From positions 1 to 64,000 of the IMG/VR virus record IMGVR_UViG_3300047554_000255: a stretch of DNA of 64,000 bases. The stretch is one strand, 5' to 3'. The position numbers were made by a program, and so were the translations under genes. The notes below the pieces were generated by a model, which was not told the DNA's origin, searched no databases, and worked only from the letters and a program-made list of their open reading frames with translations. The stretch is from a virus. Positions 1 through 64,000 of this stretch are shown here, in pieces. Position 1 is the first letter of the stretch. Each line of letters starts with the position of its first letter.

Positions 1-98
1 ACTTCAAGATACAAGCTAGTCAGTGTAAAACGCTTGTAGAACGAGAGATAATAAACATAGTTTGCTTATGGCCACGCGATGCGTCAACTGAGCCATGA
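1..98 (+). other. Possible 3' end of an upstream reading frame
   Basis: A frame open from base 3 runs off the left edge and ends at TGA 96-98, with visible C-terminal residues ...CLWPRDASTEP. It could be the tail of a gene. The stretch is richer in G+C than its neighbours and contains inverted repeats (11-16 with 32-37, 68-72 with 92-96, 74-77 with 81-84), so a structured RNA ending at the terminator at 135 is equally possible. The minus strand is also open here. No tRNA T-arm was found. Confidence 0.2.
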
Positions 99-134
99 AC
101 GCTAATTGCATACTTGAACTCTCAACTATTACTC

Positions 135-162
135 AACCTGTATAAATCATACAGGTTTTTTT
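135..162 (+). terminator. Rho-independent terminator
   Basis: A perfect 8-bp stem, AACCTGTA (135-142) with TACAGGTT (150-157), has a 7-base loop and runs into a T tract. It ends transcription entering from the left before the first complete gene at 194. Confidence 0.85.
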
Positions 163-183
163 GTTTATTTCTCACACTTTAAC

Positions 184-193
184 AGTTTAAACT
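184..193. promoter_or_regulatory. AGTTTAAACT palindrome before the first gene
   Basis: A 10-bp perfect palindrome directly abuts the ATG at 194. The same 10-mer is the core of the 16-bp palindrome at 61362-61377 upstream of a late gene. It may be a regulator site or chance in AT-rich DNA. Confidence 0.25.
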
Positions 194-391
194 ATGGCTG
201 AAGAAAAACCCAGAAACCCATTTGGGATCTCGTACAATCAATGGATAGCCAGATTGAACGAAGAGATCGTAAAAGATCAAACAAAGTTGGCAGCAAAAAA
301 GGATCATATCCCACTGTCACAAATCAACTCTCACTCACAATTAAAACTACACAAAAAACATGTCACAGAAAGTATTAGCAAGAGGTCATAA
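194..391 (+). CDS. Small protein of unknown function (65 aa)
   Basis: A basic, hydrophilic 65-residue protein with no recognised domain. It is the first complete gene after the terminator at 135-162 and so may head the leftmost plus-strand operon. Its 3' end overlaps the next gene by 32 bases, in keeping with the tightly packed layout that follows. No signal peptide or membrane segment is visible. It is supported mainly by position and spacing. Confidence 0.55.
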   Translation: MAEEKPRNPFGISYNQWIARLNEEIVKDQTKLAAKKDHIPLSQINSHSQLKLHKKHVTESISKRS

Positions 392-755
392 AAAGTATAA
401 CTTAATCGTTTACATGGGTCTATGCGGAATGATGACTAACTTCATTGAAGAAAACGTCTTTCCTGACAAGTCAATGACAAAACAGAAAGTTAAGTTGTTG
501 ACTAAACAACTGCATGGTGAACTATTAAAAGTAGTTGATAGCTTCTTTGATCGTATAAAAGATGATGTTGATCATGATCCAATGGAGTTAACAGAGCAAA
601 TACACATAGCTACTATTGCTATGGAACACTTCTTTAGACTAGCTCTACAGATTGAAGACCTTGATGATATGAAGAAACAAGGCTTAGTTACGCAGTTGAA
701 TATCTTACTTGTATCATATGGTCTAGAAACTATTGAAATCCCAGTTGGTATATGA
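360..755 (+). CDS. Helical protein of unknown function (131 aa)
   Basis: A predicted mostly helical, soluble protein with a hydrophobic N-terminal helix around residues 14-30 and a Lys/Asp/Glu-rich middle. I recognise no family. It ends in an ATGA overlap with the metallophosphoesterase at 752, so the two are probably translationally coupled and expressed together. Confidence 0.65.
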   Translation: MSQKVLARGHKKYNLIVYMGLCGMMTNFIEENVFPDKSMTKQKVKLLTKQLHGELLKVVDSFFDRIKDDVDHDPMELTEQIHIATIAMEHFFRLALQIEDLDDMKKQGLVTQLNILLVSYGLETIEIPVGI

Positions 756-1417
756 AAAAACTAAAGCTTTTAAACTCAGTAGATAGTAAAGTATACTTTA
801 CTTCTGATACTCATTATGGTCATAAGAACATATGTAAAGGTGTAACCTCATGGGAAGATGCAAATGACTCTACAAGAGACTTTGATACCCTAGAAGAGAT
901 GAATGAATGGCTTATTCATGGTATCAACTTACTTGTAAAACGACAAGATATACTTATTCATCTTGGAGACTGGTCTTTTGGTGGCTTTGAAAACGTAAGA
1001 AAGTTTAGAGAAAGAATATGGTGTGAAAACATACATCTCGTTCTTGGTAATCATGATCATCATATTGAAAACAATCGCGAAGGTATACAAGATATCTTTA
1101 CATCTGTTAGTGATATGCTTGAGATTGAGATAAACTATGTTGCTGGTGGTCAAGTAACTGCAAGCTATATGGTTCAAGCATGTCATTATCCAATGATGTC
1201 TTGGAAAGATATGAACAAAGGAGCTATTCATCTTCATGGACATGTTCATTTACCAGGACATAATAAACATGCTGGTAAAGGACGTATCATGGATGTTGGC
1301 GTTGATGCAAACGGTATGCTTCCTGTTCCTTTTAGAGCTATTGCAATGATGTTAAAAGACAGAGAACCTGTATCATCATTACCTTTTCCAGATCATCACT
1401 CAAAAAACATACGATGA
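752..1417 (+). CDS. Calcineurin-like metallophosphoesterase (221 aa)
   Basis: It carries the full dinuclear-metal signature of the calcineurin-like phosphoesterase fold: DTHYGH at residues 19-24, GDW at 72-74, GNHDH at 99-103, HYP at 145-147 and HGHVH at 162-166. Such enzymes hydrolyse phosphomono- or phosphodiesters with two divalent metals. Phage members are common, but their substrates are mostly unknown. It has no signal peptide, so it is probably cytoplasmic. It overlaps both neighbours by 4 bases (ATGA). A second, different member lies at 2835-3554. The fold is secure, the substrate is not. Confidence 0.9.
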   Translation: MKKLKLLNSVDSKVYFTSDTHYGHKNICKGVTSWEDANDSTRDFDTLEEMNEWLIHGINLLVKRQDILIHLGDWSFGGFENVRKFRERIWCENIHLVLGNHDHHIENNREGIQDIFTSVSDMLEIEINYVAGGQVTASYMVQACHYPMMSWKDMNKGAIHLHGHVHLPGHNKHAGKGRIMDVGVDANGMLPVPFRAIAMMLKDREPVSSLPFPDHHSKNIR

Positions 1418-1653
1418 AAGAGACACTAAAACTATTTGCAGTTATTGCATTGATATGCACACCTGTATTCTTTGTAGCTCAATGTGCTGCAACACCAGAT
1501 GTTCAGTATAAGTATGACATATATGTAACAAATGGAGGAACTTATCATACAAACTCGTTTAGATTATACGGTAGAAGTATTATCTTTGACACTGATACTA
1601 AGCGAGTTATAGTTAGTGGTGACTATGTCATCGTATCAAAGCTTGATGAGTAA
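1414..1653 (+). CDS. Small exported or membrane protein (79 aa)
   Basis: A hydrophobic N-terminal segment (about residues 6-24) follows a Lys-containing start and reads as a signal peptide or single membrane anchor. The remaining 55 or so residues are polar and look beta-rich. No family is recognised. The start overlaps the phosphoesterase stop by 4 bases, and a terminator follows at 1656. It is the first of several small envelope-targeted proteins in this run. Confidence 0.6.
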   Translation: MKETLKLFAVIALICTPVFFVAQCAATPDVQYKYDIYVTNGGTYHTNSFRLYGRSIIFDTDTKRVIVSGDYVIVSKLDE

Positions 1654-1655
1654 TA

Positions 1656-1684
1656 GAGCTAGTCACAAAGACTAGTTCTTTTTT
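1656..1684 (+). terminator. Rho-independent terminator
   Basis: CTAGTC (1659-1664) pairs with GACTAG (1670-1675) around a 5-base loop, followed by a T-rich run. It closes the 194-1653 gene group. Confidence 0.7.
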
Positions 1685-1703
1685 AATCTTTAAAAACCCT
1701 GTT

Positions 1704-2102
1704 ATGGAAAACCTATTACCTGTTGTTGGTCGTGTACTATCATTATGCTTATTGATATACACGGTTAGTGCTTTAGTTATAACTATCGCATTTTGGGACA
1801 TGTTTAAAAGCTTACCAAAAACGTATGCTGCATTAAGAGATGGTCGCTATACTTTGCAAGAAAACTTCAATGGTACAAGATACTTTATGAAGAAAGAAAC
1901 CCATCTTAGATGGTGGCAAAGATGGGGTGGTGCAGATACTATTATTATCTTTGATGACAATGCTGTAAAGCTGCTTGGAAGCGATTTATATCTTCACGGT
2001 TACCCACTAGTTATTTTTCATCCGTATTATACATATTGGAGAATCCGTTATGACCGTTTAATCAAACATAAAGAAGATGAGTGGAATAAAGTACAACCGT
2101 AG
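1704..2102 (+). CDS. Membrane-anchored protein of unknown function (132 aa)
   Basis: One long hydrophobic helix at about residues 7-33 is followed by a soluble domain rich in Tyr, Trp and Arg. A PH-like or small beta domain is conceivable but cannot be claimed. Predicted topology is a single N-terminal membrane anchor. It is the first gene after the terminator at 1656 and overlaps the next gene by 26 bases. No family is recognised. Confidence 0.65.
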   Translation: MENLLPVVGRVLSLCLLIYTVSALVITIAFWDMFKSLPKTYAALRDGRYTLQENFNGTRYFMKKETHLRWWQRWGGADTIIIFDDNAVKLLGSDLYLHGYPLVIFHPYYTYWRIRYDRLIKHKEDEWNKVQP

Positions 2103-2493
2103 AGTAGTAGAGATATTACTACTATGCTTATTTGCAATAGCACTAGTAAACGTTTCCATCTTACTAGCAAAAAATGCTGAAGATGGTGTAAAGCAAAAGC
2201 AAATCAAGTCTCAGAAACTATTAAATCAAGTTGATAGCTCATCAGCAAAATGTGATAGTGTTACATCACAAGCTCTTGTTCAAGTAGAACGTGGAGCAAA
2301 AGCTAATGAACATCTATTAGAGCTTATTGGTAAATATGAGTTAGCTCTTGAGCAATTAAGAACACATGACTTTGAAGCATACAAGTATTTTGTTAAGACT
2401 GCTCAGTTCAAAGAGGAGTACAATGAGTTAGTGAACTACGAGTTTCACGGAGAGAATAAGTATATAAAAGAAAAAGCTAACAGTTATAAGTAA
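2077..2493 (+). CDS. Single-pass membrane protein with coiled coil (138 aa), possible inner-membrane spanin
   Basis: A membrane helix at about residues 11-32 is followed by a long charged helical region with heptad-like spacing. This is the layout of an inner-membrane spanin subunit: cytoplasmic N-terminus, one membrane pass, periplasmic coiled coil. The next gene, overlapping by one base, encodes a small lipoprotein, which is the usual partner type. The pair sits among early-looking small genes and not beside the endolysin, so the spanin reading is inference from architecture only. Confidence 0.6.
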   Translation: MSGIKYNRRVVEILLLCLFAIALVNVSILLAKNAEDGVKQKQIKSQKLLNQVDSSSAKCDSVTSQALVQVERGAKANEHLLELIGKYELALEQLRTHDFEAYKYFVKTAQFKEEYNELVNYEFHGENKYIKEKANSYK

Positions 2494-2765
2494 TGCGAAG
2501 AATAATTATCTATGCAATCTGTACTCTAGGAGTATTAGGTTGTGTGTATCCAAAGTATAAGATTCGTGTAGCTAGTACGACTCCTGATACAAAGGTATAT
2601 ACACCAATGCAAAAGAAGAAGCTAGTTAAAGACTGGCAAGAAGGTACACCTGTATTTAGTATATCTGAAGCACAGTATCAAGTACGTGATTGGCAGAAAG
2701 CTAATGAGTTTGAAAGACGTGCACAAAGAGCTGCATATATCAAAGTTAAACGCATAAAGCCATGA
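2493..2765 (+). CDS. Small lipoprotein (90 aa), possible outer-membrane spanin
   Basis: The N-terminus has a hydrophobic signal ending in a VLGC lipobox with Cys at residue 17, so the mature protein should be lipid-anchored. The mature part is short, basic and largely helical. It follows a membrane-anchored coiled-coil protein in a TAATG junction, the arrangement expected of a two-part spanin, though other envelope roles are possible. Its stop overlaps the next tiny gene (ATGA). Confidence 0.6.
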   Translation: MRRIIIYAICTLGVLGCVYPKYKIRVASTTPDTKVYTPMQKKKLVKDWQEGTPVFSISEAQYQVRDWQKANEFERRAQRAAYIKVKRIKP

Positions 2766-2833
2766 CAGTAGTAGTTTTTATACTTGGTGTTATCGCTGGT
2801 ATGCGTATTCATTCACTATTAAATAATAAGTAA
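2762..2833 (+). CDS. Tiny membrane peptide (23 aa)
   Basis: ATG at 2762 overlaps the previous stop in an ATGA junction, and the frame ends at TAA 2831-2833, just before the ATG at 2835. The peptide is MTVVVFILGVIAGMRIHSLL followed by NNK: one hydrophobic helix with a short polar tail. Its exact fit between two coupled genes argues for translation. Function is unknown. Confidence 0.45.
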   Translation: MTVVVFILGVIAGMRIHSLLNNK

Positions 2834-2834
2834 G

Positions 2835-3554
2835 ATGAAGATACTTCATATATCAGACACACACAGCTTTCATGAAATGATGCCTGAAGATAGGTTCTTA
2901 GGTATTGACGTAGTTATACATAGTGGGGATTGTTCTAATCCAAAGAACCCTTACACGAATGAACATGAGGTAAGAAAGTTTATCGATTGGTATGCTATGG
3001 TTCCTGTACAACACAAAATCTATGTTGCAGGTAATCATGATACATCAATTGAGCGTAGACTTGTTAAAGCAACTGACTTTGAAGATAAGGGTATTATATA
3101 CCTTGAGAATGATAGTGTTACTATTGATGGTGTTAACTTCTGGGGATCACCACATACTCCAAAGTTTGGTGACTGGGCTTTTATGAAAGCAAGAGACAAA
3201 CTAAACAAAGTATGGGAATCAATACCAGATAATACTGATGTCATTATTGTTCATGGTCCACCAAAAAGTGTTAGAGACCTTAGTTATAATCGTGCTGGTG
3301 AACTTGAGTTCTGTGGTTGTTCAGCGTTGATGAAACGTTGTTTAGCTTTAAAAGATAATCTCAAGCTTGTAGCCTTTGGACATATCCATAACATGGATGG
3401 TATAGAGACTAATCAAGGCGTATCACAATACTCGACCACGCCTACTATATTCTCGAATGGTGCTTGTGTATATGATGGTAGATTTAGACAAGGTTTAACC
3501 TCATTTGGTAATGTAATAGAACTAGCTAAACAACAAGACCATGAAACTAAATGA
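2835..3554 (+). CDS. Metallophosphoesterase, MPPED-like (239 aa)
   Basis: Signature motifs are DTH at residues 8-10, GD at 31-32, GNHD at 66-69, a HGPP loop near residue 138 and FGHIH near 178. HGPP followed by GHIH, and the short N-terminus, resemble the MPPED1/239FB-type subgroup of calcineurin-like phosphoesterases, which act on small phosphodiesters. It is not closely similar to the phosphoesterase at 752-1417, so the two are probably separate acquisitions. Its stop lies inside the next gene, whose ATG is 14 bases upstream. Confidence 0.88.
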   Translation: MKILHISDTHSFHEMMPEDRFLGIDVVIHSGDCSNPKNPYTNEHEVRKFIDWYAMVPVQHKIYVAGNHDTSIERRLVKATDFEDKGIIYLENDSVTIDGVNFWGSPHTPKFGDWAFMKARDKLNKVWESIPDNTDVIIVHGPPKSVRDLSYNRAGELEFCGCSALMKRCLALKDNLKLVAFGHIHNMDGIETNQGVSQYSTTPTIFSNGACVYDGRFRQGLTSFGNVIELAKQQDHETK

Positions 3555-3750
3555 ATTAAAGCCTAATACCTTCTATACAGGATATTCAGCTGATGGTTCA
3601 GATATCCAGGAGGTTGAAGGTATGTATGTTTCATCATGTGGTAACTTCTGGAGCTCTACACCTTTTACAAAGCAAGAAGAAAAAGCTTGTAGAAAGAATG
3701 CGTACAAGAGAAGAATAAGAAACCTAATGAACTCAGAGTTTAAACAATAA
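3541..3750 (+). CDS. Small protein of unknown function (69 aa)
   Basis: A short soluble protein with an N-terminal beta-rich half and a basic C-terminal half (KEEKACRKNAYKRRIR). No domain is recognised. It overlaps the phosphoesterase by 14 bases and is followed four bases later by the next gene. The basic tail could bind nucleic acid, but that is only a composition argument. Confidence 0.55.
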   Translation: MKLNELKPNTFYTGYSADGSDIQEVEGMYVSSCGNFWSSTPFTKQEEKACRKNAYKRRIRNLMNSEFKQ

Positions 3751-3754
3751 GACA

Positions 3755-3958
3755 ATGACTGAAGATGAAGTATATAGTGCTATAGAAAACACTATCATAA
3801 AATGGGTTATTGACGGTACTAAAACTGCAGGTTCTTTAACTAGAGAGATTATGCCAATAGTAAAAAAGTATAAACCAACTCCTTACCAGGAACATCGTAA
3901 GATTAAAGACGAGTGGGGTAATACCGACTGGCGAGATACAGGTGAAATGGGAGGCTAA
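3755..3958 (+). CDS. Small protein of unknown function (67 aa)
   Basis: A soluble 67-residue protein: an N-terminal helix, then a Lys/Pro-rich stretch and a Trp/Asp-containing C-terminus. No family is recognised. It lies in register with its neighbours, with gaps of 4 and 11 bases, and no competing frame is convincing. Confidence 0.5.
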   Translation: MTEDEVYSAIENTIIKWVIDGTKTAGSLTREIMPIVKKYKPTPYQEHRKIKDEWGNTDWRDTGEMGG

Positions 3959-3969
3959 ACAACAAGAAG

Positions 3970-4383
3970 ATGGCAAATAAAGAAGAAGATGAGTTATTAG
4001 ACTATCCTTATCCAGATAAGTTATTAGATGAAGATGGATACCCAACTGAAGAAGCTTTAGATTATATCAAAAACTGGAGCTGTGGTTTTGTTAACGGTAC
4101 TTATGTCTTAGGTAAGTATTACAAGAATCTTGACTTTACAGACCTTATTGAGTATATCCGATCTATCTGGTATTATGATGATGCTATTGTTTATAAGCAT
4201 GGTCTTTTAGAGATACATACACTAGGTTGGTCTGGTAATGAAGATATCATTCGTGAGTTACGTAATACTACTATGTGGCAGTTTAGACACGAAGCTACAG
4301 AATCAGGTGGTCACTACTACTTTCGTTTGAATAAGAAGAGTAGATATACTTGGGCAGTAAAAAGAGTTAAAGCACTTTGGTAA
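3970..4383 (+). CDS. Protein of unknown function (137 aa)
   Basis: An acidic N-terminus (residues 1-30, Asp/Glu-rich) precedes a domain rich in Trp, Tyr and Gly. A small mixed alpha/beta fold seems likely but none is recognised. Its TAA stop overlaps the ATG of the next gene at 4383, so the two are probably coupled. Confidence 0.6.
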   Translation: MANKEEDELLDYPYPDKLLDEDGYPTEEALDYIKNWSCGFVNGTYVLGKYYKNLDFTDLIEYIRSIWYYDDAIVYKHGLLEIHTLGWSGNEDIIRELRNTTMWQFRHEATESGGHYYFRLNKKSRYTWAVKRVKALW

Positions 4384-4649
4384 TGGAATCACCTTATTTA
4401 ATGTTAATCCTTGCTATACTATCAATGGGTATGTTTCTTCCAGCCCCTCCAGGAATCTTTGGAGCTTTGCTGGATTACTATGTTTTTGGTGGTAAGGAAG
4501 AAGAACGAAGAAAACAAAGACTGTTTGAGCTATTGCAAAAACTTGAAGATCATGGTACTGACTTTCATACTGAGCTTAGAAAAGCCAGAAAAGGTGAGAG
4601 TAAATACTTCACAGTAAACAATGTTCGACGTAAACAACAAGACAAATGA
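4383..4649 (+). CDS. Small membrane protein (88 aa)
   Basis: The ATG at 4383 in a TAATG junction is chosen over an in-frame TTG six bases upstream. The first 30 or so residues are hydrophobic and Pro/Gly-containing, giving one membrane segment. The rest is a charged Lys/Glu/Arg helix that should face the cytoplasm. No family is recognised. The stop overlaps the next start by 4 bases. Confidence 0.55.
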   Translation: MESPYLMLILAILSMGMFLPAPPGIFGALLDYYVFGGKEEERRKQRLFELLQKLEDHGTDFHTELRKARKGESKYFTVNNVRRKQQDK

Positions 4650-4888
4650 CATACGAAGAAGCACAAGAGTTATCTCTTATAGTAAAGTGGAAAACATCCA
4701 CTTGTAGTCAAGGTGAAGAGTGCTGGTGTAGAACTATTGTTCCTGTTGTACCTATTCTATATAGCGAGTATCAAATGATTGATACAGAACAAGAGTATAC
4801 AGTAGTACGTCCAGGTGAACTTAATAAAGAACTAGCCGAACACTTTGTTAGATTACATAATAATTGGATAGATGACGAAAGAGAGTAA
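4646..4888 (+). CDS. Small protein of unknown function with a Cys cluster (80 aa)
   Basis: Residues 19-28 contain three cysteines (CSQGEECWCR), which could bind a metal, although a full four-ligand zinc site is not evident. The C-terminal half is helical and acidic. It has an ATGA overlap with the preceding gene and overlaps the following one by 17 bases. No family is recognised. Confidence 0.55.
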   Translation: MTYEEAQELSLIVKWKTSTCSQGEECWCRTIVPVVPILYSEYQMIDTEQEYTVVRPGELNKELAEHFVRLHNNWIDDERE

Positions 4889-5231
4889 ATATGGTAAAGT
4901 AGTCACTGGGAGTGGTGAACTAGAAATAATAGACTTTGTACAAGCACATTATCTTGATAATCGTACAATAACAGTTGCTTCATTAGAAGATGGTAGTTAT
5001 GCTTTACTTGTTGAGAATCCTGAATCATCAGGAAGAAACACAACATCAAAGATGTGGTTAAGTAAAGAAAGTACTGTAGGTTTATTTAGCACTATATCTA
5101 TGCACTTTGAAGCAAAAGGTATAAACTTGCTTGATGAGTTAAAACAAGCACTTAATAGTGATGGAAAGATATCTTATGGTATCTCTGACAACCTACAAAA
5201 ACTAAAAGATGATGACAAAACTAGTAGTTAA
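4872..5231 (+). CDS. Protein of unknown function (119 aa)
   Basis: A soluble protein with an N-terminal beta-rich half (alternating hydrophobic strands at about residues 10-50) and a helical C-terminal half with a Lys/Asp-rich tail. No motif identifies a family. The 17-base overlap upstream and 23-base overlap downstream fit the compact early operon. Confidence 0.55.
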   Translation: MTKESKYGKVVTGSGELEIIDFVQAHYLDNRTITVASLEDGSYALLVENPESSGRNTTSKMWLSKESTVGLFSTISMHFEAKGINLLDELKQALNSDGKISYGISDNLQKLKDDDKTSS

Positions 5232-5511
5232 ACTAAACATTCTGTGGAATATCATAACTAACAAGTATAAGCACTTTGTTGTACTTGATATCAGTGAAGA
5301 GCAGATGATCAATCTGTTTTCTGATGAAGACTTTGAAGTTGAAGTAATGTATCATGGGCTACAACCTTATGTTGTTCAGAGAATGATTAATCAGTGCTCA
5401 ACTGTAAAAGATGATATCGATATGATATTAGATAAAGCACAGTTTGAAGCAGAAGCTGAGTTACATAACCGTAAAAAAAAGCCAGATGGTAATCAAACAT
5501 CAGAAGACTAA
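5209..5511 (+). CDS. Protein of unknown function (100 aa)
   Basis: A soluble helical protein with an acidic middle and a charged C-terminus. The start at 5209 is the first of two consecutive ATG codons. It overlaps the following radical SAM gene by 26 bases if that gene starts at 5486. No family is recognised. Confidence 0.5.
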   Translation: MMTKLVVKLNILWNIITNKYKHFVVLDISEEQMINLFSDEDFEVEVMYHGLQPYVVQRMINQCSTVKDDIDMILDKAQFEAEAELHNRKKKPDGNQTSED

Positions 5512-6358
5512 AACATTAGTCACAAAACCAAATGGGAGGAGTAGCGATGCTGTTTCTCCCAACTTTATTTATGGGTGTGCAGGAGGATGTATGGTATCAT
5601 ATTGTTATGTTGGACGATTTAACGATACAACAGTTTATATCAATGATAATGTTGACGACATACTAGCTAGTATTGAAAGCTGGGTTGATAAACAACCATG
5701 GCCTAAAGAACCTAACCAGTGTGATGATAGATACTATACTATCGATATTGGTTGTAGTACTGATATTGCTTTACATCATAAACATTATGACTGGCAAAAA
5801 GTATTTACGTTCTTTAATGAGCATCCAAAACTGAAGAGCACGTTTGCAACAAAGTATCCTAATAGATTTCCTCTTGATGATTATATAATAGATCCTACAA
5901 AGAACCGTATTAGAGTGTCTTTAATGCCTCAGATATATGCTGAGATACTTGAGCCTAATACAACTCGTATTGATAAAAGGATTGCTAGTATAAAAGATCT
6001 ACAAAAGAAGTTTGAAGTACACATAAACTTCTCTCCTATTATCATTAGAGAAGAAAGTAGTTGGTTGCATCAATATGCTAAGTTATTTAATTCATTACGT
6101 GTTCTTGGTATTGATGTACCATGTGAGTGTATCTTTATGACTTATAGTGATATACAAGCAAAGCGTAATCAAGAGAGTGAAGAAGGTAAACGCATCAATG
6201 TATTACTCTATAATCCAGCCTCGCAAGAGTACAAGAAATCAGAGTATGGAGGTATAAACTTGCGTTACTCACGAGACATAAAGCCTCTAGCGATTGATAC
6301 GTTTAAGGCAGTTTATCGTCAGTACTTTGATGTATCTAATATCAGATATATTTTTTAA
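5486..6358 (+). CDS. Spore photoproduct lyase-like radical SAM protein (290 aa)
   Basis: A GCAGGCMVSYCYV segment gives cysteines at residues 31, 35 and 40, the place of the radical SAM 4Fe-4S motif. Downstream segments parallel spore photoproduct lyase (SPL): GCSTDI near residue 90, ATKYPNR, a RVSLMP strand, EPNTTRIDKRI and HINFSPIIIREESSW. SPL uses a SAM radical to reverse a thymine photodimer. The Cys at about 90 aligns by eye with SPL's hydrogen-donor Cys141. The spacing is CX3CX4C, not the usual CX3CX2C. An ATG 42 bases upstream is in frame, but 5486 gives a smaller overlap. Family call is good; substrate is unknown. Confidence 0.75.
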   Translation: MVIKHQKTKTLVTKPNGRSSDAVSPNFIYGCAGGCMVSYCYVGRFNDTTVYINDNVDDILASIESWVDKQPWPKEPNQCDDRYYTIDIGCSTDIALHHKHYDWQKVFTFFNEHPKLKSTFATKYPNRFPLDDYIIDPTKNRIRVSLMPQIYAEILEPNTTRIDKRIASIKDLQKKFEVHINFSPIIIREESSWLHQYAKLFNSLRVLGIDVPCECIFMTYSDIQAKRNQESEEGKRINVLLYNPASQEYKKSEYGGINLRYSRDIKPLAIDTFKAVYRQYFDVSNIRYIF

Positions 6359-6371
6359 CTTGCAAAAAACT

Positions 6372-6680
6372 ATGAGCAATCAAAGAAATGAGTATACTAA
6401 GTTTGGTATTAACTATATTAGCAGCAACTCAACACTAATATATAATCATGTTGCTTTACATGAAGAGACAGGTAATGTATTAGAGGTAAAAGAGTTTTAT
6501 GATAATGGAGTTAGTAACGGTTGGTTGCCACACAATCTACCAGGAGAGATAGCAAGTACATGCGGTGCAAACTTTGCAATAAACGTAAAGCTCCATGTTG
6601 AGATAACAGCTGAAGAGTTTTGGCTGGTATATGAACGAGTAGCAACAAAGCTACTATTATTAGCAATAAGCAATGAATAA
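6372..6680 (+). CDS. Protein of unknown function (102 aa)
   Basis: The ATG at 6372 (MSNQRNEYTKFG) is preferred to longer in-frame starts that would run deep into the radical SAM gene. A soluble protein with a beta-rich N-terminal half and a helical C-terminal half. No domain is recognised. It overlaps the following gene by 8 bases. Confidence 0.55.
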   Translation: MSNQRNEYTKFGINYISSNSTLIYNHVALHEETGNVLEVKEFYDNGVSNGWLPHNLPGEIASTCGANFAINVKLHVEITAEEFWLVYERVATKLLLLAISNE

Positions 6681-7221
6681 GTTAAAAGAGATACAACTAA
6701 AGTTGATATACTGGAAACATCGAGTATATACGTTAGTAAGCAATCTATGGTATTGGATACCACGAATCTACGACTGTAACCCTTGGGATTATGTGTACTT
6801 AGAAAGACTAGTAACAGATCAGCTTGCTCGTATGACTAATGAGTTTGAGTTATTCAATGCTAAGTATAACTCAGAGCGTGAACTAAGAGAGATAAAGATA
6901 GCTCATAAGTTATTATATCGAGTACAGACTGGTTATTACCACAATGAACTAGATAAATACTATGGTGCAGATTATAATATCGATGCTCAAGGACATTTTA
7001 CAGCAACAACTAACTTCGACAACCTTGGTGAATACTTTGATAAGTATCCAAATGCATACAAAAAAGCAGTTCGTTGGCATAGTAAGATGAGTAAAGCAGA
7101 ACATGGTAGTGATAAGTCTAGATTTATGATAGGCAACTATATGTCTGAGATTCTGCATTCAAAAGCTAGACGATTAGCTTATAAAATAATCGCTGAATAC
7201 TCACCAAGATGGTGGGTTTAA
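6673..7221 (+). CDS. Conserved phage protein of unknown function (182 aa)
   Basis: A Trp/Tyr-rich helical protein. A segment of the form NPWDYVYLERLVTDQLARM (about residues 35-53) and the helical region after it resemble a family I recall from many phages, in which a WD-Y-x-L helix precedes a long charged region. No catalytic motif is visible and no function is established to my knowledge. The WWV C-terminus is unusual and could be a docking tail. Confidence 0.65.
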   Translation: MNKLKEIQLKLIYWKHRVYTLVSNLWYWIPRIYDCNPWDYVYLERLVTDQLARMTNEFELFNAKYNSERELREIKIAHKLLYRVQTGYYHNELDKYYGADYNIDAQGHFTATTNFDNLGEYFDKYPNAYKKAVRWHSKMSKAEHGSDKSRFMIGNYMSEILHSKARRLAYKIIAEYSPRWWV

Positions 7222-7230
7222 ATACTTAGT

Positions 7231-7821
7231 ATGAAAAAATCAAAGATAACACTGTTGATTAATGAGTTTAAAGATCTCATGGAAAAGATGCTTGTTGACG
7301 ATGGAGAACTATCTCCAACAATAGGTATCATAGCTCAGAAACAAGAAGCTAAAGATGAGACTGAAAGAGACCACTTGATGATCTGTCCTTTACCAGATAG
7401 ATTACTAGAAACAAGAGACTCAAAAGCTTTTCTTATGGAGGATATATTACCTAAGTTAGGTGATAAGCTTACAAAAGATAAGTTTACTGTAGTTGGTTCA
7501 ATCTTTGCTTATGTTGGAATGGTAAGAACAGTCCCAACAGATGCGTTAGATAGTAAATCAGTAGAAGATGTAACTGAGGATGATATAAAACATGTCAAAC
7601 CAAAAGAGATACTTTTCTTACACTATCAATCTGAAAGTGAAGACCTAGTAAATGCCTTTAACATAACAAGAAAAGGCAAAGCTGTAAACGCAGAAGGTAA
7701 CTTAGTTGATATAGTTACATTAACAAAGAACAGCAAGATGTCAGCAAAGACAACTGACCCAGTGGTTATTGGAGGTAGTCTTAGTGCTGTTTATAAACAG
7801 ATAACTAAAAACGTTAAATAA
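7231..7821 (+). CDS. Protein of unknown function (196 aa)
   Basis: A soluble, Lys- and Asp/Glu-rich protein with mixed alpha/beta content and no membrane segment. No motif is recognised. Its last base is the first base of the following small gene's ATG. The lack of cysteine clusters or catalytic signatures prevents a functional call. Confidence 0.65.
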   Translation: MKKSKITLLINEFKDLMEKMLVDDGELSPTIGIIAQKQEAKDETERDHLMICPLPDRLLETRDSKAFLMEDILPKLGDKLTKDKFTVVGSIFAYVGMVRTVPTDALDSKSVEDVTEDDIKHVKPKEILFLHYQSESEDLVNAFNITRKGKAVNAEGNLVDIVTLTKNSKMSAKTTDPVVIGGSLSAVYKQITKNVK

Positions 7822-7976
7822 TGGGATTACTAGATTTTTTCCAGTCACGACAAATACGTGATCTAAAACAAGAGTTAGCAGAAGCAAAAGTAGAACTAGA
7901 CAAACGTCAAGAAGCAATCAATAGAACGAATGCTTACTGGAAACGAGTTGTCAGTGATCTACGCCGTAAAAAATAG
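7821..7976 (+). CDS. Small coiled-coil protein (51 aa)
   Basis: ATG at 7821 overlaps the preceding TAA in a TAATG junction and the frame ends at TAG 7974-7976. The peptide begins MGLLDFFQSRQIRDLKQELA and continues as one amphipathic helix with heptad-like Leu/Ala spacing and a basic end. It is probably a short coiled coil. A promoter-like element follows, so this may close an operon. Confidence 0.5.
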   Translation: MGLLDFFQSRQIRDLKQELAEAKVELDKRQEAINRTNAYWKRVVSDLRRKK

Positions 7977-8022
7977 TTGATGGTATAGCTCTATAGTCCA
8001 TTGTTCGTTTATTATAGCCTTT

Positions 8023-8049
8023 TTTGGTGAAAAGTAACTTATATATTTG
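8023..8049 (+). promoter_or_regulatory. Bacteroidota-type promoter candidate
   Basis: TATATTTG at 8042-8049 matches the TAnnTTTG -7 consensus and lies 22 bases before the ATG at 8071. The only upstream TTTG (8023-8026) is 15 bases away, which is short, so the -33 element is weak. Confidence 0.5.
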
Positions 8050-8070
8050 CATTACTTACTATGCCTATAT

Positions 8071-8325
8071 ATGATTTATCAAATGCCAAACGGGAAGATT
8101 ATTGAAATGTCAGTAGAACAATACTTAGACATGACTGATGATGACTTCCAAGACTTAATGGCAAACAACTACGGAGAAGAGGTAGAGGATCCATGGTTTG
8201 GATCAGTACTGACTAGCACTAAGTCCTACCCCGATATACCTGAGATAGAAGACTTAACACAGATATCTTTTGAAGATAAGATCAAACCAACTGATCTTGA
8301 TTTACCTGATACAGTAGAAGAGTAA
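8071..8325 (+). CDS. Small acidic protein (84 aa)
   Basis: The ATG at 8071 is chosen because it lies just downstream of the -7-like element; an in-frame TTG at 8047 would overlap that element. The protein is strongly acidic throughout, with Asp/Glu runs (DMTDDDFQDLM) and no cysteine. No family is recognised. It is flanked by a promoter candidate and a terminator, so it may be transcribed alone. Confidence 0.6.
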   Translation: MIYQMPNGKIIEMSVEQYLDMTDDDFQDLMANNYGEEVEDPWFGSVLTSTKSYPDIPEIEDLTQISFEDKIKPTDLDLPDTVEE

Positions 8326-8349
8326 CAATTTTTTTCATAAGTAACGGTT

Positions 8350-8384
8350 AATCCTACCTGGTCTTGCTGGGTAGGATTTTTTTT
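8350..8384 (+). terminator. Rho-independent terminator
   Basis: AATCCTACC (8350-8358) pairs perfectly with GGTAGGATT (8370-8378), followed by a run of T. It isolates the 8071-8325 gene from the gene at 8417. Confidence 0.9.
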
Positions 8385-8416
8385 GTCCTTGTAAATAACT
8401 TAAACTAACAAATAAC

Positions 8417-8917
8417 ATGTCAAAACAAGTATTAGTATCCGCAGATGAGTTTGGTAATGTAGTACACATGTCTCCAAACAACCCAGAGTATGGCTTTGTA
8501 ATCGTAAAGCAACATACTCACACCATTAGTGATAATGGATGGTTAAGATTATCAAAGCGTTCAGCATTGATTAAAGGTTTAGTAACTGATTTAGTTGCAG
8601 CAAACTTTAAAGCTGATCAACCATTACCTGGTCGTATCATTGTTAAAGAATCTTTAGAACCGTTTAACCCAGAGAATCCAGACCAGCATTTGAAGATTGC
8701 AGGTACAACAGGTGTTGTATGTAACATTGATGGACAACCTATCTATAGAGATACGTTCTATGTTAATGATGCAGATGCACATGATGTATTAATCATGCAT
8801 GATGAAGAATGTTCAGAAGCAATCCGTAATGCAATGAAAGCAGAAAAGGTTCTTGCTGATAAGTTTATTAAGAAGTCAACAAACATTGAAGACTTCGAAA
8901 GAGAAGCCGTTTTATAA
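8417..8917 (+). CDS. Conserved protein of unknown function (166 aa)
   Basis: A soluble mixed alpha/beta protein beginning MSKQVLVSADEFGNVVHMSP. I recall similar proteins as conserved unknowns in crAss-like phages. The C-terminal third is helical and acidic. It is bounded by strong terminators at 8350 and 8929, implying a monocistronic, probably well-expressed transcript. Its leader shares a CTTAAACTAACAA stretch with the leader of the gene at 40077. Confidence 0.7.
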   Translation: MSKQVLVSADEFGNVVHMSPNNPEYGFVIVKQHTHTISDNGWLRLSKRSALIKGLVTDLVAANFKADQPLPGRIIVKESLEPFNPENPDQHLKIAGTTGVVCNIDGQPIYRDTFYVNDADAHDVLIMHDEECSEAIRNAMKAEKVLADKFIKKSTNIEDFEREAVL

Positions 8918-8928
8918 TATGTAGTTTA

Positions 8929-8957
8929 GGGAGGAGTCATAGTGATTCCTCCTTTTT
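8929..8957 (+). terminator. Rho-independent terminator
   Basis: GGAGGA (8930-8935) pairs with TCCTCC (8947-8952), followed by TTTTT. It closes the single-gene unit 8417-8917. Confidence 0.85.
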
Positions 8958-8977
8958 ATCTTTAAATCATCTCACAC

Positions 8978-9484
8978 ATGAAAAAGCTAGAAGTAGTCTC
9001 AGCAAACAAGAACGGTATTGTAATATACCGAGTAGGGGCATCAAACTTTACAAGCGTTCCGTATCACTACACGGAAGAATCTAATCAACCGATTAGAAAA
9101 GTAAACACAGCACGAATATATCGTGAGTTTACAACACAACAACAGGTTTTATACAAGCGTGTTGTTTATGGTCTATCTTCATTTCACACAGAAGAGTTAG
9201 AACATATGACAAAGAGAGCAAAGAAAGATGTATCAATCGTTCATCATAAAGCTCAAGATGTTATTACTGCATTTAAGAATAAGAAGACAAACGAGTATGT
9301 TAGTCGTCTTATGAAAGCATGGTTCCCGAAATCAAAACTAGCAAAAGACTTCTCATCCTATAAGAATGGCGAAGTAACTACTCCTAATACTTTGAGCTTT
9401 AAGACTCTTGGTATTGATAAGTATACTCTTGCTCAAGTTCTTGTATCGGAAAGTTTACTACCAGATAACTTCTTTGCACTATGA
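8978..9484 (+). CDS. Protein of unknown function (168 aa)
   Basis: A basic, soluble protein with an N-terminal beta-rich part and a long Lys-rich helical middle (about residues 65-125). It overlaps the HNH protein gene by 4 bases (ATGA), so the two are coupled. The basic character would suit nucleic-acid binding, but no motif supports it directly. Confidence 0.65.
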   Translation: MKKLEVVSANKNGIVIYRVGASNFTSVPYHYTEESNQPIRKVNTARIYREFTTQQQVLYKRVVYGLSSFHTEELEHMTKRAKKDVSIVHHKAQDVITAFKNKKTNEYVSRLMKAWFPKSKLAKDFSSYKNGEVTTPNTLSFKTLGIDKYTLAQVLVSESLLPDNFFAL

Positions 9485-9891
9485 TCCCAAAGCAAAAGTT
9501 ATGCAACGGATGTAATCAGATGAAGGTAATATGGAAAGCTCATGGAAAAGAGAAGTACTGCAAAGACTGCTGGTATTCTATTGAGCGTCCAAAAGCTTTG
9601 GCAAAACCAACAAGTAAGCCAAATCCTGTATCAAAAAAGATGAGTAAGACAATGTCGGAGTATGAGCGTAAGCGTGTAGCTTTCTTTGCTCTTCATCCGT
9701 TTTGTCAAGCTCGTCTTGCAGGATGCACTATTGGTGCTGCACAGATACATCACAAAGCTGGTAGAGGTGAAAACCACAACAACATGAGTACATGGCTTGG
9801 AGTCTGTGCTTCTTGTCACGAGTACATTGAGCTTCATCCTAACGAAGCAAAAGAGTTAGGATTTTCAGTAAACCGTTTAGATAAAGAATAA
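9481..9891 (+). CDS. HNH endonuclease-like protein with zinc ribbon (136 aa)
   Basis: The N-terminus has a CNGC...CKDC pair (about residues 8-30), a likely zinc ribbon. The C-terminal half has the HNH-type arrangement FC...GC (about 73-81), IHHKAGR (about 88-94) and CASCHEYIELHP (about 108-119), with cysteines placed for a structural zinc and His-His for catalysis. HNH enzymes nick or cut DNA; the NinG-type recombination nuclease layout is similar. The next gene begins at its stop. It could also be a homing or packaging-associated HNH. Confidence 0.75.
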   Translation: MIPKQKLCNGCNQMKVIWKAHGKEKYCKDCWYSIERPKALAKPTSKPNPVSKKMSKTMSEYERKRVAFFALHPFCQARLAGCTIGAAQIHHKAGRGENHNNMSTWLGVCASCHEYIELHPNEAKELGFSVNRLDKE

Positions 9892-10274
9892 TGTCACATC
9901 CGTTACACCACGCTATTTCTTCCCAGAAAAAACATGGGGGTCAGATAGAAGACTATCTACCATTGCACAATTGGTTCGATGAAACCAAACAACATTATCC
10001 AGACATGAGACATAGAGCTCTTAGACATCACTCAGAAGGTATCTTCTGGGCTGAGAAAGAGTTTGGTGTATTTATTGTTAACTCCAGTGGTAAGATGGTT
10101 CCAACAAGAGTTCTTGGTGAACAACATATCATGGAAGATCTTGGTTGGATACCAACAATAAAAGATTACTTAGATCTTATGGATACTAAGTCTTGGTTGT
10201 ATAAACCAGGAGAAGGGAGAAAGCTAGTTAGAGAGATACGTGATAAAAAACTAGATCACGTTACTGATATCTAG
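9891..10274 (+). CDS. DUF6915-type conserved phage protein (127 aa)
   Basis: It has the recognisable segments of a widespread phage family: YLPLHNWFDETK, RHRALRHHSEGIFWAE, FGVFIVNSSGK, LGEQHIMEDLG and a W-x-P tail. I recognise this as the DUF6915 family, function unknown. The many conserved His residues (RHRALRHH, GEQH) suggest metal binding or catalysis. Its start overlaps the HNH gene stop (TAATG). Its stop lies in CTAG, which also contains the stop of a possible minus-strand gene. Confidence 0.8.
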   Translation: MSHPLHHAISSQKKHGGQIEDYLPLHNWFDETKQHYPDMRHRALRHHSEGIFWAEKEFGVFIVNSSGKMVPTRVLGEQHIMEDLGWIPTIKDYLDLMDTKSWLYKPGEGRKLVREIRDKKLDHVTDI

Positions 10275-10405
10275 ACTTCTTTGTCAAGCACCAAAGGCTT
10301 ACTATGTTTACGCTCTGCGCGAATGATTGTAGTCTTTGAAAACTTAGACAAAGTAGCTCCTAAAGAAGAGCATAGTAAAAGAACGGCAAGTATTAGATTT
10401 ATCAT
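10271..10405 (-). CDS. Possible small exported or membrane peptide (44 aa), antisense to the operon
   Basis: A minus-strand frame from ATG (10405-10403) to TAG (10273-10271) encodes MINLILAVLLLCSSLGATLS followed by a basic tail ending KPLVLDKEV. It reads as a signal-peptide-like or membrane helix plus a positively charged C-terminus. It shares the CTAG stop with the convergent DUF6915-type gene. The plus-strand frame across this gap starts only at a TTG and looks random. No promoter consensus was found upstream, so support is compositional. Confidence 0.35.
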   Translation of the reverse strand: MINLILAVLLLCSSLGATLSKFSKTTIIRAERKHSKPLVLDKEV

Positions 10406-10518
10406 AGAAGTATTGTATTATCTTAAGAAAGATACTGCAAAAAACTGTATAAAACTAATACTTGTTGTATTTTACCAAGAAGTTAATAATAGTTCTTAAC
10501 ATATTACAAAAAGAAAAG

Positions 10519-11217
10519 ATGAAAAAACAACAAGCGTTTGAACTTCTCTTAGAAGCAGAGAAGATTACAAGAGCAAGACAATGGTGTGAAGCTGAGTTAG
10601 CAGTAGGAAGAGAAGTAAGAATAGAGTGGGATGGTGGTAATGATTCTGGTTGTGTTAATTGGCGAGGTGATTCAGATGAGAATGAGATTACTGACTTTTT
10701 AGTTGATTCTGTATACGATGAACTTGATTATGGTTCATGGGCAGGAGAGTATTCTGCATCAGGGTATATGGAATATGATTCACATCAACAAGCACTTGTT
10801 GGTACTGACTACTACGCTGAAGATGAATACTTAGATCTTGATAAGAAAGCTATATTACATATACCAAAAAAATATTACTTTGATCAGATTAGTTATCAAG
10901 TTACTGATTATGATAGTGGTGGTGATTGTAGTGTTGAGTTTACTGTTAATGTAACTCAAGGCTTTATTGATCCAGAACTAGAGGAGTATCTAAAAGTACA
11001 AGCTGATCTAATAAAAGATTATATTGATAATCAAGTTAAATCATTAGATCTTGGTGATCGAGAATATTTAGGTATTGATAACTCTGAAAGCATTAGCTAT
11101 GATAGATTAGAAGTTGATGGTGATAACCTAACACTTGAGCTTGATATCTATGCTAGAGTAGAAAGTACCGAAGAAAAAGAGGTAGTATTAAACTTAAAAG
11201 ATGAAGATGATGAGTAA
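10519..11217 (+). CDS. Highly acidic protein of unknown function (232 aa)
   Basis: The ATG at 10519 (MKKQQAFELLLEAEKITR) is preferred to a non-ATG upstream start. After a short helical N-terminus the protein is dominated by Asp, Glu, Tyr and Gly, including EWDGGNDSGCVNW near residue 36, and is predicted mostly beta. No family is recognised. The strong acidity would be compatible with a nucleic-acid mimic or a calcium-binding protein. Neither is shown. Confidence 0.6.
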   Translation: MKKQQAFELLLEAEKITRARQWCEAELAVGREVRIEWDGGNDSGCVNWRGDSDENEITDFLVDSVYDELDYGSWAGEYSASGYMEYDSHQQALVGTDYYAEDEYLDLDKKAILHIPKKYYFDQISYQVTDYDSGGDCSVEFTVNVTQGFIDPELEEYLKVQADLIKDYIDNQVKSLDLGDREYLGIDNSESISYDRLEVDGDNLTLELDIYARVESTEEKEVVLNLKDEDDE

Positions 11218-11974
11218 TATAAAGTATGCAGATTTAGAGTATACGGTATCAGCATACCGTAACTTTACATTAACTGAAGCATTACGTCTTTGGAAAAGTA
11301 AGTATCCTGAGTTTGTTGACTTCAAAAAGGATGTTATAAAGCATGAATCACACGAAGATTTTGGTATCTTTGTACATAGTGTATGGGATACTATTACTCC
11401 TGTAACTGTTGACGAAGCGTTCAAAGAAACTAACCTTGAAAGACGCCGTGTATTCTTTGATTGTATTGGTATACGTCGTATATTCAGTGAGTTAAATCCT
11501 GAGATGCTTGATCGACAAGTTATTACAAAGAAGCGTACAAAGTGGGATGAGGATAACAATCAAGAAGAGTACATATTTGAAGATGTATACGAGTTGTACA
11601 AGATTCCTGTTCAGAAGATAAACCCTGATAACATAGACGCAGATGTATCAGTTAGCTGGACAACAAGAAGATTGTTTAAAGATGATGATATCTATGCAGT
11701 TAGGTGTTGGTGTACAACAACTAATCGTGAATATTGGATATACGTACCAAAAATGGCTTGTGATCCATCTTTTGTTAACCATCGCGGAAATACTTTCAAA
11801 CCTGATGCTATATCAGCTATTGCTTGGACTATACGGATCAATGTTGATAAACCTGAACGAATCTATCGTCAAGGTGATATCATCGTTGTAAAGGTAGGAG
11901 AAGAGTCTAAAATAACATGGCCTAGACATCTAACAAAAGAACAGTACTTAGATTTAATGTATTCAGAAACATAG
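11201..11974 (+). CDS. Protein of unknown function (257 aa)
   Basis: Three ATG codons (11201, 11207, 11210) are in frame; 11201 overlaps the preceding gene by 17 bases, 11210 by 8. A soluble alpha/beta protein with an RCWCTTTNREYWIYVP segment in its second half and a Trp-rich C-terminal domain. I recognise no family. The length and ordinary codon use make it a firm gene. Confidence 0.7.
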   Translation: MKMMSNIKYADLEYTVSAYRNFTLTEALRLWKSKYPEFVDFKKDVIKHESHEDFGIFVHSVWDTITPVTVDEAFKETNLERRRVFFDCIGIRRIFSELNPEMLDRQVITKKRTKWDEDNNQEEYIFEDVYELYKIPVQKINPDNIDADVSVSWTTRRLFKDDDIYAVRCWCTTTNREYWIYVPKMACDPSFVNHRGNTFKPDAISAIAWTIRINVDKPERIYRQGDIIVVKVGEESKITWPRHLTKEQYLDLMYSET

Positions 11975-11992
11975 TATTAAACAAATCCAGTT

Positions 11993-12244
11993 ATGGAAAA
12001 GAAAAAAGCAAAACGCTTAGTCCTAGGCGAAGGAGAAATCGTAGGACACAAACATATCTTGACTTCTGAGTCTGATATAGAATACTTAGATAATGGTACA
12101 GCCTTAAACTTTGAACTAAAGTCAATAGGTATACTAACTCATGATGAGCATGCTCGTATGGTATTTCCTCCAGGACAATACGCGAGCTTTAATCAAGTAG
12201 AGTTTGATCCATTTAGTGGTGAGATAACAAAGGTATATGACTAG
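11993..12244 (+). CDS. Small protein of unknown function (83 aa)
   Basis: A basic N-terminus (MEKKKAKRL) leads to a predominantly beta-stranded protein with several His residues. No domain is recognised. The 8-base overlap with the SNF2-like helicase gene suggests co-translation and possibly a shared role, which is inference only. Confidence 0.6.
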   Translation: MEKKKAKRLVLGEGEIVGHKHILTSESDIEYLDNGTALNFELKSIGILTHDEHARMVFPPGQYASFNQVEFDPFSGEITKVYD

Positions 12245-13340
12245 AGATGAGATTCAAGAAGAAGCTCTAGCTCAAGTAGTACCAAAGCATCATGCTGGTA
12301 TCGCAGTTTCAATGGGGGTCGGAAAGACTCTCATTGGATTGCGTTATCTTGATTCTATTGAGAACAAAACATTGTATCCTCATAGAGTACTTATTGTTGC
12401 TCCAAAGGTCAGTATCTTTAAGAGCTGGACGGATGATGCAGTAAAGTTTGGATTAGAGCATGTGCTTACTTCAGCAACGTTTTCTACTTACATCTCTTTA
12501 CCAAAGCATGATCCAACAAAGTATGACGTTATCATTCTTGATGAGTGTCATAGTTTACTATATACACATCAGAAGTTTTTAGCTTTGTATAAAGGGCGTA
12601 TACTAGGTTTAACTGGTACACCTCCAAGGTATAAAAAATCTGAAAAGTATGTAATGGTTTCTTCTTATTGCCCAATAGTATATACGTATAAGACTGATGA
12701 TGCAGTTGAAGATAGTATTCTTAATGATTATAGGATATTTGTACATAAGCTGCCGTTAAGTACAGCAAGTGACATACCAGTAAACATGAAAGGTAAAAAC
12801 TTCTTTACATCTGAAAATGCATCGTATGCCTACTGGACAAAAAGATTAGCAACAGCACCATCAAAGAAGATGGAACAGATATCTGCTGTAATGAGAATGC
12901 GAGTAATGATGGACTTTAAGACTAAAGAGCGGTATGCACAATACTTGCTTAAAGGTATAAAAGATAAGTGCATCATATTTTGTAATACTCAAGAGCAAGC
13001 AGATAGACTATGTCCGCATTCCTACCATAGTAATAACGAACACTCTGACTTACATCTTGCAGCCTTTGAAAAAGGAAAGATTATGCAGCTTAGTTGTGTT
13101 GCACAGTTGTCAGAAGGTGTTACTATCCCTGATTTAAAGTGCGGTATCATCATGCATGCATTTGGTAATGAACGTAAGTCTAATCAAAGAATAGGTCGTA
13201 TGTTGCGACTTAATCCTGATGAAACAGCTATTGTTCATATCTTATGCTATGCAAATACAAAAGATGAAGACTGGGTAGAAGAAGCACTAAAGGATTTAGA
13301 TCCAACTAAAATCACGTATCACACAATCGGAGTATCCTAA
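12237..13340 (+). CDS. SNF2-like superfamily 2 helicase/ATPase (367 aa)
   Basis: SF2 motifs are clear: Walker A GVGKT (residues 27-31), motif Ia VLIVAPK (51-57), DECH box 102-105, motif III LTGTP (125-129), and in the second RecA lobe FCNTQEQAD, a QLSEG segment and QRIGR (about 318-322). Such enzymes translocate on or remodel DNA by ATP hydrolysis. A SNF2-type helicase is part of the conserved crAss-like replication set. It is short for the family, with no accessory domain. It lies four genes before uracil-DNA glycosylase and is coupled to the NinB-like gene (TAATG). Confidence 0.9.
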   Translation: MTRDEIQEEALAQVVPKHHAGIAVSMGVGKTLIGLRYLDSIENKTLYPHRVLIVAPKVSIFKSWTDDAVKFGLEHVLTSATFSTYISLPKHDPTKYDVIILDECHSLLYTHQKFLALYKGRILGLTGTPPRYKKSEKYVMVSSYCPIVYTYKTDDAVEDSILNDYRIFVHKLPLSTASDIPVNMKGKNFFTSENASYAYWTKRLATAPSKKMEQISAVMRMRVMMDFKTKERYAQYLLKGIKDKCIIFCNTQEQADRLCPHSYHSNNEHSDLHLAAFEKGKIMQLSCVAQLSEGVTIPDLKCGIIMHAFGNERKSNQRIGRMLRLNPDETAIVHILCYANTKDEDWVEEALKDLDPTKITYHTIGVS

Positions 13341-13720
13341 TGAGACTTTATATAGGTAAAATGATTAAGAAGGGTGATAGCTTTCAGCCATTGACCAATC
13401 AGGACAAAGCTTTATACGGACAGTTTAAAGACAGTGTTCCTGATGGTTCAATGATTGAGATCACCATGCAGGTGTATAACCCTAATGCTACCTTAGCACA
13501 GATCAGTAAGATCCATGCAATGATAAGAGAGCTTGCTAATCACGGTGGTCACACCGTTGATGAGATGAAATACTACGTTAAAGACAGAGCTGGTCTAATT
13601 ATAAAGACTGAAGGACAACACATTGTCAAAAGCTTTGGCGACTGTAGTAGAGATGAACTTAGTGATGTTATCCAAGCAGCTATTGTGCTTGGGGAGCAGA
13701 TGGGCTGTCCTGTTCACTAA
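13340..13720 (+). CDS. NinB/Orf-like recombination protein (126 aa)
   Basis: The order of segments IHAMIRELANH (about residues 52-62), a hydrophilic middle and CSRDELSDVIQAAIVLGEQ (about 101-119) follows the pattern of NinB (lambda Orf), which helps recombinases load on SSB-coated DNA. Placement directly after a SNF2-like helicase fits recombination or repair. The similarity is by pattern and the call is moderate. Its last 41 bases overlap the convergent minus-strand gene. Confidence 0.55.
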   Translation: MRLYIGKMIKKGDSFQPLTNQDKALYGQFKDSVPDGSMIEITMQVYNPNATLAQISKIHAMIRELANHGGHTVDEMKYYVKDRAGLIIKTEGQHIVKSFGDCSRDELSDVIQAAIVLGEQMGCPVH

Positions 13721-13982
13721 GATCAGAGTATGTTACTAGATTCTTTTCGACAGCAACTTCCTCAATATGTTTAACTAATACAGCAATAGTTACATACGCA
13801 GCCATCCAAGGCTCATCGTTGTAAGTATTATTCTCTATTGCTTTATTTAAAGCAGCTACTTGCTCTGGACTCTTATCGCTAAGGATAAAGCCCATAGTAG
13901 TGAATAGCTGTTGAACAAAACCTGTGCCTATACTAATAGGAACTTCAGTGTTTGGAGGAAGAACGGGAACACCTTTTGACAT
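13680..13982 (-). CDS. Minus-strand protein of unknown function (100 aa), with its own promoter
   Basis: A lone minus-strand gene within the plus-strand operon, convergent with the NinB-like gene (41-base 3' overlap) and divergent from uracil-DNA glycosylase. The protein (MSKGVPVLPPNTEVPISIGT...) has a Pro/Gly-rich N-terminus, two amphipathic helices and a Ser/Pro/Gln tail. No family is assigned. A consensus host-type promoter 17 bases upstream of its ATG, on the same strand, strongly supports expression. Plus-strand frames here are not convincing. Confidence 0.8.
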   Translation of the reverse strand: MSKGVPVLPPNTEVPISIGTGFVQQLFTTMGFILSDKSPEQVAALNKAIENNTYNDEPWMAAYVTIAVLVKHIEEVAVEKNLVTYSDLSEQDSPSAPQAQ

Positions 13983-13998
13983 AGTATTATATTTTTTA

Positions 13999-14028
13999 CA
14001 AAGATAACAAGATTTATGAGTTCACAAA
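13999..14028 (-). promoter_or_regulatory. Bacteroidota-type promoter for the minus-strand gene
   Basis: Read on the minus strand: TTTG (14028-14025), 18 bases, TATCTTTG (14006-13999), an exact match to TTTG-N-TAnnTTTG. The ATG at 13982 is 17 bases downstream. The -33 element lies inside the start of the uracil-DNA glycosylase gene. Confidence 0.8.
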
Positions 14029-14738
14029 CAGTTGATCTGAAAGAGATTCAAGAGAAGTTGATTGATAAGCTGAGAGATTCAGGATGGGCAGACAAGCTAA
14101 AAAGCTTCTTGATGTCTAATGAGTTCAGTGAGGTATTACAAACACTTCACTCAATGAAGGATGATGGTAAACGTTTTACCCCACCTTTAAAGCATATCTT
14201 CTCTGCTTTTGAAGAATGTCCTTATAGAGACCTTAAGGTTGTCATCATAGGACAAGATCCATATCCACAGTTAGGTGTGGCAGATGGTAAAGCATTCTCT
14301 TGCTCAATAACAAAAGAGTTACAACCAAGTCTTAAGTACATCTTTGATGCTATTGAAAAGACTATACATCAAGAGTTTCCAACGTACCAAGATCCAGATC
14401 TAACCCGTTGGTCAAATCAAGGCGTATTGTTGCTTAATACGGCGTTAACCACAGAAGTGGGAAAGATTGGTAGTCACTATAACGTGTGGCTAAAGTTTAT
14501 AGTATATGTAGTTGATATGCTTTCATGGTATAATCCTGGTTTAATCTGGGTATTCATGGGTAAGCAAGCACAAGAGTTAGAATCTCTTGTTAGTAGTAAT
14601 CATTATAAGTTTTTAATCTCACACCCTGCATCAGCTGGTTATCAAGGATCAAAAGAGTGGGACTGTGAAGATGTGTTTAATAAAGTTAATGAGATTATTG
14701 CAGCCAATAATGGCAAGGATCAAACAATTAAATGGTAG
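14016..14738 (+). CDS. ung: Uracil-DNA glycosylase, family 1-like (240 aa)
   Basis: The catalytic water-activating motif is GQDPY (residues 79-83), followed by a uracil-binding AFSCS segment, LLLNTALT (about 134-141) and a C-terminal SHPASAGY loop where family 1 enzymes have HPSP. It removes uracil from DNA and starts base-excision repair. The residue after GQDPY is Pro, whereas typical enzymes have His. It is a core gene of crAss-like phages. With the dUTPase at 38392 it would keep phage DNA free of uracil. The next gene starts two bases after its stop. Confidence 0.92.
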   Translation: MSSQTVDLKEIQEKLIDKLRDSGWADKLKSFLMSNEFSEVLQTLHSMKDDGKRFTPPLKHIFSAFEECPYRDLKVVIIGQDPYPQLGVADGKAFSCSITKELQPSLKYIFDAIEKTIHQEFPTYQDPDLTRWSNQGVLLLNTALTTEVGKIGSHYNVWLKFIVYVVDMLSWYNPGLIWVFMGKQAQELESLVSSNHYKFLISHPASAGYQGSKEWDCEDVFNKVNEIIAANNGKDQTIKW

Positions 14739-14739
14739 T

Positions 14740-15087
14740 ATGAAAAAAGTAGAATTACATATCAGTACCTTAATCGAGGCACTAGAAAACGGTTTATCTT
14801 GGCTTAAGTCAGAAGACCAAGGTTTTGGATCTATCCAAGAAACGTATGAAGCAACCGATGCTGAAATCAATATGATTAAAAAGCATCCAAAACTTAAAGA
14901 TGTAGAGCCTAACTTCATGAGATTTATCTTAATCGATGATCTTGAAGAAGAAAGCATCTCTCTTGTAAAAGAAAAGCGTCAACGCAAACCAAAAGAGTTT
15001 GATGTAGCTCAGAACATCACACAATCTGATATGTTTCAAGTAGAAGAAACATCTCAAGAAGAGTTAAATGCATTCATTCATATCTAA
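14740..15087 (+). CDS. Protein of unknown function (115 aa)
   Basis: The ATG at 14740 (MKKVELHISTLIEALENG) directly follows the glycosylase stop; upstream in-frame starts would overlap that gene deeply. A helical, acidic protein with a Lys/Arg-rich patch (KEKRQRKPKEF, about residues 76-86) and an acidic tail. No family is recognised. Position between the glycosylase and the MoxR ATPase suggests one transcript. Confidence 0.6.
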   Translation: MKKVELHISTLIEALENGLSWLKSEDQGFGSIQETYEATDAEINMIKKHPKLKDVEPNFMRFILIDDLEEESISLVKEKRQRKPKEFDVAQNITQSDMFQVEETSQEELNAFIHI

Positions 15088-15099
15088 TAATAAAAACTA

Positions 15100-16317
15100 A
15101 TGTCAACAGTAAAAGCAAAGTCACTAGCAAAAGTAAAAACTCAAGAAGTACGTACAATCAGTACTTCTTTAATGAACAAAGAAGAAGTGTTCAAGACTCT
15201 AGCATTAGCAGAGTCAGCTCAGTTACCAGTATTATTAGAGGGTCGTCCTGGTGTTGGTAAAACCAAGACTGTGGTCGAGTATGCGAAAGCATGGTTGATC
15301 GAGAATAAGTTAGCAACTGCTGAGAACTTTATGTCAAAGATCTATATCTTAGAGACTGACGAAGGTACTAAACAATCAGAGGTGAAGGGTATGCCAGACT
15401 TAGAAGCGTTATTTACAAACAATAAGTTTGAACTTAATGCTCCTATCACTGAGGCTGAGATCATTATCATTAACGAGGTAGATAAAGCTAGTTCTGGTAT
15501 CCGTAACTCTTTATTGGGTATTATGAACGAGCGTTTCTTATTTAACGGTAAGAACAAGGTACCATGCAAGTGGAAGTTGTTTGTTGCAACTTGTAATGAG
15601 ATTCCAAAAGACGAGATTAACTCACCTTTCTGGGATCGTTTCATGATCAAGATGCAGGTATCTCGTATCTCTGCGGGTGATATGGTTAAGTATCACAGTA
15701 AAGGTGGTAAAGACTATGTACAGAACATCAGTCTTAACATTCCAAACTCACAAGAGTTAAAGGATGTAGTATTATCACCAAGTCGTATCGAGAAGTTCAT
15801 CGAGGTATCTTATGACAAGACTACTGACCGTACTTTAACCTTTGTTCCTCGTCTTGCAGCAGGTATTCACTATATCTGGGATGTTAGTCTTGACAAAGCT
15901 TTAGTTAAGTTAGCTGAGATGATGGTTGATAAAGCAGCAAGTACTCGTCTTAATGACATGCTTACATCAATGGAGATGAAGATTATCATGTCTAAGATCG
16001 ATATGCTTAAGTCTTATCACGATCAAACTAGTTTATCTCTTGCAGTAAAAGAGATTGAGGATCTAACAGCAACTTATATCTCAAACGGTAAACTTGCGGA
16101 TGATGATGCTCAAACTATCGATGCTACAATGACTATTGTACTTGAGAACCACGTCCTTGCTAATCAAGATGAAGCAGAAGAGGAGTTAGCATCAGAGATT
16201 TTAGGTGAGATTGAAGGAGATATGAGTGAGTCAAGCATGCCTTTATCTGGTACTATTCAATATGCTGCTTACACAACGTCTACATCACCAGCAGATAGTA
16301 ATGTAGATCCATTCTAA
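15100..16317 (+). CDS. MoxR-type AAA+ ATPase (405 aa)
   Basis: Walker A GRPGVGKT (residues 48-55), Walker B IIIINEVDKA (121-130, with Asn-Glu where Asp-Glu is usual), sensor 1 ATCNEIP (163-169) and arginine-finger region FWDRF (177-181) define a MoxR/RavA-like AAA+ ATPase. The C-terminal third is helical with an acidic linker. MoxR ATPases act as chaperones with a von Willebrand factor A partner, and the next gene encodes one, 13 bases downstream. The target is unknown. Similar pairs occur in other large phages, to my recollection. Confidence 0.88.
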   Translation: MSTVKAKSLAKVKTQEVRTISTSLMNKEEVFKTLALAESAQLPVLLEGRPGVGKTKTVVEYAKAWLIENKLATAENFMSKIYILETDEGTKQSEVKGMPDLEALFTNNKFELNAPITEAEIIIINEVDKASSGIRNSLLGIMNERFLFNGKNKVPCKWKLFVATCNEIPKDEINSPFWDRFMIKMQVSRISAGDMVKYHSKGGKDYVQNISLNIPNSQELKDVVLSPSRIEKFIEVSYDKTTDRTLTFVPRLAAGIHYIWDVSLDKALVKLAEMMVDKAASTRLNDMLTSMEMKIIMSKIDMLKSYHDQTSLSLAVKEIEDLTATYISNGKLADDDAQTIDATMTIVLENHVLANQDEAEEELASEILGEIEGDMSESSMPLSGTIQYAAYTTSTSPADSNVDPF

Positions 16318-16330
16318 ATAAGAGAAAGCC

Positions 16331-17887
16331 ATGGCTAAGAAACAGTATAAAAACGTGTTTACAATCATGGAGAAAGTAAAGAAGGGGGAGCTAGATTTTT
16401 CTGGCTCTTCCCGATTTACGAGTATCATTGGTTCGTATAAAAAACCTGAGTTAGTAGAGCCATATATTCACTATATAGATGCTTATCGATTAAATGAGTT
16501 TGTAAAGAAAGCCTTTATTCCTGGCTATTCAGCTAGTGGTAGTAACCATAACACTATGGTTCAAACCGCTGAGAAGATTAATAAGATGAAAGGTCGTGAG
16601 CAGTGGCACTTTTCAGTTGAAGAGATGACTGAAGCTTATCAATCAATCCCATCTTCACTAAAGAACGATATCTTTAATATGTTTAACAAACCTATTGACA
16701 AGATTGACTTCAAAGCTCGTAATGAGAAGAATCAGATGCGCTATAAACTTCTTGAGTTAGCGAATGATCCAAGTTTAAAGATCTTAACTGAAGGATCAAA
16801 TGTAAAGTCTGGTATGTTTACTCAGAGCATGATGACATATCTTACTTACTTTATGCTAAGACTAAAGAAGCAAGATGAAGAAGCTCATGAGGAGATGAAA
16901 AATCAGCTAAATCAACCTGATGGCGACGGAGATGATGATGATCAAGACGGAGACCAAGATGACCAAGCACAAGGTCAAAGTGGTTCTGGTAAAGGATCTG
17001 GAAAGAATCAGCAGAAGATAGAGAAAGCTATTGATAAAGCTCTTAAGCAAACTAGAGATCAGTTAGAAAGAGAGATGCAAGATGCAGCTCAACATATCAA
17101 TGAACTAACTGAGAATATTGGTGAAGAAGAGCTTGAAGAAGCTTGGAACAAGAACACTGGTATCGGTGGTATGACTAAGCATGAGATAGAGCGAGCACTT
17201 GAGTCTTTAAAGAAGATCAAGATGAATGATTCTGTACTTAAGAACAACATCAAGATGATCTTAGATAAATCAAAGAATTACTTCTCAGGGCAAGAACGCA
17301 TTACACATGAGTCTTTGTTCGAGTCAGGTAACTTCGATGGCTTAGAGGACTATGTAATGCTTCATCCAAAGCTCAGAAATCTATTTCCAGAAGATATCAC
17401 AACAAGAAACGTTGAACGTAAAGGTAAGATTAACCTTTATATCGATATATCTGGTTCGATGTCTGAAGGATGTGGCGTTAGAGATGTTGACGGTAGAGGA
17501 TTAAGCAAGCTTGAGTTTGCAAAAGCGATTGCTCTTGTAATGAAAAAGAATAATATGCTTAATAAACTGTATTCTTTCAATCAAGACATCCATCCACTAA
17601 GAACAACAGACTTTGCTATTGCATCTTTGGATGACATGGGTGGTACAAGTATTACTAAGGTAGTACAGCATGTGATTAAATCACAAGAGAACAGCTTAGT
17701 ACTTACTGATGCTGAAGATCGTTGTGGTATCTATACTGATAAAGTATTCTTCCTTGGTGTTAAAGGTAGTATGTTTAGTTACTTTAGTGACCACGTACTA
17801 GCTGACTACCATCAAAACCAGATGTCTGTATTCGATGGTGAAAGAATCTTATCAGTTGATAAGAAAGGCTATACCATTAAAGGTTAA
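16331..17887 (+). CDS. VWA-domain protein, MoxR partner (518 aa)
   Basis: The C-terminal 160 residues are a von Willebrand factor A domain with MIDAS motif DISGSMS at 372-378 and a GGTSIT segment near 437. The N-terminal 190 residues are helical. Between them lie an Asp/Gly/Gln-rich acidic linker (about 198-225) and a coiled-coil region (about 230-290). The layout resembles ViaA/CoxE-type partners of MoxR ATPases, which bind clients through the metal site. Its last 11 bases overlap the convergent minus-strand gene, with no terminator between them. Confidence 0.85.
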   Translation: MAKKQYKNVFTIMEKVKKGELDFSGSSRFTSIIGSYKKPELVEPYIHYIDAYRLNEFVKKAFIPGYSASGSNHNTMVQTAEKINKMKGREQWHFSVEEMTEAYQSIPSSLKNDIFNMFNKPIDKIDFKARNEKNQMRYKLLELANDPSLKILTEGSNVKSGMFTQSMMTYLTYFMLRLKKQDEEAHEEMKNQLNQPDGDGDDDDQDGDQDDQAQGQSGSGKGSGKNQQKIEKAIDKALKQTRDQLEREMQDAAQHINELTENIGEEELEEAWNKNTGIGGMTKHEIERALESLKKIKMNDSVLKNNIKMILDKSKNYFSGQERITHESLFESGNFDGLEDYVMLHPKLRNLFPEDITTRNVERKGKINLYIDISGSMSEGCGVRDVDGRGLSKLEFAKAIALVMKKNNMLNKLYSFNQDIHPLRTTDFAIASLDDMGGTSITKVVQHVIKSQENSLVLTDAEDRCGIYTDKVFFLGVKGSMFSYFSDHVLADYHQNQMSVFDGERILSVDKKGYTIKG

Positions 17888-19199
17888 GCTTGGTACCAAT
17901 CATAAACATATAACTGTTAGGTCTAATGCTCTGCTCACTAAAAGCGAGTGTTAGACCACAGTTAAGTTTAAAACGTTTGGTTAGATTAAGATCAAAACTA
18001 GATCCTGTCATGGCGTTGAATGCTGGAGTTACAGTAACGCCTGTCTCTGATGCAACAACTGGAAAAGCTGAAGCTGTAATTGTTGGAGCTATTGATACTC
18101 TTTTACTAAGTACAATAGGCTTACTATAGAACATAAGCAAGCTACTACTTACTGTGTTCATTGCATAACTGATAGTCTCGTTTATACCAAAGATACCTTT
18201 ATTATTCTTTAAAGGTTTGATATAAGCAGCAGTAGCAAATGCTACATAGTTTCCTGATAAGTAAACTCCTGTAACACCATAGTTTGTTATATGAGATAAC
18301 TGACCTTTTGCAAAGTTCATCTTTGTATATCTACCAGATAAAGCAAACTGATTAAAGGTAGACCAGATCATACTGGTAACACCCCATGAGTCTGCTCCAG
18401 TCATTGAAGACTGAGACATACCAACTGATATTATTTGAGAAAAACTATTATCATCAGATAATAGAGAAGTAAGATCAGAGTTATATAAAATAGGATTAAC
18501 ACGGGCACTGGATTTGGCAGAGCTCTTACTGCTTTTCTTATCTTCGCTTTTTTTCTCTGACTTGGACTCACTTTTACTTTCTTCTTTGCTTTCTGACTTT
18601 GACTCATTACTTGATTCGCTTTTGGTTTCACTCTTTGTTTCAGAAGATGAGCTTGAACTACTACTTTCTGAAGAACTAGACGATGAACTAGATGATGATG
18701 AACTACTAGTACTTGTTGCACTTGGTGCTGGAGTACTACTTGCTGCAGAAGATGCAGCTGCGGATGCAGCAGAACTAGCTGTTGATGTAGCAGCTGATGT
18801 TGCAGAACTTGTTGCTGCACTAGTAGCAGCACTTGTCGCCGCAGATGTTGCAGCGGCAGTAGCAGCAGCGGTTGCACTTGCAGTTGCTTGATTAACTGCT
18901 GCACTAACTGCAGTATTAACTGTCTGCGTTACTACTTGATTTACTACTTGTTGTGTTTCAGGACATGGATATGCTGTTGTCAACATATTTAACCATGCTG
19001 TTAAAGCACCTGTAGTTATATCGTTTGCTGTAACTACTTTGTATTGACCTCTGTAAACAACAGTAACTGACCCACTTGCGATAGGTACAGTTACCGTTAA
19101 TACTTTTCCTGAACAAGGATCAACATATGTTTGTGACAACACTTGAGCATTACTCGTGTTCCACAATAATAACAAGATGATAATCCCTAACCATTTCAC
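17877..19199 (-). CDS. Exported protein with Ser/Ala low-complexity linker and probable outer-membrane barrel (440 aa)
   Basis: A signal peptide (residues 1-19, ending SNAQ) is followed by a small domain beginning YVDPCSGKVLTVTVP, then a very long low-complexity linker (about 105-230): Ala/Thr/Ser, then poly-Ser, then Ser/Lys/Glu. The C-terminal 200 residues have alternating hydrophobic, aromatic-rich strands ending MFMIGTKLNL, as in outer-membrane beta-barrels. I recall the same layout in uncultured aquatic phages. The start is GTG, in a TAGTG junction with the upstream gene. Host-surface modification or phage exclusion are possible roles; none is shown. Confidence 0.78.
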   Translation of the reverse strand: MKWLGIIILLLLWNTSNAQVLSQTYVDPCSGKVLTVTVPIASGSVTVVYRGQYKVVTANDITTGALTAWLNMLTTAYPCPETQQVVNQVVTQTVNTAVSAAVNQATASATAAATAAATSAATSAATSAATSSATSAATSTASSAASAAASSAASSTPAPSATSTSSSSSSSSSSSSSESSSSSSSSETKSETKSESSNESKSESKEESKSESKSEKKSEDKKSSKSSAKSSARVNPILYNSDLTSLLSDDNSFSQIISVGMSQSSMTGADSWGVTSMIWSTFNQFALSGRYTKMNFAKGQLSHITNYGVTGVYLSGNYVAFATAAYIKPLKNNKGIFGINETISYAMNTVSSSLLMFYSKPIVLSKRVSIAPTITASAFPVVASETGVTVTPAFNAMTGSSFDLNLTKRFKLNCGLTLAFSEQSIRPNSYMFMIGTKLNL

Positions 19200-19537
19200 T
19201 ACTTCGGTTCAATCTTTATAGTTGAATCAACAGAAACTTGAAAACGCTTTAACTTAAGCATCTCTTCTTGATAGTCCCATTTAGCTTCAAGAGCCTTAAT
19301 CTTTTGACGTGCTTTAATCTTTGTACGTACTTTAAGAATCTTACCCTCGATCTTTGAAAGCTTTACGTAACGCTTTGCAGGGTCAGTCTCTGTCAACTTA
19401 ACAATCTCCATCTGATGTTCTAGATTAGAGATACGTGTTTGATACATTGGTATCTTAGCACCTTCGTATATCTTATACGCAGGATAAATACTAGCAGCAA
19501 TAGCAATACTAGCAGCAATGATTAGTTTTTCTAACAT
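19199..19537 (-). CDS. Membrane-anchored coiled-coil protein (112 aa)
   Basis: A hydrophobic N-terminal helix (about residues 4-20) precedes a long Lys/Glu-rich region with coiled-coil heptads, including two short LKVRTKIKARQKIKAL-like basic stretches. No lipobox is seen. Architecture resembles an inner-membrane spanin or an envelope-spanning linker. It overlaps the downstream barrel gene by one base, so the two are likely translated together. Confidence 0.65.
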   Translation of the reverse strand: MLEKLIIAASIAIAASIYPAYKIYEGAKIPMYQTRISNLEHQMEIVKLTETDPAKRYVKLSKIEGKILKVRTKIKARQKIKALEAKWDYQEEMLKLKRFQVSVDSTIKIEPK

Positions 19538-19544
19538 GGTTGGT

Positions 19545-20276
19545 TTATTTAGTGAAAATCTTTTTCTTAATCATCCGTACCACAATCTTACTAGCAGCGT
19601 TTTCAAGCGCTTTCTTAGTCGTTGTACCAATCGTGGATTGATTAAACTTAATATCAGCAAAGTTAGCATCGTTCATTAGTGTTGCTTCCCTAACAGTCTT
19701 AGCTTCCCCCATTCCTGAGCCTGTAAAATACTCTCCCGTCTCAGCGTTAACAAACTTAACCTGTAAACCCATGCGAGTTACAACTGTCTGTTTTACACCG
19801 TCTTTCAAAGATAATGATTCATCTTCAGAAACCGAAAAATCATAGACCTCAATATAAACAAAATACTGAGCAAGCTTAATCTTACCTCTACCATCTAACT
19901 TATTTTCTGTGATACCAGACTGTGAAGCTTGAAACTGCTTTACCATTCTGTTCTTGATCTCAGCTTTATCTTCAGTAAAAGTAAAACGGTTTGTCTCTTC
20001 AAGGTATTCAACAACAATATTTGTAACACCAAGACCAACACGTTTATCTTTTAACTCAGGATAAGCAGCATAAACATCTTCGTTTATACCTAAAGATAGT
20101 AACTGTATAGGAATCTTTGGACCTTCATAGTCCATTAAAGAATCTATGTTTATCTTCTTCTCAAAAGATGCAGTATAAGACTCTGTTCTTGTTGCTGCTA
20201 TCTGTGCTTGAGTCTTATGACTGGAAGCTAGAAAGAAGATAAAACAAGCACTTAAGAATACGCTTAACTTTTTCAT
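19545..20276 (-). CDS. CsgG-like secreted protein (243 aa)
   Basis: A signal peptide (residues 1-24, ending TQAQ) is followed by a CsgG-like domain: KRVGLGVTNIVVEYLEETNR (about 80-99), then an alternating strand region with AQYFVYIEVYDF, a GLQVKFVNAETGEYF strand pair and a C-terminal Ala/Lys-rich helix. CsgG forms the outer-membrane pore for curli secretion, and related proteins sit in phage lysis and surface regions. There is no lipobox Cys, unlike bacterial CsgG. A shorter relative lies at 23293-23826. Overlaps the upstream gene by 4 bases. Confidence 0.65.
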   Translation of the reverse strand: MKKLSVFLSACFIFFLASSHKTQAQIAATRTESYTASFEKKINIDSLMDYEGPKIPIQLLSLGINEDVYAAYPELKDKRVGLGVTNIVVEYLEETNRFTFTEDKAEIKNRMVKQFQASQSGITENKLDGRGKIKLAQYFVYIEVYDFSVSEDESLSLKDGVKQTVVTRMGLQVKFVNAETGEYFTGSGMGEAKTVREATLMNDANFADIKFNQSTIGTTTKKALENAASKIVVRMIKKKIFTK

Positions 20277-20821
20277 ACAGTTTCTTCATTGTCTTTTATT
20301 TTACCGCACTTAACACACTCTTCATCACCGTCATTGTCAACATCGTCCCATACGTGTTCACATTGTCTGTGTGCAAAGTATACATCGATCTTACCATCAC
20401 CGTCAAAGTCAATACCATCCATGGTACCATCACCATCTTCATCAACCTCAATACCAATACGAGGTTCTGCTTTTGGTTTATCGACTTCAACTGGTGAAGA
20501 AACAGGAGCTGCAGGCATATCTGAAGTATTAGATAAGCTTACACCGTCCTCCTCATCCATCTTTTGGACTAGCATCTTGTCTTTGTCTGTATCAGAAAAC
20601 CAATAGTCAATGATCTTACCGTAAGAACCAATAAATGCACCAAGTAATAAGAGTAATAACTCTTTCCACTCACCAGCAATAGCAGTATTCTGAGCAATAG
20701 CTAAGAAAATACCGCCAATAATAATCATAAAACCTCCAAGAACGATAGCTGTTATCAACCAACGTCTTGTCATCATTTGATTTAACAGGTCTTTAAACCC
20801 TGTGCTTGTACTTTGTTCCAT
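20273..20821 (-). CDS. Membrane protein with Ca-binding-like Asp repeats and zinc ribbon, holin-like (182 aa)
   Basis: Two hydrophobic helices (about residues 20-43 and 53-68) precede a GKIIDYWFSDTDKDKMLVQK segment of a kind I recall from phage holin-type proteins. The C-terminal half is cytoplasmic or periplasmic and contains EDGDGTMDGIDFDGDGKID, like calcium-binding Asp loops (dockerin or thrombospondin type 3), then CEHVWDDVDNDGDEECVKCGK, with three Cys and a His that could bind zinc. The Asp repeats fit with the cohesin/dockerin-type protein three genes upstream. Function is not established. Confidence 0.6.
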   Translation of the reverse strand: MEQSTSTGFKDLLNQMMTRRWLITAIVLGGFMIIIGGIFLAIAQNTAIAGEWKELLLLLLGAFIGSYGKIIDYWFSDTDKDKMLVQKMDEEDGVSLSNTSDMPAAPVSSPVEVDKPKAEPRIGIEVDEDGDGTMDGIDFDGDGKIDVYFAHRQCEHVWDDVDNDGDEECVKCGKIKDNEETV

Positions 20822-20825
20822 GATA

Positions 20826-21137
20826 TTACCACTTAGGAGCTTCTTCTAACTCTTCCTTTGCTGTCTTAGGCTTAGGTTTTGGAGCTGGAGCTGCTTGTGC
20901 CGCAGGAGCTGCAGTCTTGTTAACAATAATAGTTTTAGCTACAGGTGCTGGAGCAGCTGCCGCTTGATTGATATTAATAACAGGAGCTGCTGCAGTTGTT
21001 GCTGCTGGAGCTGGTTCATCACCTTCACCTGTTAATTGTTTTGTAACGTAACCACCAACACCTAGTGCGATAGTACTTGCTAATCCGATTAAGATGCTCT
21101 TTAATGAGCCTCCTGTGCTTTCTGCTTCTTCTGACAT
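20826..21137 (-). CDS. Small membrane protein with Ala/Pro-rich tail (103 aa)
   Basis: A single hydrophobic, Gly-rich helix (about residues 12-33) is followed by an extended Ala/Pro/Lys-rich tail with repeated AAPA and PKPKPK segments, as in proteins that span the periplasm or reach through peptidoglycan (TonB-like composition, no TonB domain). It lies between the holin-like gene and the lipoprotein gene. No family is assigned. Confidence 0.6.
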   Translation of the reverse strand: MSEEAESTGGSLKSILIGLASTIALGVGGYVTKQLTGEGDEPAPAATTAAAPVININQAAAAPAPVAKTIIVNKTAAPAAQAAPAPKPKPKTAKEELEEAPKW

Positions 21138-21142
21138 GTTGT

Positions 21143-21505
21143 TTATCGTTTAATAACTAAAGGTTTTCTAATAGATGTACCAGACACATCTGTTAATGTT
21201 AAGTCATATAACCCGTCTGGCAGGTCACTAAAATCATAGATCTTTGTTGTAATCTCAGTCTCTGCTGTTAATGGTAAAGACTTTACAGGTTCAATAGCAG
21301 CAAAAGAGTAAACCTGAACAGAGTATTTAGCTCCAGGTGTTACTGCAAATAAAGCTGTAACCTTACCTCCAATAGATGTAGCACTTAATATTTCTGTTGA
21401 AGTAGCTTTTACACCTAGATTTATTGGAGCATCCTCAAGTTTTTCTAGATCAGAGCATGCAAACACAAAAGTGATAAGCAATAATAACAATAATGTATTC
21501 TTCAT
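21143..21505 (-). CDS. Lipoprotein with a beta-sandwich-like domain (120 aa)
   Basis: The N-terminus is a lipoprotein signal with lipobox FACS (Cys at residue 17). The mature protein has alternating strands and Gly/Asp turns, ending in a strand with LPDGLYDLTLTD and KPLVIKR. This is like the C-terminal sorting-type beta sandwich of Bacteroidota exported proteins, although a true sorting domain is not certain. It probably sits in the outer membrane. It is the gene immediately downstream of the cohesin-type protein. Confidence 0.65.
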   Translation of the reverse strand: MKNTLLLLLLITFVFACSDLEKLEDAPINLGVKATSTEILSATSIGGKVTALFAVTPGAKYSVQVYSFAAIEPVKSLPLTAETEITTKIYDFSDLPDGLYDLTLTDVSGTSIRKPLVIKR

Positions 21506-21517
21506 AGTGGTTAGATA

Positions 21518-23293
21518 TTAAAAGTTGTTGTATCCAGTAAGTTTAATAGTGTCTGAGTTAAGTGTAATGCCTAACTGAGCACCTGTACTTGATGCAGCAT
21601 CCATTACTGGACTTACTTTAATCAAGGTATTCATATCTAAACCGTTTGTTATTGCACTGAACTTAAGCTTAAACGGTACTAGTTCTCCTGTAACAGATGA
21701 GTTAAGAGCTTTGTCTAATGCACCAAAACGAATAACACCAGGCTTAGTATTATCAGCAAAAGCATACCATGTGTTTGGCATCTGGTTCATGATCTCTTCA
21801 AACTTAATAGAAGCAGGATTATATCTAAACTCAAACTGTAAGCCTGATAACTTATTACCGTTTGTATTAACCTTGATAGGTATCTCGATTGTATTAGATG
21901 TTAGAGTCTGATTAGCTAAGCTTACTGAAATATTTGAAGCTGCAACTGTTCTGTTTAACGTCTTGTTTGCTGTTGAGTTAGTCTTTAATGATACAGCAGC
22001 GTTCGTTGCAATAGCTCCGTTAATAACTATCTGAGATGAATGTGAACGGTTTATATCACCAGGGATTAAGAACTTAAGCTTTAAAGGTTTATTCTGTCCT
22101 ATAAGACCAGTCTTGAAAGTAACATAACTGTTTGTAATATCTTTCCAGTTTGCTGGTGTTAATGCATTAAAAGTACTATCAGTAAATGTTGGAACTGAAG
22201 CATACATATCTGTTCCTGCAACGTAGTTTGATGGTAAAGTAAACAACTTATCAACGCCAATTACTTGCGAGTATAACTTTGTTAAGTCACCACCATCAAA
22301 AGTTTTAGAGCGATTAACATCAGCAGCTAAGTAACCAGCTCCTGTAATAATAGATTCACCTTTATAAGTACCGTCTAAGTTCTGTTGTACAAACTCAGCT
22401 TGAGCTGTAGTATAATCAGATACTGTAACAGCAGCCGCATACAAGTTATGAATGCTATCCATGTTTAGCATCATCATTACTCGATACTCTGTGTTAGGTT
22501 CTAGTCTTGATTGATCGATGTTTATTGCACCAGCTGCAGTAGCATCAGCAATAATACCAGTATTTGTTGTTGGATTCAAAAACAATACTCGATGTAAACT
22601 AAAGTTATCAATATTAGGATTCGTCTCTATAGTTGCATTAACATACTTAGTAGCTGTAGGATCAAGATAGATAACACTTGTTAAAGGTATTGTCATCTCA
22701 GTTGAACCTGATGTACCGTCTTGATTAAACGCAGCCGCAAAGTTCATCTTGATTGGATCCCATGCATACCCAGGAGCTGTAGTCTTTAACTTAAACTTAA
22801 GACGAATCAAATCATCCCAGCCTCCAGCATATGGCATACCATTAGGAGTAGCCCAGTTTAAATAGACCCTAAGAATAGTTTTAGGTCCACCAGCCGTAAA
22901 AGTATAAGCAGCACGATTATAGTTAATATTACCGTCTGCAGTGGTATTCTGTTGCGAAGATGTCCACGTATAACCAGGATAAGTGTACCAGTCCATAGTA
23001 ATACTAGAGCCGTAAGGAAGTATCCCACCGTTTCCACCTGTTCCCGTATTTGTAACAGTAACAAGCTCAAACGCTGTGTTTTGGTACTCAAAATCGAAAT
23101 AAAGCGATCTAGCTGTTGTATTGCCATTACCATCTGCTTTTACTGATACTATAAACTCATCTCCTTTATTGATAACTGCACCGTTAACATTAACTGTTGT
23201 TGAGTCATCTTGCAGTCTTAACTTAATGTTGTTCTGACTATAGGCTGTACTATAAAAAGATAGTAAAAGGACTATATAAAAAAGTTTTTTCAT
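21518..23293 (-). CDS. Exported cohesin/dockerin-type protein (591 aa)
   Basis: A signal peptide (residues 1-19) is followed by an N-terminal beta-sandwich resembling a cohesin fold, a middle region with a dockerin-like loop AADVNRSKTFDGGDLTKL (about 327-344), a second short PGDINRS element near 414, and a C-terminal cohesin-like domain (LSGLQFEFRYNPASIKFEEI near 485-504). Cohesin and dockerin modules bind each other through calcium loops and assemble extracellular complexes. On a phage it would alter the host surface or be displayed on the virion. Overlaps the upstream gene by one base. Confidence 0.75.
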   Translation of the reverse strand: MKKLFYIVLLLSFYSTAYSQNNIKLRLQDDSTTVNVNGAVINKGDEFIVSVKADGNGNTTARSLYFDFEYQNTAFELVTVTNTGTGGNGGILPYGSSITMDWYTYPGYTWTSSQQNTTADGNINYNRAAYTFTAGGPKTILRVYLNWATPNGMPYAGGWDDLIRLKFKLKTTAPGYAWDPIKMNFAAAFNQDGTSGSTEMTIPLTSVIYLDPTATKYVNATIETNPNIDNFSLHRVLFLNPTTNTGIIADATAAGAINIDQSRLEPNTEYRVMMMLNMDSIHNLYAAAVTVSDYTTAQAEFVQQNLDGTYKGESIITGAGYLAADVNRSKTFDGGDLTKLYSQVIGVDKLFTLPSNYVAGTDMYASVPTFTDSTFNALTPANWKDITNSYVTFKTGLIGQNKPLKLKFLIPGDINRSHSSQIVINGAIATNAAVSLKTNSTANKTLNRTVAASNISVSLANQTLTSNTIEIPIKVNTNGNKLSGLQFEFRYNPASIKFEEIMNQMPNTWYAFADNTKPGVIRFGALDKALNSSVTGELVPFKLKFSAITNGLDMNTLIKVSPVMDAASSTGAQLGITLNSDTIKLTGYNNF

Positions 23294-23826
23294 TATAATA
23301 GTTTTGTGATTAGTGTGTTACAAGATTTTTTTAGGGCTGATGATAGATTAGTTTGGTTAAACTTACCACCTTCATCTATAACTACTGCAGCCATTGATAC
23401 TTCCTCAGCAGACTCTTCAACTATAACTGTCTTCTTTACTTTACCATCTTCAATCAACTTACCTCTCATTCGTATAACCACAGCATCTGTATTTTTATGG
23501 AACACTGATAGGTTAGACTGAGTCTTTAATACATCAAGATAGACAATCTCAATCTCTATCTTCTTTGTAGCATATGGATTGATTACGTAGTCTTTCTCTT
23601 GTAAGAACTCTTCCATGATATTCTTAACACCAAAAGCAAGATTACGATTACCAGCTAGATTACCCATAACAATCTTATTCTCAACAGAAGAAACGTTTAT
23701 GCTTTCTCCTGGTCCTATAAGATTTACAATGTTCTGAGGAGCAAAAAAGTGTGAGTATATAAAGTAACTCTGTATCGATAATGCAGATGCTACAATACTC
23801 CAAACAACAAACAATAATGCTTTCAT
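23293..23826 (-). CDS. Short CsgG-like exported protein (177 aa)
   Basis: A signal peptide or anchor (about residues 1-24) is followed by RNLAFGVKNIMEEFLQEKDY, which matches the GVTNIVVEYLEE segment of the CsgG-like protein at 19545-20276 in sequence and position. An EIEIVYLDVLK strand, an AVVIRMRGKLIEDGK strand pair and a C-terminal Ser/Leu-rich helix follow. It is probably a shorter CsgG-family paralogue. The Tyr/Phe-rich N-terminus and the lack of a Cys leave the membrane attachment unclear. It abuts the cohesin-type gene (TAATG). Confidence 0.55.
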   Translation of the reverse strand: MKALLFVVWSIVASALSIQSYFIYSHFFAPQNIVNLIGPGESINVSSVENKIVMGNLAGNRNLAFGVKNIMEEFLQEKDYVINPYATKKIEIEIVYLDVLKTQSNLSVFHKNTDAVVIRMRGKLIEDGKVKKTVIVEESAEEVSMAAVVIDEGGKFNQTNLSSALKKSCNTLITKLL

Positions 23827-23858
23827 ATACTTATGGTTTATACATGGAAAAAGAGCGA

Positions 23859-23990
23859 TTAACGCCCTTGCCCAGCATACCTTTTCTTGACTGCTTTTGC
23901 TTTTGGTCCTGCAGTCTTTGCATGTTTTCCTTTACGTCTAGTGCCGAAGACAATCTTCTTTGCTTCAGCAGATCCTTTTGCTTTTGCCAT
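23859..23990 (-). CDS. Small very basic protein (43 aa)
   Basis: A minus-strand frame from ATG 23990-23988 to TAA 23861-23859 encodes MAKAKGSAEAKKIVFGTRRK followed by GKHAKTAGPKAKAVKKRYAGQGR. It is rich in Lys, Arg, Gly and Ala, with no hydrophobic core. I recall similar short basic proteins with FGTRRKGK...YRGQG-type ends beside lysis genes of Bacteroidota phages. It fits exactly between the endolysin and the CsgG-like gene. Its role is unknown; nucleic-acid or peptidoglycan binding are possible. Confidence 0.65.
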   Translation of the reverse strand: MAKAKGSAEAKKIVFGTRRKGKHAKTAGPKAKAVKKRYAGQGR

Positions 23991-23996
23991 GGTTTG

Positions 23997-24833
23997 TTAT
24001 GATAATAAGTGGTAGTATTCTTTGAAATGCTTAATACGATCTGCTAAGCCTATTGTACCGCCGTTAACTCTTTTAGTTACGGCTGTTACTGTTGCTGTAT
24101 CAGCTCCTTTATCACAGATAGCCCATAACTTATTGCTATTAAAGAAGAATGCTGCAGATGCTAGTGCATACTTTGTAGCTACAAGATCTGGATTAGCAAC
24201 AATGTTTTCTGGAACTGTAGCATCAAAACGTGTATAGTTCTCTTTACCAGTCAACTGAATGTAACCACGACCACGAAACTTGTATCCATCACCAGATGCT
24301 TCAGGACCATTCCCCATACGAGATGCATAAACTCTATTAGCAATCTTTTGTGGTTGTCTCTGATAAGCATTAGCTAAAGCATCAGTTGGAAAATACTTTT
24401 TGAATATACCTCTAAGACCTTTTGCTGAGTAGTTAAGATTTTCTTGTGTTGCTTTAAAGCCACCAGACTCATGACCACACTGAGCTAAGAAATGAGCTAA
24501 GCGTAATGGTGTAGTAATATTAAATAAACGAGCTGTATCTGGAATAGCTGCAATAACAGCATCAGGTACATGTCCTTTTAATCGATCTAGTTTGAAGCTG
24601 GAAGTTGCAGCAGGGGGTGTTGTAACTTGGGTGACAGGTGCTTGTGTTTGAGATGGAAACATCTTAGCCCAAGTACCATCACCAACAATACCATCAGCAG
24701 TAAGACCATGAGCAGCTTGCCATGCTTTTACAGCAGCATCTGTCTTTGGTCCAAACTTACCAACGATATCAACACCTAAAAACTGCTGGAGCTTCTTTAC
24801 ATCTTCTCCCTCAGATCCTAGTCTTAATAACAT
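23997..24833 (-). CDS. Endolysin: peptidoglycan-binding domain plus GH19 lysozyme/chitinase-like domain (278 aa)
   Basis: Residues 1-60 form a PG_binding_1 domain (LRLGSEGEDVKKLQQFLG ... GIVGDGTWAKMF). A Thr/Pro-rich linker (60-80) leads to a glycoside hydrolase family 19 domain with the catalytic acid in GHESGGF (Glu122), the substrate loop GRGYIQLTG (188-196) and the usual C-terminal helices. It hydrolyses the cell-wall glycan at the end of infection. There is no signal peptide, so release needs a holin; candidates lie just upstream in the operon at 25680 and 20273. Confidence 0.92.
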   Translation of the reverse strand: MLLRLGSEGEDVKKLQQFLGVDIVGKFGPKTDAAVKAWQAAHGLTADGIVGDGTWAKMFPSQTQAPVTQVTTPPAATSSFKLDRLKGHVPDAVIAAIPDTARLFNITTPLRLAHFLAQCGHESGGFKATQENLNYSAKGLRGIFKKYFPTDALANAYQRQPQKIANRVYASRMGNGPEASGDGYKFRGRGYIQLTGKENYTRFDATVPENIVANPDLVATKYALASAAFFFNSNKLWAICDKGADTATVTAVTKRVNGGTIGLADRIKHFKEYYHLLS

Positions 24834-24857
24834 ATTATATAGTGGTTAGGTGATTTA

Positions 24858-25046
24858 CTACTTCTTCTTACGTTTGTAGTAGCGTTTCTTTGGCTTAGCT
24901 ACTGCTTCTTCAGCAATTTGCTCAGCAACTGAATCAGATATCTCGACGATCTCTTCTTTTACAGCTTCTACAATAGGTTGGACTTCTTCTAAGATAGTCT
25001 TCTTGGGGCTTGTGAATAGTCCCTTAATGAATGATAAGATACTCAT
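24858..25046 (-). CDS. Small protein with acidic helix and basic tail (62 aa)
   Basis: A short amphipathic N-terminus (MSILSFIKGLFTSPKK) is followed by a Val/Glu-rich helix and a strongly basic end (KPKKRYYKRKKK). The composition suggests peripheral membrane association with a cytoplasmic basic tail. No family is recognised. It lies between the endolysin and a spanin-like gene and is probably part of the lysis set. Confidence 0.5.
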   Translation of the reverse strand: MSILSFIKGLFTSPKKTILEEVQPIVEAVKEEIVEISDSVAEQIAEEAVAKPKKRYYKRKKK

Positions 25047-25062
25047 GGTTTATTTGTTTAGG

Positions 25063-25680
25063 TTAATTCTTTCCGATCTTAAAGTACGTCTGTATGCCAA
25101 AAGACGTTGTACCATCCGTGGCAATGTTAACTTTCGCACCATATATTTGATCCTTCTTCGTCTTGTATAGTATACCGCCTTCAGCACTTCGGACGTTACC
25201 CCCGCTAGTAAGGTTAACACCACCACCAACATAGACTTGTCGTTTAGGATCATCGTATTTAGTAATTGTTTTGGTTTCTTTTACAACAGGAATCTTATAG
25301 TTTTCTCTAAAGCTACGCCCAACAATCTTGTTTTCAGTAACTGTATCAACTATACGTATATGACCATACTGACCAACATGAACGCTGTCTGTATAAATCT
25401 TTCTTGAAGCAAAGCGTTTAGCTAAGTCTTCATACTGCTGCTTTAGTTTGGGATAAGCTGTATCAGCTTTATACTCAGTGTTTAATACCTCAAATGGTAC
25501 TGGAACCTCGTATGGGGCAGGAACTTCTCTAACGATAAGACTATCGTGTTTAGTCCAGAATGTGTCAGTAACAACAAGAGTATCAGGTTGTCTACTATTT
25601 GAGTGACCTATACATCCTCGCTGGGTCAGAACTACAAAAAACGCTATAATAATAATAGCGACGGTAACTATATTCTTCAT
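25063..25680 (-). CDS. Envelope protein with membrane anchor and beta-rich C-terminus, spanin-like (205 aa)
   Basis: An N-terminal hydrophobic helix (about residues 3-20) ends near Cys23, but the lipobox is poor. It is followed by a Pro/Glu/Val-rich stretch, a coiled coil (about 73-95) and a beta-rich C-terminus with YVGGGVNLTSGG. The order anchor, coiled coil, beta domain resembles proteins I recall from lysis cassettes of Bacteroidota phages and could be a one-protein spanin. It overlaps the holin-like gene by one base. Confidence 0.55.
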   Translation of the reverse strand: MKNIVTVAIIIIAFFVVLTQRGCIGHSNSRQPDTLVVTDTFWTKHDSLIVREVPAPYEVPVPFEVLNTEYKADTAYPKLKQQYEDLAKRFASRKIYTDSVHVGQYGHIRIVDTVTENKIVGRSFRENYKIPVVKETKTITKYDDPKRQVYVGGGVNLTSGGNVRSAEGGILYKTKKDQIYGAKVNIATDGTTSFGIQTYFKIGKN

Positions 25681-25967
25681 TATCCTTCCATGTGAACATC
25701 TTCCTCTTTGTTTGAGTCTTTTGTTTTCTTACCCATGATGTTTTCAGCACCAGAGATACCAAATGAACCTAATGTAATAATAGCAAAAGCGTTAAAGATG
25801 TAGTCGTTTATAACTAACTCTTGTCCTAGATATCCTGTAACTAAGTCTACAGTCATTGCGAGTACCATTACAGCAAAAGACATAAAACCAACTACTGACT
25901 TTTCATTCCAGTCGTTGTTGTCTTTAAATATCGTCCAAAAGCTTGTTGATTCGTTTGATTTCTTCAT
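25680..25967 (-). CDS. Holin-like membrane protein (95 aa)
   Basis: Two hydrophobic helices (about residues 26-46 and 53-75) are connected by a short turn containing GQE, with a charged N-terminus and a charged, Lys/Glu-rich C-terminal tail. Small size, two membrane passes and position two genes upstream of the endolysin fit a class II holin. Holins permeabilise the inner membrane to release the endolysin. It overlaps the previous gene by 44 bases. Confidence 0.6.
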   Translation of the reverse strand: MKKSNESTSFWTIFKDNNDWNEKSVVGFMSFAVMVLAMTVDLVTGYLGQELVINDYIFNAFAIITLGSFGISGAENIMGKKTKDSNKEEDVHMEG

Positions 25968-26250
25968 CGTGGTCAGGTTTAATAGCTACCATCTCATGAT
26001 AGAATACCTGAGATGGTAACTTGTTTGGTGGGTGTGGTATACGTATTGATACCAAATGTTGTTTGTTTGTATATACTGCTCGTTCTAAGTTATCTATTCG
26101 TGTCTTATCTATATTTGACTGAGCCATTAATGCTTTGACATCTGATTTAATCTCAGAGACGTCTTGCCAGATCATCATACCAAGGATAGAAACTAAACCT
26201 GGAAAGATCCAGTTTTTAAAAGCTTGAAAAGAATCGTTACGAGGAGCCAT
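25924..26250 (-). CDS. Membrane protein with coiled coil (108 aa)
   Basis: A single hydrophobic helix (about residues 13-30) is followed by a predicted coiled coil (DVSEIKSDVKALMAQSNIDK, about 30-49) and a Pro-rich C-terminus ending in a Glu/Lys helix. This one-pass layout is common for phage lysis accessory proteins. The unusual 44-base overlap with the holin-like gene argues for coupled expression. Confidence 0.55.
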   Translation of the reverse strand: MAPRNDSFQAFKNWIFPGLVSILGMMIWQDVSEIKSDVKALMAQSNIDKTRIDNLERAVYTNKQHLVSIRIPHPPNKLPSQVFYHEMVAIKPDHDEEIKRINKLLDDI

Positions 26251-26261
26251 TATTTATCGTA

Positions 26262-26513
26262 TTATACTGAGTGCAAATCAATAACCTTAGCTAAATCTTG
26301 TGAAGCAAGGCTAATAAAAAGACTGTTAGGTAAGATACTACCTTTCTTATCTTTACGTACATAGTACTTGATCTTTTGTGGATGGTTCCCTAAAGCCATA
26401 TCTGACTTAATCTCAATCAAGTTCTTTTGATTAGGTACTGAAGCACCACTCATCATAGTTCCTACTATAGGAAACCCGAGAGCATCTTTTTGTGCATAAA
26501 ACTTTTTAGCCAT
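26262..26513 (-). CDS. Small structural-type protein, paralogue of the protein at 27463 (83 aa)
   Basis: It shares an N-terminal KFYAQKDALGFPIVGTMMSG segment and a PxxIKYYVRKDKKGSILPNSL core with the protein at 27463-27780. The start is the second of two adjacent ATG codons; the first adds one Met. Such proteins lie beside fibre genes in aquatic phages I recall and may be head or appendage decoration proteins. No biochemical function is known to me. Confidence 0.6.
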   Translation of the reverse strand: MAKKFYAQKDALGFPIVGTMMSGASVPNQKNLIEIKSDMALGNHPQKIKYYVRKDKKGSILPNSLFISLASQDLAKVIDLHSV

Positions 26514-26537
26514 CACTTAAGAAGTTACTAGTATTGA

Positions 26538-26750
26538 TTACTGAAGCTCTACAGGAATACTTAATCCTAAACGAGCAATCTCTGCCAAGCATTCAGCTTC
26601 TGTAGTAGCAACAAATAACTCGTTATCTTCACCAGTTGCAAGAACGCATGCTTGTTCTTTTAAAACAAGTACAGTTGTTCCATTATGAACTAATCTCCAT
26701 GAAGGAGCTGTAGTTGTTTTTACGTTATTTTGATCAGCTTGAATATACAT
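26538..26750 (-). CDS. Small protein of unknown function in the fibre cluster (70 aa)
   Basis: A mostly beta-stranded 70-residue protein (MYIQADQNNVKTTTAPSWRL ... ) with a C-terminal helix, SIPVELQ end and two Cys residues. No family is recognised. It lies between the fibre-like gene and the small structural-type gene and is probably part of the same appendage set. Confidence 0.55.
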   Translation of the reverse strand: MYIQADQNNVKTTTAPSWRLVHNGTTVLVLKEQACVLATGEDNELFVATTEAECLAEIARLGLSIPVELQ

Positions 26751-26768
26751 GATATATAGTTTTATATG

Positions 26769-27443
26769 TTAGTTATGTGTAATAGTCCAACCTCTTGATA
26801 CAAGAGTAGCTTTACTAGCCAAACCTGCAGATGACGGAGTAGCATTAGCCCCACCGTCTAAATATACTTGGTTGTTAGTAGCACCAGTAGCAACAAACTT
26901 AGCTAAAAGATTATCTACTGTAGCTTGACTTAAAGCGTTCCCGTTAAATGAAAACCAAGCATTGTTTGGTAATGTTGCAAGAACAGGAATGTTTATAGTA
27001 GTTAATGATTGACAGTTGTTTACTGAAAAAATAGCCATTCCAGTATTTATAGCTGTTGTAAAAGCAGGTAAACTTAAAGTAACTAATTGATTTGCATTAC
27101 TAACACTAAGTGATCCTATATCAAAAGTTGGAAGAGTTATAGTTGTTGATGTTGCACCGTTACCAAAATATACTTCTAAAAAGGTCTTAACTTCAACACT
27201 TTGATTACCAGAAGCTGTAGTAATATAGCCCATAGTAACAGGTCTAACTTGTTGATTACTACTAACTACTGTACCATCAGCTATAATATCTAATGTAAGA
27301 GGTTGAGAACCTCCACTAGCTGCTAAATCAGCAATAGCTTGAGCTGTTACTTTCTTTGTAGTACCTGCTTGTACTATTGGTAATACTTCTGTACCTGCTA
27401 ATGCAGATGCTGAAGCTAATTCACTAATGCGTTTATTTGCCAT
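26769..27443 (-). CDS. Tail-fibre-like protein with N-terminal attachment motif (224 aa)
   Basis: Residues 1-40 (MANKRISELASASALAGTEV ... TKKVTAQAIADL) match the short attachment module common at the N-terminus of phage fibre and appendage proteins. The middle region has repeating hydrophobic strands of the form ITLPTFDIGSLSVSN and SLTTINIPVLATLP, like short leucine-rich repeats, giving an elongated solenoid. The C-terminal part is Gly/Asn-rich. It probably contacts the host surface. Two related small proteins flank it. Confidence 0.7.
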   Translation of the reverse strand: MANKRISELASASALAGTEVLPIVQAGTTKKVTAQAIADLAASGGSQPLTLDIIADGTVVSSNQQVRPVTMGYITTASGNQSVEVKTFLEVYFGNGATSTTITLPTFDIGSLSVSNANQLVTLSLPAFTTAINTGMAIFSVNNCQSLTTINIPVLATLPNNAWFSFNGNALSQATVDNLLAKFVATGATNNQVYLDGGANATPSSAGLASKATLVSRGWTITHN

Positions 27444-27462
27444 GTTTAATGTATGTTAAATG

Positions 27463-27780
27463 TTATAGTATGATTAAGTCTTCGTTTTCTGCAACTAGAC
27501 TAAAGTTGTCTTCTGTTAATAGGCTTACTGATCCTCCTGCTGTAACGTCTAAGATGTTACCTTTAGGTACTGTAAGAACAGCAGCTAATGAGTTAGGTAT
27601 AATAGCACCTTTTTTGTTTATACGAACAATGTACTTTAACCCATCAGGATGAGTTGGTAAAACCGTGTTACTAGATATTTCTAGACTATCAGCTGGAACT
27701 TTACCAGTAGTACCCATCATAGTGCCAGGGATTGGAAACCCTAAAGCATCTTTCTGAGCATAGTATTTTAATGTTGCCAT
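27463..27780 (-). CDS. Small structural-type protein, paralogue of the protein at 26262 (105 aa)
   Basis: The ATG at 27780 (MATLKYYAQKDALGFPIPGT) aligns with the start of the paralogue at 26262-26513; an upstream in-frame ATG adds 17 residues with no counterpart. A core of LKYIVRINKKGAIIPNSLAA is also shared. The C-terminus is longer and beta-rich. It is the first gene of this minus-strand block and lies divergent from the replication operon. Probably a virion or appendage component. Confidence 0.65.
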   Translation of the reverse strand: MATLKYYAQKDALGFPIPGTMMGTTGKVPADSLEISSNTVLPTHPDGLKYIVRINKKGAIIPNSLAAVLTVPKGNILDVTAGGSVSLLTEDNFSLVAENEDLIIL

Positions 27781-27813
27781 CTTATATAAAGTTTTAATAG
27801 CGTTAAGCAGTAG

Positions 27814-27844
27814 TTTGGAGATATGAAACAAAGCATTATCTTTG
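27814..27844 (+). promoter_or_regulatory. Bacteroidota-type promoter for the replication operon
   Basis: TTTG (27814-27817), 19 bases, TATCTTTG (27837-27844): an exact match to the host consensus. It would start transcription near 27850, leaving a leader of about 65 bases before the ATG at 27916. It lies in the divergent gap between the fibre and replication blocks. Confidence 0.8.
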
Positions 27845-27915
27845 CATCCCCTTTAGAGAATCTCTACATAATAATATATCAAATAATGAACAAATAACCT
27901 AAACAAAAGTAGCCT

Positions 27916-28500
27916 ATGATTATAAACCTCTGGACACCACTGATTCTTAACCGTCTAACACTGAATCAGTTTGTCTACTTAGATTTTAGACACAAGGGTA
28001 TTATACCTCCCCCTGATCTTATTGACAGCCCTAATATTGACAAAGCGTTAATACTTAAAGGGTTCATGACAGATAAAGGAGCTATTACCCCGTCTGGTAT
28101 AAAAATAATAGATGAGTTCTATGCTCAGATCGAGCCAAAGAAGAAAGTCGTTATAACAAACCAGATGAAACATCCGCAGATAGATGATCTGTTACTTGAT
28201 TACCGAGACTACTTCCCAAAAGGTGCAGTATCAGGAAGAGTACTACGTACTAGTCCAACTGATTTAAAGAAACGTTTTAATGACTTCTTTAAAAAGTATC
28301 CTGACTATACCTGGCAAGAAGTATTTGATGCCACTGAAATGTATGCTAATACGTTCAAGAGCAACCCGAATGGATTTACTTATATGAAAAACTCAACCTA
28401 CTTCATAATGAAAGATGGGGTATCCGAACTAGCTTCTACTATCGAGAGTCTTCGTGACACAGATGGTCAAGTTTTGTCGTCAGGATATGTCCATGACTAG
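27916..28500 (+). CDS. Conserved replication-module protein, possible helicase loader or initiator (194 aa)
   Basis: An N-terminal winged-helix-like half (LNRLTLNQFVYLDFRHKG) is followed by a conserved region FPKGAVSGRVLRTSPTDLKKRF ... YTWQEVFDATEMY ... YMKNSTYFIMKD. I recall this pattern in crAss-like phages next to the DnaB-type helicase. Position immediately before the helicase suggests a loader or initiator role, but that is inference. It is the first gene behind the promoter at 27814. Confidence 0.7.
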   Translation: MIINLWTPLILNRLTLNQFVYLDFRHKGIIPPPDLIDSPNIDKALILKGFMTDKGAITPSGIKIIDEFYAQIEPKKKVVITNQMKHPQIDDLLLDYRDYFPKGAVSGRVLRTSPTDLKKRFNDFFKKYPDYTWQEVFDATEMYANTFKSNPNGFTYMKNSTYFIMKDGVSELASTIESLRDTDGQVLSSGYVHD

Positions 28501-28538
28501 TTGTTTATGTAGTAACTTTTTCGTATTTTTATCTTCCT

Positions 28539-29546
28539 ATGAGCTCACAACTAACAGACATTTTAGACGACGTAGTACCCTTATCGGTCATAAACCAAAA
28601 GGGCTTAGACTACATTGAGAAGCGCAAAACAGGACAGATCAAATCAGTTCAAACACCATGGAACACTATCAACGAGGTTACTATGGGTGGATTTGAATGG
28701 GGAACTATCTCTGTTGTTGCTGCCAGATCAGGAGGTGGTAAGACTACCTTCATGCTTGAGTTAACAAGAAGTGTTCATGACTTGAACCCAACACAGGATT
28801 TTATCGTACTAGACTTTCAGTTTGAAATGACAGACGAGAAGATTGCCTTGAGAGAGTACAGTCAGAAGACAGGCTTGTCCGTAAAGGAACTTGCTAGTGC
28901 AAAGAAGAAACTTGATGACAGTGTTGTCAGCTTTCTTAAAGGTTATGTTGATTACAAGAAAGAAAAATCAGGAGGTGCTGATAAGATCTTTGTCATTACA
29001 AAAAGATGTACTGTATCTAATATTAGAGCATACATACTTGCCATGTGGACAAAGCATCGTAAGCCAATGATTATTACTATTGACCATAGTTATCTTGTAA
29101 TGATGGGTACTGAGAAGAGTGAGCTTGCAATGCTTCACAATCTTGGTACTATGATGACTGAGTTAAAGAAAGCAATACCATGCTTGTTTATCGTTCTTAA
29201 TCAGATGAACAGAGATATCGAGAGTAATGAAAGACGTCAACCAGGTAAAGCTGGTAACTATCCTAATACATCAGATATATATGGTGGTGATGCTTTGTAT
29301 AACCATGCTGACTTAATGCTTGCACTAGACAGACCTTTTGAAAAGAACCTAATGATTTACGGTCCTAATAAGTACAAAGTAGAACAAGACCACGTTGCTG
29401 TTCACGTACTAAAAGCTAGAGATGGTAAATCAGATGCTGTGTTATTCTTTAGAGGTGACTTTGCAGCAAACAAGTTCATTGAATGTCCCGAACCTGATAG
29501 AGACGTTGATGCTATCAGTACTAGAAGAAGAGTAGTAAATCCTTAA
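28539..29546 (+). CDS. DnaB-type replicative helicase (335 aa)
   Basis: Walker A RSGGGKT lies at residues 63-69, a Walker B region IIITIDHSYLV near 185-192, and a Gln/Asn-containing sensor segment LNQMNRDI near 226. The later basic segment LKARDGKSDAVLFFRG resembles the arginine-finger region of SF4 helicases. It would unwind DNA at the fork as a hexamer. The N-terminal DnaB domain is absent or very short (about 40 residues). A SF4 helicase is part of the core crAss-like set. Confidence 0.88.
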   Translation: MSSQLTDILDDVVPLSVINQKGLDYIEKRKTGQIKSVQTPWNTINEVTMGGFEWGTISVVAARSGGGKTTFMLELTRSVHDLNPTQDFIVLDFQFEMTDEKIALREYSQKTGLSVKELASAKKKLDDSVVSFLKGYVDYKKEKSGGADKIFVITKRCTVSNIRAYILAMWTKHRKPMIITIDHSYLVMMGTEKSELAMLHNLGTMMTELKKAIPCLFIVLNQMNRDIESNERRQPGKAGNYPNTSDIYGGDALYNHADLMLALDRPFEKNLMIYGPNKYKVEQDHVAVHVLKARDGKSDAVLFFRGDFAANKFIECPEPDRDVDAISTRRRVVNP

Positions 29547-29548
29547 TA

Positions 29549-30295
29549 ATGTTAATAAATATGATCAATCAATTGAAGGGACAGTTTAGTATACTGAACT
29601 CAGTTCCAAAAGCAGTGCCTGACTTAGGCCCGAATGTACTTAGTAAAACAAACATGACTATCGACGAGAAGAAACAGTTGTATAGTAAGCTAACTCAGTT
29701 TCATAAAGATGCTTTAGCTGACTATGGTTTCCCAAACGCAAAGGTTGAGTTTAAAACTATCTGGCATGATGCCACAACAGACCTGGATTCAGTAAACATC
29801 TATGGTAATCAGTTTAGACGTAACTTCTTCTTTGAGATATTGAAGTCTTCAGAAGATAAGAAAGGTTATGTAGCAATGGATGAACGTATCTTATTTACAG
29901 TAGATACAGATTGTCCTTACTGGGAACAGTATCCATTAGCAAACGTTAATGCTAATAACTTGCCAGATGCAGTAGAGAATAGATTGTATAGTGTTCCTTT
30001 AGCAGATCTTATACCAGTTAATGTAAAAAGATCTCCTATATCTACAGCACAACAATCTCGTGCAACAAGAGTACAGCATGCATATGCACCATTACAAGAT
30101 GAACCTGAAGTATCACAAGCAGTACTTGACTTTGAGTTAGAGCAGTTATCATCAAATGATTTTAAAGCAGAAGATCAACACTATAGTAATCTTAGTGTAC
30201 TTGACTTGCTTGCAATCATTCAGTGTGAGCCAATAAGCTCAAAAGATTATCTTAACGAAGCAATAAAGAAAGTAAAACAAAAAAGAAGCAAATAA
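29549..30295 (+). CDS. Replication-module protein of unknown function (248 aa)
   Basis: The first ATG at 29549 is taken, two bases after the helicase stop. The protein is mixed alpha/beta with a KTIWHDATTDLDSVNIYGNQ segment near residue 70 and a helical C-terminus ending in a Lys-rich tail. No family is recognised. Operon position between the helicase and the AAA_24 ATPase suggests a replication or recombination role. Confidence 0.65.
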   Translation: MLINMINQLKGQFSILNSVPKAVPDLGPNVLSKTNMTIDEKKQLYSKLTQFHKDALADYGFPNAKVEFKTIWHDATTDLDSVNIYGNQFRRNFFFEILKSSEDKKGYVAMDERILFTVDTDCPYWEQYPLANVNANNLPDAVENRLYSVPLADLIPVNVKRSPISTAQQSRATRVQHAYAPLQDEPEVSQAVLDFELEQLSSNDFKAEDQHYSNLSVLDLLAIIQCEPISSKDYLNEAIKKVKQKRSK

Positions 30296-31035
30296 TGGAA
30301 GAGTTCTCATTACCTATAGATAAAGTTAAGGCGGAAGTAAAGAATCCAAAGAATCTTGTTATATTCGCAAAACCAAAAGTTGGAAAGACTGAGTTACTAG
30401 CAGGACTACCTGATTGTCTAATCTTAGACCTTGAGAGTGGTACTGACTATGTTGATGCATTGAAGATCAAGGCAACATCTGTTAGAGACATAAAAGCCAT
30501 CGGTGAGCAGATCTTAAAAGCAAATAAACCGTATAAGTACATCGCAGTAGATACAATCACTGCACTTGAAGACATCTGTTTACCATTCGCAGAAGAGTTA
30601 TATGGAAAGACTTCGATGGGAAAGAACTGGTTAACAGAAGGTAAGCCTAAGTATACAAGCTTATTGAACTTACCAAACGGCGCGGGTTATCCGTGGTTAC
30701 GTGAGGCATTCACAAAAGTTATTGATTACATCAAGACTCTTGCTCCTCACATTATTTTAGTTGGACACGTTAAAGATACGATGTTAGAAAAGAACGGAGC
30801 AGAAGTAAATGTTCTTGACTTAGATCTAACAGGTAAGCTTAAACGTATTACCACATCGAATTCAGATGCTATTGGTTATCTGTATCGCAAGGGAAAGCAA
30901 AACTTTCTGAGCTTTAAAACAACAGATGAAATCTCATGTGGGGCTAGACCAACTCACTTAAGAGATCAGGAGTTTATGGTATCAGAGATGACACCAACAG
31001 GTCTGGTAACGTATTGGGACCAAGTATTCATTTAA
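30295..31035 (+). CDS. AAA_24-type RecA-like ATPase (246 aa)
   Basis: Walker A KPKVGKT (residues 26-32) and a Walker B strand YIAVDT (82-87) are followed by PWLREAFTKVIDYIKTLAP and a sensor-like IILVGHVKD segment. This is the AAA_24/Sak4-type P-loop fold, proteins with RecA-like roles in phage recombination or replication. An AAA_24 ATPase is conserved in crAss-like replication modules. Start overlaps the upstream stop (TAATG). The SSB-like gene follows 30 bases later, a usual pairing. Confidence 0.85.
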   Translation: MEEFSLPIDKVKAEVKNPKNLVIFAKPKVGKTELLAGLPDCLILDLESGTDYVDALKIKATSVRDIKAIGEQILKANKPYKYIAVDTITALEDICLPFAEELYGKTSMGKNWLTEGKPKYTSLLNLPNGAGYPWLREAFTKVIDYIKTLAPHIILVGHVKDTMLEKNGAEVNVLDLDLTGKLKRITTSNSDAIGYLYRKGKQNFLSFKTTDEISCGARPTHLRDQEFMVSEMTPTGLVTYWDQVFI

Positions 31036-31065
31036 TGTAAACAACAATAATAAACAAAAACAATC

Positions 31066-31758
31066 ATGATTAGTACAAAAGATTTCGCAGCAGTAGAAGA
31101 AAAAGTAGCAAAGACTAGCCCAATTATCGGACCAGGTACAACAGAAGCACGTATTCTTAATGTTCAGTTAACTAAAAACCGTAGTTTTGATACTGATGGT
31201 TCAGTTAGCTTAGTTCTAAACTTAGAAACTCCAGCAGTAACAGATCCAAACTTCCAAGGTTTCTTTATTAATCCTAATGATCCATCTAGCCCTCGTCACT
31301 TGGGTCAGATTGGTCGTGTGAAGTACAAAGCATATCCAATGAAGGATAGCACTGTTACTCGTAATATGCCAGATGGTACTACAAAGACTATCAACAACAA
31401 GCGTGATAATGAGTATTTACAAGCAGTAATCAACTTAGCAAACACTTTAGGTGCTCCTATTAGAGATGCCGTTGATAACATTGCAGCATCTACTATCTTT
31501 GATCACGTTGATGCAGTATCTAAGATATTTGCTAACCGTTCAATGGTATTTACTATTGCAGCAAGCGGATATAAGAATGCAAAAGGTTATACTGCGTATG
31601 ACTTGTTCTTACCATATGACAAGACAGGAAAGAAAGCTTATGTGTTAAAGGGTAACGAAGCTGATCTTATTGCTTTTGATAAGTCACTACATGTTAGTGA
31701 ACCAAAAGAAGATAAACCAGTTGCAGGTTTCGAACCAAACAACGACTTCAGCTTATAG
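31066..31758 (+). CDS. Single-stranded DNA-binding-like protein (230 aa)
   Basis: An N-terminal beta-rich domain with ARILNVQLTKNRSF and LVLNLETPAV strands and a Gly/Asn-rich loop region is followed by a helical part and ends in GFEPNNDFSL. The acidic, Phe-containing tail is typical of SSB proteins that dock partners. The region order is that of the crAss-like SSB family (Pam3-gp31-like). It directly follows the AAA_24 ATPase and precedes a terminator, so it is probably abundant. Specific DNA contacts cannot be seen. Confidence 0.75.
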   Translation: MISTKDFAAVEEKVAKTSPIIGPGTTEARILNVQLTKNRSFDTDGSVSLVLNLETPAVTDPNFQGFFINPNDPSSPRHLGQIGRVKYKAYPMKDSTVTRNMPDGTTKTINNKRDNEYLQAVINLANTLGAPIRDAVDNIAASTIFDHVDAVSKIFANRSMVFTIAASGYKNAKGYTAYDLFLPYDKTGKKAYVLKGNEADLIAFDKSLHVSEPKEDKPVAGFEPNNDFSL

Positions 31759-31778
31759 TATTAGTGGTTAGGTGATGT

Positions 31779-31816
31779 AAGAAAGGGTGGGGATTTTATC
31801 TCTGCCCTTCTTTTTT
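31779..31816 (+). terminator. Rho-independent terminator
   Basis: AAGAAAGGG (31779-31787) pairs with CCCTTCTT (31805-31812) with one bulged A, followed by a T run. It closes the helicase to SSB-like transcript. Confidence 0.7.
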
Positions 31817-31837
31817 CTCCTTTAATTACAACAGGTT

Positions 31838-32848
31838 ATGCTAAGTACAAAAAACTTAATATCAGATGTTAAGCTCGTACCATCAACGTGGATATTTGAG
31901 CACTATTGCAAGCTCCCTGACAAGCTTGTTGGTCAAGACCTTAAGGTAAAGAGTCTTTTCAATCCAAAGGAACGTACACCAAGTATGTGTATCTACTTTG
32001 ATCAGAAGAAAAGTATCTATAAGTTTAAGGACTTCTCAACAGATAAGGGTGGTGGGGCTATTGATTTAGTAAAGCATTTGTACCAGTGTAGCTTTGGACA
32101 GGCAAGTGGAACTATTATTGAGGATTACAATGAGTTTATCTTACATAATAATGGAGGCTTTGATGTTCAAGAGTTTAAAAGCTATAGTAAATACCGTGTT
32201 AAGGATACAACTACACGGCCCTGGACAACAGCAGATCAATACTACTGGACTAAGTTTAACATAGGCAGTAGATTACTTGATGAGCATAATGTTAGGCCCT
32301 TACAATCCTACATTATGGCTAAAGAAGAAGACGGTCAACACAAAGAGCTTGAGATATTAGGCAAGCATTTGTATGGCTACTTTACTAGTGATGATCAGGT
32401 GTATAAGATATACCAACCCACTGTAAAGGATAAAAAGTTTATTAAGGTTGCGAACTATATACAAGGTTCAGAGCAACTAAAAGGACATGATTACTTAGTT
32501 ATTACCTCTAGTCTTAAAGACTTGATGGCATTAAAATCATTAAAGCTTAGTGTTGATGTGATTGCACCAGACTCTGAGAACACAATGATAAAGCAAGAAC
32601 TCATTGATAAGTATAAGACTCAATATAAGAAGATTATTACTATCTTTGACAACGATGAGGCAGGACTTCGAGCAATGAAGAAGTATCAAGAGCATTATGA
32701 TATACCTTATGTTCACTTAAAGATGAGCAAAGATTTAGCTGATGCTATTAGAGACTTTGGACCTAGAGAAGTAATGATCAACTTAGTTCCTTTAATAACA
32801 AAACACGTAGTAGATAATGAGTCAGACAACTTGGATGCACAAGCGTAA
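31838..32848 (+). CDS. DnaG/Toprim-type primase (336 aa)
   Basis: The N-terminal half has FNPKERTPSMCIYF and a YKFKDFSTDKGGGAIDLVKH segment as in DnaG-type primase domains, though no complete zinc finger is present. The C-terminal half is a Toprim domain: VITSSLKDLMALKSL near residues 222-236 and TIFDNDEAGLRAMKKY near 269-284. The Toprim Glu that usually starts the first motif (EGEKD) is replaced by Ser here, while the acidic DND motif is intact. It makes RNA primers for the helicase and polymerase of the same module. Confidence 0.85.
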   Translation: MLSTKNLISDVKLVPSTWIFEHYCKLPDKLVGQDLKVKSLFNPKERTPSMCIYFDQKKSIYKFKDFSTDKGGGAIDLVKHLYQCSFGQASGTIIEDYNEFILHNNGGFDVQEFKSYSKYRVKDTTTRPWTTADQYYWTKFNIGSRLLDEHNVRPLQSYIMAKEEDGQHKELEILGKHLYGYFTSDDQVYKIYQPTVKDKKFIKVANYIQGSEQLKGHDYLVITSSLKDLMALKSLKLSVDVIAPDSENTMIKQELIDKYKTQYKKIITIFDNDEAGLRAMKKYQEHYDIPYVHLKMSKDLADAIRDFGPREVMINLVPLITKHVVDNESDNLDAQA

Positions 32849-33260
32849 AGCTATCACTTCTCTTGATAAGCTTCCTAATTACCACGAACTAGAAGGATTT
32901 GTCTATAAGATCACTAACCTAACAACAGGTCAGATCTATATAGGAAAAAAGTCTTTGTACCATACAAAGAAGAAAAGAATCTCAGCACGTAGTAAAGCAG
33001 AAACAAAAACAAGAAAGACATTCGAGTATATAAAGAAAGAGTCAGACTGGTTAAAGTATTATGGATCAAGCAAAGAACTATCAGCAGATGTTAAGTTACT
33101 TGGCGTAGAGCAGTTCTCAAGAGAGATCTTAGAGTTATGTAAAACAAAGAAGTACTTGACATATGCTGAGTTTGCTTGGCAAGTTAAGTTAGATGTATTA
33201 AGAACAAACTCCTATAACGGAAACATACTAGGTAAATGGTATGGTCGTGATATGGAATAA
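32817..33260 (+). CDS. GIY-YIG-type endonuclease-like protein (147 aa)
   Basis: FVYKITNLTTGQIYIGKKSLY near residues 28-48 is the GIY-YIG signature (YKI...IYIGKK). The remaining WLKYYGSSKEL and FSREILELC segments match SegE-type phage endonucleases. Such proteins are often homing or recombination endonucleases; a free-standing copy between the primase and small replication genes suggests mobility. It overlaps the primase by 32 bases; an ATG at 32835 is an alternative start. Confidence 0.8.
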   Translation: MSQTTWMHKRKAITSLDKLPNYHELEGFVYKITNLTTGQIYIGKKSLYHTKKKRISARSKAETKTRKTFEYIKKESDWLKYYGSSKELSADVKLLGVEQFSREILELCKTKKYLTYAEFAWQVKLDVLRTNSYNGNILGKWYGRDME

Positions 33261-33271
33261 ATAAAACTATT

Positions 33272-33616
33272 ATGCCAGAACTACATGAAACACTGATGGG
33301 TCAGAAGCTGATATCAACAAATATCCCTGGTATCCATCACGAATTAAAACGCATTGCAGACTTGTTAGAAACTTATGTTGTGATGCAAACAAAAAAACTA
33401 AGACCTAGCGATGACAGAAGTATTGTTCTCGTAAAACCAGGTATATACAGAGTAACTCTCTGTGGAGATTTATGGACACTAGAACAAGATAGATTCAACT
33501 CAAAAATATGGAGAGGTGTATTAGAAACTAGTGTAAGTACAAAGAAAGTTGGTACATCAGTAAAAGCACAAACAAAAAGAGATGCTCTTATAATGATGGA
33601 AGAAAAGTATAGTTAA
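33272..33616 (+). CDS. Protein of unknown function (114 aa)
   Basis: The N-terminal half is helical (GIHHELKRIADLLETYVVMQ, about residues 20-39), the C-terminal half beta-rich, with a basic KVGTSVKAQTKRD segment. No domain is recognised. Spacing is tight on both sides. It lies in the replication module between the GIY-YIG gene and the nuclease genes. Confidence 0.55.
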   Translation: MPELHETLMGQKLISTNIPGIHHELKRIADLLETYVVMQTKKLRPSDDRSIVLVKPGIYRVTLCGDLWTLEQDRFNSKIWRGVLETSVSTKKVGTSVKAQTKRDALIMMEEKYS

Positions 33617-33617
33617 T

Positions 33618-33791
33618 ATGGAAGACCCAATTATTGAAGCTGTTATAGAACAGATGAAGGAAGACTTTGCGATGCAGGATGTAACAGCTATCTATGAATT
33701 ACTAGAGTTCCTTCCAAAGAAAAACTTATTAGGCTATCTACCAGAAGAGGTAGCAGAACAACTTAAACAACAAAAACATGGCGGACAATAA
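33618..33791 (+). CDS. Small acidic helical protein (57 aa)
   Basis: ATG at 33618 follows the preceding stop by one base, and the frame ends at TAA 33789-33791. The protein begins MEDPIIEAVIEQMKEDFAMQ and continues with DVTAIYELLEFLPKKNLLGY: two acidic helices and a Leu-rich end. No family is recognised. Its 3' end overlaps the next small gene by 14 bases. Confidence 0.6.
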   Translation: MEDPIIEAVIEQMKEDFAMQDVTAIYELLEFLPKKNLLGYLPEEVAEQLKQQKHGGQ

Positions 33792-33957
33792 AAACATTGA
33801 AGAAGCTTGTGTTGATTTGATTGGCTTTCTTGAAAGAATAGAGTCAACAACAAACGATAAGATAACAGGTGCTGAGATTCGTAATTACATGTATCAACAA
33901 GGATACTGGTCAAAAGAAGAAGAGCATGATCACAATAATGAATCAACTGGTATCTAA
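33778..33957 (+). CDS. Small acidic protein (59 aa)
   Basis: The frame from ATG 33778 to TAA 33955-33957 encodes MADNKNIEEACVDLIGFLER followed by an acidic, His/Asn-rich tail (EEEHDHNNESTGI). No family is recognised. The 14-base overlap with the upstream gene and the TAATATG junction to the nuclease gene support it. Confidence 0.55.
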   Translation: MADNKNIEEACVDLIGFLERIESTTNDKITGAEIRNYMYQQGYWSKEEEHDHNNESTGI

Positions 33958-33958
33958 T

Positions 33959-34957
33959 ATGGAAGAGCAAATATTAATGAATAGCTTCTATGAGAAGCCT
34001 TTTCAGTTTAGTTACAGTAGTCTTAGTAGATTACTATGGAGTCCAAAGTCTTTTAAAGACGTTTATATCAATGGTATAAGAGAAGAGATTGTTGCAGATC
34101 ACCTTATTAAGGGTAAGCTTATACATAATCTGATCTTAGAACCAGATAGTATTACAAAGAACTATATTGTAATGCCCACTGAGTTACCTGCTGCAAAAGC
34201 AAAGATGGTTATCGATAGAGTGTTTGCACACAAGCAACAACTACAAGATGACTCAAGAGAAGAGCTTGATCAGTTTGGTGGAGCTATCTTAGATATCATG
34301 GCTGACATGAACTACTTTCAGAACTTAAAGACTGATGCCCAGCGTCTTGATAAGATAATAACACTTGACCATCAAGTATACTGGTCTTTCTTAAAGATGA
34401 AGAAGGGTAAAGATCTAATCGATCAAGATACTTTAACGTTCTGTACAGAAGCAGTTAATACGATCAAGAGTCATGCAGATATCTGTGAGTTACTTGGTCT
34501 TCACCTAGATAGCATGTCTGGTAATATTGAGACAGTAAACGAGAAGATGTTCTATATAGAGAAGTTTAAAAACTACCCGTTTGGACTCAAGGGTATTATT
34601 GACAACTTAGTTATCGATCATGATAAGAAGATCATCTATATCAATGACTTAAAGACAACATCAAAAGATCTTATTAACTTTGATGGATCTATTGAGCATT
34701 ATGATTACTGGATGCAAGCTGCTATCTATGTTCAGTTAGTTAATGAAAACTATGCTGATCTTATTGGATACACTATTGAGTTTAACTTCGTTGCTATCGA
34801 TAAAAACTACTGCACATATGCCTTTGGTGTATCAGCAGAAAGTATTATTGCATGGACTGAACGATTAATAGATACTTTAAACAAAGCTAAGTGGCATTAC
34901 GAAGAAAGAAACTACTATCTTCCGTTTGAACTTGCAAGTAAAAAAGTATATTTGTAG
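33959..34957 (+). CDS. PD-(D/E)XK nuclease, Cas4/RecB-like (332 aa)
   Basis: The ATG at 33959 follows the previous stop by one base; upstream in-frame starts would run through the small genes. The nuclease core is visible as FGLKGIIDNLVIDHDKK (about 208-224, Asp in GIID) and IYINDLKTTS (about 226-235, DLK). Together these give the D...(D/E)XK signature, with a following helix QAAIYVQL (QxxxY-type motif). An N-terminal SYSSLSRLLWSP segment is also typical of this phage family. A PD-(D/E)XK nuclease is part of the core crAss-like replication module. It would process recombination or replication intermediates. Confidence 0.85.
   Translation: MEEQILMNSFYEKPFQFSYSSLSRLLWSPKSFKDVYINGIREEIVADHLIKGKLIHNLILEPDSITKNYIVMPTELPAAKAKMVIDRVFAHKQQLQDDSREELDQFGGAILDIMADMNYFQNLKTDAQRLDKIITLDHQVYWSFLKMKKGKDLIDQDTLTFCTEAVNTIKSHADICELLGLHLDSMSGNIETVNEKMFYIEKFKNYPFGLKGIIDNLVIDHDKKIIYINDLKTTSKDLINFDGSIEHYDYWMQAAIYVQLVNENYADLIGYTIEFNFVAIDKNYCTYAFGVSAESIIAWTERLIDTLNKAKWHYEERNYYLPFELASKKVYL
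34925..34954 (+). promoter_or_regulatory. Bacteroidota-type promoter inside the end of the nuclease gene
   Basis: TTTG (34925-34928), 18 bases, TATATTTG (34947-34954): an exact host-type consensus. The ATG at 34975 is 21 bases downstream. Because it lies at the 3' end of the nuclease CDS, it would allow separate expression of the following genes. Confidence 0.75.
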
Positions 34958-34974
34958 TATAAAACCAACATACA

Positions 34975-35550
34975 ATGATAGACGCACACAAGATACCATC
35001 GTTATATAGCAGATACTTTCAGAAGTCAAAGACGTTCTTATTACCGTTTGTTCTTACAGATCGTAAGTCAATGACTCAACCTGAGAATGTATACATTGCC
35101 TGGAAAGATAGATATACTGTAAAAGATAAGCGTTTGATTGTTGTTTATAAAGCAGGGAATAAATCCGCTGCGTTCAAGAAGGCGGAGGCTGTACTAACAG
35201 CTTCCCCTTTATTTGAATCAAGAGAAGAGTACAACGATAGGATTATCTTTATCTTTAACTTTACAAAAAAGAGAAGAGACTGGAAGTGTTTTATTGATGG
35301 TAAGTATTCTATGCTTGATGAGGATGCTAAACTAGACATCCTTTACTTCTTTAGAAAAGAACCAAAAGAGTGCACATATATTAACTCATACTTATATCCT
35401 GAATACCACTTTGATCACTACGCAAGCTTACTTGATGTTGATGTTAGAGTACTTCTTGAAGTAGGTGAACTATGTGATAAGTACGACGAAGACAAAGAAA
35501 CACTAACATTAGTTACTGAAGATTTGGAGATCTTAGAAAAAGCTATTTAA
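34975..35550 (+). CDS. Protein of unknown function behind its own promoter (191 aa)
   Basis: A soluble, Lys- and Asp/Glu-rich protein with a mostly beta N-terminal half and an acidic helical end. A middle segment has an alternating YKAGNKSAAFKKAEAV pattern. I recognise no family, although its place beside the nuclease and polymerase recurs in crAss-like phages to my recollection. The strong promoter just upstream implies regulated expression. Confidence 0.65.
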   Translation: MIDAHKIPSLYSRYFQKSKTFLLPFVLTDRKSMTQPENVYIAWKDRYTVKDKRLIVVYKAGNKSAAFKKAEAVLTASPLFESREEYNDRIIFIFNFTKKRRDWKCFIDGKYSMLDEDAKLDILYFFRKEPKECTYINSYLYPEYHFDHYASLLDVDVRVLLEVGELCDKYDEDKETLTLVTEDLEILEKAI

Positions 35551-35574
35551 TTTGTTAAAAAACCAAACAACATT

Positions 35575-35952
35575 ATGACACACAGTATGTTTATCATCTC
35601 CGCAAAGTGGGGAGAACTTGACAGTTTCCGTATGATTCCATCACACATTGACTGTCCTTATTCAGAATGTATCTATGATGCTTCTCAAGGTATCTTAGCT
35701 ATCATCTCAAAAGAGAAAAGACAAAAGTATCACTTCTTACCTAAGTTAGATGACCGTGGTAAAGTTATACCAGTAAAAAGAAAAGCAGGAGATCCAGAAG
35801 AGTTTACACCTTTTGCTGAAGAAAGACGTTTAATGGAATCATCTTACGAGTATTATATTGAGAATGCAGATGAGATCCTTGACTTTATCCAAAACATGCA
35901 TGACAATACTCAAAAGGTTCACAGTGATTACGAATCTTTGATAAAGAAGTAG
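35575..35952 (+). CDS. Protein of unknown function (125 aa)
   Basis: An N-terminal beta-rich part (MTHSMFIISAKWGELDSFRM) and a helical, acidic C-terminus ending in a Lys pair. No domain is recognised. It precedes a strong terminator, closing the unit that starts at the promoter at 34925, so it is probably co-transcribed with the gene at 34975. Confidence 0.6.
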   Translation: MTHSMFIISAKWGELDSFRMIPSHIDCPYSECIYDASQGILAIISKEKRQKYHFLPKLDDRGKVIPVKRKAGDPEEFTPFAEERRLMESSYEYYIENADEILDFIQNMHDNTQKVHSDYESLIKK

Positions 35953-35971
35953 TTTAAGTTGCTAATGTACT

Positions 35972-36002
35972 AATGGGAGAGGTTCTGCTTCTCCCATTTT
36001 TT
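35972..36002 (+). terminator. Rho-independent terminator
   Basis: AATGGGAGA (35972-35980) pairs with TCTCCCATT (35990-35998), followed by a T run. It separates the 34975-35952 unit from DNA polymerase. Confidence 0.9.
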
Positions 36003-36045
36003 ATGCACTATACACGGGGGAACAGCTTAACTGAACAACTGCATA

Positions 36046-37992
36046 ATGAAAACTAAAGCACACTGGGTGATGGACTACGAGACAATCTGTAATTGTTTCA
36101 TGGCAGTCTTCATCCATTACAAGAATGACAAGGTCCGTAAGTACTTTGTGGTATCAGAGTTCAGAGATGACTTTGATGCTTACGTTGACTTCTTAAAAGA
36201 AAACGTTAAAAATCAAGAGTATCATATATCATATAATGGTCTTGGCTTTGACAGTCAGATCACTCAATACGTTCTTGAGAATCATCAAGAGTGGAAAGGT
36301 CTCTCACCTTTAGTTATTGCTCGTATAATCTACGGATATGCTCAGACAGTAATCAATAAGCAAGAGTTAAAAGAGATGCTTGACTATGCACCATACAAGT
36401 TGTCTATCAAGCAGATCGATGTATTCAAGCTTAACCACTGGGATAACCCTGCAAAGATGAGTAGTCTTAAGTGGATCCAGTATAGTATGGATTGGTTTAG
36501 TGTACTTGAGATGCCACATCATCACAATGATCCTATAACATCAGAGGAAACTCAAAGGATGGTACTAGAGTATTGTGTTAATGACGTTGAGAGTACGCGT
36601 AATATTATGGAGATTAGTAAAGAACAGATTAATCTACGTCTTAGCTTAAGCAAAGAATACAAGATTGACTTACTATCTGCATCTGAGCCACGCATATCAA
36701 AAGAGTTGTTTGCTTACTTCTTAACAAATAAGTTAAACATCGAAAAAAGCGTGCTTAAAAAACTACGCACGCCAAGAAAACAAATTATATTAGAGGACTG
36801 TATACTGCCTTATATTAAGTTTAAAACACCTGAGTTTAACAATCTACTTAACTTCTTTAAAAGCAAGGTTGTAGTGGAAACAAAAGGGGCTCTAGACTAT
36901 AAGGTTACATACAAAGGAGTTGATAGTTACTATGGTCTTGGTGGTATCCATGGTGCAACAAAAGCTGGTATCTATGAAGCAAAACCAGGATGGACTATTA
37001 TGTCAAGCGACGTAACGTCTTTCTATCCTAACCTTGCTATTAGAAACGGTTTTGCACCAGAGCATTTACCAAAGAAAGAGTTCTTAGAGTTGTACGAGTG
37101 GTTCTTTGAAGAAAGAAAGAAGATACCAAAGTCAGATCCAAAGAACTATGTGTACAAGATTATCTTGAACTCTACTTATGGTTTGAGTAATGATGAGAAT
37201 AGTTTCTTGTATGACCCACAGATGACTATGCAGATTACTGTAAACGGTCAACTACAACTATCAATGTTGTATGAGATGTTAGCAGAAGCTATACCTGATT
37301 GTCAACCATTAATGCAAAACACAGATGGTCTTGAGATGATGATTCCTGAAAAGGATGTTCAGACATACATGGACGTTTGTGCTGAATGGGAAAAGATAAC
37401 TAATCTTGGACTAGAGCATGATGAGTATAAGAAGATGATTATCGGTGATGTAAACAACTACATTGCTATCTATAAGAAAGAAGGTAAGACACCAAAGTGC
37501 AAGGGTCGTTTTGAGTGGGAAGCATTAAGTTCAAAGAGTGCATCAACGTTGCACAAGAACAAAAGCTTTCTTGTAATACCAAAAGGTATCTATGAGTACT
37601 TTGTTAATGGAGTTAAGCCCGAAGATTATGTTCGTAATCATACTAACTTCTTAGACTTCTGTGGTGGAGCTAAAGCAAAGGGTAAGTGGTTCTTTGAAAA
37701 GTATAGTATTGTTGATGGTGAAGAGAAGTTTGAAAAGCTTCAGAAGATTATCAGATACTATGTTAGCACAAAAGGATCTAAGATCGTAAAGAAAGAACCA
37801 GCATCTGGTAGAGCTATCCAAGTTCTTGCTGATCGATGGTTACTAACTGAGATGAATCTTATTAACGATGACACTGAAACACCAGATGACATCAACTATC
37901 AGTTCTATATTGACAGTATTAACAAAGAGATAGAAAACATCTCAAACATAAAGCAGTCTAACACAGGACAGCTTGAATTATTCGGTTTTTAA
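36046..37992 (+). CDS. Family B DNA polymerase with proofreading exonuclease (648 aa)
   Basis: Exonuclease motifs: DYE at residues 10-12, NGLGFD at 64-69 and YCVND at 176-180. Polymerase motifs: SDVTSFYP at 321-328 (motif A, Asp322), KIILNSTYG at 371-379 (motif B) and NTDG at 425-428 (motif C, Asp427; the usual DTD is NTD). It is the replicative polymerase, and a family B enzyme is normal for part of the Crassvirales. The last residues are GQLELFGF: QLELF at 642-646 matches the bacterial beta-clamp-binding pentapeptide. It is short for family B, with compact thumb and exonuclease domains. Confidence 0.92.
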   Translation: MKTKAHWVMDYETICNCFMAVFIHYKNDKVRKYFVVSEFRDDFDAYVDFLKENVKNQEYHISYNGLGFDSQITQYVLENHQEWKGLSPLVIARIIYGYAQTVINKQELKEMLDYAPYKLSIKQIDVFKLNHWDNPAKMSSLKWIQYSMDWFSVLEMPHHHNDPITSEETQRMVLEYCVNDVESTRNIMEISKEQINLRLSLSKEYKIDLLSASEPRISKELFAYFLTNKLNIEKSVLKKLRTPRKQIILEDCILPYIKFKTPEFNNLLNFFKSKVVVETKGALDYKVTYKGVDSYYGLGGIHGATKAGIYEAKPGWTIMSSDVTSFYPNLAIRNGFAPEHLPKKEFLELYEWFFEERKKIPKSDPKNYVYKIILNSTYGLSNDENSFLYDPQMTMQITVNGQLQLSMLYEMLAEAIPDCQPLMQNTDGLEMMIPEKDVQTYMDVCAEWEKITNLGLEHDEYKKMIIGDVNNYIAIYKKEGKTPKCKGRFEWEALSSKSASTLHKNKSFLVIPKGIYEYFVNGVKPEDYVRNHTNFLDFCGGAKAKGKWFFEKYSIVDGEEKFEKLQKIIRYYVSTKGSKIVKKEPASGRAIQVLADRWLLTEMNLINDDTETPDDINYQFYIDSINKEIENISNIKQSNTGQLELFGF

Positions 37993-38002
37993 TAATATAG
38001 TT

Positions 38003-38389
38003 ATGACAAAAGTAAGTATCGATTTTGATGGTACACTCAGTCAACCAGAAGTCCAGGAGTTTGCAAAAGAGCTCCTGGATGCTGGTATTGATGTATGGGT
38101 AGTAACAACACGTTATGACGAGAATCACTTGCATAAGTATGCAATGGATTATCCACCAACGTTAGAAGATTTATGGGAAGTAGTTGAAAAACTGGGTATT
38201 CCAAGATGGAAGGTAAGATTTACCAACATGGAATGGAAGTATACCTATCTATGTGACACTGAGTTTGTCTGGCACTTAGACGATAATGACCACGAGATTC
38301 GTAGGGCTCTTTATAATAAGTGTAAAGTACCAATGATACAAGTTGCTCGCGAAGATTTTAAGGAAGAGTGTTTACGTTTAATCAAATAA
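38003..38389 (+). CDS. HAD-like phosphatase/hydrolase (128 aa)
   Basis: The ATG at 38003 is chosen; an in-frame ATG 30 bases earlier overlaps the polymerase. Motif I DFDGT lies near residues 7-11, motif II VVTTRYD near 33-39, and a HLDDND segment near 93-98 supplies the acidic metal-binding pair. This is a minimal HAD fold without a large cap, as in phage 5'-nucleotidase or polynucleotide phosphatase-type proteins. A role in nucleotide salvage or DNA-end repair would fit its neighbours. Confidence 0.78.
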   Translation: MTKVSIDFDGTLSQPEVQEFAKELLDAGIDVWVVTTRYDENHLHKYAMDYPPTLEDLWEVVEKLGIPRWKVRFTNMEWKYTYLCDTEFVWHLDDNDHEIRRALYNKCKVPMIQVAREDFKEECLRLIK

Positions 38390-38391
38390 TC

Positions 38392-38820
38392 ATGAAAGTA
38401 AAAGTAAAAAAGCTGCATGCTAATGCAGTAGCCCCTAAGTTTGGAAAGCCTGGTGATGCAGGTGCAGATCTTACAGCTACAAGTATTGATACATCACGTG
38501 GTGGTCAAGTAGTATACGGTACTGGTATTGCTGTTGAGATACCAGAAGGAATGGTAGGACTTGTGTTTCCACGTTCTTCTGTACGTAACTTCCCATTAAT
38601 TATGAGTAACTCTGTAGGTGTTATTGATTCTGGTTACAGAGGAGAAGTTATGGTTACGTTTAATCTTACTTCAAAAGAATGGTTTACTGATCTTTATAAA
38701 GTAGGTGATCGTATTGCTCAATTAGTAATCATGCCTGTACCATTGATTGAGTATATGATTGTTGATGAGTTATCTGAAACTGAACGCGGAACTGGCGGAC
38801 ACGGTTCAACAGGAAAATGA
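38392..38820 (+). CDS. dut: dUTPase, trimeric (142 aa)
   Basis: All five trimeric dUTPase motifs are present: GDAGADLTA (about residues 23-31), PRSS followed by VRN (about 64-70), GVIDSGYRGEV (about 79-89), GDRIAQLVI (about 106-114) and RGTGGHGSTG at the C-terminus. It hydrolyses dUTP to dUMP, which limits uracil in DNA and feeds dTMP synthesis. Its start nearly coincides with the stop of the upstream HAD gene. With the glycosylase at 14016 it guards against uracil incorporation. Confidence 0.95.
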   Translation: MKVKVKKLHANAVAPKFGKPGDAGADLTATSIDTSRGGQVVYGTGIAVEIPEGMVGLVFPRSSVRNFPLIMSNSVGVIDSGYRGEVMVTFNLTSKEWFTDLYKVGDRIAQLVIMPVPLIEYMIVDELSETERGTGGHGSTGK

Positions 38821-39260
38821 CACACCTAAAGACTTGCTTATATCTTGATGATGTACGTACTCCACTAGAAGATAAGCCTGGATATCATCCATGGGTTATC
38901 GTTAGAAACTATGATCAGTTTGTTGAATACATAACTCAGCATGGAGTACCTGACTTTATATCGTTTGACCATGACTTAGGTAAAGAACATACTAATGACT
39001 ACTTTGCTCAAGTATTAGCTCAGGGTTTCCAAGATCCTAAGTACGATGACTATAAAGAAAAGACTGGTCTACACTGTGCTATGTGGCTAACAGAATATTG
39101 CATGGATAATAATGTTCCTCCAAAGACATGTGCTGTTCATAGTCATAATCCTGTAGGATCTAATAACATACAAAGTTGTATTAATAGTTTTAAGAAACAT
39201 CTAGGACTTCCTCAAGATTGTTATCTTGGAAGAGTACCTTTTAAAGTAACTGAAGAATGA
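38817..39260 (+). CDS. cREC-type (cyclic-phosphate-processing receiver-like) protein (147 aa)
   Basis: The N-terminus LYLDDVRTP is a receiver-like Asp pair. Next comes WVIVRNYDQF, then VPDFISFDHDLG with a second acidic cluster. A HCAMWLTEYC helix follows, and HSHNPVGSNNIQSCINSF closes the domain. These features match the family I know as the cyclic-phosphate-processing receiver domain, predicted to act on RNA 2',3'-cyclic phosphates in RNA repair or conflict systems. Substrate is not tested. Start overlaps the dUTPase stop by 4 bases. Confidence 0.75.
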   Translation: MTHLKTCLYLDDVRTPLEDKPGYHPWVIVRNYDQFVEYITQHGVPDFISFDHDLGKEHTNDYFAQVLAQGFQDPKYDDYKEKTGLHCAMWLTEYCMDNNVPPKTCAVHSHNPVGSNNIQSCINSFKKHLGLPQDCYLGRVPFKVTEE

Positions 39261-39973
39261 GAAAGAATCTAATAGGTATATCAGGTAAGATTGGTTCAGG
39301 AAAAGATACGGTTGGTAAAATCATACAGTATCTAAGTTCTGAATCATCTCAACAAAGAGGTAGAACGTTTGAAGAGTTTCTTAGAGGGAATAGTAATCCA
39401 GATGCTTATGGTTATTACTACCACTCTGATTGGGAAATCAAGAAGTTTGCTGGTAAACTAAAAGAAGTAGCTAGTTTGCTTACAGGTATTAGCGTACATG
39501 ACTTTGAGGACCAGGAGTTCAAGAAAACTGAGTTAGGTCCTGAGTGGAATCAGACAAGACTTTATAATAGCAATGCTCCGTGGATGACAGGTAATGAAAC
39601 ATACGAAGTACCTTTAACAGTAAGAGAACTCTTACAAAAAATAGGTACTGAGTGTATGAGAGATTGCCTACATGAAAATGTATGGGTCAACGCTTTATTT
39701 GCTGACTATGAATGTACTCACTCAGATCATTCCCCACATGGAGTTGACTGTTCTCAATGGCTTATTACTGATACACGTTTTCCTAATGAAGCACAAGCTA
39801 TAAAAAGCAAAGGGGGGATCATAGTTAAGGTAACTAGACCAGGGGAACAACAAGGTACTCACCCTAGTGAGACTGCTCTTGACGATTGGGACTTTGATGT
39901 TGTTATAGAGAACAACGGATCTATAGAAGATCTAATAGAAAAAGTTAAGATACAGTTAGGAGATATGCTATAA
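39257..39973 (+). CDS. Deoxynucleoside monophosphate kinase-like P-loop protein (238 aa)
   Basis: Walker A GKIGSGKDT lies at residues 10-18. The LLQKIGTECMRDCLHENVWV and ITDTRFPNEAQAI segments match phage T4 gp1-type dNMP kinases. It phosphorylates dNMPs, including the dTMP arising from dUTPase products, and so supplies precursors for replication. The central Trp-rich loop (about 90-115) is an insertion often seen in this family. Start overlaps the cREC gene stop by 4 bases. Confidence 0.85.
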   Translation: MRKNLIGISGKIGSGKDTVGKIIQYLSSESSQQRGRTFEEFLRGNSNPDAYGYYYHSDWEIKKFAGKLKEVASLLTGISVHDFEDQEFKKTELGPEWNQTRLYNSNAPWMTGNETYEVPLTVRELLQKIGTECMRDCLHENVWVNALFADYECTHSDHSPHGVDCSQWLITDTRFPNEAQAIKSKGGIIVKVTRPGEQQGTHPSETALDDWDFDVVIENNGSIEDLIEKVKIQLGDML

Positions 39974-39978
39974 TTAAG

Positions 39979-39986
39979 TATCTTTG
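39979..39986 (+). promoter_or_regulatory. Bacteroidota-type -7 element upstream of a possible small RNA
   Basis: TATCTTTG matches TAnnTTTG. The -33 position (39956-39959) holds TTAG, one mismatch from TTTG, with a 19-base spacer. A terminator-like hairpin ends about 70 bases later. Confidence 0.55.
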
Positions 39987-39992
39987 TATCAC

Positions 39993-40058
39993 TTGTATGT
40001 TATTGTGTAGTTCGGTTGCTACCTACCTTCCAAACGGAGAAAGGCAGCATTTTTTTTT
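39993..40058 (+). ncRNA. Candidate small RNA or attenuator leader
   Basis: Between the -7 element at 39979 and the gene at 40077 there is no reading frame. The stretch ends in a hairpin (TGCT 40017-40020 with AGCA 40046-40049, inner CCTT with AAGG) and nine T residues (40050-40058). A transcript of about 65 bases with its own terminator is possible, or a leader that controls the next gene. The exact start is inferred from the promoter. Confidence 0.4.
40017..40058 (+). terminator. Terminator-like hairpin with T9 tract
   Basis: TGCT and AGCA close an imperfect stem (CCTT with AAGG inside) followed by nine T. It would end the candidate small RNA, or a transcript reading through from the dNMP kinase gene. 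Confidence 0.55.
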
Positions 40059-40076
40059 CACTTAAACTAACAAGCA

Positions 40077-40283
40077 ATGTTTGCAAGCATAGAATTATCA
40101 GTACAGGACCTAGAAGACTTTACGTTTGAACTAGGTATAACTCTTAACAAATACCATGAATCAACAGCTGATCATCAATGGACAAGAAAAGAGCTATCAT
40201 TTGGCTTCTTATTGTTTTCTATAAAGCTAAACTGGATCTTTGACCTAGAAATGTATCAAGGAGAACAAGATGAAGAAGAATAA
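40077..40283 (+). CDS. Small acidic protein (68 aa)
   Basis: A soluble, acidic protein (MFASIELSVQDLEDFTFELG ... ) with Phe/Leu-rich helices and an EQDEEE end. The leader shares the CTTAAACTAACAA stretch with the gene at 8417. No family is recognised. It is the last plus-strand gene before the bidirectional terminator. Confidence 0.55.
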   Translation: MFASIELSVQDLEDFTFELGITLNKYHESTADHQWTRKELSFGFLLFSIKLNWIFDLEMYQGEQDEEE

Positions 40284-40285
40284 AA

Positions 40286-40314
40286 AAGGGGCCCTTAAAG
40301 CCCCTCTTCTTTTA
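40286..40314. terminator. Bidirectional terminator between convergent operons
   Basis: GGGGC (40288-40292) pairs with GCCCC (40300-40304) around a CCTTAAA loop, with A-rich DNA on the left and T-rich DNA on the right. It can stop transcription from both sides. It lies in the gap of fewer than 30 bases between the stops at 40283 and 40312. Confidence 0.8.
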
Positions 40315-43300
40315 TCTAACGTTACCCATTCGACCTGAGTAGTAAATTATACGGTTGACGTTATTAACATAAGGTAAGGACTTACTAATCTTTAATAAAG
40401 TTCTCTCACCATCATATTCTAATGTACCCTCTTCATCTGTCTTCTCAACACGAGCAAGATAATATGTTGTTGCTACAACAGCATCTCTTGTTTGATTAAG
40501 AGTAGCTGTTATTGGTACAGCATTCTGTAATAGTTCAGAGAAAGAGAACGGGTTAATATAATATGTTAAGTCACGATTTAATAGAGTAAGCTGATTAAGT
40601 AATATGTTTGCATACTTCTTATCTTCATCGTCCTCATCATCACCTCCAATAGCAAGCTTTAATGCTAAGTAAGTCGCTGCTAGTACTACAATAGCTGCAA
40701 GCTCCATCATCATCTTTCTGATATTTGCAACCTGCATCTTATCTAATCCTTCAACTTCTCCTTTTGTTATAGCATCAATGATCTCTGATATTGATTCCTT
40801 TATTCTTAGACCATCATCGTTTATGAAGTTACCAAAGAATGTTTTATAGTATCCCTCTGTATCTCTCTCTAGTATAGGATCGTGACGCTTAGTCTCAAAA
40901 CGAGTAGCTAATGTTTCAGGCAACCATGATCTAAAGACGAATAAGATACGACCAATGATATTATCTTTACCAGCTAATGACTGAACATCACCAGAGAAAC
41001 CATGAAGCTTCTTTGAGATCTGATTAATCTTTAGCATTGATTTATCATATACTTCATCAAAGGTTTTACCACCATTTGCTTCCATATCCCACTCACCAAA
41101 CTTTTCAGTATCTATGTTAAGATCTTTATCCATGATCTCAAATAGATTAAACTCTCCTTTTGTTGTCTTAACTTTTGTGTTTAACAACATAGCAATAGCC
41201 GTCTGAGATCTAAAGAAATAATCTGTTGACTTCATCAAACTAAATGGACTAGGAATAGCACTCTTGATAGTATCAAGCATACTTCTACCGTTTAATCCTT
41301 TTATTGCATGAGCAAAGGTATTATCTTCTCCTTCAATAGTCTTAGTGTCAAGCATCATACGCAAAATCTTTTCAGACTGCTCTGACTCAATGGTTCCCCA
41401 TGATACATATTTAGCAACAGATGTCTTTAGTATAGAGGTTGCTTTTCTTAGTTGTGCTGAATCAAAGTCTTCTTTACCATAAGCATGTATCTGGTTATTG
41501 ACACCACCAACAGCTAAGTTTCGAACAGCTGAGAATGGGTTTAATGCAATACCTTTCTCTCTTGTAAACTTATTAAAAGCATCAAAGAAGCTACTAATAC
41601 TTAAGTTTCTACCACCAAGTTCATAATAAGCATCTGTCTTTTCTGTTATCTGACGTTCAATACTTTTCCGCTCAGCAGTTGTTAACGAGCGATTGTTCTC
41701 TAACTCTTGTGATAATGCTTCAAGTTCTTTCTCAAGAGCTTTTGCTTGCTTATACTTCTCAGACTTATATGTTCCAAGTGTTAATAACTCAAGTGAGTTG
41801 TAAAAAGGTCTGTCCATTACTCCTTCTGCTTCAGGAGTTATTCTATAGAATGATCTTAGTACAGTACTTTGAACCATCTCTTGTAAGACTTTTGGAGCCT
41901 CACTAACAACAACATCTCCTTTTAAACGTACATTCTTTGTTGAAGAAGTAGCACCTTGAACAATATTGTTGATCGTATCAACAGTATCCTGAACCTCAAT
42001 CTTATGTTTATAGATAAGAGCCATGTCACTGAACAGCTTTGCAATAAGATTTAAGTCTGTACTGCGTTGTTCAACTGGAACGTTCTCGTTTATAAAACGT
42101 GGCGTGAAACCATAACGTGTTACGCCGCTAATAGGATCAGCTTTACCTGCTGTCTTGTAATCGATTGTAGTTAAGTTTTTAAAAAACCACTCATCGATAC
42201 CTTTCATGCCTTCTTTAAGACCAGACAAACCATACTCTTTACTTAATCTTTCTGTTACAACAGGTAAGAAGTTAGACTGCAAAGAGTCAATCTCATCTTG
42301 TGGAAGATAAGACAACTGTTGCTTCATAAAGTCACGGAAGAAAACATAGAACTCATATAAGTCTTTATCTGCTGCAATCCTAGCAAAGTCTTGGTCATAG
42401 TAGTTACTATTAGTACCATTAACTATCTTACGTGGAATCTTGATAGAGTACTTACTGCCTTTTGTTACGGTTGCTCGATCAAACTTTAGCGTACCATTAA
42501 TCAAAGCATTGTATGCTAACGGATCATTGATCTTCTTCCACTCTTCAACTTGCTTCTCTATATACTCTTCGTCAGTACCATCCTCTGGTTGTAATACAAC
42601 AATACCTTTTATAATATCATCTTGCAAACTAATAGAGAATGTTTCTGCATCAGTAAGATACTGAGAGTAACGAGCTCGTGCTTGTTTAACAAAGTCATTT
42701 ATCTCTTCTGCAGTAAAGCCTTGATTCTTAAGATCGTTTATTACATTAAGTCTTTGCTCATCAGTAAAAGCACTTGTGTTAATAAAAGGAGCTGAGTTAA
42801 AAGCAATTGTGTGTTCTTTAACCCATTGGTTATGCTCAGCCCATACAGCAGCAACAACTTCTTTGTTATCTTTTGCTGTATCAAGATTCTCTTTTAACTG
42901 ACGGTATCTTCTTTTTATAGACTCATACCACTCCTGAGAGAAACGACCTTTAAATCCAAGAGTTTTGATAGGTTCACCAAAAGGATTCTTAGTCTCTTGC
43001 TGCTTAATAAACAGATCAAACCCGTTCTCTTTGAACAAAGGATTATCCATGATCTTTGCAGTTGCTTCGTCAATCTTTTTGTGATTACGGTTATGCTCTT
43101 TTTCAATACGCATATTAACCTCAGTGATCAACTTAGCTAGGTATCCAACAAGCTTGTTATCAACAGTTGTGATATCACGAGCTTTTGCTTTCCAATAGCT
43201 GACATCTTTCATTGCTTCGATGTCTTTTATTGTAACCTCTTGACCTTCACCAACATTCTTGTTGATTGCTTTTAGTATCTCGTTCTTTGCAAAGTAAGCA

Positions 43301-44133
43301 ATACGATTGTTAAAAGACTGAGCTGCATCATTAATCTCTATTAGAGTATCCCTAGTAGTAAAAGTACCATCTGAATCAGCAGGTACCTCCATGATGTTTG
43401 GAATATTAAACAAACGTTCCATGTTTGTCCAGGTCTTTATAATATCATCAGCAAGTAATAACTCACTTAATGATACAACAGAACCAGACAACATCTCTTT
43501 TATTGTTTGGATATCAGCTAAACCTTGAGCAACAACAATCTTAATGCTGTTCTCTTTTTGTAATGTATCTATCTGAGTCTCAAGACGTTTGATCAAAGCA
43601 TTATAATACTTTTCACGCTCAATCTTCTGCTCTTTTGAATACTCTTTGTTTAGCTTAGCTCTTTCTCTTGCATCAACATGTTGCTTGATACGATCTTTTA
43701 ACTCATCACGCATCAACTTAACTGTTGGAAGCAATCCTTTTATAGACTTAACTCTTCGTGAAGATAACTTAACATCTAATGGATGAGTGAACTCAATGAA
43801 GTCAAAGATAGAACGAGTAAGTCCATCCTTTGTAATAGTATAATCAGCATTAATCTTTGGCTCTTCTACCCACTGACCATACCATGACTGGAACTTTGGT
43901 GTGTACAACGTAAGATAAATACCTAAAGCTTGCTCACTAGGATCAGTAGTATTCTTTATGTACTTACCTACATGCTTTTGCAACGAAGCATTGATGTTTC
44001 CACCATGCTCCGCTGGAAGACCTTTAGTCTCAATCCCAGATAATATATCGTAATAAGCAGTTGATACTGTCTTCCCATCAGGTAGACGCACATCTGTGAT
44101 TAAGTTATTCTTTCTTTTAATAAGGCAAGCCAT
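40312..44133 (-). CDS. Large virion/cargo-type protein of the late operon (1273 aa)
   Basis: It begins MACLIKRKNN, sharing Met-Ala-Cys-Leu with the giant RNA polymerase upstream. The body is mostly helical with several coiled-coil stretches (for example about 150-190 and 410-440). A hydrophobic segment, LAAIVVLAATYLALKLAIGG, lies near residue 1140, so it may be membrane-active. It lies immediately downstream of the RNA polymerase gene (2-base gap). In crAss-like phages such large proteins are packaged in the capsid or tail and ejected with DNA. No catalytic motif is recognised. Confidence 0.75.
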   Translation of the reverse strand: MACLIKRKNNLITDVRLPDGKTVSTAYYDILSGIETKGLPAEHGGNINASLQKHVGKYIKNTTDPSEQALGIYLTLYTPKFQSWYGQWVEEPKINADYTITKDGLTRSIFDFIEFTHPLDVKLSSRRVKSIKGLLPTVKLMRDELKDRIKQHVDARERAKLNKEYSKEQKIEREKYYNALIKRLETQIDTLQKENSIKIVVAQGLADIQTIKEMLSGSVVSLSELLLADDIIKTWTNMERLFNIPNIMEVPADSDGTFTTRDTLIEINDAAQSFNNRIAYFAKNEILKAINKNVGEGQEVTIKDIEAMKDVSYWKAKARDITTVDNKLVGYLAKLITEVNMRIEKEHNRNHKKIDEATAKIMDNPLFKENGFDLFIKQQETKNPFGEPIKTLGFKGRFSQEWYESIKRRYRQLKENLDTAKDNKEVVAAVWAEHNQWVKEHTIAFNSAPFINTSAFTDEQRLNVINDLKNQGFTAEEINDFVKQARARYSQYLTDAETFSISLQDDIIKGIVVLQPEDGTDEEYIEKQVEEWKKINDPLAYNALINGTLKFDRATVTKGSKYSIKIPRKIVNGTNSNYYDQDFARIAADKDLYEFYVFFRDFMKQQLSYLPQDEIDSLQSNFLPVVTERLSKEYGLSGLKEGMKGIDEWFFKNLTTIDYKTAGKADPISGVTRYGFTPRFINENVPVEQRSTDLNLIAKLFSDMALIYKHKIEVQDTVDTINNIVQGATSSTKNVRLKGDVVVSEAPKVLQEMVQSTVLRSFYRITPEAEGVMDRPFYNSLELLTLGTYKSEKYKQAKALEKELEALSQELENNRSLTTAERKSIERQITEKTDAYYELGGRNLSISSFFDAFNKFTREKGIALNPFSAVRNLAVGGVNNQIHAYGKEDFDSAQLRKATSILKTSVAKYVSWGTIESEQSEKILRMMLDTKTIEGEDNTFAHAIKGLNGRSMLDTIKSAIPSPFSLMKSTDYFFRSQTAIAMLLNTKVKTTKGEFNLFEIMDKDLNIDTEKFGEWDMEANGGKTFDEVYDKSMLKINQISKKLHGFSGDVQSLAGKDNIIGRILFVFRSWLPETLATRFETKRHDPILERDTEGYYKTFFGNFINDDGLRIKESISEIIDAITKGEVEGLDKMQVANIRKMMMELAAIVVLAATYLALKLAIGGDDEDDEDKKYANILLNQLTLLNRDLTYYINPFSFSELLQNAVPITATLNQTRDAVVATTYYLARVEKTDEEGTLEYDGERTLLKISKSLPYVNNVNRIIYYSGRMGNVR

Positions 44134-44135
44134 AC

Positions 44136-47100
44136 TTATTTACATTGATTGTTTAAAGAGTAGTCACTAAGATTATCTGTCGCTGCACTAAACAAGGTTG
44201 TTTGACCTGTAGTATCTGTACTGTCTTCAGTCTTTGTATCAACAACACTAAGCAAGTTAGTAATATTTTTTATACCTTGATCTAATACTGAGTCAGTTTT
44301 TACATCCATACCTAATGCTTTTGTTAAAGCTTGAAGTAAACGCTTTAATATATCAGCAAACTTAAACGTCACTGTCTTCTTTGATGAGTCAACAGAAACT
44401 CCATTCATAAACTCCTGGAACTTCTTATCAGTCATTAACATACTAACAAACTCATGTTCGCTTGTTAAGCCGTAGTACATGCTCTTCTCGTCTTCTGTAA
44501 GAGTGTTAGCATCACTATCTTCAAACACAGAGTTAGAAACTTTTGCAATAACAGCCTTTAGTTTTTCAGCATGCTCTGGATTTGATAATAAAGACTCTCT
44601 TGTTAATAGATATAACTGCTTAATAGAAGCTGCATACATACGCTCTTCTTTAATCTTATAAGCAGAAGCCTTACCACTTAACTTGAACAATGACTGAGCT
44701 GTATATCCATGTAATAACTCATGAACAATAGCATCCTCAAGATTTTCACTTCTTGACTTAGCACTGTTACTTTGTAGTACAAGATCAGGATTAATCACAA
44801 TCTGATTAGTTACTGTATTGTATATCGCAGGATCAGAGATAGTATTTAACAATACAACTGATATTTTATTCACATCACCAGTAAACTTAAGTGAGTCAAT
44901 CAATACTTTGTAGAACTCATTAGATGTATTAGCTCTTACCTTTGTTAGAACAGAAGCAAGTGTATTAACACCTTCAGCATCAGGAATATAATCTTCTATT
45001 ACAGAAGTATCAGATGCTATTGGAGATCCGTTAGAAGCATTTGTATCTTCACCACTTAAGAATATCTCAGGATCAGAAGGCATATCAGCAAAACTAAACA
45101 AGTCCATACTAGCAACTACAACATCATCATCCATCTGAGGAATAAATGTATCCTCAGCAAATAAATCAGTAGGCTCTTGTGTAGGGATAGCTTCTCCGTA
45201 TTCTAGCTTAATATTATTAAACTGACCAATCTCAGAAGCTTTATATCCTTTTGCTTCAAGATAGTTCTTTACAAGAGTATTGATACCTTCTGCTTTACTG
45301 TATAATACAACAGATGCTTTTGCTTTTATAATACTCTCAAGCATTGGAACATATAGATCCTCAAACATTGGAGATAACTTATCAATAGCTTCGTTTCTTG
45401 TAATATGGTTAAGCTTAGCATCAGGTGATAATACCTCAATGAATCGCTCACCAGATACAAGAACTACATCTTTATCAGTATACTCACCTGTATTAATGTT
45501 TCCTTTATAACGTGATGATAAAATATTATGCTTGTTCGTAGGATTGTTAGCATCATAAGGGAATGATACTGCCGTAGTTGCATAATTAGATAACTCAATC
45601 TCATCAACAACAAGACTAGTATTACCTGCAAACCCAATAAATGGATTGGTATCAGCTGTAATAATCTTCTCAAGCTTCTGACTTGGTAACAAGTTACTAA
45701 AGTCAACAGAGCGCATTGTTGCTGGATTAACACCTAACTGATATTCATATGCTGAGTTGTTTCCTAGTGTTTGTATTCTCTTGTATGAGTTTTCTCCAAT
45801 ACGTTTAAATAATAGTATTTGACTATTAACATAGTAACGCAAGAACTTAGGGAATGTTGGTACTGTATTCTTATAACCTTCAAGCGACTGGAAAGAACTG
45901 TTTATAAGCAAATGAGTCATGTTTTTTGGTAAAGTATAAATACTTTCTCCTCTTGAATCTTTTGTTACAGTATTTGCATTTGTCAACGCTTTATATGCAT
46001 CCTTATCAATATAAGAAGCCATATCAGGATTATTCATGATATACTGCTCATAGAAGTTATCAACGTTTTGTCTAAACGTGTCATAGAACTTACCAATGAA
46101 ATCTGTGTGCTGCTTATTAAGCAATCTTACTTCAATAGGAATGTATCTAAAGAACGAAGCTTTATCTGCAACAGATCCACTAACAAACGCATACTTGATT
46201 AAGTCTTTACCAATACTTGCTATCTCAGGATCTTCGTTTAGCATTAAGTCTAAGAAGCCTTTATTGTTTGCAAGCTCGTCAATGTCTTGACTAAATGGAG
46301 ACTTATACTCTACTGATTTAATACTTAATCTTGTTTTACCTGCTGGTATAACGGGTTTTAATCTAGCAAAGAAGTAGTTGTTCTTTAACTCTGGATACTT
46401 GATGTTTAAGGCAAGAATACGCTCAGCTAAAGAAGGATTTTGTTCTGTACCAACAAGAAGTCTATATCTCTCTTCTTCCATATCACCAGTAATAAAACCA
46501 GCTTCTGGGCTACTGTAGATATATGCTTTCAAGTTGCTAAGAACATCTTCAGCTAAAGCATTAAACTTAATTCGACCATAGTTGTCAACACCACCTTTGC
46601 CCTTGTTCTTTTGAGTAACGATCTCTTCTAATAAGTTCTGGAATACTGTATCAAAGTGAATAGGAGATACCTTACTTAATACCTTATATGCTAAGAAGAT
46701 ACTATTCTTCACAGCATGACCAGTCTGAGTAGTTGGTGTAAAGTCAACGCTTTCACTAATTGGATCAGTCTCAAACTTACCAAAGATAGTATCGATGTTT
46801 AATAATCTATCAACAACTACAGGATCTCTTTTTAATGGCTTAATAACAACAGGTAAGCCTTCGCCGTATTGAGTATCAGCAGCTTTTGCAATACTCTGGA
46901 ACTTACGATACTTACTTAGTAAAGTAAACAAGTTAGATCCAATACCTTGACTAATAACGTTACTGTTATTTAATAATGTTGATTGAGGTGTGCTGTAAGC
47001 ATGTAGTGTCTCATAGTAAGTAAGAATAGATAACTGCTTCATGATAAACTCATCAAGTGCTTTTCTATCTTCTGGCTTAAAGTTGATATCTGCTGGCGAA

Positions 47101-50100
47101 TAAGCAAGCATGAGTTGATTCAACTTAGGTCGCAGTACTACTTCCTCTTTTAAAAGATCAAGAAGCTCTTTCGGATTAAGTACTGGCATAGCACCAATAT
47201 TCTCTTCTGTTGCAAGCTCTTTCGCATTTGGACTTAATAGATTAATAAAATGTCTCTTAACATCAGCAATGATCTCAGATGTATACTTCTTTTGTCCAAT
47301 AGCAAAACTATCTTTTGATATCTCTTCTTGTTCGTTAAGATACTTAACAATAAACTGAGGGAAGAAACGTGTTACGTAACGTAAGTCAGCAATCTCACCA
47401 CTGTTAGAACTTAATGACATAAGTAACTTAGCTGGCGCCATTGAGGCACTATTCAAGTTAAATACGTTAAGGTTCTTATTCTTTGCGTTGTCTAATGATT
47501 CGTTAAGAGTAGCAGAAGCATTCTGAGTCTTTGATCTTGTTAATGTCTTACCCGTAGCATCGCTCTTAAATGTAGTATTACCTTCTGCAGTTAGATAGCT
47601 AAGATTTACAATCTCACCGCTATCTTTCTTAATGTTAATACCAGCAGAAAAACCAACAGTCTTTTTGTCTTGATGTTCAGCAAGGAATGATAATAGCTGA
47701 GCAAAGATACCTGTACCTAGTTTACCACTTCTATTATCTAAGAACGTATTAATCTGAGTATTGTAATCAAACGGTAAGAAGTTAACTGGTAATGTTGCAA
47801 TACCTTCTTTATAGAATAACTCTTTCTCATCGTTGTAATCAGACAAGTCAATAGATGACGTAATCTTATCAAACGTTGTTGGGTGAGTAAGTACTGACCA
47901 GTGTATATCTTTATACATCTCAAACAACTGCTCTTCTGATAAAGACTTTGGATCAAAGTTTTTAAAATCGCTAATAGACGACTCGTAAGCAACTGGCTCA
48001 ATAGATTCAATCTGTGACTTCTGTGCTTTTATCTTATCGTTTATAGCAGTTAACTCAGCAGCTCTTTGACTCTTGATCTTATACTTTGTTTGATTAAGCT
48101 TCTTACGCTCCGTACCATTAGCTACTTCATTATAAACAGCAGATCTCTTCTCATACAAACCATCAAGAATACGTTGCTTTTGCTCACGCTCTTTCTCACC
48201 TAGATTCTTATAACCTAAACGAGCTCTATACTTTTCAATACTTTCATTAAGCTTTGCGATCTCGAACTGTTGCTCACTATTAAGAAGCTTTGCTAAATCA
48301 CCATCTACTTTTTCTAACTCTTCTTTGTACTTGTTCTTTATAGCTTCTTTCTCTTTTGTAAGCTCATCTATTAACTTAGATGCAGAATCCTTGTAAGTAT
48401 ACTTAGGATTAGATAGATATGCGTATAACTTATCAACGTCAAAGTCAGAACCCATTTGTGCTGTAATACCATCAGGAACAATAATAGTGTTCTCCATATA
48501 TGATGGTAAGAAACCAGCAACTTCAATAGGAAGCATTGATGAGTGTAGCTGATTTGGAATACGTGCACCAATAAGTTGTAATAACTTTCTTGGAATACGT
48601 GTACTATCAAGAATCAATCTACCGTTCTCATCTTTTGTAGCAAAATCTTTTATGTTTATAAGCTTTCCGTTCTCATCCTTTAAGAACTGAGACATGAATA
48701 CTTGTGCTGCTTGTACTTCACCTTTCTTTACCTTCCCACCTTTAGCTACAGTATCAGCTTCTTTTCTGATATACTGTAATCCTTTTGATGCATCATACAC
48801 TTCTGTATAAACAATCTCACTCTTTAGCTTATCAGATAACTCACCCTCTTTAATCTTTGTACCAACTGCAGATACTTGTACTAATGATGTACCAGTAAGC
48901 TTTAGCTTCACTACTTTACTAAAGATAGATGTAAGTAATCCTTCGAACTTAGAGCTGTTTGATAATAGATATACAGGTATAACTAACTTACCGTCTTTGT
49001 TTGTTGCAATAGAACGGATATCGTTTATACTTAAGTTACGAGAAACTGCTTCTTCTTTTAATAAGTTAGCAAGACTTCTCTCACTCTTGAAAGAAACATA
49101 CTCATCAGTTATTGAAACACCTATTCTATCAAGAAGCTCTTCAGCATTGCCTTCAAATAAAGCAACACGAATCTGTTCTTTCAATCCTTTTAACTGAGCT
49201 GCAGTAAGTTTCTTACCTGCAAACATAAAGTCAAGAACATTATCAAGACCTTCGAATAACTGACGGTCCATCTGACTAACAACGTTAATCATCTCTTTTT
49301 GATGAGGAATCTCTTGTTGTGTACGAAGACCTTCTCTTGAAAGAGTCTGCACGTTAGAAGAGAACTCAGCTTCAGATGGCTCAATAAAGTTACCATTATC
49401 ATCAAACACTTCTAGTGTCGATATTGGAGCACCTGTTTTTGTTGCCGTCTTAAATGCAGCAGAACCAACGTTGTTTTTCTCCATGAATACACGAAGCTTA
49501 TCCATCTCTGAATCGCGTGTGTTATCTGGAATAAGAGGATATGCTGAAGACTTAACGTAGTTAATCTCATTAAAACCATCAGTCTCAGAGTTAGAAGAGT
49601 GTACAGGCTTTGTTGGCTGTAATACAAAACCTAACTCAATATCAGATAAAGAGTAATCAAAGGTTTTCTTCTTACGAGCTTCTGCTATCTTATCAGAAAT
49701 ACTCTCATAAATATCTAAAGGTATTCTACCCTCAGACATCATACGATTAATATGCTCTTGTAATGTAACAAACTCCTGAGCATCCGTTGTTTCAATCTTG
49801 CTAAACTGATCGTTAGACTTAATCACGTCTTTTAACGTAATCATCTTGTATAAAGATACATCAACAATCTTTCCCTTTGTGCTTTGCCAAGTTGTGGTAC
49901 CCTGAGAACCAGGAGCAATAAACATAGCAGCACGTTTTGAGAACTCATCAACTGTACTTAGTACTGTACCGTTAAGAACATCGTTTATAATATTACGTTT
50001 GCTCTGCTCTTCTGGTGTCATCTCAGTTGATACATTGTATGACAATAACTGATTAACAGTCATTGACTCACCAAATACCTCTTTGATTTGATCAGCACTA

Positions 50101-52625
50101 ACAAGCTTTGATTCTTTATAGAACAAAGCCATATCAGCACCTAATACTTGAGTAGTATTGATTTGAGCTCTAAGAACATTATACTTTAAATCTGCAATAG
50201 CAAAGATCGCTTTACTTGAATCTTGTAGCTGTGAAAGCTGATTCATGTAAACATTATTAAAGAAAGGAAAGTAATAAGATGTCTGCACTCTATTTGTCGC
50301 TGGATCAATACTAGTTGGTCCTTTTGATATAATGTTTTTACGCAACAAGTTAGACAACTCTTTTATAACGTCATCTTTTATTGACTCACCAATAAGATCT
50401 TTTAAGTATTGAGCATCTTCTATAGATGGTTCAACTCCTTGATAGATCTTTGTTCTGATCATGTTAAGCTTTGCATCAGAACGATTGTTTAATACTGGGA
50501 ATAAAAAGAACATCTTACTAGCTGTTTCAAAGTTAGCAATGTTCAGCTTTTCTTTCTTAGTATAGTTAGCATACGCAATCATACGATCTATCTCAGCTTT
50601 TGCTAGATCATATAACTTATTCTTGAATGCGTCTTTAAACTGGAATGAATCTCTAACGGTTGGCTTAGTCTTGAAGAAAGCAAAATCAGTTGATGGATCA
50701 AGACTATCTTTTGTTATCTGTATTACCGGAGCAGTTGTCTTATCCGATAAAGTAAACATATTATAGTAACCAGTCTTAGCAAAGTTATTCTGATGCTTTA
50801 AATATGTATCAAGAATCAACTCTCTTGGCGATTGGTTCTTCTTAACCTTACCAATCTCTCCTTTCTTATCTTCTTTTATACTATCTGAATACGATATTGC
50901 ATAAACAAATGATTCGTTATCAGTCTTCTCGTCTTCAAGCAAACGTCTAACTACTTCTGAACTTTTACTATAAGCTCTTTTACTTAATACCTCTAAGAAA
51001 CTCTTTGTCTTTAGCTTCTTCTTTACTGTTTCTAAGTAAGAAGGTTGTACATAAGCATAGATGTTTTTGTTCTCACCATTCTGATAGCTACCAGTTTGAT
51101 AGATATCTGAGTGTAGATCATAGTAAAGACTTGCAAGTATATTAAATACACGCTCGTGAACAATAGGGTTGTTCTTGTCTTCGTAGTTTGCTGACTCAGT
51201 TGTTGTATCAATATCAGCTGTTAACGTATTAAGAATATTATCAACAACATTACCTGTTGCAAGTAAATCAGAGAAGCTCTTTGCTTTAAAGGTTTTGAAC
51301 TTGTTTGCTTTTAATGCTGCTCCAACATGTTTCATGTAAGCATCATCAACAGGAATATTCATTGAAGTAAGTAACTCTTTAAAGAACTCTTGTTTCTTTG
51401 TTAAGTTATTACCAGATCTAATCTCTAAGTACTTCTCTTTCAATGACTTAGCTAACTCAGTGTTTATAACTAAGTTGCCAAACTTATTCTTGTTAACAAG
51501 CTTTGATACTTTTTGTAACTCTAACCAATCGTTTTTTATTTGTCTAACAACACTATTACGATTAGAGCTAATAACCTTAACACTTACACCACCTTCTTTA
51601 ACTTTCTCCCAAAGCAACATAGTATGATCTGTGTATGCTTTGTTTATTACAGTAAGTACTTCGTTTAGTAACTGAACATTCTTTGATGCTTGTAACTCAC
51701 CTAACTTCTTGTGAACGTTTAATAGGTATGGCTTAACTTGAGCTTTCTCTAAAATAGCTTCTTGTAAAGACTCATAAGTAACATGTTGTAATCCTGCACC
51801 TAATACAAGTAAGTCTTCAAATACTTGATCGTAAGGCACGAAATCAGCAAGACCTAATAGATTAGCCTTGTCACTCTTAATACTTGAAAATAACAGCTTT
51901 ACACGAGTCGTAGCTGTATCCTTTGGGTTCATCTGGAATGAACGTGAATCAGAAAAGCTTTCATTTACAGAAGGGTCTTCAACATCAACATCGTCTTCAC
52001 CAAATAACTCACCTGCATCAGCAAGTAAGCTCTCATAATATTCGTTTGTTAAACCAAAGTCTTGGATCTCGTTTTCAGATGTAACCTTTAGTCCTAAACG
52101 ATTAAGCTTAATGATAACTTGCTCTGTGAACTTATCGAAGTTCTCATCATCAGTAACGTTATCTAGCAACTCTCCAAGATAAGAGAATTCCTTGTAGTTA
52201 AGAATACCAAGCTCAGGTATCTTAGAAAGCATATCTTCTGTTGCTGATTCTTTTAAAGCATTATATGCTTCTTCTGAAGTAGCAATATTCTCAGTAAAGT
52301 ACTTAACCTTTAAAGCTGTGTTCTTTAACTTACTCTTTATATCAGCAAATAAAACACGAGATGATTTCTCATACGTACCACCTGGCTTTAACAAACCAAG
52401 CTCATCAACGAACTGTGAAAAGATCGCGTTCGTTATTGACTGCTCTTGTACAAGATTAAATAAGTTGATGTTAACAAAGCGATCTTCAACAGCTTGTTTT
52501 ACAAGATCTAATAATTGTTCATCAGACAAACCTTCATTACCTGGTAGAGTAGCAGCACTCTTTAGAATCTGCTTAACCTCTACTTCTGAAAACTCTGATC
52601 CGCTAATGTTATATAAACATGCCAT
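44136..52625 (-). CDS. Giant virion RNA polymerase with C-terminal zincin-like domain (2829 aa)
   Basis: The metal-binding active-site motif DFDVD lies at residues 1394-1398 (GSDFDVDKLYAYLSN), preceded by a GARIPNQLHSS and LPSYMENTIIVPDG region. A KSSAYPLIPDN...DKLRVFMEKNNV segment lies earlier. This is the signature of the single-chain double-psi-barrel RNA polymerase that crAss-like phages package in the virion and use for early transcription. An added HELLHGY zinc-protease motif (His2635, Glu2636, His2639) lies near the C-terminus. Near residue 2480, SVVLYSKAEGINTLVKNYL looks like a further small domain. Starts MACL. Confidence 0.88.
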   Translation of the reverse strand: MACLYNISGSEFSEVEVKQILKSAATLPGNEGLSDEQLLDLVKQAVEDRFVNINLFNLVQEQSITNAIFSQFVDELGLLKPGGTYEKSSRVLFADIKSKLKNTALKVKYFTENIATSEEAYNALKESATEDMLSKIPELGILNYKEFSYLGELLDNVTDDENFDKFTEQVIIKLNRLGLKVTSENEIQDFGLTNEYYESLLADAGELFGEDDVDVEDPSVNESFSDSRSFQMNPKDTATTRVKLLFSSIKSDKANLLGLADFVPYDQVFEDLLVLGAGLQHVTYESLQEAILEKAQVKPYLLNVHKKLGELQASKNVQLLNEVLTVINKAYTDHTMLLWEKVKEGGVSVKVISSNRNSVVRQIKNDWLELQKVSKLVNKNKFGNLVINTELAKSLKEKYLEIRSGNNLTKKQEFFKELLTSMNIPVDDAYMKHVGAALKANKFKTFKAKSFSDLLATGNVVDNILNTLTADIDTTTESANYEDKNNPIVHERVFNILASLYYDLHSDIYQTGSYQNGENKNIYAYVQPSYLETVKKKLKTKSFLEVLSKRAYSKSSEVVRRLLEDEKTDNESFVYAISYSDSIKEDKKGEIGKVKKNQSPRELILDTYLKHQNNFAKTGYYNMFTLSDKTTAPVIQITKDSLDPSTDFAFFKTKPTVRDSFQFKDAFKNKLYDLAKAEIDRMIAYANYTKKEKLNIANFETASKMFFLFPVLNNRSDAKLNMIRTKIYQGVEPSIEDAQYLKDLIGESIKDDVIKELSNLLRKNIISKGPTSIDPATNRVQTSYYFPFFNNVYMNQLSQLQDSSKAIFAIADLKYNVLRAQINTTQVLGADMALFYKESKLVSADQIKEVFGESMTVNQLLSYNVSTEMTPEEQSKRNIINDVLNGTVLSTVDEFSKRAAMFIAPGSQGTTTWQSTKGKIVDVSLYKMITLKDVIKSNDQFSKIETTDAQEFVTLQEHINRMMSEGRIPLDIYESISDKIAEARKKKTFDYSLSDIELGFVLQPTKPVHSSNSETDGFNEINYVKSSAYPLIPDNTRDSEMDKLRVFMEKNNVGSAAFKTATKTGAPISTLEVFDDNGNFIEPSEAEFSSNVQTLSREGLRTQQEIPHQKEMINVVSQMDRQLFEGLDNVLDFMFAGKKLTAAQLKGLKEQIRVALFEGNAEELLDRIGVSITDEYVSFKSERSLANLLKEEAVSRNLSINDIRSIATNKDGKLVIPVYLLSNSSKFEGLLTSIFSKVVKLKLTGTSLVQVSAVGTKIKEGELSDKLKSEIVYTEVYDASKGLQYIRKEADTVAKGGKVKKGEVQAAQVFMSQFLKDENGKLINIKDFATKDENGRLILDSTRIPRKLLQLIGARIPNQLHSSMLPIEVAGFLPSYMENTIIVPDGITAQMGSDFDVDKLYAYLSNPKYTYKDSASKLIDELTKEKEAIKNKYKEELEKVDGDLAKLLNSEQQFEIAKLNESIEKYRARLGYKNLGEKEREQKQRILDGLYEKRSAVYNEVANGTERKKLNQTKYKIKSQRAAELTAINDKIKAQKSQIESIEPVAYESSISDFKNFDPKSLSEEQLFEMYKDIHWSVLTHPTTFDKITSSIDLSDYNDEKELFYKEGIATLPVNFLPFDYNTQINTFLDNRSGKLGTGIFAQLLSFLAEHQDKKTVGFSAGINIKKDSGEIVNLSYLTAEGNTTFKSDATGKTLTRSKTQNASATLNESLDNAKNKNLNVFNLNSASMAPAKLLMSLSSNSGEIADLRYVTRFFPQFIVKYLNEQEEISKDSFAIGQKKYTSEIIADVKRHFINLLSPNAKELATEENIGAMPVLNPKELLDLLKEEVVLRPKLNQLMLAYSPADINFKPEDRKALDEFIMKQLSILTYYETLHAYSTPQSTLLNNSNVISQGIGSNLFTLLSKYRKFQSIAKAADTQYGEGLPVVIKPLKRDPVVVDRLLNIDTIFGKFETDPISESVDFTPTTQTGHAVKNSIFLAYKVLSKVSPIHFDTVFQNLLEEIVTQKNKGKGGVDNYGRIKFNALAEDVLSNLKAYIYSSPEAGFITGDMEEERYRLLVGTEQNPSLAERILALNIKYPELKNNYFFARLKPVIPAGKTRLSIKSVEYKSPFSQDIDELANNKGFLDLMLNEDPEIASIGKDLIKYAFVSGSVADKASFFRYIPIEVRLLNKQHTDFIGKFYDTFRQNVDNFYEQYIMNNPDMASYIDKDAYKALTNANTVTKDSRGESIYTLPKNMTHLLINSSFQSLEGYKNTVPTFPKFLRYYVNSQILLFKRIGENSYKRIQTLGNNSAYEYQLGVNPATMRSVDFSNLLPSQKLEKIITADTNPFIGFAGNTSLVVDEIELSNYATTAVSFPYDANNPTNKHNILSSRYKGNINTGEYTDKDVVLVSGERFIEVLSPDAKLNHITRNEAIDKLSPMFEDLYVPMLESIIKAKASVVLYSKAEGINTLVKNYLEAKGYKASEIGQFNNIKLEYGEAIPTQEPTDLFAEDTFIPQMDDDVVVASMDLFSFADMPSDPEIFLSGEDTNASNGSPIASDTSVIEDYIPDAEGVNTLASVLTKVRANTSNEFYKVLIDSLKFTGDVNKISVVLLNTISDPAIYNTVTNQIVINPDLVLQSNSAKSRSENLEDAIVHELLHGYTAQSLFKLSGKASAYKIKEERMYAASIKQLYLLTRESLLSNPEHAEKLKAVIAKVSNSVFEDSDANTLTEDEKSMYYGLTSEHEFVSMLMTDKKFQEFMNGVSVDSSKKTVTFKFADILKRLLQALTKALGMDVKTDSVLDQGIKNITNLLSVVDTKTEDSTDTTGQTTLFSAATDNLSDYSLNNQCK

Positions 52626-52626
52626 A

Positions 52627-55600
52627 TTAGTTACACTTCTTGTTAAGTTTATTCTCGTTCTCTAGTTTCTTAGTAGTAGTTGCTATTGACTTCAACTCAT
52701 CATCGTTACCTTTGATTAGATCTTTGTTAACTGTTTGGTTAGTACCAAACTGTTGTCCAAAGTCCATATCCATGAACTTAGCCAATGCTTCTTCTTGAGA
52801 TAAAGGTGCTTGTGATTTAGATGTATCCGTTACATTAATATACGCAGAATCATTGACTTTAGCCTCCTCTTCAGCAATTAACATAGTGTATCTTGCATCA
52901 ATCTCTTTTGCTTTTTCTTCGTAGTATTTTACTTGCTCAGGTAATGCATTAATTGCTTCTTCTGCAGTATCATACTCATCAATAGTAGAACCATCTGTAT
53001 CATCAATAATCTCATTACCATTAAGAACTGGTTTACGAACCAACTCTAGTTCTTTTGCTTGCTTTTCTTTTAACTTACTAATAGCATCAGATGTAGATAA
53101 AGTAGGAGCTATAGGAGCAGGAGCTTTTGGTGCAACTTCAGGTTTAGTACCTGATGATGGAGTCTCTGAATCTATATTACCAAATACAACAACAGGGTTA
53201 GAGAAGTGTACTAACTCATCAGCATCTGTATTAGCTTCATCGTAAGGACGTCCTTCTTCTAATGTAGTCTCAAGTGTTTGTAACATATATTCGTTATACG
53301 TCATAGGCTGTGATTGCTCTAAAGCACCAGTATCAGGATTGATAGTAAGATCAGTCATTAACTTATCATTACCAATACCTGCTGATTGCTCAGTACCAAA
53401 GCGTATACTGTATCTTAAGTTTGCTGCAATATCGTAAAACTTATTGATTTTTTCTTCTGATATCTCATCTAAGTTTCCGATAATAAGACTATCTTTCTTC
53501 TTATCACCTGTGTTTACTTGCCATATTGATAAGTATCCTTTTGGTGTAATGTTAAAGTGAACCTTACCTTGACTTATTGGATTGTATGCTTTTGAGCTAG
53601 TATGAGTAATATAATCATTAACATACTTGCTTAAACGTGCAAAGTCAGCAGTCTCTCCGTCAATAAACTCAATACCATAAGCTTTGTACACAGCTTGGAT
53701 AATAGCAAGATCACTATCTTTACCATTCTTTCCTGCTGCTACATCAACGTTATAGTTATGAAACGCTCTCCATGAACCAAGAATAAAATCAATATGTCCG
53801 TCTTTTAATACAGGAACTGTAACAAGAGAAGCAAGACGCTTACCTGTTGGAGTTGGTATTATAGCAACTGGCCATCCATTAGCTTTACCGTCAGTAATAA
53901 TGTTTGGTACATAAAGATTACTCTCAGAGTACTTATCAGTAACATGTACTTTACCTTGCTTGATAATAGCAACTTGAGTATTCTTACTTAAAGCTTGCTT
54001 CAATGGTTTCTTTGAACCGTCAGTTCTTAGTACACCAACTGACTTTGCTATTACAGTACTTGTAAATACAGTTGCTTTATCTTTATTAAAGCCGTTGAAC
54101 AATGCTTTTCTATGATCAAGAATAGCTTGACGTTGAATAGCAAGGTTATCAATAACGGTACCGTCAGGTGTAACAATACGTTCTTTTGTGTGAGCTAATA
54201 CTCCTGAGTCAGAATATCTAGCTGTAACAAACTTAACTGTTGGTAAGTATCCAAGCTTTATCTTTTTACCATTATGCATAGTATAGATAGCAACTGGGAA
54301 GTCATCAATAGCTTCTTGTTTTATTTTACCGTCAGCATCAAAGAAGTCTTCTTTCTTACGCTTTGTGATACCAGTTTGTTGAACGTAATCATAATCATCA
54401 AAGTCAGCAATGTTAGAATCAATCTCAAACATTAAAGGAGTACCTTCTTGTATACGAGATGTTCCTAAGATTAATGGATAAGACTCATTACCGTCAGTAC
54501 GCTTTAATCTACGTACACCTTTTTTATCTGTATATACTACAAAGTTATCAGATGCATTGTTAATCTTTGATCCAGAGTTGATTGGAGTTCTTGAATCTTC
54601 CTCAACAGATGTATCAGGATTTGTACCATCAACATAATCAATATCAACATTATCCGTAGTATACTCAAGAGCATCAAGATCAACATCTTCTTCTTGAGCT
54701 TCTTTTGCTTTCTGTACTTCTTTCTTCTGAGCTTCAGTAACCGTAGCTACTGGAGTGACCATTGTTTTTGCTTTTGGATTAGAAGATACAGTAATAGCAT
54801 TGTTTGTAAGGAAATCAGCTAACTGCTTATCTGTAAGCTCATACTCTGATTCATTACCATGTTGTACCCAAACTCTATCTTTACCAACAGAAACAATTTT
54901 GACTACTATCTCTGAACCATCAGTTGGTACTATATAATTACCAAGAACAAACTTAACTCCGTTTACTTCAAGACTATTGTTAGGATTAGCTTCATATTCT
55001 TCTTGCTCAGGATCAAGTTGTTCTTCATCAACAACTACTGGAGTCTCAGTTGGAGCTTCAGCAACTACTGGAGGTTGTTCAACTTGAACAGCTTCTTCTG
55101 GAGTTACTGGTACTGGTTGATCTTCAGTTGATACTTCTAGTGTTGGTTCAACCTCTGTAGGCTCTGCTACTTCAGTTGGAATATTATTAGATGACTTAGC
55201 ACCTGTATAAGTAAACTCAACATCAGTGTAGTTCTCTTTTGAAGGATGAGCAATATTAAACGCTATATCTTTATTATTAACACCGTAGTTTAAAAGAATC
55301 TCTCTACCTTTTGTGCTAAATCCAACAAAAGCAGCAGGGTTCATAACCCCCATACCCTCTTCAGATATCTCTAGTTGTGACTTAATTACTTGGATATAAC
55401 CTTCTTTTAAATCTGCAAGAAGAGCTTCAACATTTATAGTTCCTCCTTCTGGTGCATTTGCTGCATCTTCAACATCTTCTGTTAAGTCAGATGTATCAGC
55501 ATCAGTAACGTTCTCTCCATCTTCTGGTGCTACAGCTCCTGTAAGAGCATCTGTAAATGATTTAGTAGCCTCATCCTTTGCTTCTTTTGCTAACTGCTCT

Positions 55601-58296
55601 TGTACTACTTTCTTTGCAGCCTTCATACGATTAGCTAAAGCAACAATACTTGTTGGATCTGCTAGGAAGTTATAAGCATTAAGATGTTCTTCAGAGTCAT
55701 TGTTTAACTGGATGTACTCTAATAGATCTTCGTAAGTCTCATCAATATCTGTATTAGATAAAAGAGCAGTGTTTAAACCAGCTTCTTCAGTCTTATAGTT
55801 AATGAATCTCTTGTAAGCATCTTTTGCATAACGTTGCTCACGCTTAGACATGTTAGTCTCATCGCGATTAGATAACTTCTCCCATGAGTCTAACCACTTT
55901 GCAATAGCTTGTAGTTGACGCTCTTTATACTTAAGAGTTTGTGCCTCTTCAGGAGTACGCTTCTTTACTTGTTTAAGGTTGTCTATCTCCTTTATAAGAA
56001 GATCCATCTCACCAAGCATCTTAGCTTGAGAACCTAATACTTTATATGCAGCAGAAGCGGCTCCTCCAAGGTTAGGATTAGCAGCAGCTCTTGTGTATAA
56101 GTTATTTGCTCTTTCAATAGCAGACTTTGCTTTGAATGAGTTTGTTGCAAGCATCTCAATATAATCATCAAGAACACTCTTTAACATCTGAGCATCTTTC
56201 TGACCTTGACTACCTTCAGCGTATAAATCTGGTTGGATTAAATCGCCATACTTTTCGTTTAACGTTTCCCATGTTTTGTTAAACGTTTCAACATCATCAG
56301 CAATCTTGTTAAAGTATTCCTTAACAGACTTAGCACTATCAACTGTTGGATCTAAGCCGTATGCTTCTTTTGCATCCTCAACACTAAATGATTCTCCTTG
56401 ACCTCTAATAGTATCAATCAAAGCAGAAACCATACCTGCTTTCTTTGCAGCTGAAACAGCTTTTGCAAATGCAGTATCTCTTGAGTTGTAGTAAGTATAC
56501 TTATCTTTATTACCAACAGCTTCCTGCATTGTAGCAGCAGCCTTATTTTGAACCTTAAAGTTTGCTATCTCATCTTTTAATACAGCATAAGGATTCTTGT
56601 AGAACTCGTTTATCGCAGCAACAGTAGCAGCCTTATCTTTCTTTATCTCTTCTCTCTGCTTATCAGTGGTCATCATACGTTCTTGTACTTTGCCCATTGT
56701 AAAGTTGATTGGAGATAATAATCGACCAGTAACAGCACCCATCAAGAATGTCTTCATTCCTTGAGTATCTGCTAATGGATTCTGAACACTACTCATGATA
56801 GCATCAGTCTTACCAGAGTATCCTTTCTTACCATGATATAAGTCATAGTAATAATCCTGAAGACCCTTGTTAGAACCTTCTTGGAATAACTCTTGTAAAC
56901 CTTCTGATGTCTCCCACTTGAATAAGTTCTTTCCAAGAAACTTACTTACTTGCCATGCTGCTTCCTTTTTACCAAAGTCAGTAGCAATCTCTTTTGCTGC
57001 ACCAAGAGCTCCTAATGAACCAACTTGATATACTTTAGTCAGTTCTTTATCAGCAACCTTACCTGATACCTTTAATACGTCATCAGCATATTGTCCAACA
57101 TTCTTGAATAATCTACGCTCAGCATTAAAGTGACCAAGCATGTTATCAAACTGGAATCTATTAAGAGCAAATAGCATACCAAAGTTAACGTTGAAGTTAT
57201 CTGAGGATGCATCTTTTGATACTCTATCAATACGCTCTAAATCTTCACCAACTGGTAACTCACCTGTTCTTTCAAGATGCTGTTCTGTTAAACGATCTTT
57301 AAGTTCTTTGTATGTACCAGCTGCTTCAAAAATGGCTTCTGAGCGAGCCATGTTAGCTTCACTTAACGTTCTTCTAAACCCACCAAAGGTTAACGCTGCA
57401 ATCTGAGCAGCACCTGCACCATTCTTACCAGCAACAACTGCTTTCTCAATAGCGTTTGTAGTAGATCCAATAGGATTAAACTTCTGGAAACCTTTCCATA
57501 TAGTCTTTGCTAATCCTTCTTGTTTATAAATATCTCCAAGTGATTTGTTTAATCTTGCAAACTCTTCAACGTCTTGAAGCTTATCAACCCCTTTCATGAA
57601 TCGCATTCCAAGCTTTGTAGCTGAGAATAAACTAGATGCACCAAAGGTTAATAACTCTTCTGATAAAGCTTGAGCAATCGCACCAACTGCAAAACCTGAG
57701 TTCTGAACAAGATCACCAAAGAATTGCTTGTTAAACACAGACTTCTCTGAATCAGCACTTCTAAAGATAGCGTACTTATTCATTACATCTTCTTGCATCT
57801 TTGCCATCTGATACATCTCTGTTTCATCTGGTTGTAGCTTTGATGCATCAAAAGAAGTCATTGCATCAGCAAGTCTTCCCCAACCTTTCCATCCTTCAAG
57901 GAATGTATTAGAAGCTAGACGACCTGCACCTGCAAAAGCATTACCCATTGTATCACCCCAAGTTTGTCTTGACGCATACAACTCTTCATTATTTCTTCTA
58001 GGATCAAAACCGAGCTCAGCAGAGTATGATGAGTTAGTATATCTATCTAACTGTGTCTGCTCAGGATTAAAGTTTATTGGCTGCATTTGAGTGGACAAAG
58101 AAGGTCCACCTGCCAATGCTCCTGATAAAAAAGAAGCCGTAGGATCAGCAGTAGATGAGCTAACTAGTTGTTGTGCTTGTTCTTGACCACGTTGCTCAAA
58201 AGGATCGATAAAATCTAACAGCTTTGGCTCTAAGTCTGGTGTTTTAATATCAGGACCTCCAAGGCTATTATTGAGCGAGTTTAATATAGACTCCAT
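52627..58296 (-). CDS. Giant virion cargo protein (1889 aa)
   Basis: The N-terminus (DPRRNNEELYASRQTWGDTM, about residues 98-117) and long helical segments match the pattern I recall for crAss-like ejected cargo proteins. A Pro/Glu/Val-rich linker (about 1040-1090, EPTEVEPTLEVST and similar) separates a helical N-terminal half from a mixed C-terminal half. No enzymatic motif is visible. It lies between the 1010-residue protein and the RNA polymerase and is encoded in the same operon. Confidence 0.8.
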   Translation of the reverse strand: MESILNSLNNSLGGPDIKTPDLEPKLLDFIDPFEQRGQEQAQQLVSSSTADPTASFLSGALAGGPSLSTQMQPINFNPEQTQLDRYTNSSYSAELGFDPRRNNEELYASRQTWGDTMGNAFAGAGRLASNTFLEGWKGWGRLADAMTSFDASKLQPDETEMYQMAKMQEDVMNKYAIFRSADSEKSVFNKQFFGDLVQNSGFAVGAIAQALSEELLTFGASSLFSATKLGMRFMKGVDKLQDVEEFARLNKSLGDIYKQEGLAKTIWKGFQKFNPIGSTTNAIEKAVVAGKNGAGAAQIAALTFGGFRRTLSEANMARSEAIFEAAGTYKELKDRLTEQHLERTGELPVGEDLERIDRVSKDASSDNFNVNFGMLFALNRFQFDNMLGHFNAERRLFKNVGQYADDVLKVSGKVADKELTKVYQVGSLGALGAAKEIATDFGKKEAAWQVSKFLGKNLFKWETSEGLQELFQEGSNKGLQDYYYDLYHGKKGYSGKTDAIMSSVQNPLADTQGMKTFLMGAVTGRLLSPINFTMGKVQERMMTTDKQREEIKKDKAATVAAINEFYKNPYAVLKDEIANFKVQNKAAATMQEAVGNKDKYTYYNSRDTAFAKAVSAAKKAGMVSALIDTIRGQGESFSVEDAKEAYGLDPTVDSAKSVKEYFNKIADDVETFNKTWETLNEKYGDLIQPDLYAEGSQGQKDAQMLKSVLDDYIEMLATNSFKAKSAIERANNLYTRAAANPNLGGAASAAYKVLGSQAKMLGEMDLLIKEIDNLKQVKKRTPEEAQTLKYKERQLQAIAKWLDSWEKLSNRDETNMSKREQRYAKDAYKRFINYKTEEAGLNTALLSNTDIDETYEDLLEYIQLNNDSEEHLNAYNFLADPTSIVALANRMKAAKKVVQEQLAKEAKDEATKSFTDALTGAVAPEDGENVTDADTSDLTEDVEDAANAPEGGTINVEALLADLKEGYIQVIKSQLEISEEGMGVMNPAAFVGFSTKGREILLNYGVNNKDIAFNIAHPSKENYTDVEFTYTGAKSSNNIPTEVAEPTEVEPTLEVSTEDQPVPVTPEEAVQVEQPPVVAEAPTETPVVVDEEQLDPEQEEYEANPNNSLEVNGVKFVLGNYIVPTDGSEIVVKIVSVGKDRVWVQHGNESEYELTDKQLADFLTNNAITVSSNPKAKTMVTPVATVTEAQKKEVQKAKEAQEEDVDLDALEYTTDNVDIDYVDGTNPDTSVEEDSRTPINSGSKINNASDNFVVYTDKKGVRRLKRTDGNESYPLILGTSRIQEGTPLMFEIDSNIADFDDYDYVQQTGITKRKKEDFFDADGKIKQEAIDDFPVAIYTMHNGKKIKLGYLPTVKFVTARYSDSGVLAHTKERIVTPDGTVIDNLAIQRQAILDHRKALFNGFNKDKATVFTSTVIAKSVGVLRTDGSKKPLKQALSKNTQVAIIKQGKVHVTDKYSESNLYVPNIITDGKANGWPVAIIPTPTGKRLASLVTVPVLKDGHIDFILGSWRAFHNYNVDVAAGKNGKDSDLAIIQAVYKAYGIEFIDGETADFARLSKYVNDYITHTSSKAYNPISQGKVHFNITPKGYLSIWQVNTGDKKKDSLIIGNLDEISEEKINKFYDIAANLRYSIRFGTEQSAGIGNDKLMTDLTINPDTGALEQSQPMTYNEYMLQTLETTLEEGRPYDEANTDADELVHFSNPVVVFGNIDSETPSSGTKPEVAPKAPAPIAPTLSTSDAISKLKEKQAKELELVRKPVLNGNEIIDDTDGSTIDEYDTAEEAINALPEQVKYYEEKAKEIDARYTMLIAEEEAKVNDSAYINVTDTSKSQAPLSQEEALAKFMDMDFGQQFGTNQTVNKDLIKGNDDELKSIATTTKKLENENKLNKKCN

Positions 58297-58299
58297 CTA

Positions 58300-61200
58300 T
58301 TACTGGTTATTTAATAAATCTCCTAATGTAACATTACTTTGTTGCTTTGGTGCAGCAGCAATTCTAAAATCTCTTAACCGCTTGTAGTTTTCTATTTTTT
58401 GCTTTTGAATATACTGATACAACTCTTCAGGAGCCATTTGAGCATATGATATGTTTTGCCAACTACCCTCAACAAACTCATTCTCCCCAGCAATAATTGT
58501 TTTACCATCTGGACCAACTTCCTGTCTTAAGTTTTTTTGATCTATCTTAATCATTACACCATCTCCAGTTGAGTTTTGTTTAAGGATGTATTTAAAACCA
58601 CCTACTTCATCCATTTGATTGCTCTTTAGAATCTCACCTTGAGTAAGAACCTTTGAGATATAACCAGCTTCTTGAACAGATGGTGCATTCTTTAACTTAA
58701 TACCATTAGCAAGGTTTACTTCAATACCTAAGCGACCAATAGCAGCAATCGACTTTTCATCTAATATACCACTACCTGACTTACTCTCTTCTTTTAAAAG
58801 CTCTTGCTTATACCCAATGATTACAGAAGGATTACCGTTTTTACCTATTGTTGTATAATCAACACGACCTAATGCATTACCACCATCTCTTGCTGTTGTA
58901 TTAAAGAAGGTGATAACTTTTTCTCTATCAGCACCAAGTTGTACTAAAGCATCAATGTTAGCAACACCGCCATTACCATCAGCTTGTTCAAAGTTACTAC
59001 CAGCTAAAGCTTCAGTAACTAATAACTGACCCTTATCTAAAGTATCACGCTTACCATCTGATGTATAAGTAGTAACCATACCTACTTTACCTAATCTATC
59101 AATATAGTATTTAGCGTTCGGTACAATCTCAGACTGAACAGATTTATACAAGGGAGCTAGTTTTGCAAAGTCATAATCATCTTTAAACTTTGAAATATAA
59201 CCGCTAACATTATACTCCTCACCAGTACTTTTTGATACTACATACTGTCTTCCAGAATGATAGTTTCCTGCTTTATCAGACCATGGTATATCATATTTAA
59301 CAACACCATCACCTGAATATAGCATAGATACTAGATCTTTAGTTGATATCTCCTTAGAACTAATACTATATTTTTTACTTGCAATAGATGTAAGTGTGGA
59401 AGGATCTAATACTTTATAATTACCAGGAGTTCCTGTTCTAATAGGAGCATACTTATCATTAGCAAGAGCCTTATTAACTAAATCTTTTTGCTCTTTACTC
59501 TGTAAGCCCCATTCATTTATAGCATCTCTTGATTGCTCTAACTCATTATATATATCTAACTCGTTATCAGTAGCTTTACCACTCTTGTACTTCTCACTAT
59601 ACTTATTATACATCCAAGATGTAATTGCATTAACTACACGAGTTGGTCCAGAAGCATAGTCATACTTAGCATCAGCAGGTATAATACCTTTTTCTTTTAG
59701 CTTTGTAAAAACCTCATCTTTGTATTTAGTTTTTGCAGAAGCAGGAGTAACACCATCAGCTGCACGTAATGACTTAACAAAATCAGTAGGTAATATACCT
59801 TGTAAATCTGCGTCTTTCTCTATAGCACTAAAGATACTGTTATATGCTGAGTAACGCTGCTTTGTAACATTATCAACATATACTTCATAAGCATTAGCTT
59901 TTGTGATCTGAGCTTGAGTATTGATACCAGTAACCATTGGTGTATCAAACTGAGTCTTTCCTTTTCCTTCTGGAGTAGTATCTTGACCGTTTAATGTAGC
60001 ATTATTACTACCACCTCCAAAACTAATCTGTGGACTACCATCAGGACCAACACCAAGAATAGCTTTACCTGTCCCACTAAAAGGATATTCTCCTCTTGCA
60101 ACAGCTTTTGTAAACTCAAACTGTGCTTTCTTAAGATCAAGATCTTCAAGCTTTACTCTTAAATCATCAGTTGCAAAAAAAGCATCGTTCTTCTTAACAT
60201 CTTGTTTAATATTAGAAGCTAATGCATTTGCTATATCGTTAATCTTCTTCATCTTACCATACTGGGTAAAATAAACAGGACCGTTTGCTGTAACACCTCT
60301 AAGATTAGAATCGTAGTTTTTATCAATATCTGTTAAACGTTCATCATAATCTGAGATCTGTTTGCCATATTGTTTTTTAGCTTCTTCTAGTTCCCTATAC
60401 TTCTGCATTAAAGCTGCAGAGTTATTCGGAGTTACTTTAGTTTTCTTAAGCTCTTCTAACTGTGAATCAATACCAGCAATGTTTGCGGTAAGTTCTACTT
60501 TACCACTCTCATAAGTCTTTCTTGTATCTGCAAGATAATCTTTACCGATCATCTGTTTTGCTTCTATCTCAGATACTCCAAACTGATTCATCTTCTCTTT
60601 TACAGAACGCTCATGAGCAACTGTCATCTCCATTCGTAGATAGTCATCATACTCTGGCTTCCAGTTAGCTTGCATAAAGTTCTTGTAAGATTGTAATGAC
60701 TTAACACCATTTGTTGTGGTTACAATCTGTGGACCAGATGCATCAACTGTTTGTATTTCAAATCCATACTCCTTACGTAGTTTTTCCATATCCCCAGCAA
60801 TATTCTGAGCTCTAATAAAACGACGCTGTTGTACTTTTGCAAAGTCTTCTTCAGTTCTATTTGCTGTACGTAAAGGATCTAAACCGTTCTGAATATACTG
60901 AATAGCAGTATCACTATACGTAGCTCTAATCTTTTCGTCTGTTGAATCTCTTGCAGCAAATGCTTTACTTATTTCAGACTGAGCTTGTTTAGTATAAGCC
61001 ATGTCTTTTAACATAAACTTATCTTGCCAGAATGGAGCAAATACAGACTGAGCCTCATCAACGTTTCTACCTTCAGATAAATCCATACTAGATATATCTT
61101 TAAGACGTTGCTGTGCTTGCTGTAAGTATTGAGTTCTTAAGACTTCGTTATTCTGATTAGTTAATGGAGCATTGACAATAGAATCGTTTGCAGCTTTTAT

Positions 61201-61332
61201 TTGATTAAAGCCTTGCTCATACATAGCTGACCTCCGTTGTAACAACGTGCCTATTGCTCCAAAGTCTGGAGTAAATAAAGGAAGAGGAGCTATTGCGTTA
61301 TTCCCTGAAGGATATGGATTTACTGATGCCAT
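58300..61332 (-). CDS. Large virion cargo protein (1010 aa)
   Basis: It begins MASVNPYPSGNN. The first 200 residues are helical (ALQRRSAMYEQGFNQIKAAN-like pattern, about 32-52), then comes a long coiled coil (about 250-330) and mixed domains with Gly/Asp loops. The N-terminal pattern resembles ejected cargo proteins of crAss-like phages. A possible internal promoter with a 16-bp palindrome lies 20-45 bases upstream of its ATG. Packaged, mostly structural or ejection roles are inferred from operon position. Confidence 0.78.
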   Translation of the reverse strand: MASVNPYPSGNNAIAPLPLFTPDFGAIGTLLQRRSAMYEQGFNQIKAANDSIVNAPLTNQNNEVLRTQYLQQAQQRLKDISSMDLSEGRNVDEAQSVFAPFWQDKFMLKDMAYTKQAQSEISKAFAARDSTDEKIRATYSDTAIQYIQNGLDPLRTANRTEEDFAKVQQRRFIRAQNIAGDMEKLRKEYGFEIQTVDASGPQIVTTTNGVKSLQSYKNFMQANWKPEYDDYLRMEMTVAHERSVKEKMNQFGVSEIEAKQMIGKDYLADTRKTYESGKVELTANIAGIDSQLEELKKTKVTPNNSAALMQKYRELEEAKKQYGKQISDYDERLTDIDKNYDSNLRGVTANGPVYFTQYGKMKKINDIANALASNIKQDVKKNDAFFATDDLRVKLEDLDLKKAQFEFTKAVARGEYPFSGTGKAILGVGPDGSPQISFGGGSNNATLNGQDTTPEGKGKTQFDTPMVTGINTQAQITKANAYEVYVDNVTKQRYSAYNSIFSAIEKDADLQGILPTDFVKSLRAADGVTPASAKTKYKDEVFTKLKEKGIIPADAKYDYASGPTRVVNAITSWMYNKYSEKYKSGKATDNELDIYNELEQSRDAINEWGLQSKEQKDLVNKALANDKYAPIRTGTPGNYKVLDPSTLTSIASKKYSISSKEISTKDLVSMLYSGDGVVKYDIPWSDKAGNYHSGRQYVVSKSTGEEYNVSGYISKFKDDYDFAKLAPLYKSVQSEIVPNAKYYIDRLGKVGMVTTYTSDGKRDTLDKGQLLVTEALAGSNFEQADGNGGVANIDALVQLGADREKVITFFNTTARDGGNALGRVDYTTIGKNGNPSVIIGYKQELLKEESKSGSGILDEKSIAAIGRLGIEVNLANGIKLKNAPSVQEAGYISKVLTQGEILKSNQMDEVGGFKYILKQNSTGDGVMIKIDQKNLRQEVGPDGKTIIAGENEFVEGSWQNISYAQMAPEELYQYIQKQKIENYKRLRDFRIAAAPKQQSNVTLGDLLNNQ

Positions 61333-61351
61333 AGTACATTAATAATATACA

Positions 61352-61377
61352 CAAAAATATGTTAAGTTTAAACTTAA
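61352..61377 (-). promoter_or_regulatory. Possible late promoter with a 16-bp palindrome
   Basis: On the minus strand TATTTTTG (61359-61352) fits TAnnTTTG and lies 20 bases before the ATG at 61332. Where a -33 element would be, there is a perfect 16-bp palindrome, TTAAGTTTAAACTTAA (61362-61377). No good TTTG is present, so a regulator could act there. Confidence 0.5.
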
Positions 61378-61388
61378 ACTTATTGGGT

Positions 61389-64000
61389 TTAACGTTGCCC
61401 GAACATTGCTAAGAATGGATTAACAGCACCCATCATACTTGCTACTTGCTTGTCTGGATACCCATCGTAGTTACTATCTGTTGTAGTTCTAGTTGATTTA
61501 CCAGATAACTGTGATTCTGCCCACTTCTCAGCCATTGCTTGAGGCATACCTAATGTTTTAGTTGCATAAGCTAACAAATCAGGATATGTATTCATACCTG
61601 CAGCAGAACTACCAGTTGTTGAGTTAAAAGGATTCTTACCACCTTTAAATGTAGATCTACCAGTAATAGGATCCATTGCAAAGTATGGATTAGATCTATT
61701 AACCATATCAAGCATAGCTCTATTCATAAATGCATTCTGATATGCAGCTAATGTTTGCTTATCAGCAGCATCTCTCATTGAGAAGTTCTCTAAGTTATAC
61801 TTATTAACCATCTCACCTAACATATTAGCAGCTTGTGCTCTTTGTGCTAAGTTTTGATTCTCAAGGGCAGTGTTTGTAGCATTAACTTGATTAGCAATAC
61901 CAACGTTCTGCATGTTTGTTGCAGCACCAATATTTGATATAGCTTCTAGTTGCTTACCTGCTATTTGACTAGCTCCTGCAAGATTAGCTTGTGGTCTACC
62001 AAATGTACGTAAGCCTTGGTTCTGCATGTTTGCTTGTTCAGCAACTGCAGCATACTGTCTTGTAGGATCAGCAAATGCAGCTTCTTGTTTTACATAATCA
62101 GGAGCTTGAACAAACGGAGTCATTGTTGGAACACCAGCTCTTGTAAATAAAGATTGTAGCATTGCTAACTTATCTGGTGTCATATAAGAAAATCTATCAG
62201 CAGATTGCTTTTTAGCTACTTGTTTTACTGAAGCTTGCTTAGCTGCTACTGGTGCTGTTTCTTCAGGTCCCATTTGAGCTTCGTCATCACCTGTCCAATA
62301 AGATACAGGTTTTGTTTGTCCAATAACTGGTTGTTGAATATTAACTGGAAGACCTGGCTTCTTTAAAGGAAGCTTATTATAAGGAGTTAATGAAGGAGTA
62401 CTATACGTTAACTCACCAAACTTATCATCTGTAGCAAGAGGAGAAAGACCCGCTGCTATCAACTGTGGATTAACATACTCTTGGAAAGCTCTTGTAGCAC
62501 CAGGTATTCTTGGATCCCATGTTGGAGCGTTTTGGAAGAACTCTGGGAATCTTTGCTTAAAGTCTGCTTGATGTGCAGCATCCCACCAGTTCTCTTCTCC
62601 GTATACACCAGCTTTAGTTTTTGATTGCATTACAGGAACTGATCCTGGAGTACGTGCGTTCAACGGCATGCCAACATTATAGTTTGGCATCAATGAACTA
62701 AGAGTAGCTTGATCTTGTGGAGAATAAACTGGAACTCTCTGTACTTGACCTGCTGTTTGATATTCAACAAGACCACCATCTTCTTTTGCAAAGTTTCTAG
62801 CAAAGTTAGCTTTCTTAACCATCTCTGGTGAATACTCATCTTTATTTGCTAAGATGTGTGCAGCAGCTTCTTGAGTGCTCATACCCATGCGTGTAGCTTG
62901 AGCTTTGAATGTACCTTTCTTTGATGGATCTAAATGAATACCACCATAAGCCATATTAGATGTAATCTTTTCTTGAACGTAATCTGGTAAAGCTTTGAAG
63001 CCTGGATTATTAATACCACCTTCTTGATACCATGCATTACCTGAGAATGTTGAACCACCACGCTTTTGATACTCCATAGCTTCAGGTGATTGTTCCATAC
63101 CTTGCGGTTCTTGCATTCCTTGTAACTGTTCTGCAATCTCTGGAGGTAAAGCCATCATAGCAGCTTGAGGGATACCTTGAGGGAACCCTTTCTTTGCTTC
63201 TTGAGCTAACGCTAACTGGGCAAGCTTTAACTTGTTGTTGTTCATCATCATCTCAGCAGTACGTTTCTGATACTGATCTGCATTTGGATCTGCTAAGATA
63301 GCTTTATATTTGTTTATTTCATACTGTTTAGCTAAATCAGCAGGAGTATATCCTTTGCTTGAACCAACAGATTTACCAAACTGAGCTAAAGCTTGACCTT
63401 TTAACTTCATGCTTTTTGTATCAGAATAGATAAATGTACCTGGTTGTAAGTTTAATGGAGTACCACCTTGCGAGTGACGCTTACCGCCAATCTTTGAGTG
63501 TTCCATCTCACCATCGTTATCTAAGTCACCATACGCAGTTTCACCACGTTCAGCTTCTAAGTTTGCCATATCTCTTGGTACAGCTTGTAAGGTATCTTTA
63601 ACAACATATGGATCTGGTTGACCCATCTCATTATCAATAACACGAGAACCAAGATCTAAACCAAGACCAGATTGTCCACCGTAAGCCATCATCTCACCGC
63701 CTTCTTCTCTACCAAAGATATTCTGTGGCATATAGAAAGGACGCTTTGAATCCCAACCATCACCCATCTGATCACCAGGTATTCTGTTACGAGTCCAGTT
63801 TGGCATATTAGTAACTACAGGTGTTTGCTTCTTACCTTTTTTTGCAGGTAAGTTTGGATAAAATACAGGACCTTGGATTATTGATTCCCAAACAGATGGA
63901 GCATCATCCCAACCATCTCCATAGTTTGCAGCACCAACAAAAGGTTGTGGGATATATCTAATACCGCTTGCAGGAAGTGGTCCTTGATCTTCCCAAGAAT
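61389..64000 (-). CDS. Large crAss-like structural protein, 5' end outside the window (869+ aa visible)
   Basis: The frame is open from TAA 61389 to the right edge; the ATG at 63806 is internal, and 64 more residues are encoded upstream without a stop. Segments GGKRHSQGGTPLNLQPGTFI, KLKGQALAQFG and YTPADLAKQYEINKYKAILA are diagnostic of a conserved crAss-like virion protein. GDGWD occurs at least twice (NYGDGWDDAPS, MGDGWDSKRP), suggesting repeats in the N-terminal part. Gln/Asn-rich C-terminal helices follow. It is part of the late operon that continues past the edge. Confidence 0.85.
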   Translation of the reverse strand, partial: SWEDQGPLPASGIRYIPQPFVGAANYGDGWDDAPSVWESIIQGPVFYPNLPAKKGKKQTPVVTNMPNWTRNRIPGDQMGDGWDSKRPFYMPQNIFGREEGGEMMAYGGQSGLGLDLGSRVIDNEMGQPDPYVVKDTLQAVPRDMANLEAERGETAYGDLDNDGEMEHSKIGGKRHSQGGTPLNLQPGTFIYSDTKSMKLKGQALAQFGKSVGSSKGYTPADLAKQYEINKYKAILADPNADQYQKRTAEMMMNNNKLKLAQLALAQEAKKGFPQGIPQAAMMALPPEIAEQLQGMQEPQGMEQSPEAMEYQKRGGSTFSGNAWYQEGGINNPGFKALPDYVQEKITSNMAYGGIHLDPSKKGTFKAQATRMGMSTQEAAAHILANKDEYSPEMVKKANFARNFAKEDGGLVEYQTAGQVQRVPVYSPQDQATLSSLMPNYNVGMPLNARTPGSVPVMQSKTKAGVYGEENWWDAAHQADFKQRFPEFFQNAPTWDPRIPGATRAFQEYVNPQLIAAGLSPLATDDKFGELTYSTPSLTPYNKLPLKKPGLPVNIQQPVIGQTKPVSYWTGDDEAQMGPEETAPVAAKQASVKQVAKKQSADRFSYMTPDKLAMLQSLFTRAGVPTMTPFVQAPDYVKQEAAFADPTRQYAAVAEQANMQNQGLRTFGRPQANLAGASQIAGKQLEAISNIGAATNMQNVGIANQVNATNTALENQNLAQRAQAANMLGEMVNKYNLENFSMRDAADKQTLAAYQNAFMNRAMLDMVNRSNPYFAMDPITGRSTFKGGKNPFNSTTGSSAAGMNTYPDLLAYATKTLGMPQAMAEKWAESQLSGKSTRTTTDSNYDGYPDKQVASMMGAVNPFLAMFGQR

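What the first reader, a model, noticed from the sequence alone, without database searches (positions are those of the whole stretch)
5486..6358. Spore-photoproduct-lyase-like radical SAM enzyme with a CX3CX4C cluster motif
Segments match SPL along most of its length, including a Cys in GCSTDI that aligns by eye with SPL's hydrogen-donor Cys141. But the cluster cysteines (residues 31, 35, 40) have two extra residues against the normal CX3CX2C. SPL repairs UV lesions in spores; this phage is inferred to infect a Bacteroidota host, which does not sporulate. It may repair phage DNA or modify it, or act on another substrate.
Basis: partly seen in the sequence, partly recalled or inferred. Interest (0 to 1): 0.7.

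Follow-up and report, generated by a model that had tools for sequence, protein, structure and literature searches.

The report
crAss-like phage DNA-repair-type radical enzyme
A crAss-like phage carries a relative of the enzyme that undoes UV damage in bacterial spores, and in this lineage the iron-sulfur-binding site has two extra residues that are kept in every close relative found, so it is a genuine natural variant and not a sequencing mistake.

Summary
Window 5486-6358 encodes a 290-residue spore-photoproduct-lyase (SPL) family radical-SAM protein with cluster cysteines C31, C35, C40 (CX3CX4C). It is not an error: all 54 full-length close viral relatives share the spacing, a motif scan finds it in 114 viral DNA stretches, and three Bacteroidota genomes carry it too. 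These form one clade (100/97 support) beside the ordinary CX3CX2C members. The three SPL radical-relay residues (C141, Y99, Y97 in B. subtilis) are present as C90, Y41, Y39 and are essentially invariant. The fold model matches SPL crystal structures best (TM 0.79). The gene is under purifying selection (dN/dS 0.07-0.19) and usually lies downstream of DNA polymerase B and a nucleotide kinase in crAss-like phages. In one phage it is fractured by a split intein placed exactly before the third cluster cysteine. Most likely it reverses a thymine photolesion in phage DNA by SPL-like chemistry (inferred). The substrate is open: about 55 N-terminal residues of the cellular family are missing and part of the substrate-side loop differs. 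New variant of a known kind; no earlier report found in the open-licence library searched.

The parts
5486..6358 (+). SPL-family radical SAM protein, 290 aa, CX3CX4C variant
5576..5608 (+). cluster motif C31-AGG-C35-MVSY39-C40-Y41 (residues 31-41), including the two SPL relay tyrosines
   Evidence: SPL roles from PMC3742179
5753..5755 (+). codon of C90, equivalent of SPL hydrogen-donor Cys141 (B. subtilis)/Cys140 (Geobacillus)
5852..5854 (+). codon of K123, aligned with SPL(Gt) Lys174, invariant in all groups
14016..14738 (+). uracil-DNA glycosylase (context; found in 8 of 16 related phage records)
36046..37992 (+). DNA polymerase B (context; in most relatives the SPL-like gene lies about 3 kb downstream of it)
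39257..39973 (+). deoxynucleoside monophosphate kinase (context; a dNMP-kinase gene is the usual close upstream neighbour in relatives)

Best explanation
A radical SAM enzyme of the spore photoproduct lyase family, made by a crAss-like phage together with its replication and nucleotide genes. Three cysteines (CX3CX4C) hold a 4Fe-4S cluster that cleaves SAM; the 5'-deoxyadenosyl radical abstracts hydrogen from a cross-linked thymine lesion (spore photoproduct or a close relative) in phage DNA, the bond breaks, Cys90 gives a hydrogen back, and Tyr41/Tyr39 return the radical so that SAM can be regenerated. Shown: family, fold, invariance of cluster cysteines, Y39 and Y41 and near-invariance of C90; clade-wide two-residue insertion; purifying selection; usual gene context. 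Inferred: cluster binding with the longer loop, lesion reversal as the reaction, a thymine dimer in DNA as the substrate.
For: TIGR03886 E 3e-58 and Pfam SPL above cut-off. AF2 model pLDDT 91.7; the six best PDB matches are all SPL, TM 0.75-0.79, next family 0.54. C31/C35/C40, Y39, Y41 invariant in 47 diverse members; C90 nearly so; these are the residues of the SPL mechanism (C91/95/98, Y97, Y99, C141; PMC3742179, PMC5368176). K123 matches SPL(Gt) K174 and is invariant. dN/dS 0.07-0.19. PolB and dNMP kinase upstream in 36 of 53 loci each. Split intein inserted at C40 in L067, the kind of conserved active-site position inteins favour. No photolyase seen in 16 related records.
Against: No substrate evidence. 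The position aligned with SPL(Gt) Arg304 (which I recall, without a source held here, as a lesion-contacting hairpin residue) is Q/E/H/G here. The phage form lacks ~55 residues at the N-terminus of the cellular family. The model is less confident at the cluster loop (pLDDT 66-67 for residues 31-50). The function of TIGR03886 itself has, as far as I know, not been tested.
Confidence: 0.5

Rival explanations
1. The enzyme modifies intact phage DNA (or a nucleotide), using SPL-like radical chemistry on thymine to protect the genome or mark it.
For: Usual place with PolB and dNMP kinase; dUTPase and UDG in the same genome; altered substrate-side loop and phage-X4-specific Cys215 could mean a changed substrate.
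Against: The hydrogen-return residues C90/Y41/Y39 that make SPL a redox-neutral, SAM-regenerating lyase are kept; no partner modification gene was identified among the neighbours examined.
Confidence: 0.2
2. It reverses a lesion or cross-link other than the spore photoproduct (another thymine photoproduct or adduct), as the whole TIGR03886 family may do in bacteria that do not sporulate.
For: Nearest family is TIGR03886, found in Bacteroidota genomes, where spore photoproduct should be rare; in Pontibacter it sits near a second, more SPL-like gene, which suggests a division of labour.
Against: Relay residues match SPL exactly; no direct evidence for another lesion.
Confidence: 0.2
3. The two-residue insertion abolished cluster binding, and the protein is now a DNA-binding protein or a relic.
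For: CX3CX4C was not found for any radical SAM enzyme in the literature searched; loop pLDDT is low.
Against: All three cysteines and both flanking tyrosines are invariant in the whole clade, in phages and in three bacterial genomes; dN/dS 0.07-0.19; ThiC works with another spacing, CX2CX4C (PMC4389238).
Confidence: 0.06

Closest known systems
TIGR03886 spore photoproduct lyase family protein (non-spore SPL family)
   Same: Best family match over residues 7-290; same GRSxD, YCY, C90, K123, QExKxS and RY-[IL]-F end as bacterial members
   Different: CX3CX4C not CX3CX2C; lacks about the first 61 model positions; 198 bits against an equivalog cut-off of 438
Spore photoproduct lyase SplB (TIGR04070, PF20903; PDB 4FHC and mutants)
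   Same: Fold (TM 0.79), C141/Y97/Y99 equivalents, K174 equivalent
   Different: About 20% identity, longer cluster loop, no N-terminal part, residue aligned with Arg304 differs
ThiC and other radical SAM enzymes with non-standard cysteine spacing (CX2CX4C in ThiC)
   Same: Departure from CX3CX2C compatible with activity (PMC4389238)
   Different: In ThiC the motif lies near the C-terminus, in another architecture
Split inteins with an inserted endonuclease gene ('fractured genes', recalled), for the L067 copy only
   Same: N half, HNH-like ORF on the opposite strand, C half with its own start
   Different: The host gene is a phage SPL-like enzyme and the site is its third cluster cysteine

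Membership tests
Radical SAM superfamily | CX3CX2C cluster motif | tested here: not met
   CX3CX4C in window and whole clade; Pfam PF04055 finds nothing in the phage record
Radical SAM superfamily | three cysteines binding a 4Fe-4S cluster that binds SAM | not testable with these tools
   cysteines invariant, but no coordinates or biochemistry; loop pLDDT 66-67
Radical SAM superfamily | partial barrel fold of the superfamily | tested here: met
   Foldseek best matches SPL TM 0.79, then PFL-activating enzyme TM 0.54
SPL family (TIGR03886 / PF20903) | sequence match to family model over most of its length | tested here: met
   TIGR03886 E 3e-58 over 7-290; PF20903 above gathering cut-off
SPL family (TIGR03886) | score over the equivalog cut-off | tested here: not met
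   197.7 vs 437.55 bits
Spore photoproduct lyase (functional) | H-donor Cys141 and relay Tyr97, Tyr99 | tested here: met
   C90, Y39, Y41, invariant in the X4 clade (roles PMC3742179)
Spore photoproduct lyase (functional) | lesion-contacting residues Lys174 and Arg304 (Gt; roles recalled) | tested here: inconclusive
   K174 kept as K123; R304 replaced
Spore photoproduct lyase (functional) | repairs 5-thyminyl-5,6-dihydrothymine | not testable with these tools
   needs an assay
crAss-like phages (context) | crAss-like RNA polymerase / large virion proteins | tested here: met
   1000-aa part of the 2829-aa protein matches phi14:2 'catalytic RNA polymerase subunit' and Flavobacterium, Bacteroides and crAssphage records;
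Split intein (L067 copy) | N- and C-terminal splicing motifs over curated cut-offs, Cys1, HN, +1 Cys | tested here: met
   TIGR01445 33.1 (cut-off 24.5), TIGR01443 18.0 (cut-off 15.6); junction SY|C...HN|CYV

The most novel reading that the evidence does not exclude
A phage lineage uses a radical SAM enzyme with a previously undescribed CX3CX4C cluster to repair spore-type photoproduct: DNA packed dry and tight in the capsid would behave under UV like DNA in a spore and form the same lesion, which the phage then reverses in the dark on infection.
Probability: 0.2. Interest if true: 0.85.

Novelty: new variant of a known kind. Interest (0 to 1): 0.6.

Why it matters
If active, it adds a naturally tolerated cysteine spacing to the radical SAM superfamily, seen against close CX3CX2C sisters, so the effect of the loop length can be tested within one family. 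It also points to light-independent UV-lesion reversal as a common trait of uncultured Bacteroidota phages (at least 579 related viral stretches) that is nearly absent from isolate collections and from PHROGs, and so easily overlooked.

Tried and rejected
Sequencing error: rejected, same spacing in 54/54 close relatives. Relic: rejected by dN/dS. Isolated phages with the gene: none in INPHARED for the window protein or for the L067 C-half, two weak unannotated hits at 23-25% for the X2 form. BFVD: no SPL-like structure, best TM 0.62 at 15% identity. More inteins at the same site by DNA pattern: only L067's own contig; the other three hits are unrelated proteins. Photolyase in 16 related records: none. 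Cys215 as partner of the insertion: invariant in phage X4 but absent in the bacterial X4 copies, so not required by the insertion. PolB as a marker of phage kinship: not diagnostic. PHROGs: no useful family for the window protein.

Full report
Check of the observation. Window 5486-6358 is an open frame of 290 residues with cysteines at 31, 35 and 40, spacing CX3CX4C. NCBIfam gives TIGR03886 (SPL family protein, E 3e-58, residues 7-290 on model positions 62-346), and TIGR04070/PF20903 (SPL proper) at E 2e-10 and 4e-12. Pfam Radical_SAM does not fire. phmmer against the PDB finds Geobacillus SPL at 1e-7 and aligns C31/C35/C40 with the SPL cluster cysteines with a two-residue gap before the third, Y39 and Y41 with Y96 and Y98 (Gt), C90 with C140 (Gt), and K123 with K174 (Gt) (Gt numbers by the offset that makes YCY = Y96-C97-Y98).

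The variant is real and most simply has one origin. Profile searches returned 80 best viral loci out of at least 579 matching stretches in IMG/VR and 12 loci in Bacteroidota genomes. All 54 full-length viral relatives above about 53% identity have C-x-GG-C-M-x-[ST]-Y-C-Y; the 38 others, at about 40% identity, have ordinary CX3CX2C. A DNA motif scan found the X4 form in 114 viral stretches. Among 395 sampled genomes of the phylum and 299 of one order, three bacterial genomes carry an X4 form (CLGGCRDSYC), one of them twice 18 kb apart. In a maximum-likelihood tree the X4 rows (25 phage, 4 bacterial) are one clade at 100/97, next to a clade of X2 phage genes; the bacterial long forms lie outside. 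The direction of transfer between phage and bacterium is not settled. The tree kept the insert's own columns, which are few.

Function-bearing residues. Between X4 and X2 groups the cluster cysteines, Y39, Y41, K123 and a set of arginines, serines and the C-terminal RY are invariant; C90 is missing only in one X2 phage, L094. In SPL, C141 gives the hydrogen back to the thymine radical, and Y99 and Y97 pass the radical on so that SAM is regenerated (PMC3742179, PMC5368176). All three being kept argues for SPL-type, redox-neutral chemistry. Differences: about 55 residues at the N-terminus of the bacterial X2 form are missing in the phage form; the residue aligned with SPL Arg304 is Q/E/H/G; phage X4 proteins have an extra invariant Cys215 (V in most X2, A in bacterial X4).

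Fold. An AF2 model from 47 sequences has pLDDT 91.7 and pTM 0.90, with residues 31-50 at 66-67. Foldseek's six best PDB matches are all SPL (TM 0.75-0.79); the next is PFL-activating enzyme at 0.54.

Selection and context. dN/dS between near relatives is 0.065-0.19. The window belongs to a crAss-like phage: a 1000-residue part of its 2829-aa protein matches the phi14:2 catalytic RNA polymerase subunit and Flavobacterium, Bacteroides and crAssphage records, another large protein has a short match to cr108_1 and relatives, and DnaB, primase, PolB, dUTPase, dNMP kinase and UDG are present, as listed for crAss-like phages in PMC7886860. In 36 of 53 X4 loci PolB lies about 3 kb upstream, and in 36 a dNMP kinase about 0.8 kb upstream, same strand; in the window the gene lies some 30 kb away from both. 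UDG occurs in 8 and ThyX in 5 of 16 related records, photolyase in none; records may be incomplete.

A fractured copy. In L067 the gene is two ORFs: 39 residues of N-extein followed by a 93-residue intein N-part (4928-5326), and a 41-residue intein C-part followed by 242-243 residues of C-extein (5902-6753), with an HNH-like ORF on the opposite strand (5070-5957; the HNH match is weak). Both intein models pass their cut-offs; Cys1, TxxH, HN and +1 Cys are present, and the +1 Cys is the third cluster cysteine. Joined by splicing, the product would have the family's usual length (about 282 residues). That an intein sits there fits the known preference of inteins for conserved active-site residues; splicing itself is not shown.

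Mechanism, rivals and verdict. The best-supported reading is light-independent reversal of a thymine photolesion in phage DNA (0.5); rivals are another lesion (0.2), modification of intact DNA (0.2) and loss of cluster function (0.06). Works like SPL: probable. Is SPL: not claimed, since activity was not testable, the equivalog score is not met and the canonical motif is not met. No paper in the held library joins SPL with crAss-like phages, and neither of the two papers holding the string CX3CX4C is about radical SAM enzymes, by title and abstract; the library is limited to open licences, so this is weak evidence of novelty.

Noticed in passing
L067:4928-6753: SPL-like phage gene fractured by a split intein exactly before the third cluster cysteine, with an HNH-like ORF on the opposite strand
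   Followed up: yes
L094:647-1498: CX3CX2C phage relative in which the H-donor Cys90 is Thr and an extra Cys follows the motif (CGFNCGYCYC): possibly changed chemistry
   Followed up: no
L215 and L217 (one bacterial genome, 18 kb apart): two copies of the CX3CX4C gene in one Bacteroidota genome
   Followed up: no
L008:2538-3620 (-) and 3824-4855 (+): Pontibacter carries a TIGR03886 gene divergent from a second, more SPL-like radical SAM gene
   Followed up: no
window 17877-19199 (-): 440-aa ORF with a long low-complexity Ala/Ser/Thr and Ser/Lys/Glu tract after a signal-like N-terminus
   Followed up: no
window 2835-3554 (+): calcineurin-like phosphoesterase gene (Pfam) about 2 kb upstream of the SPL-like gene; homologues occur near it in 23 loci including the window
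   Followed up: partly
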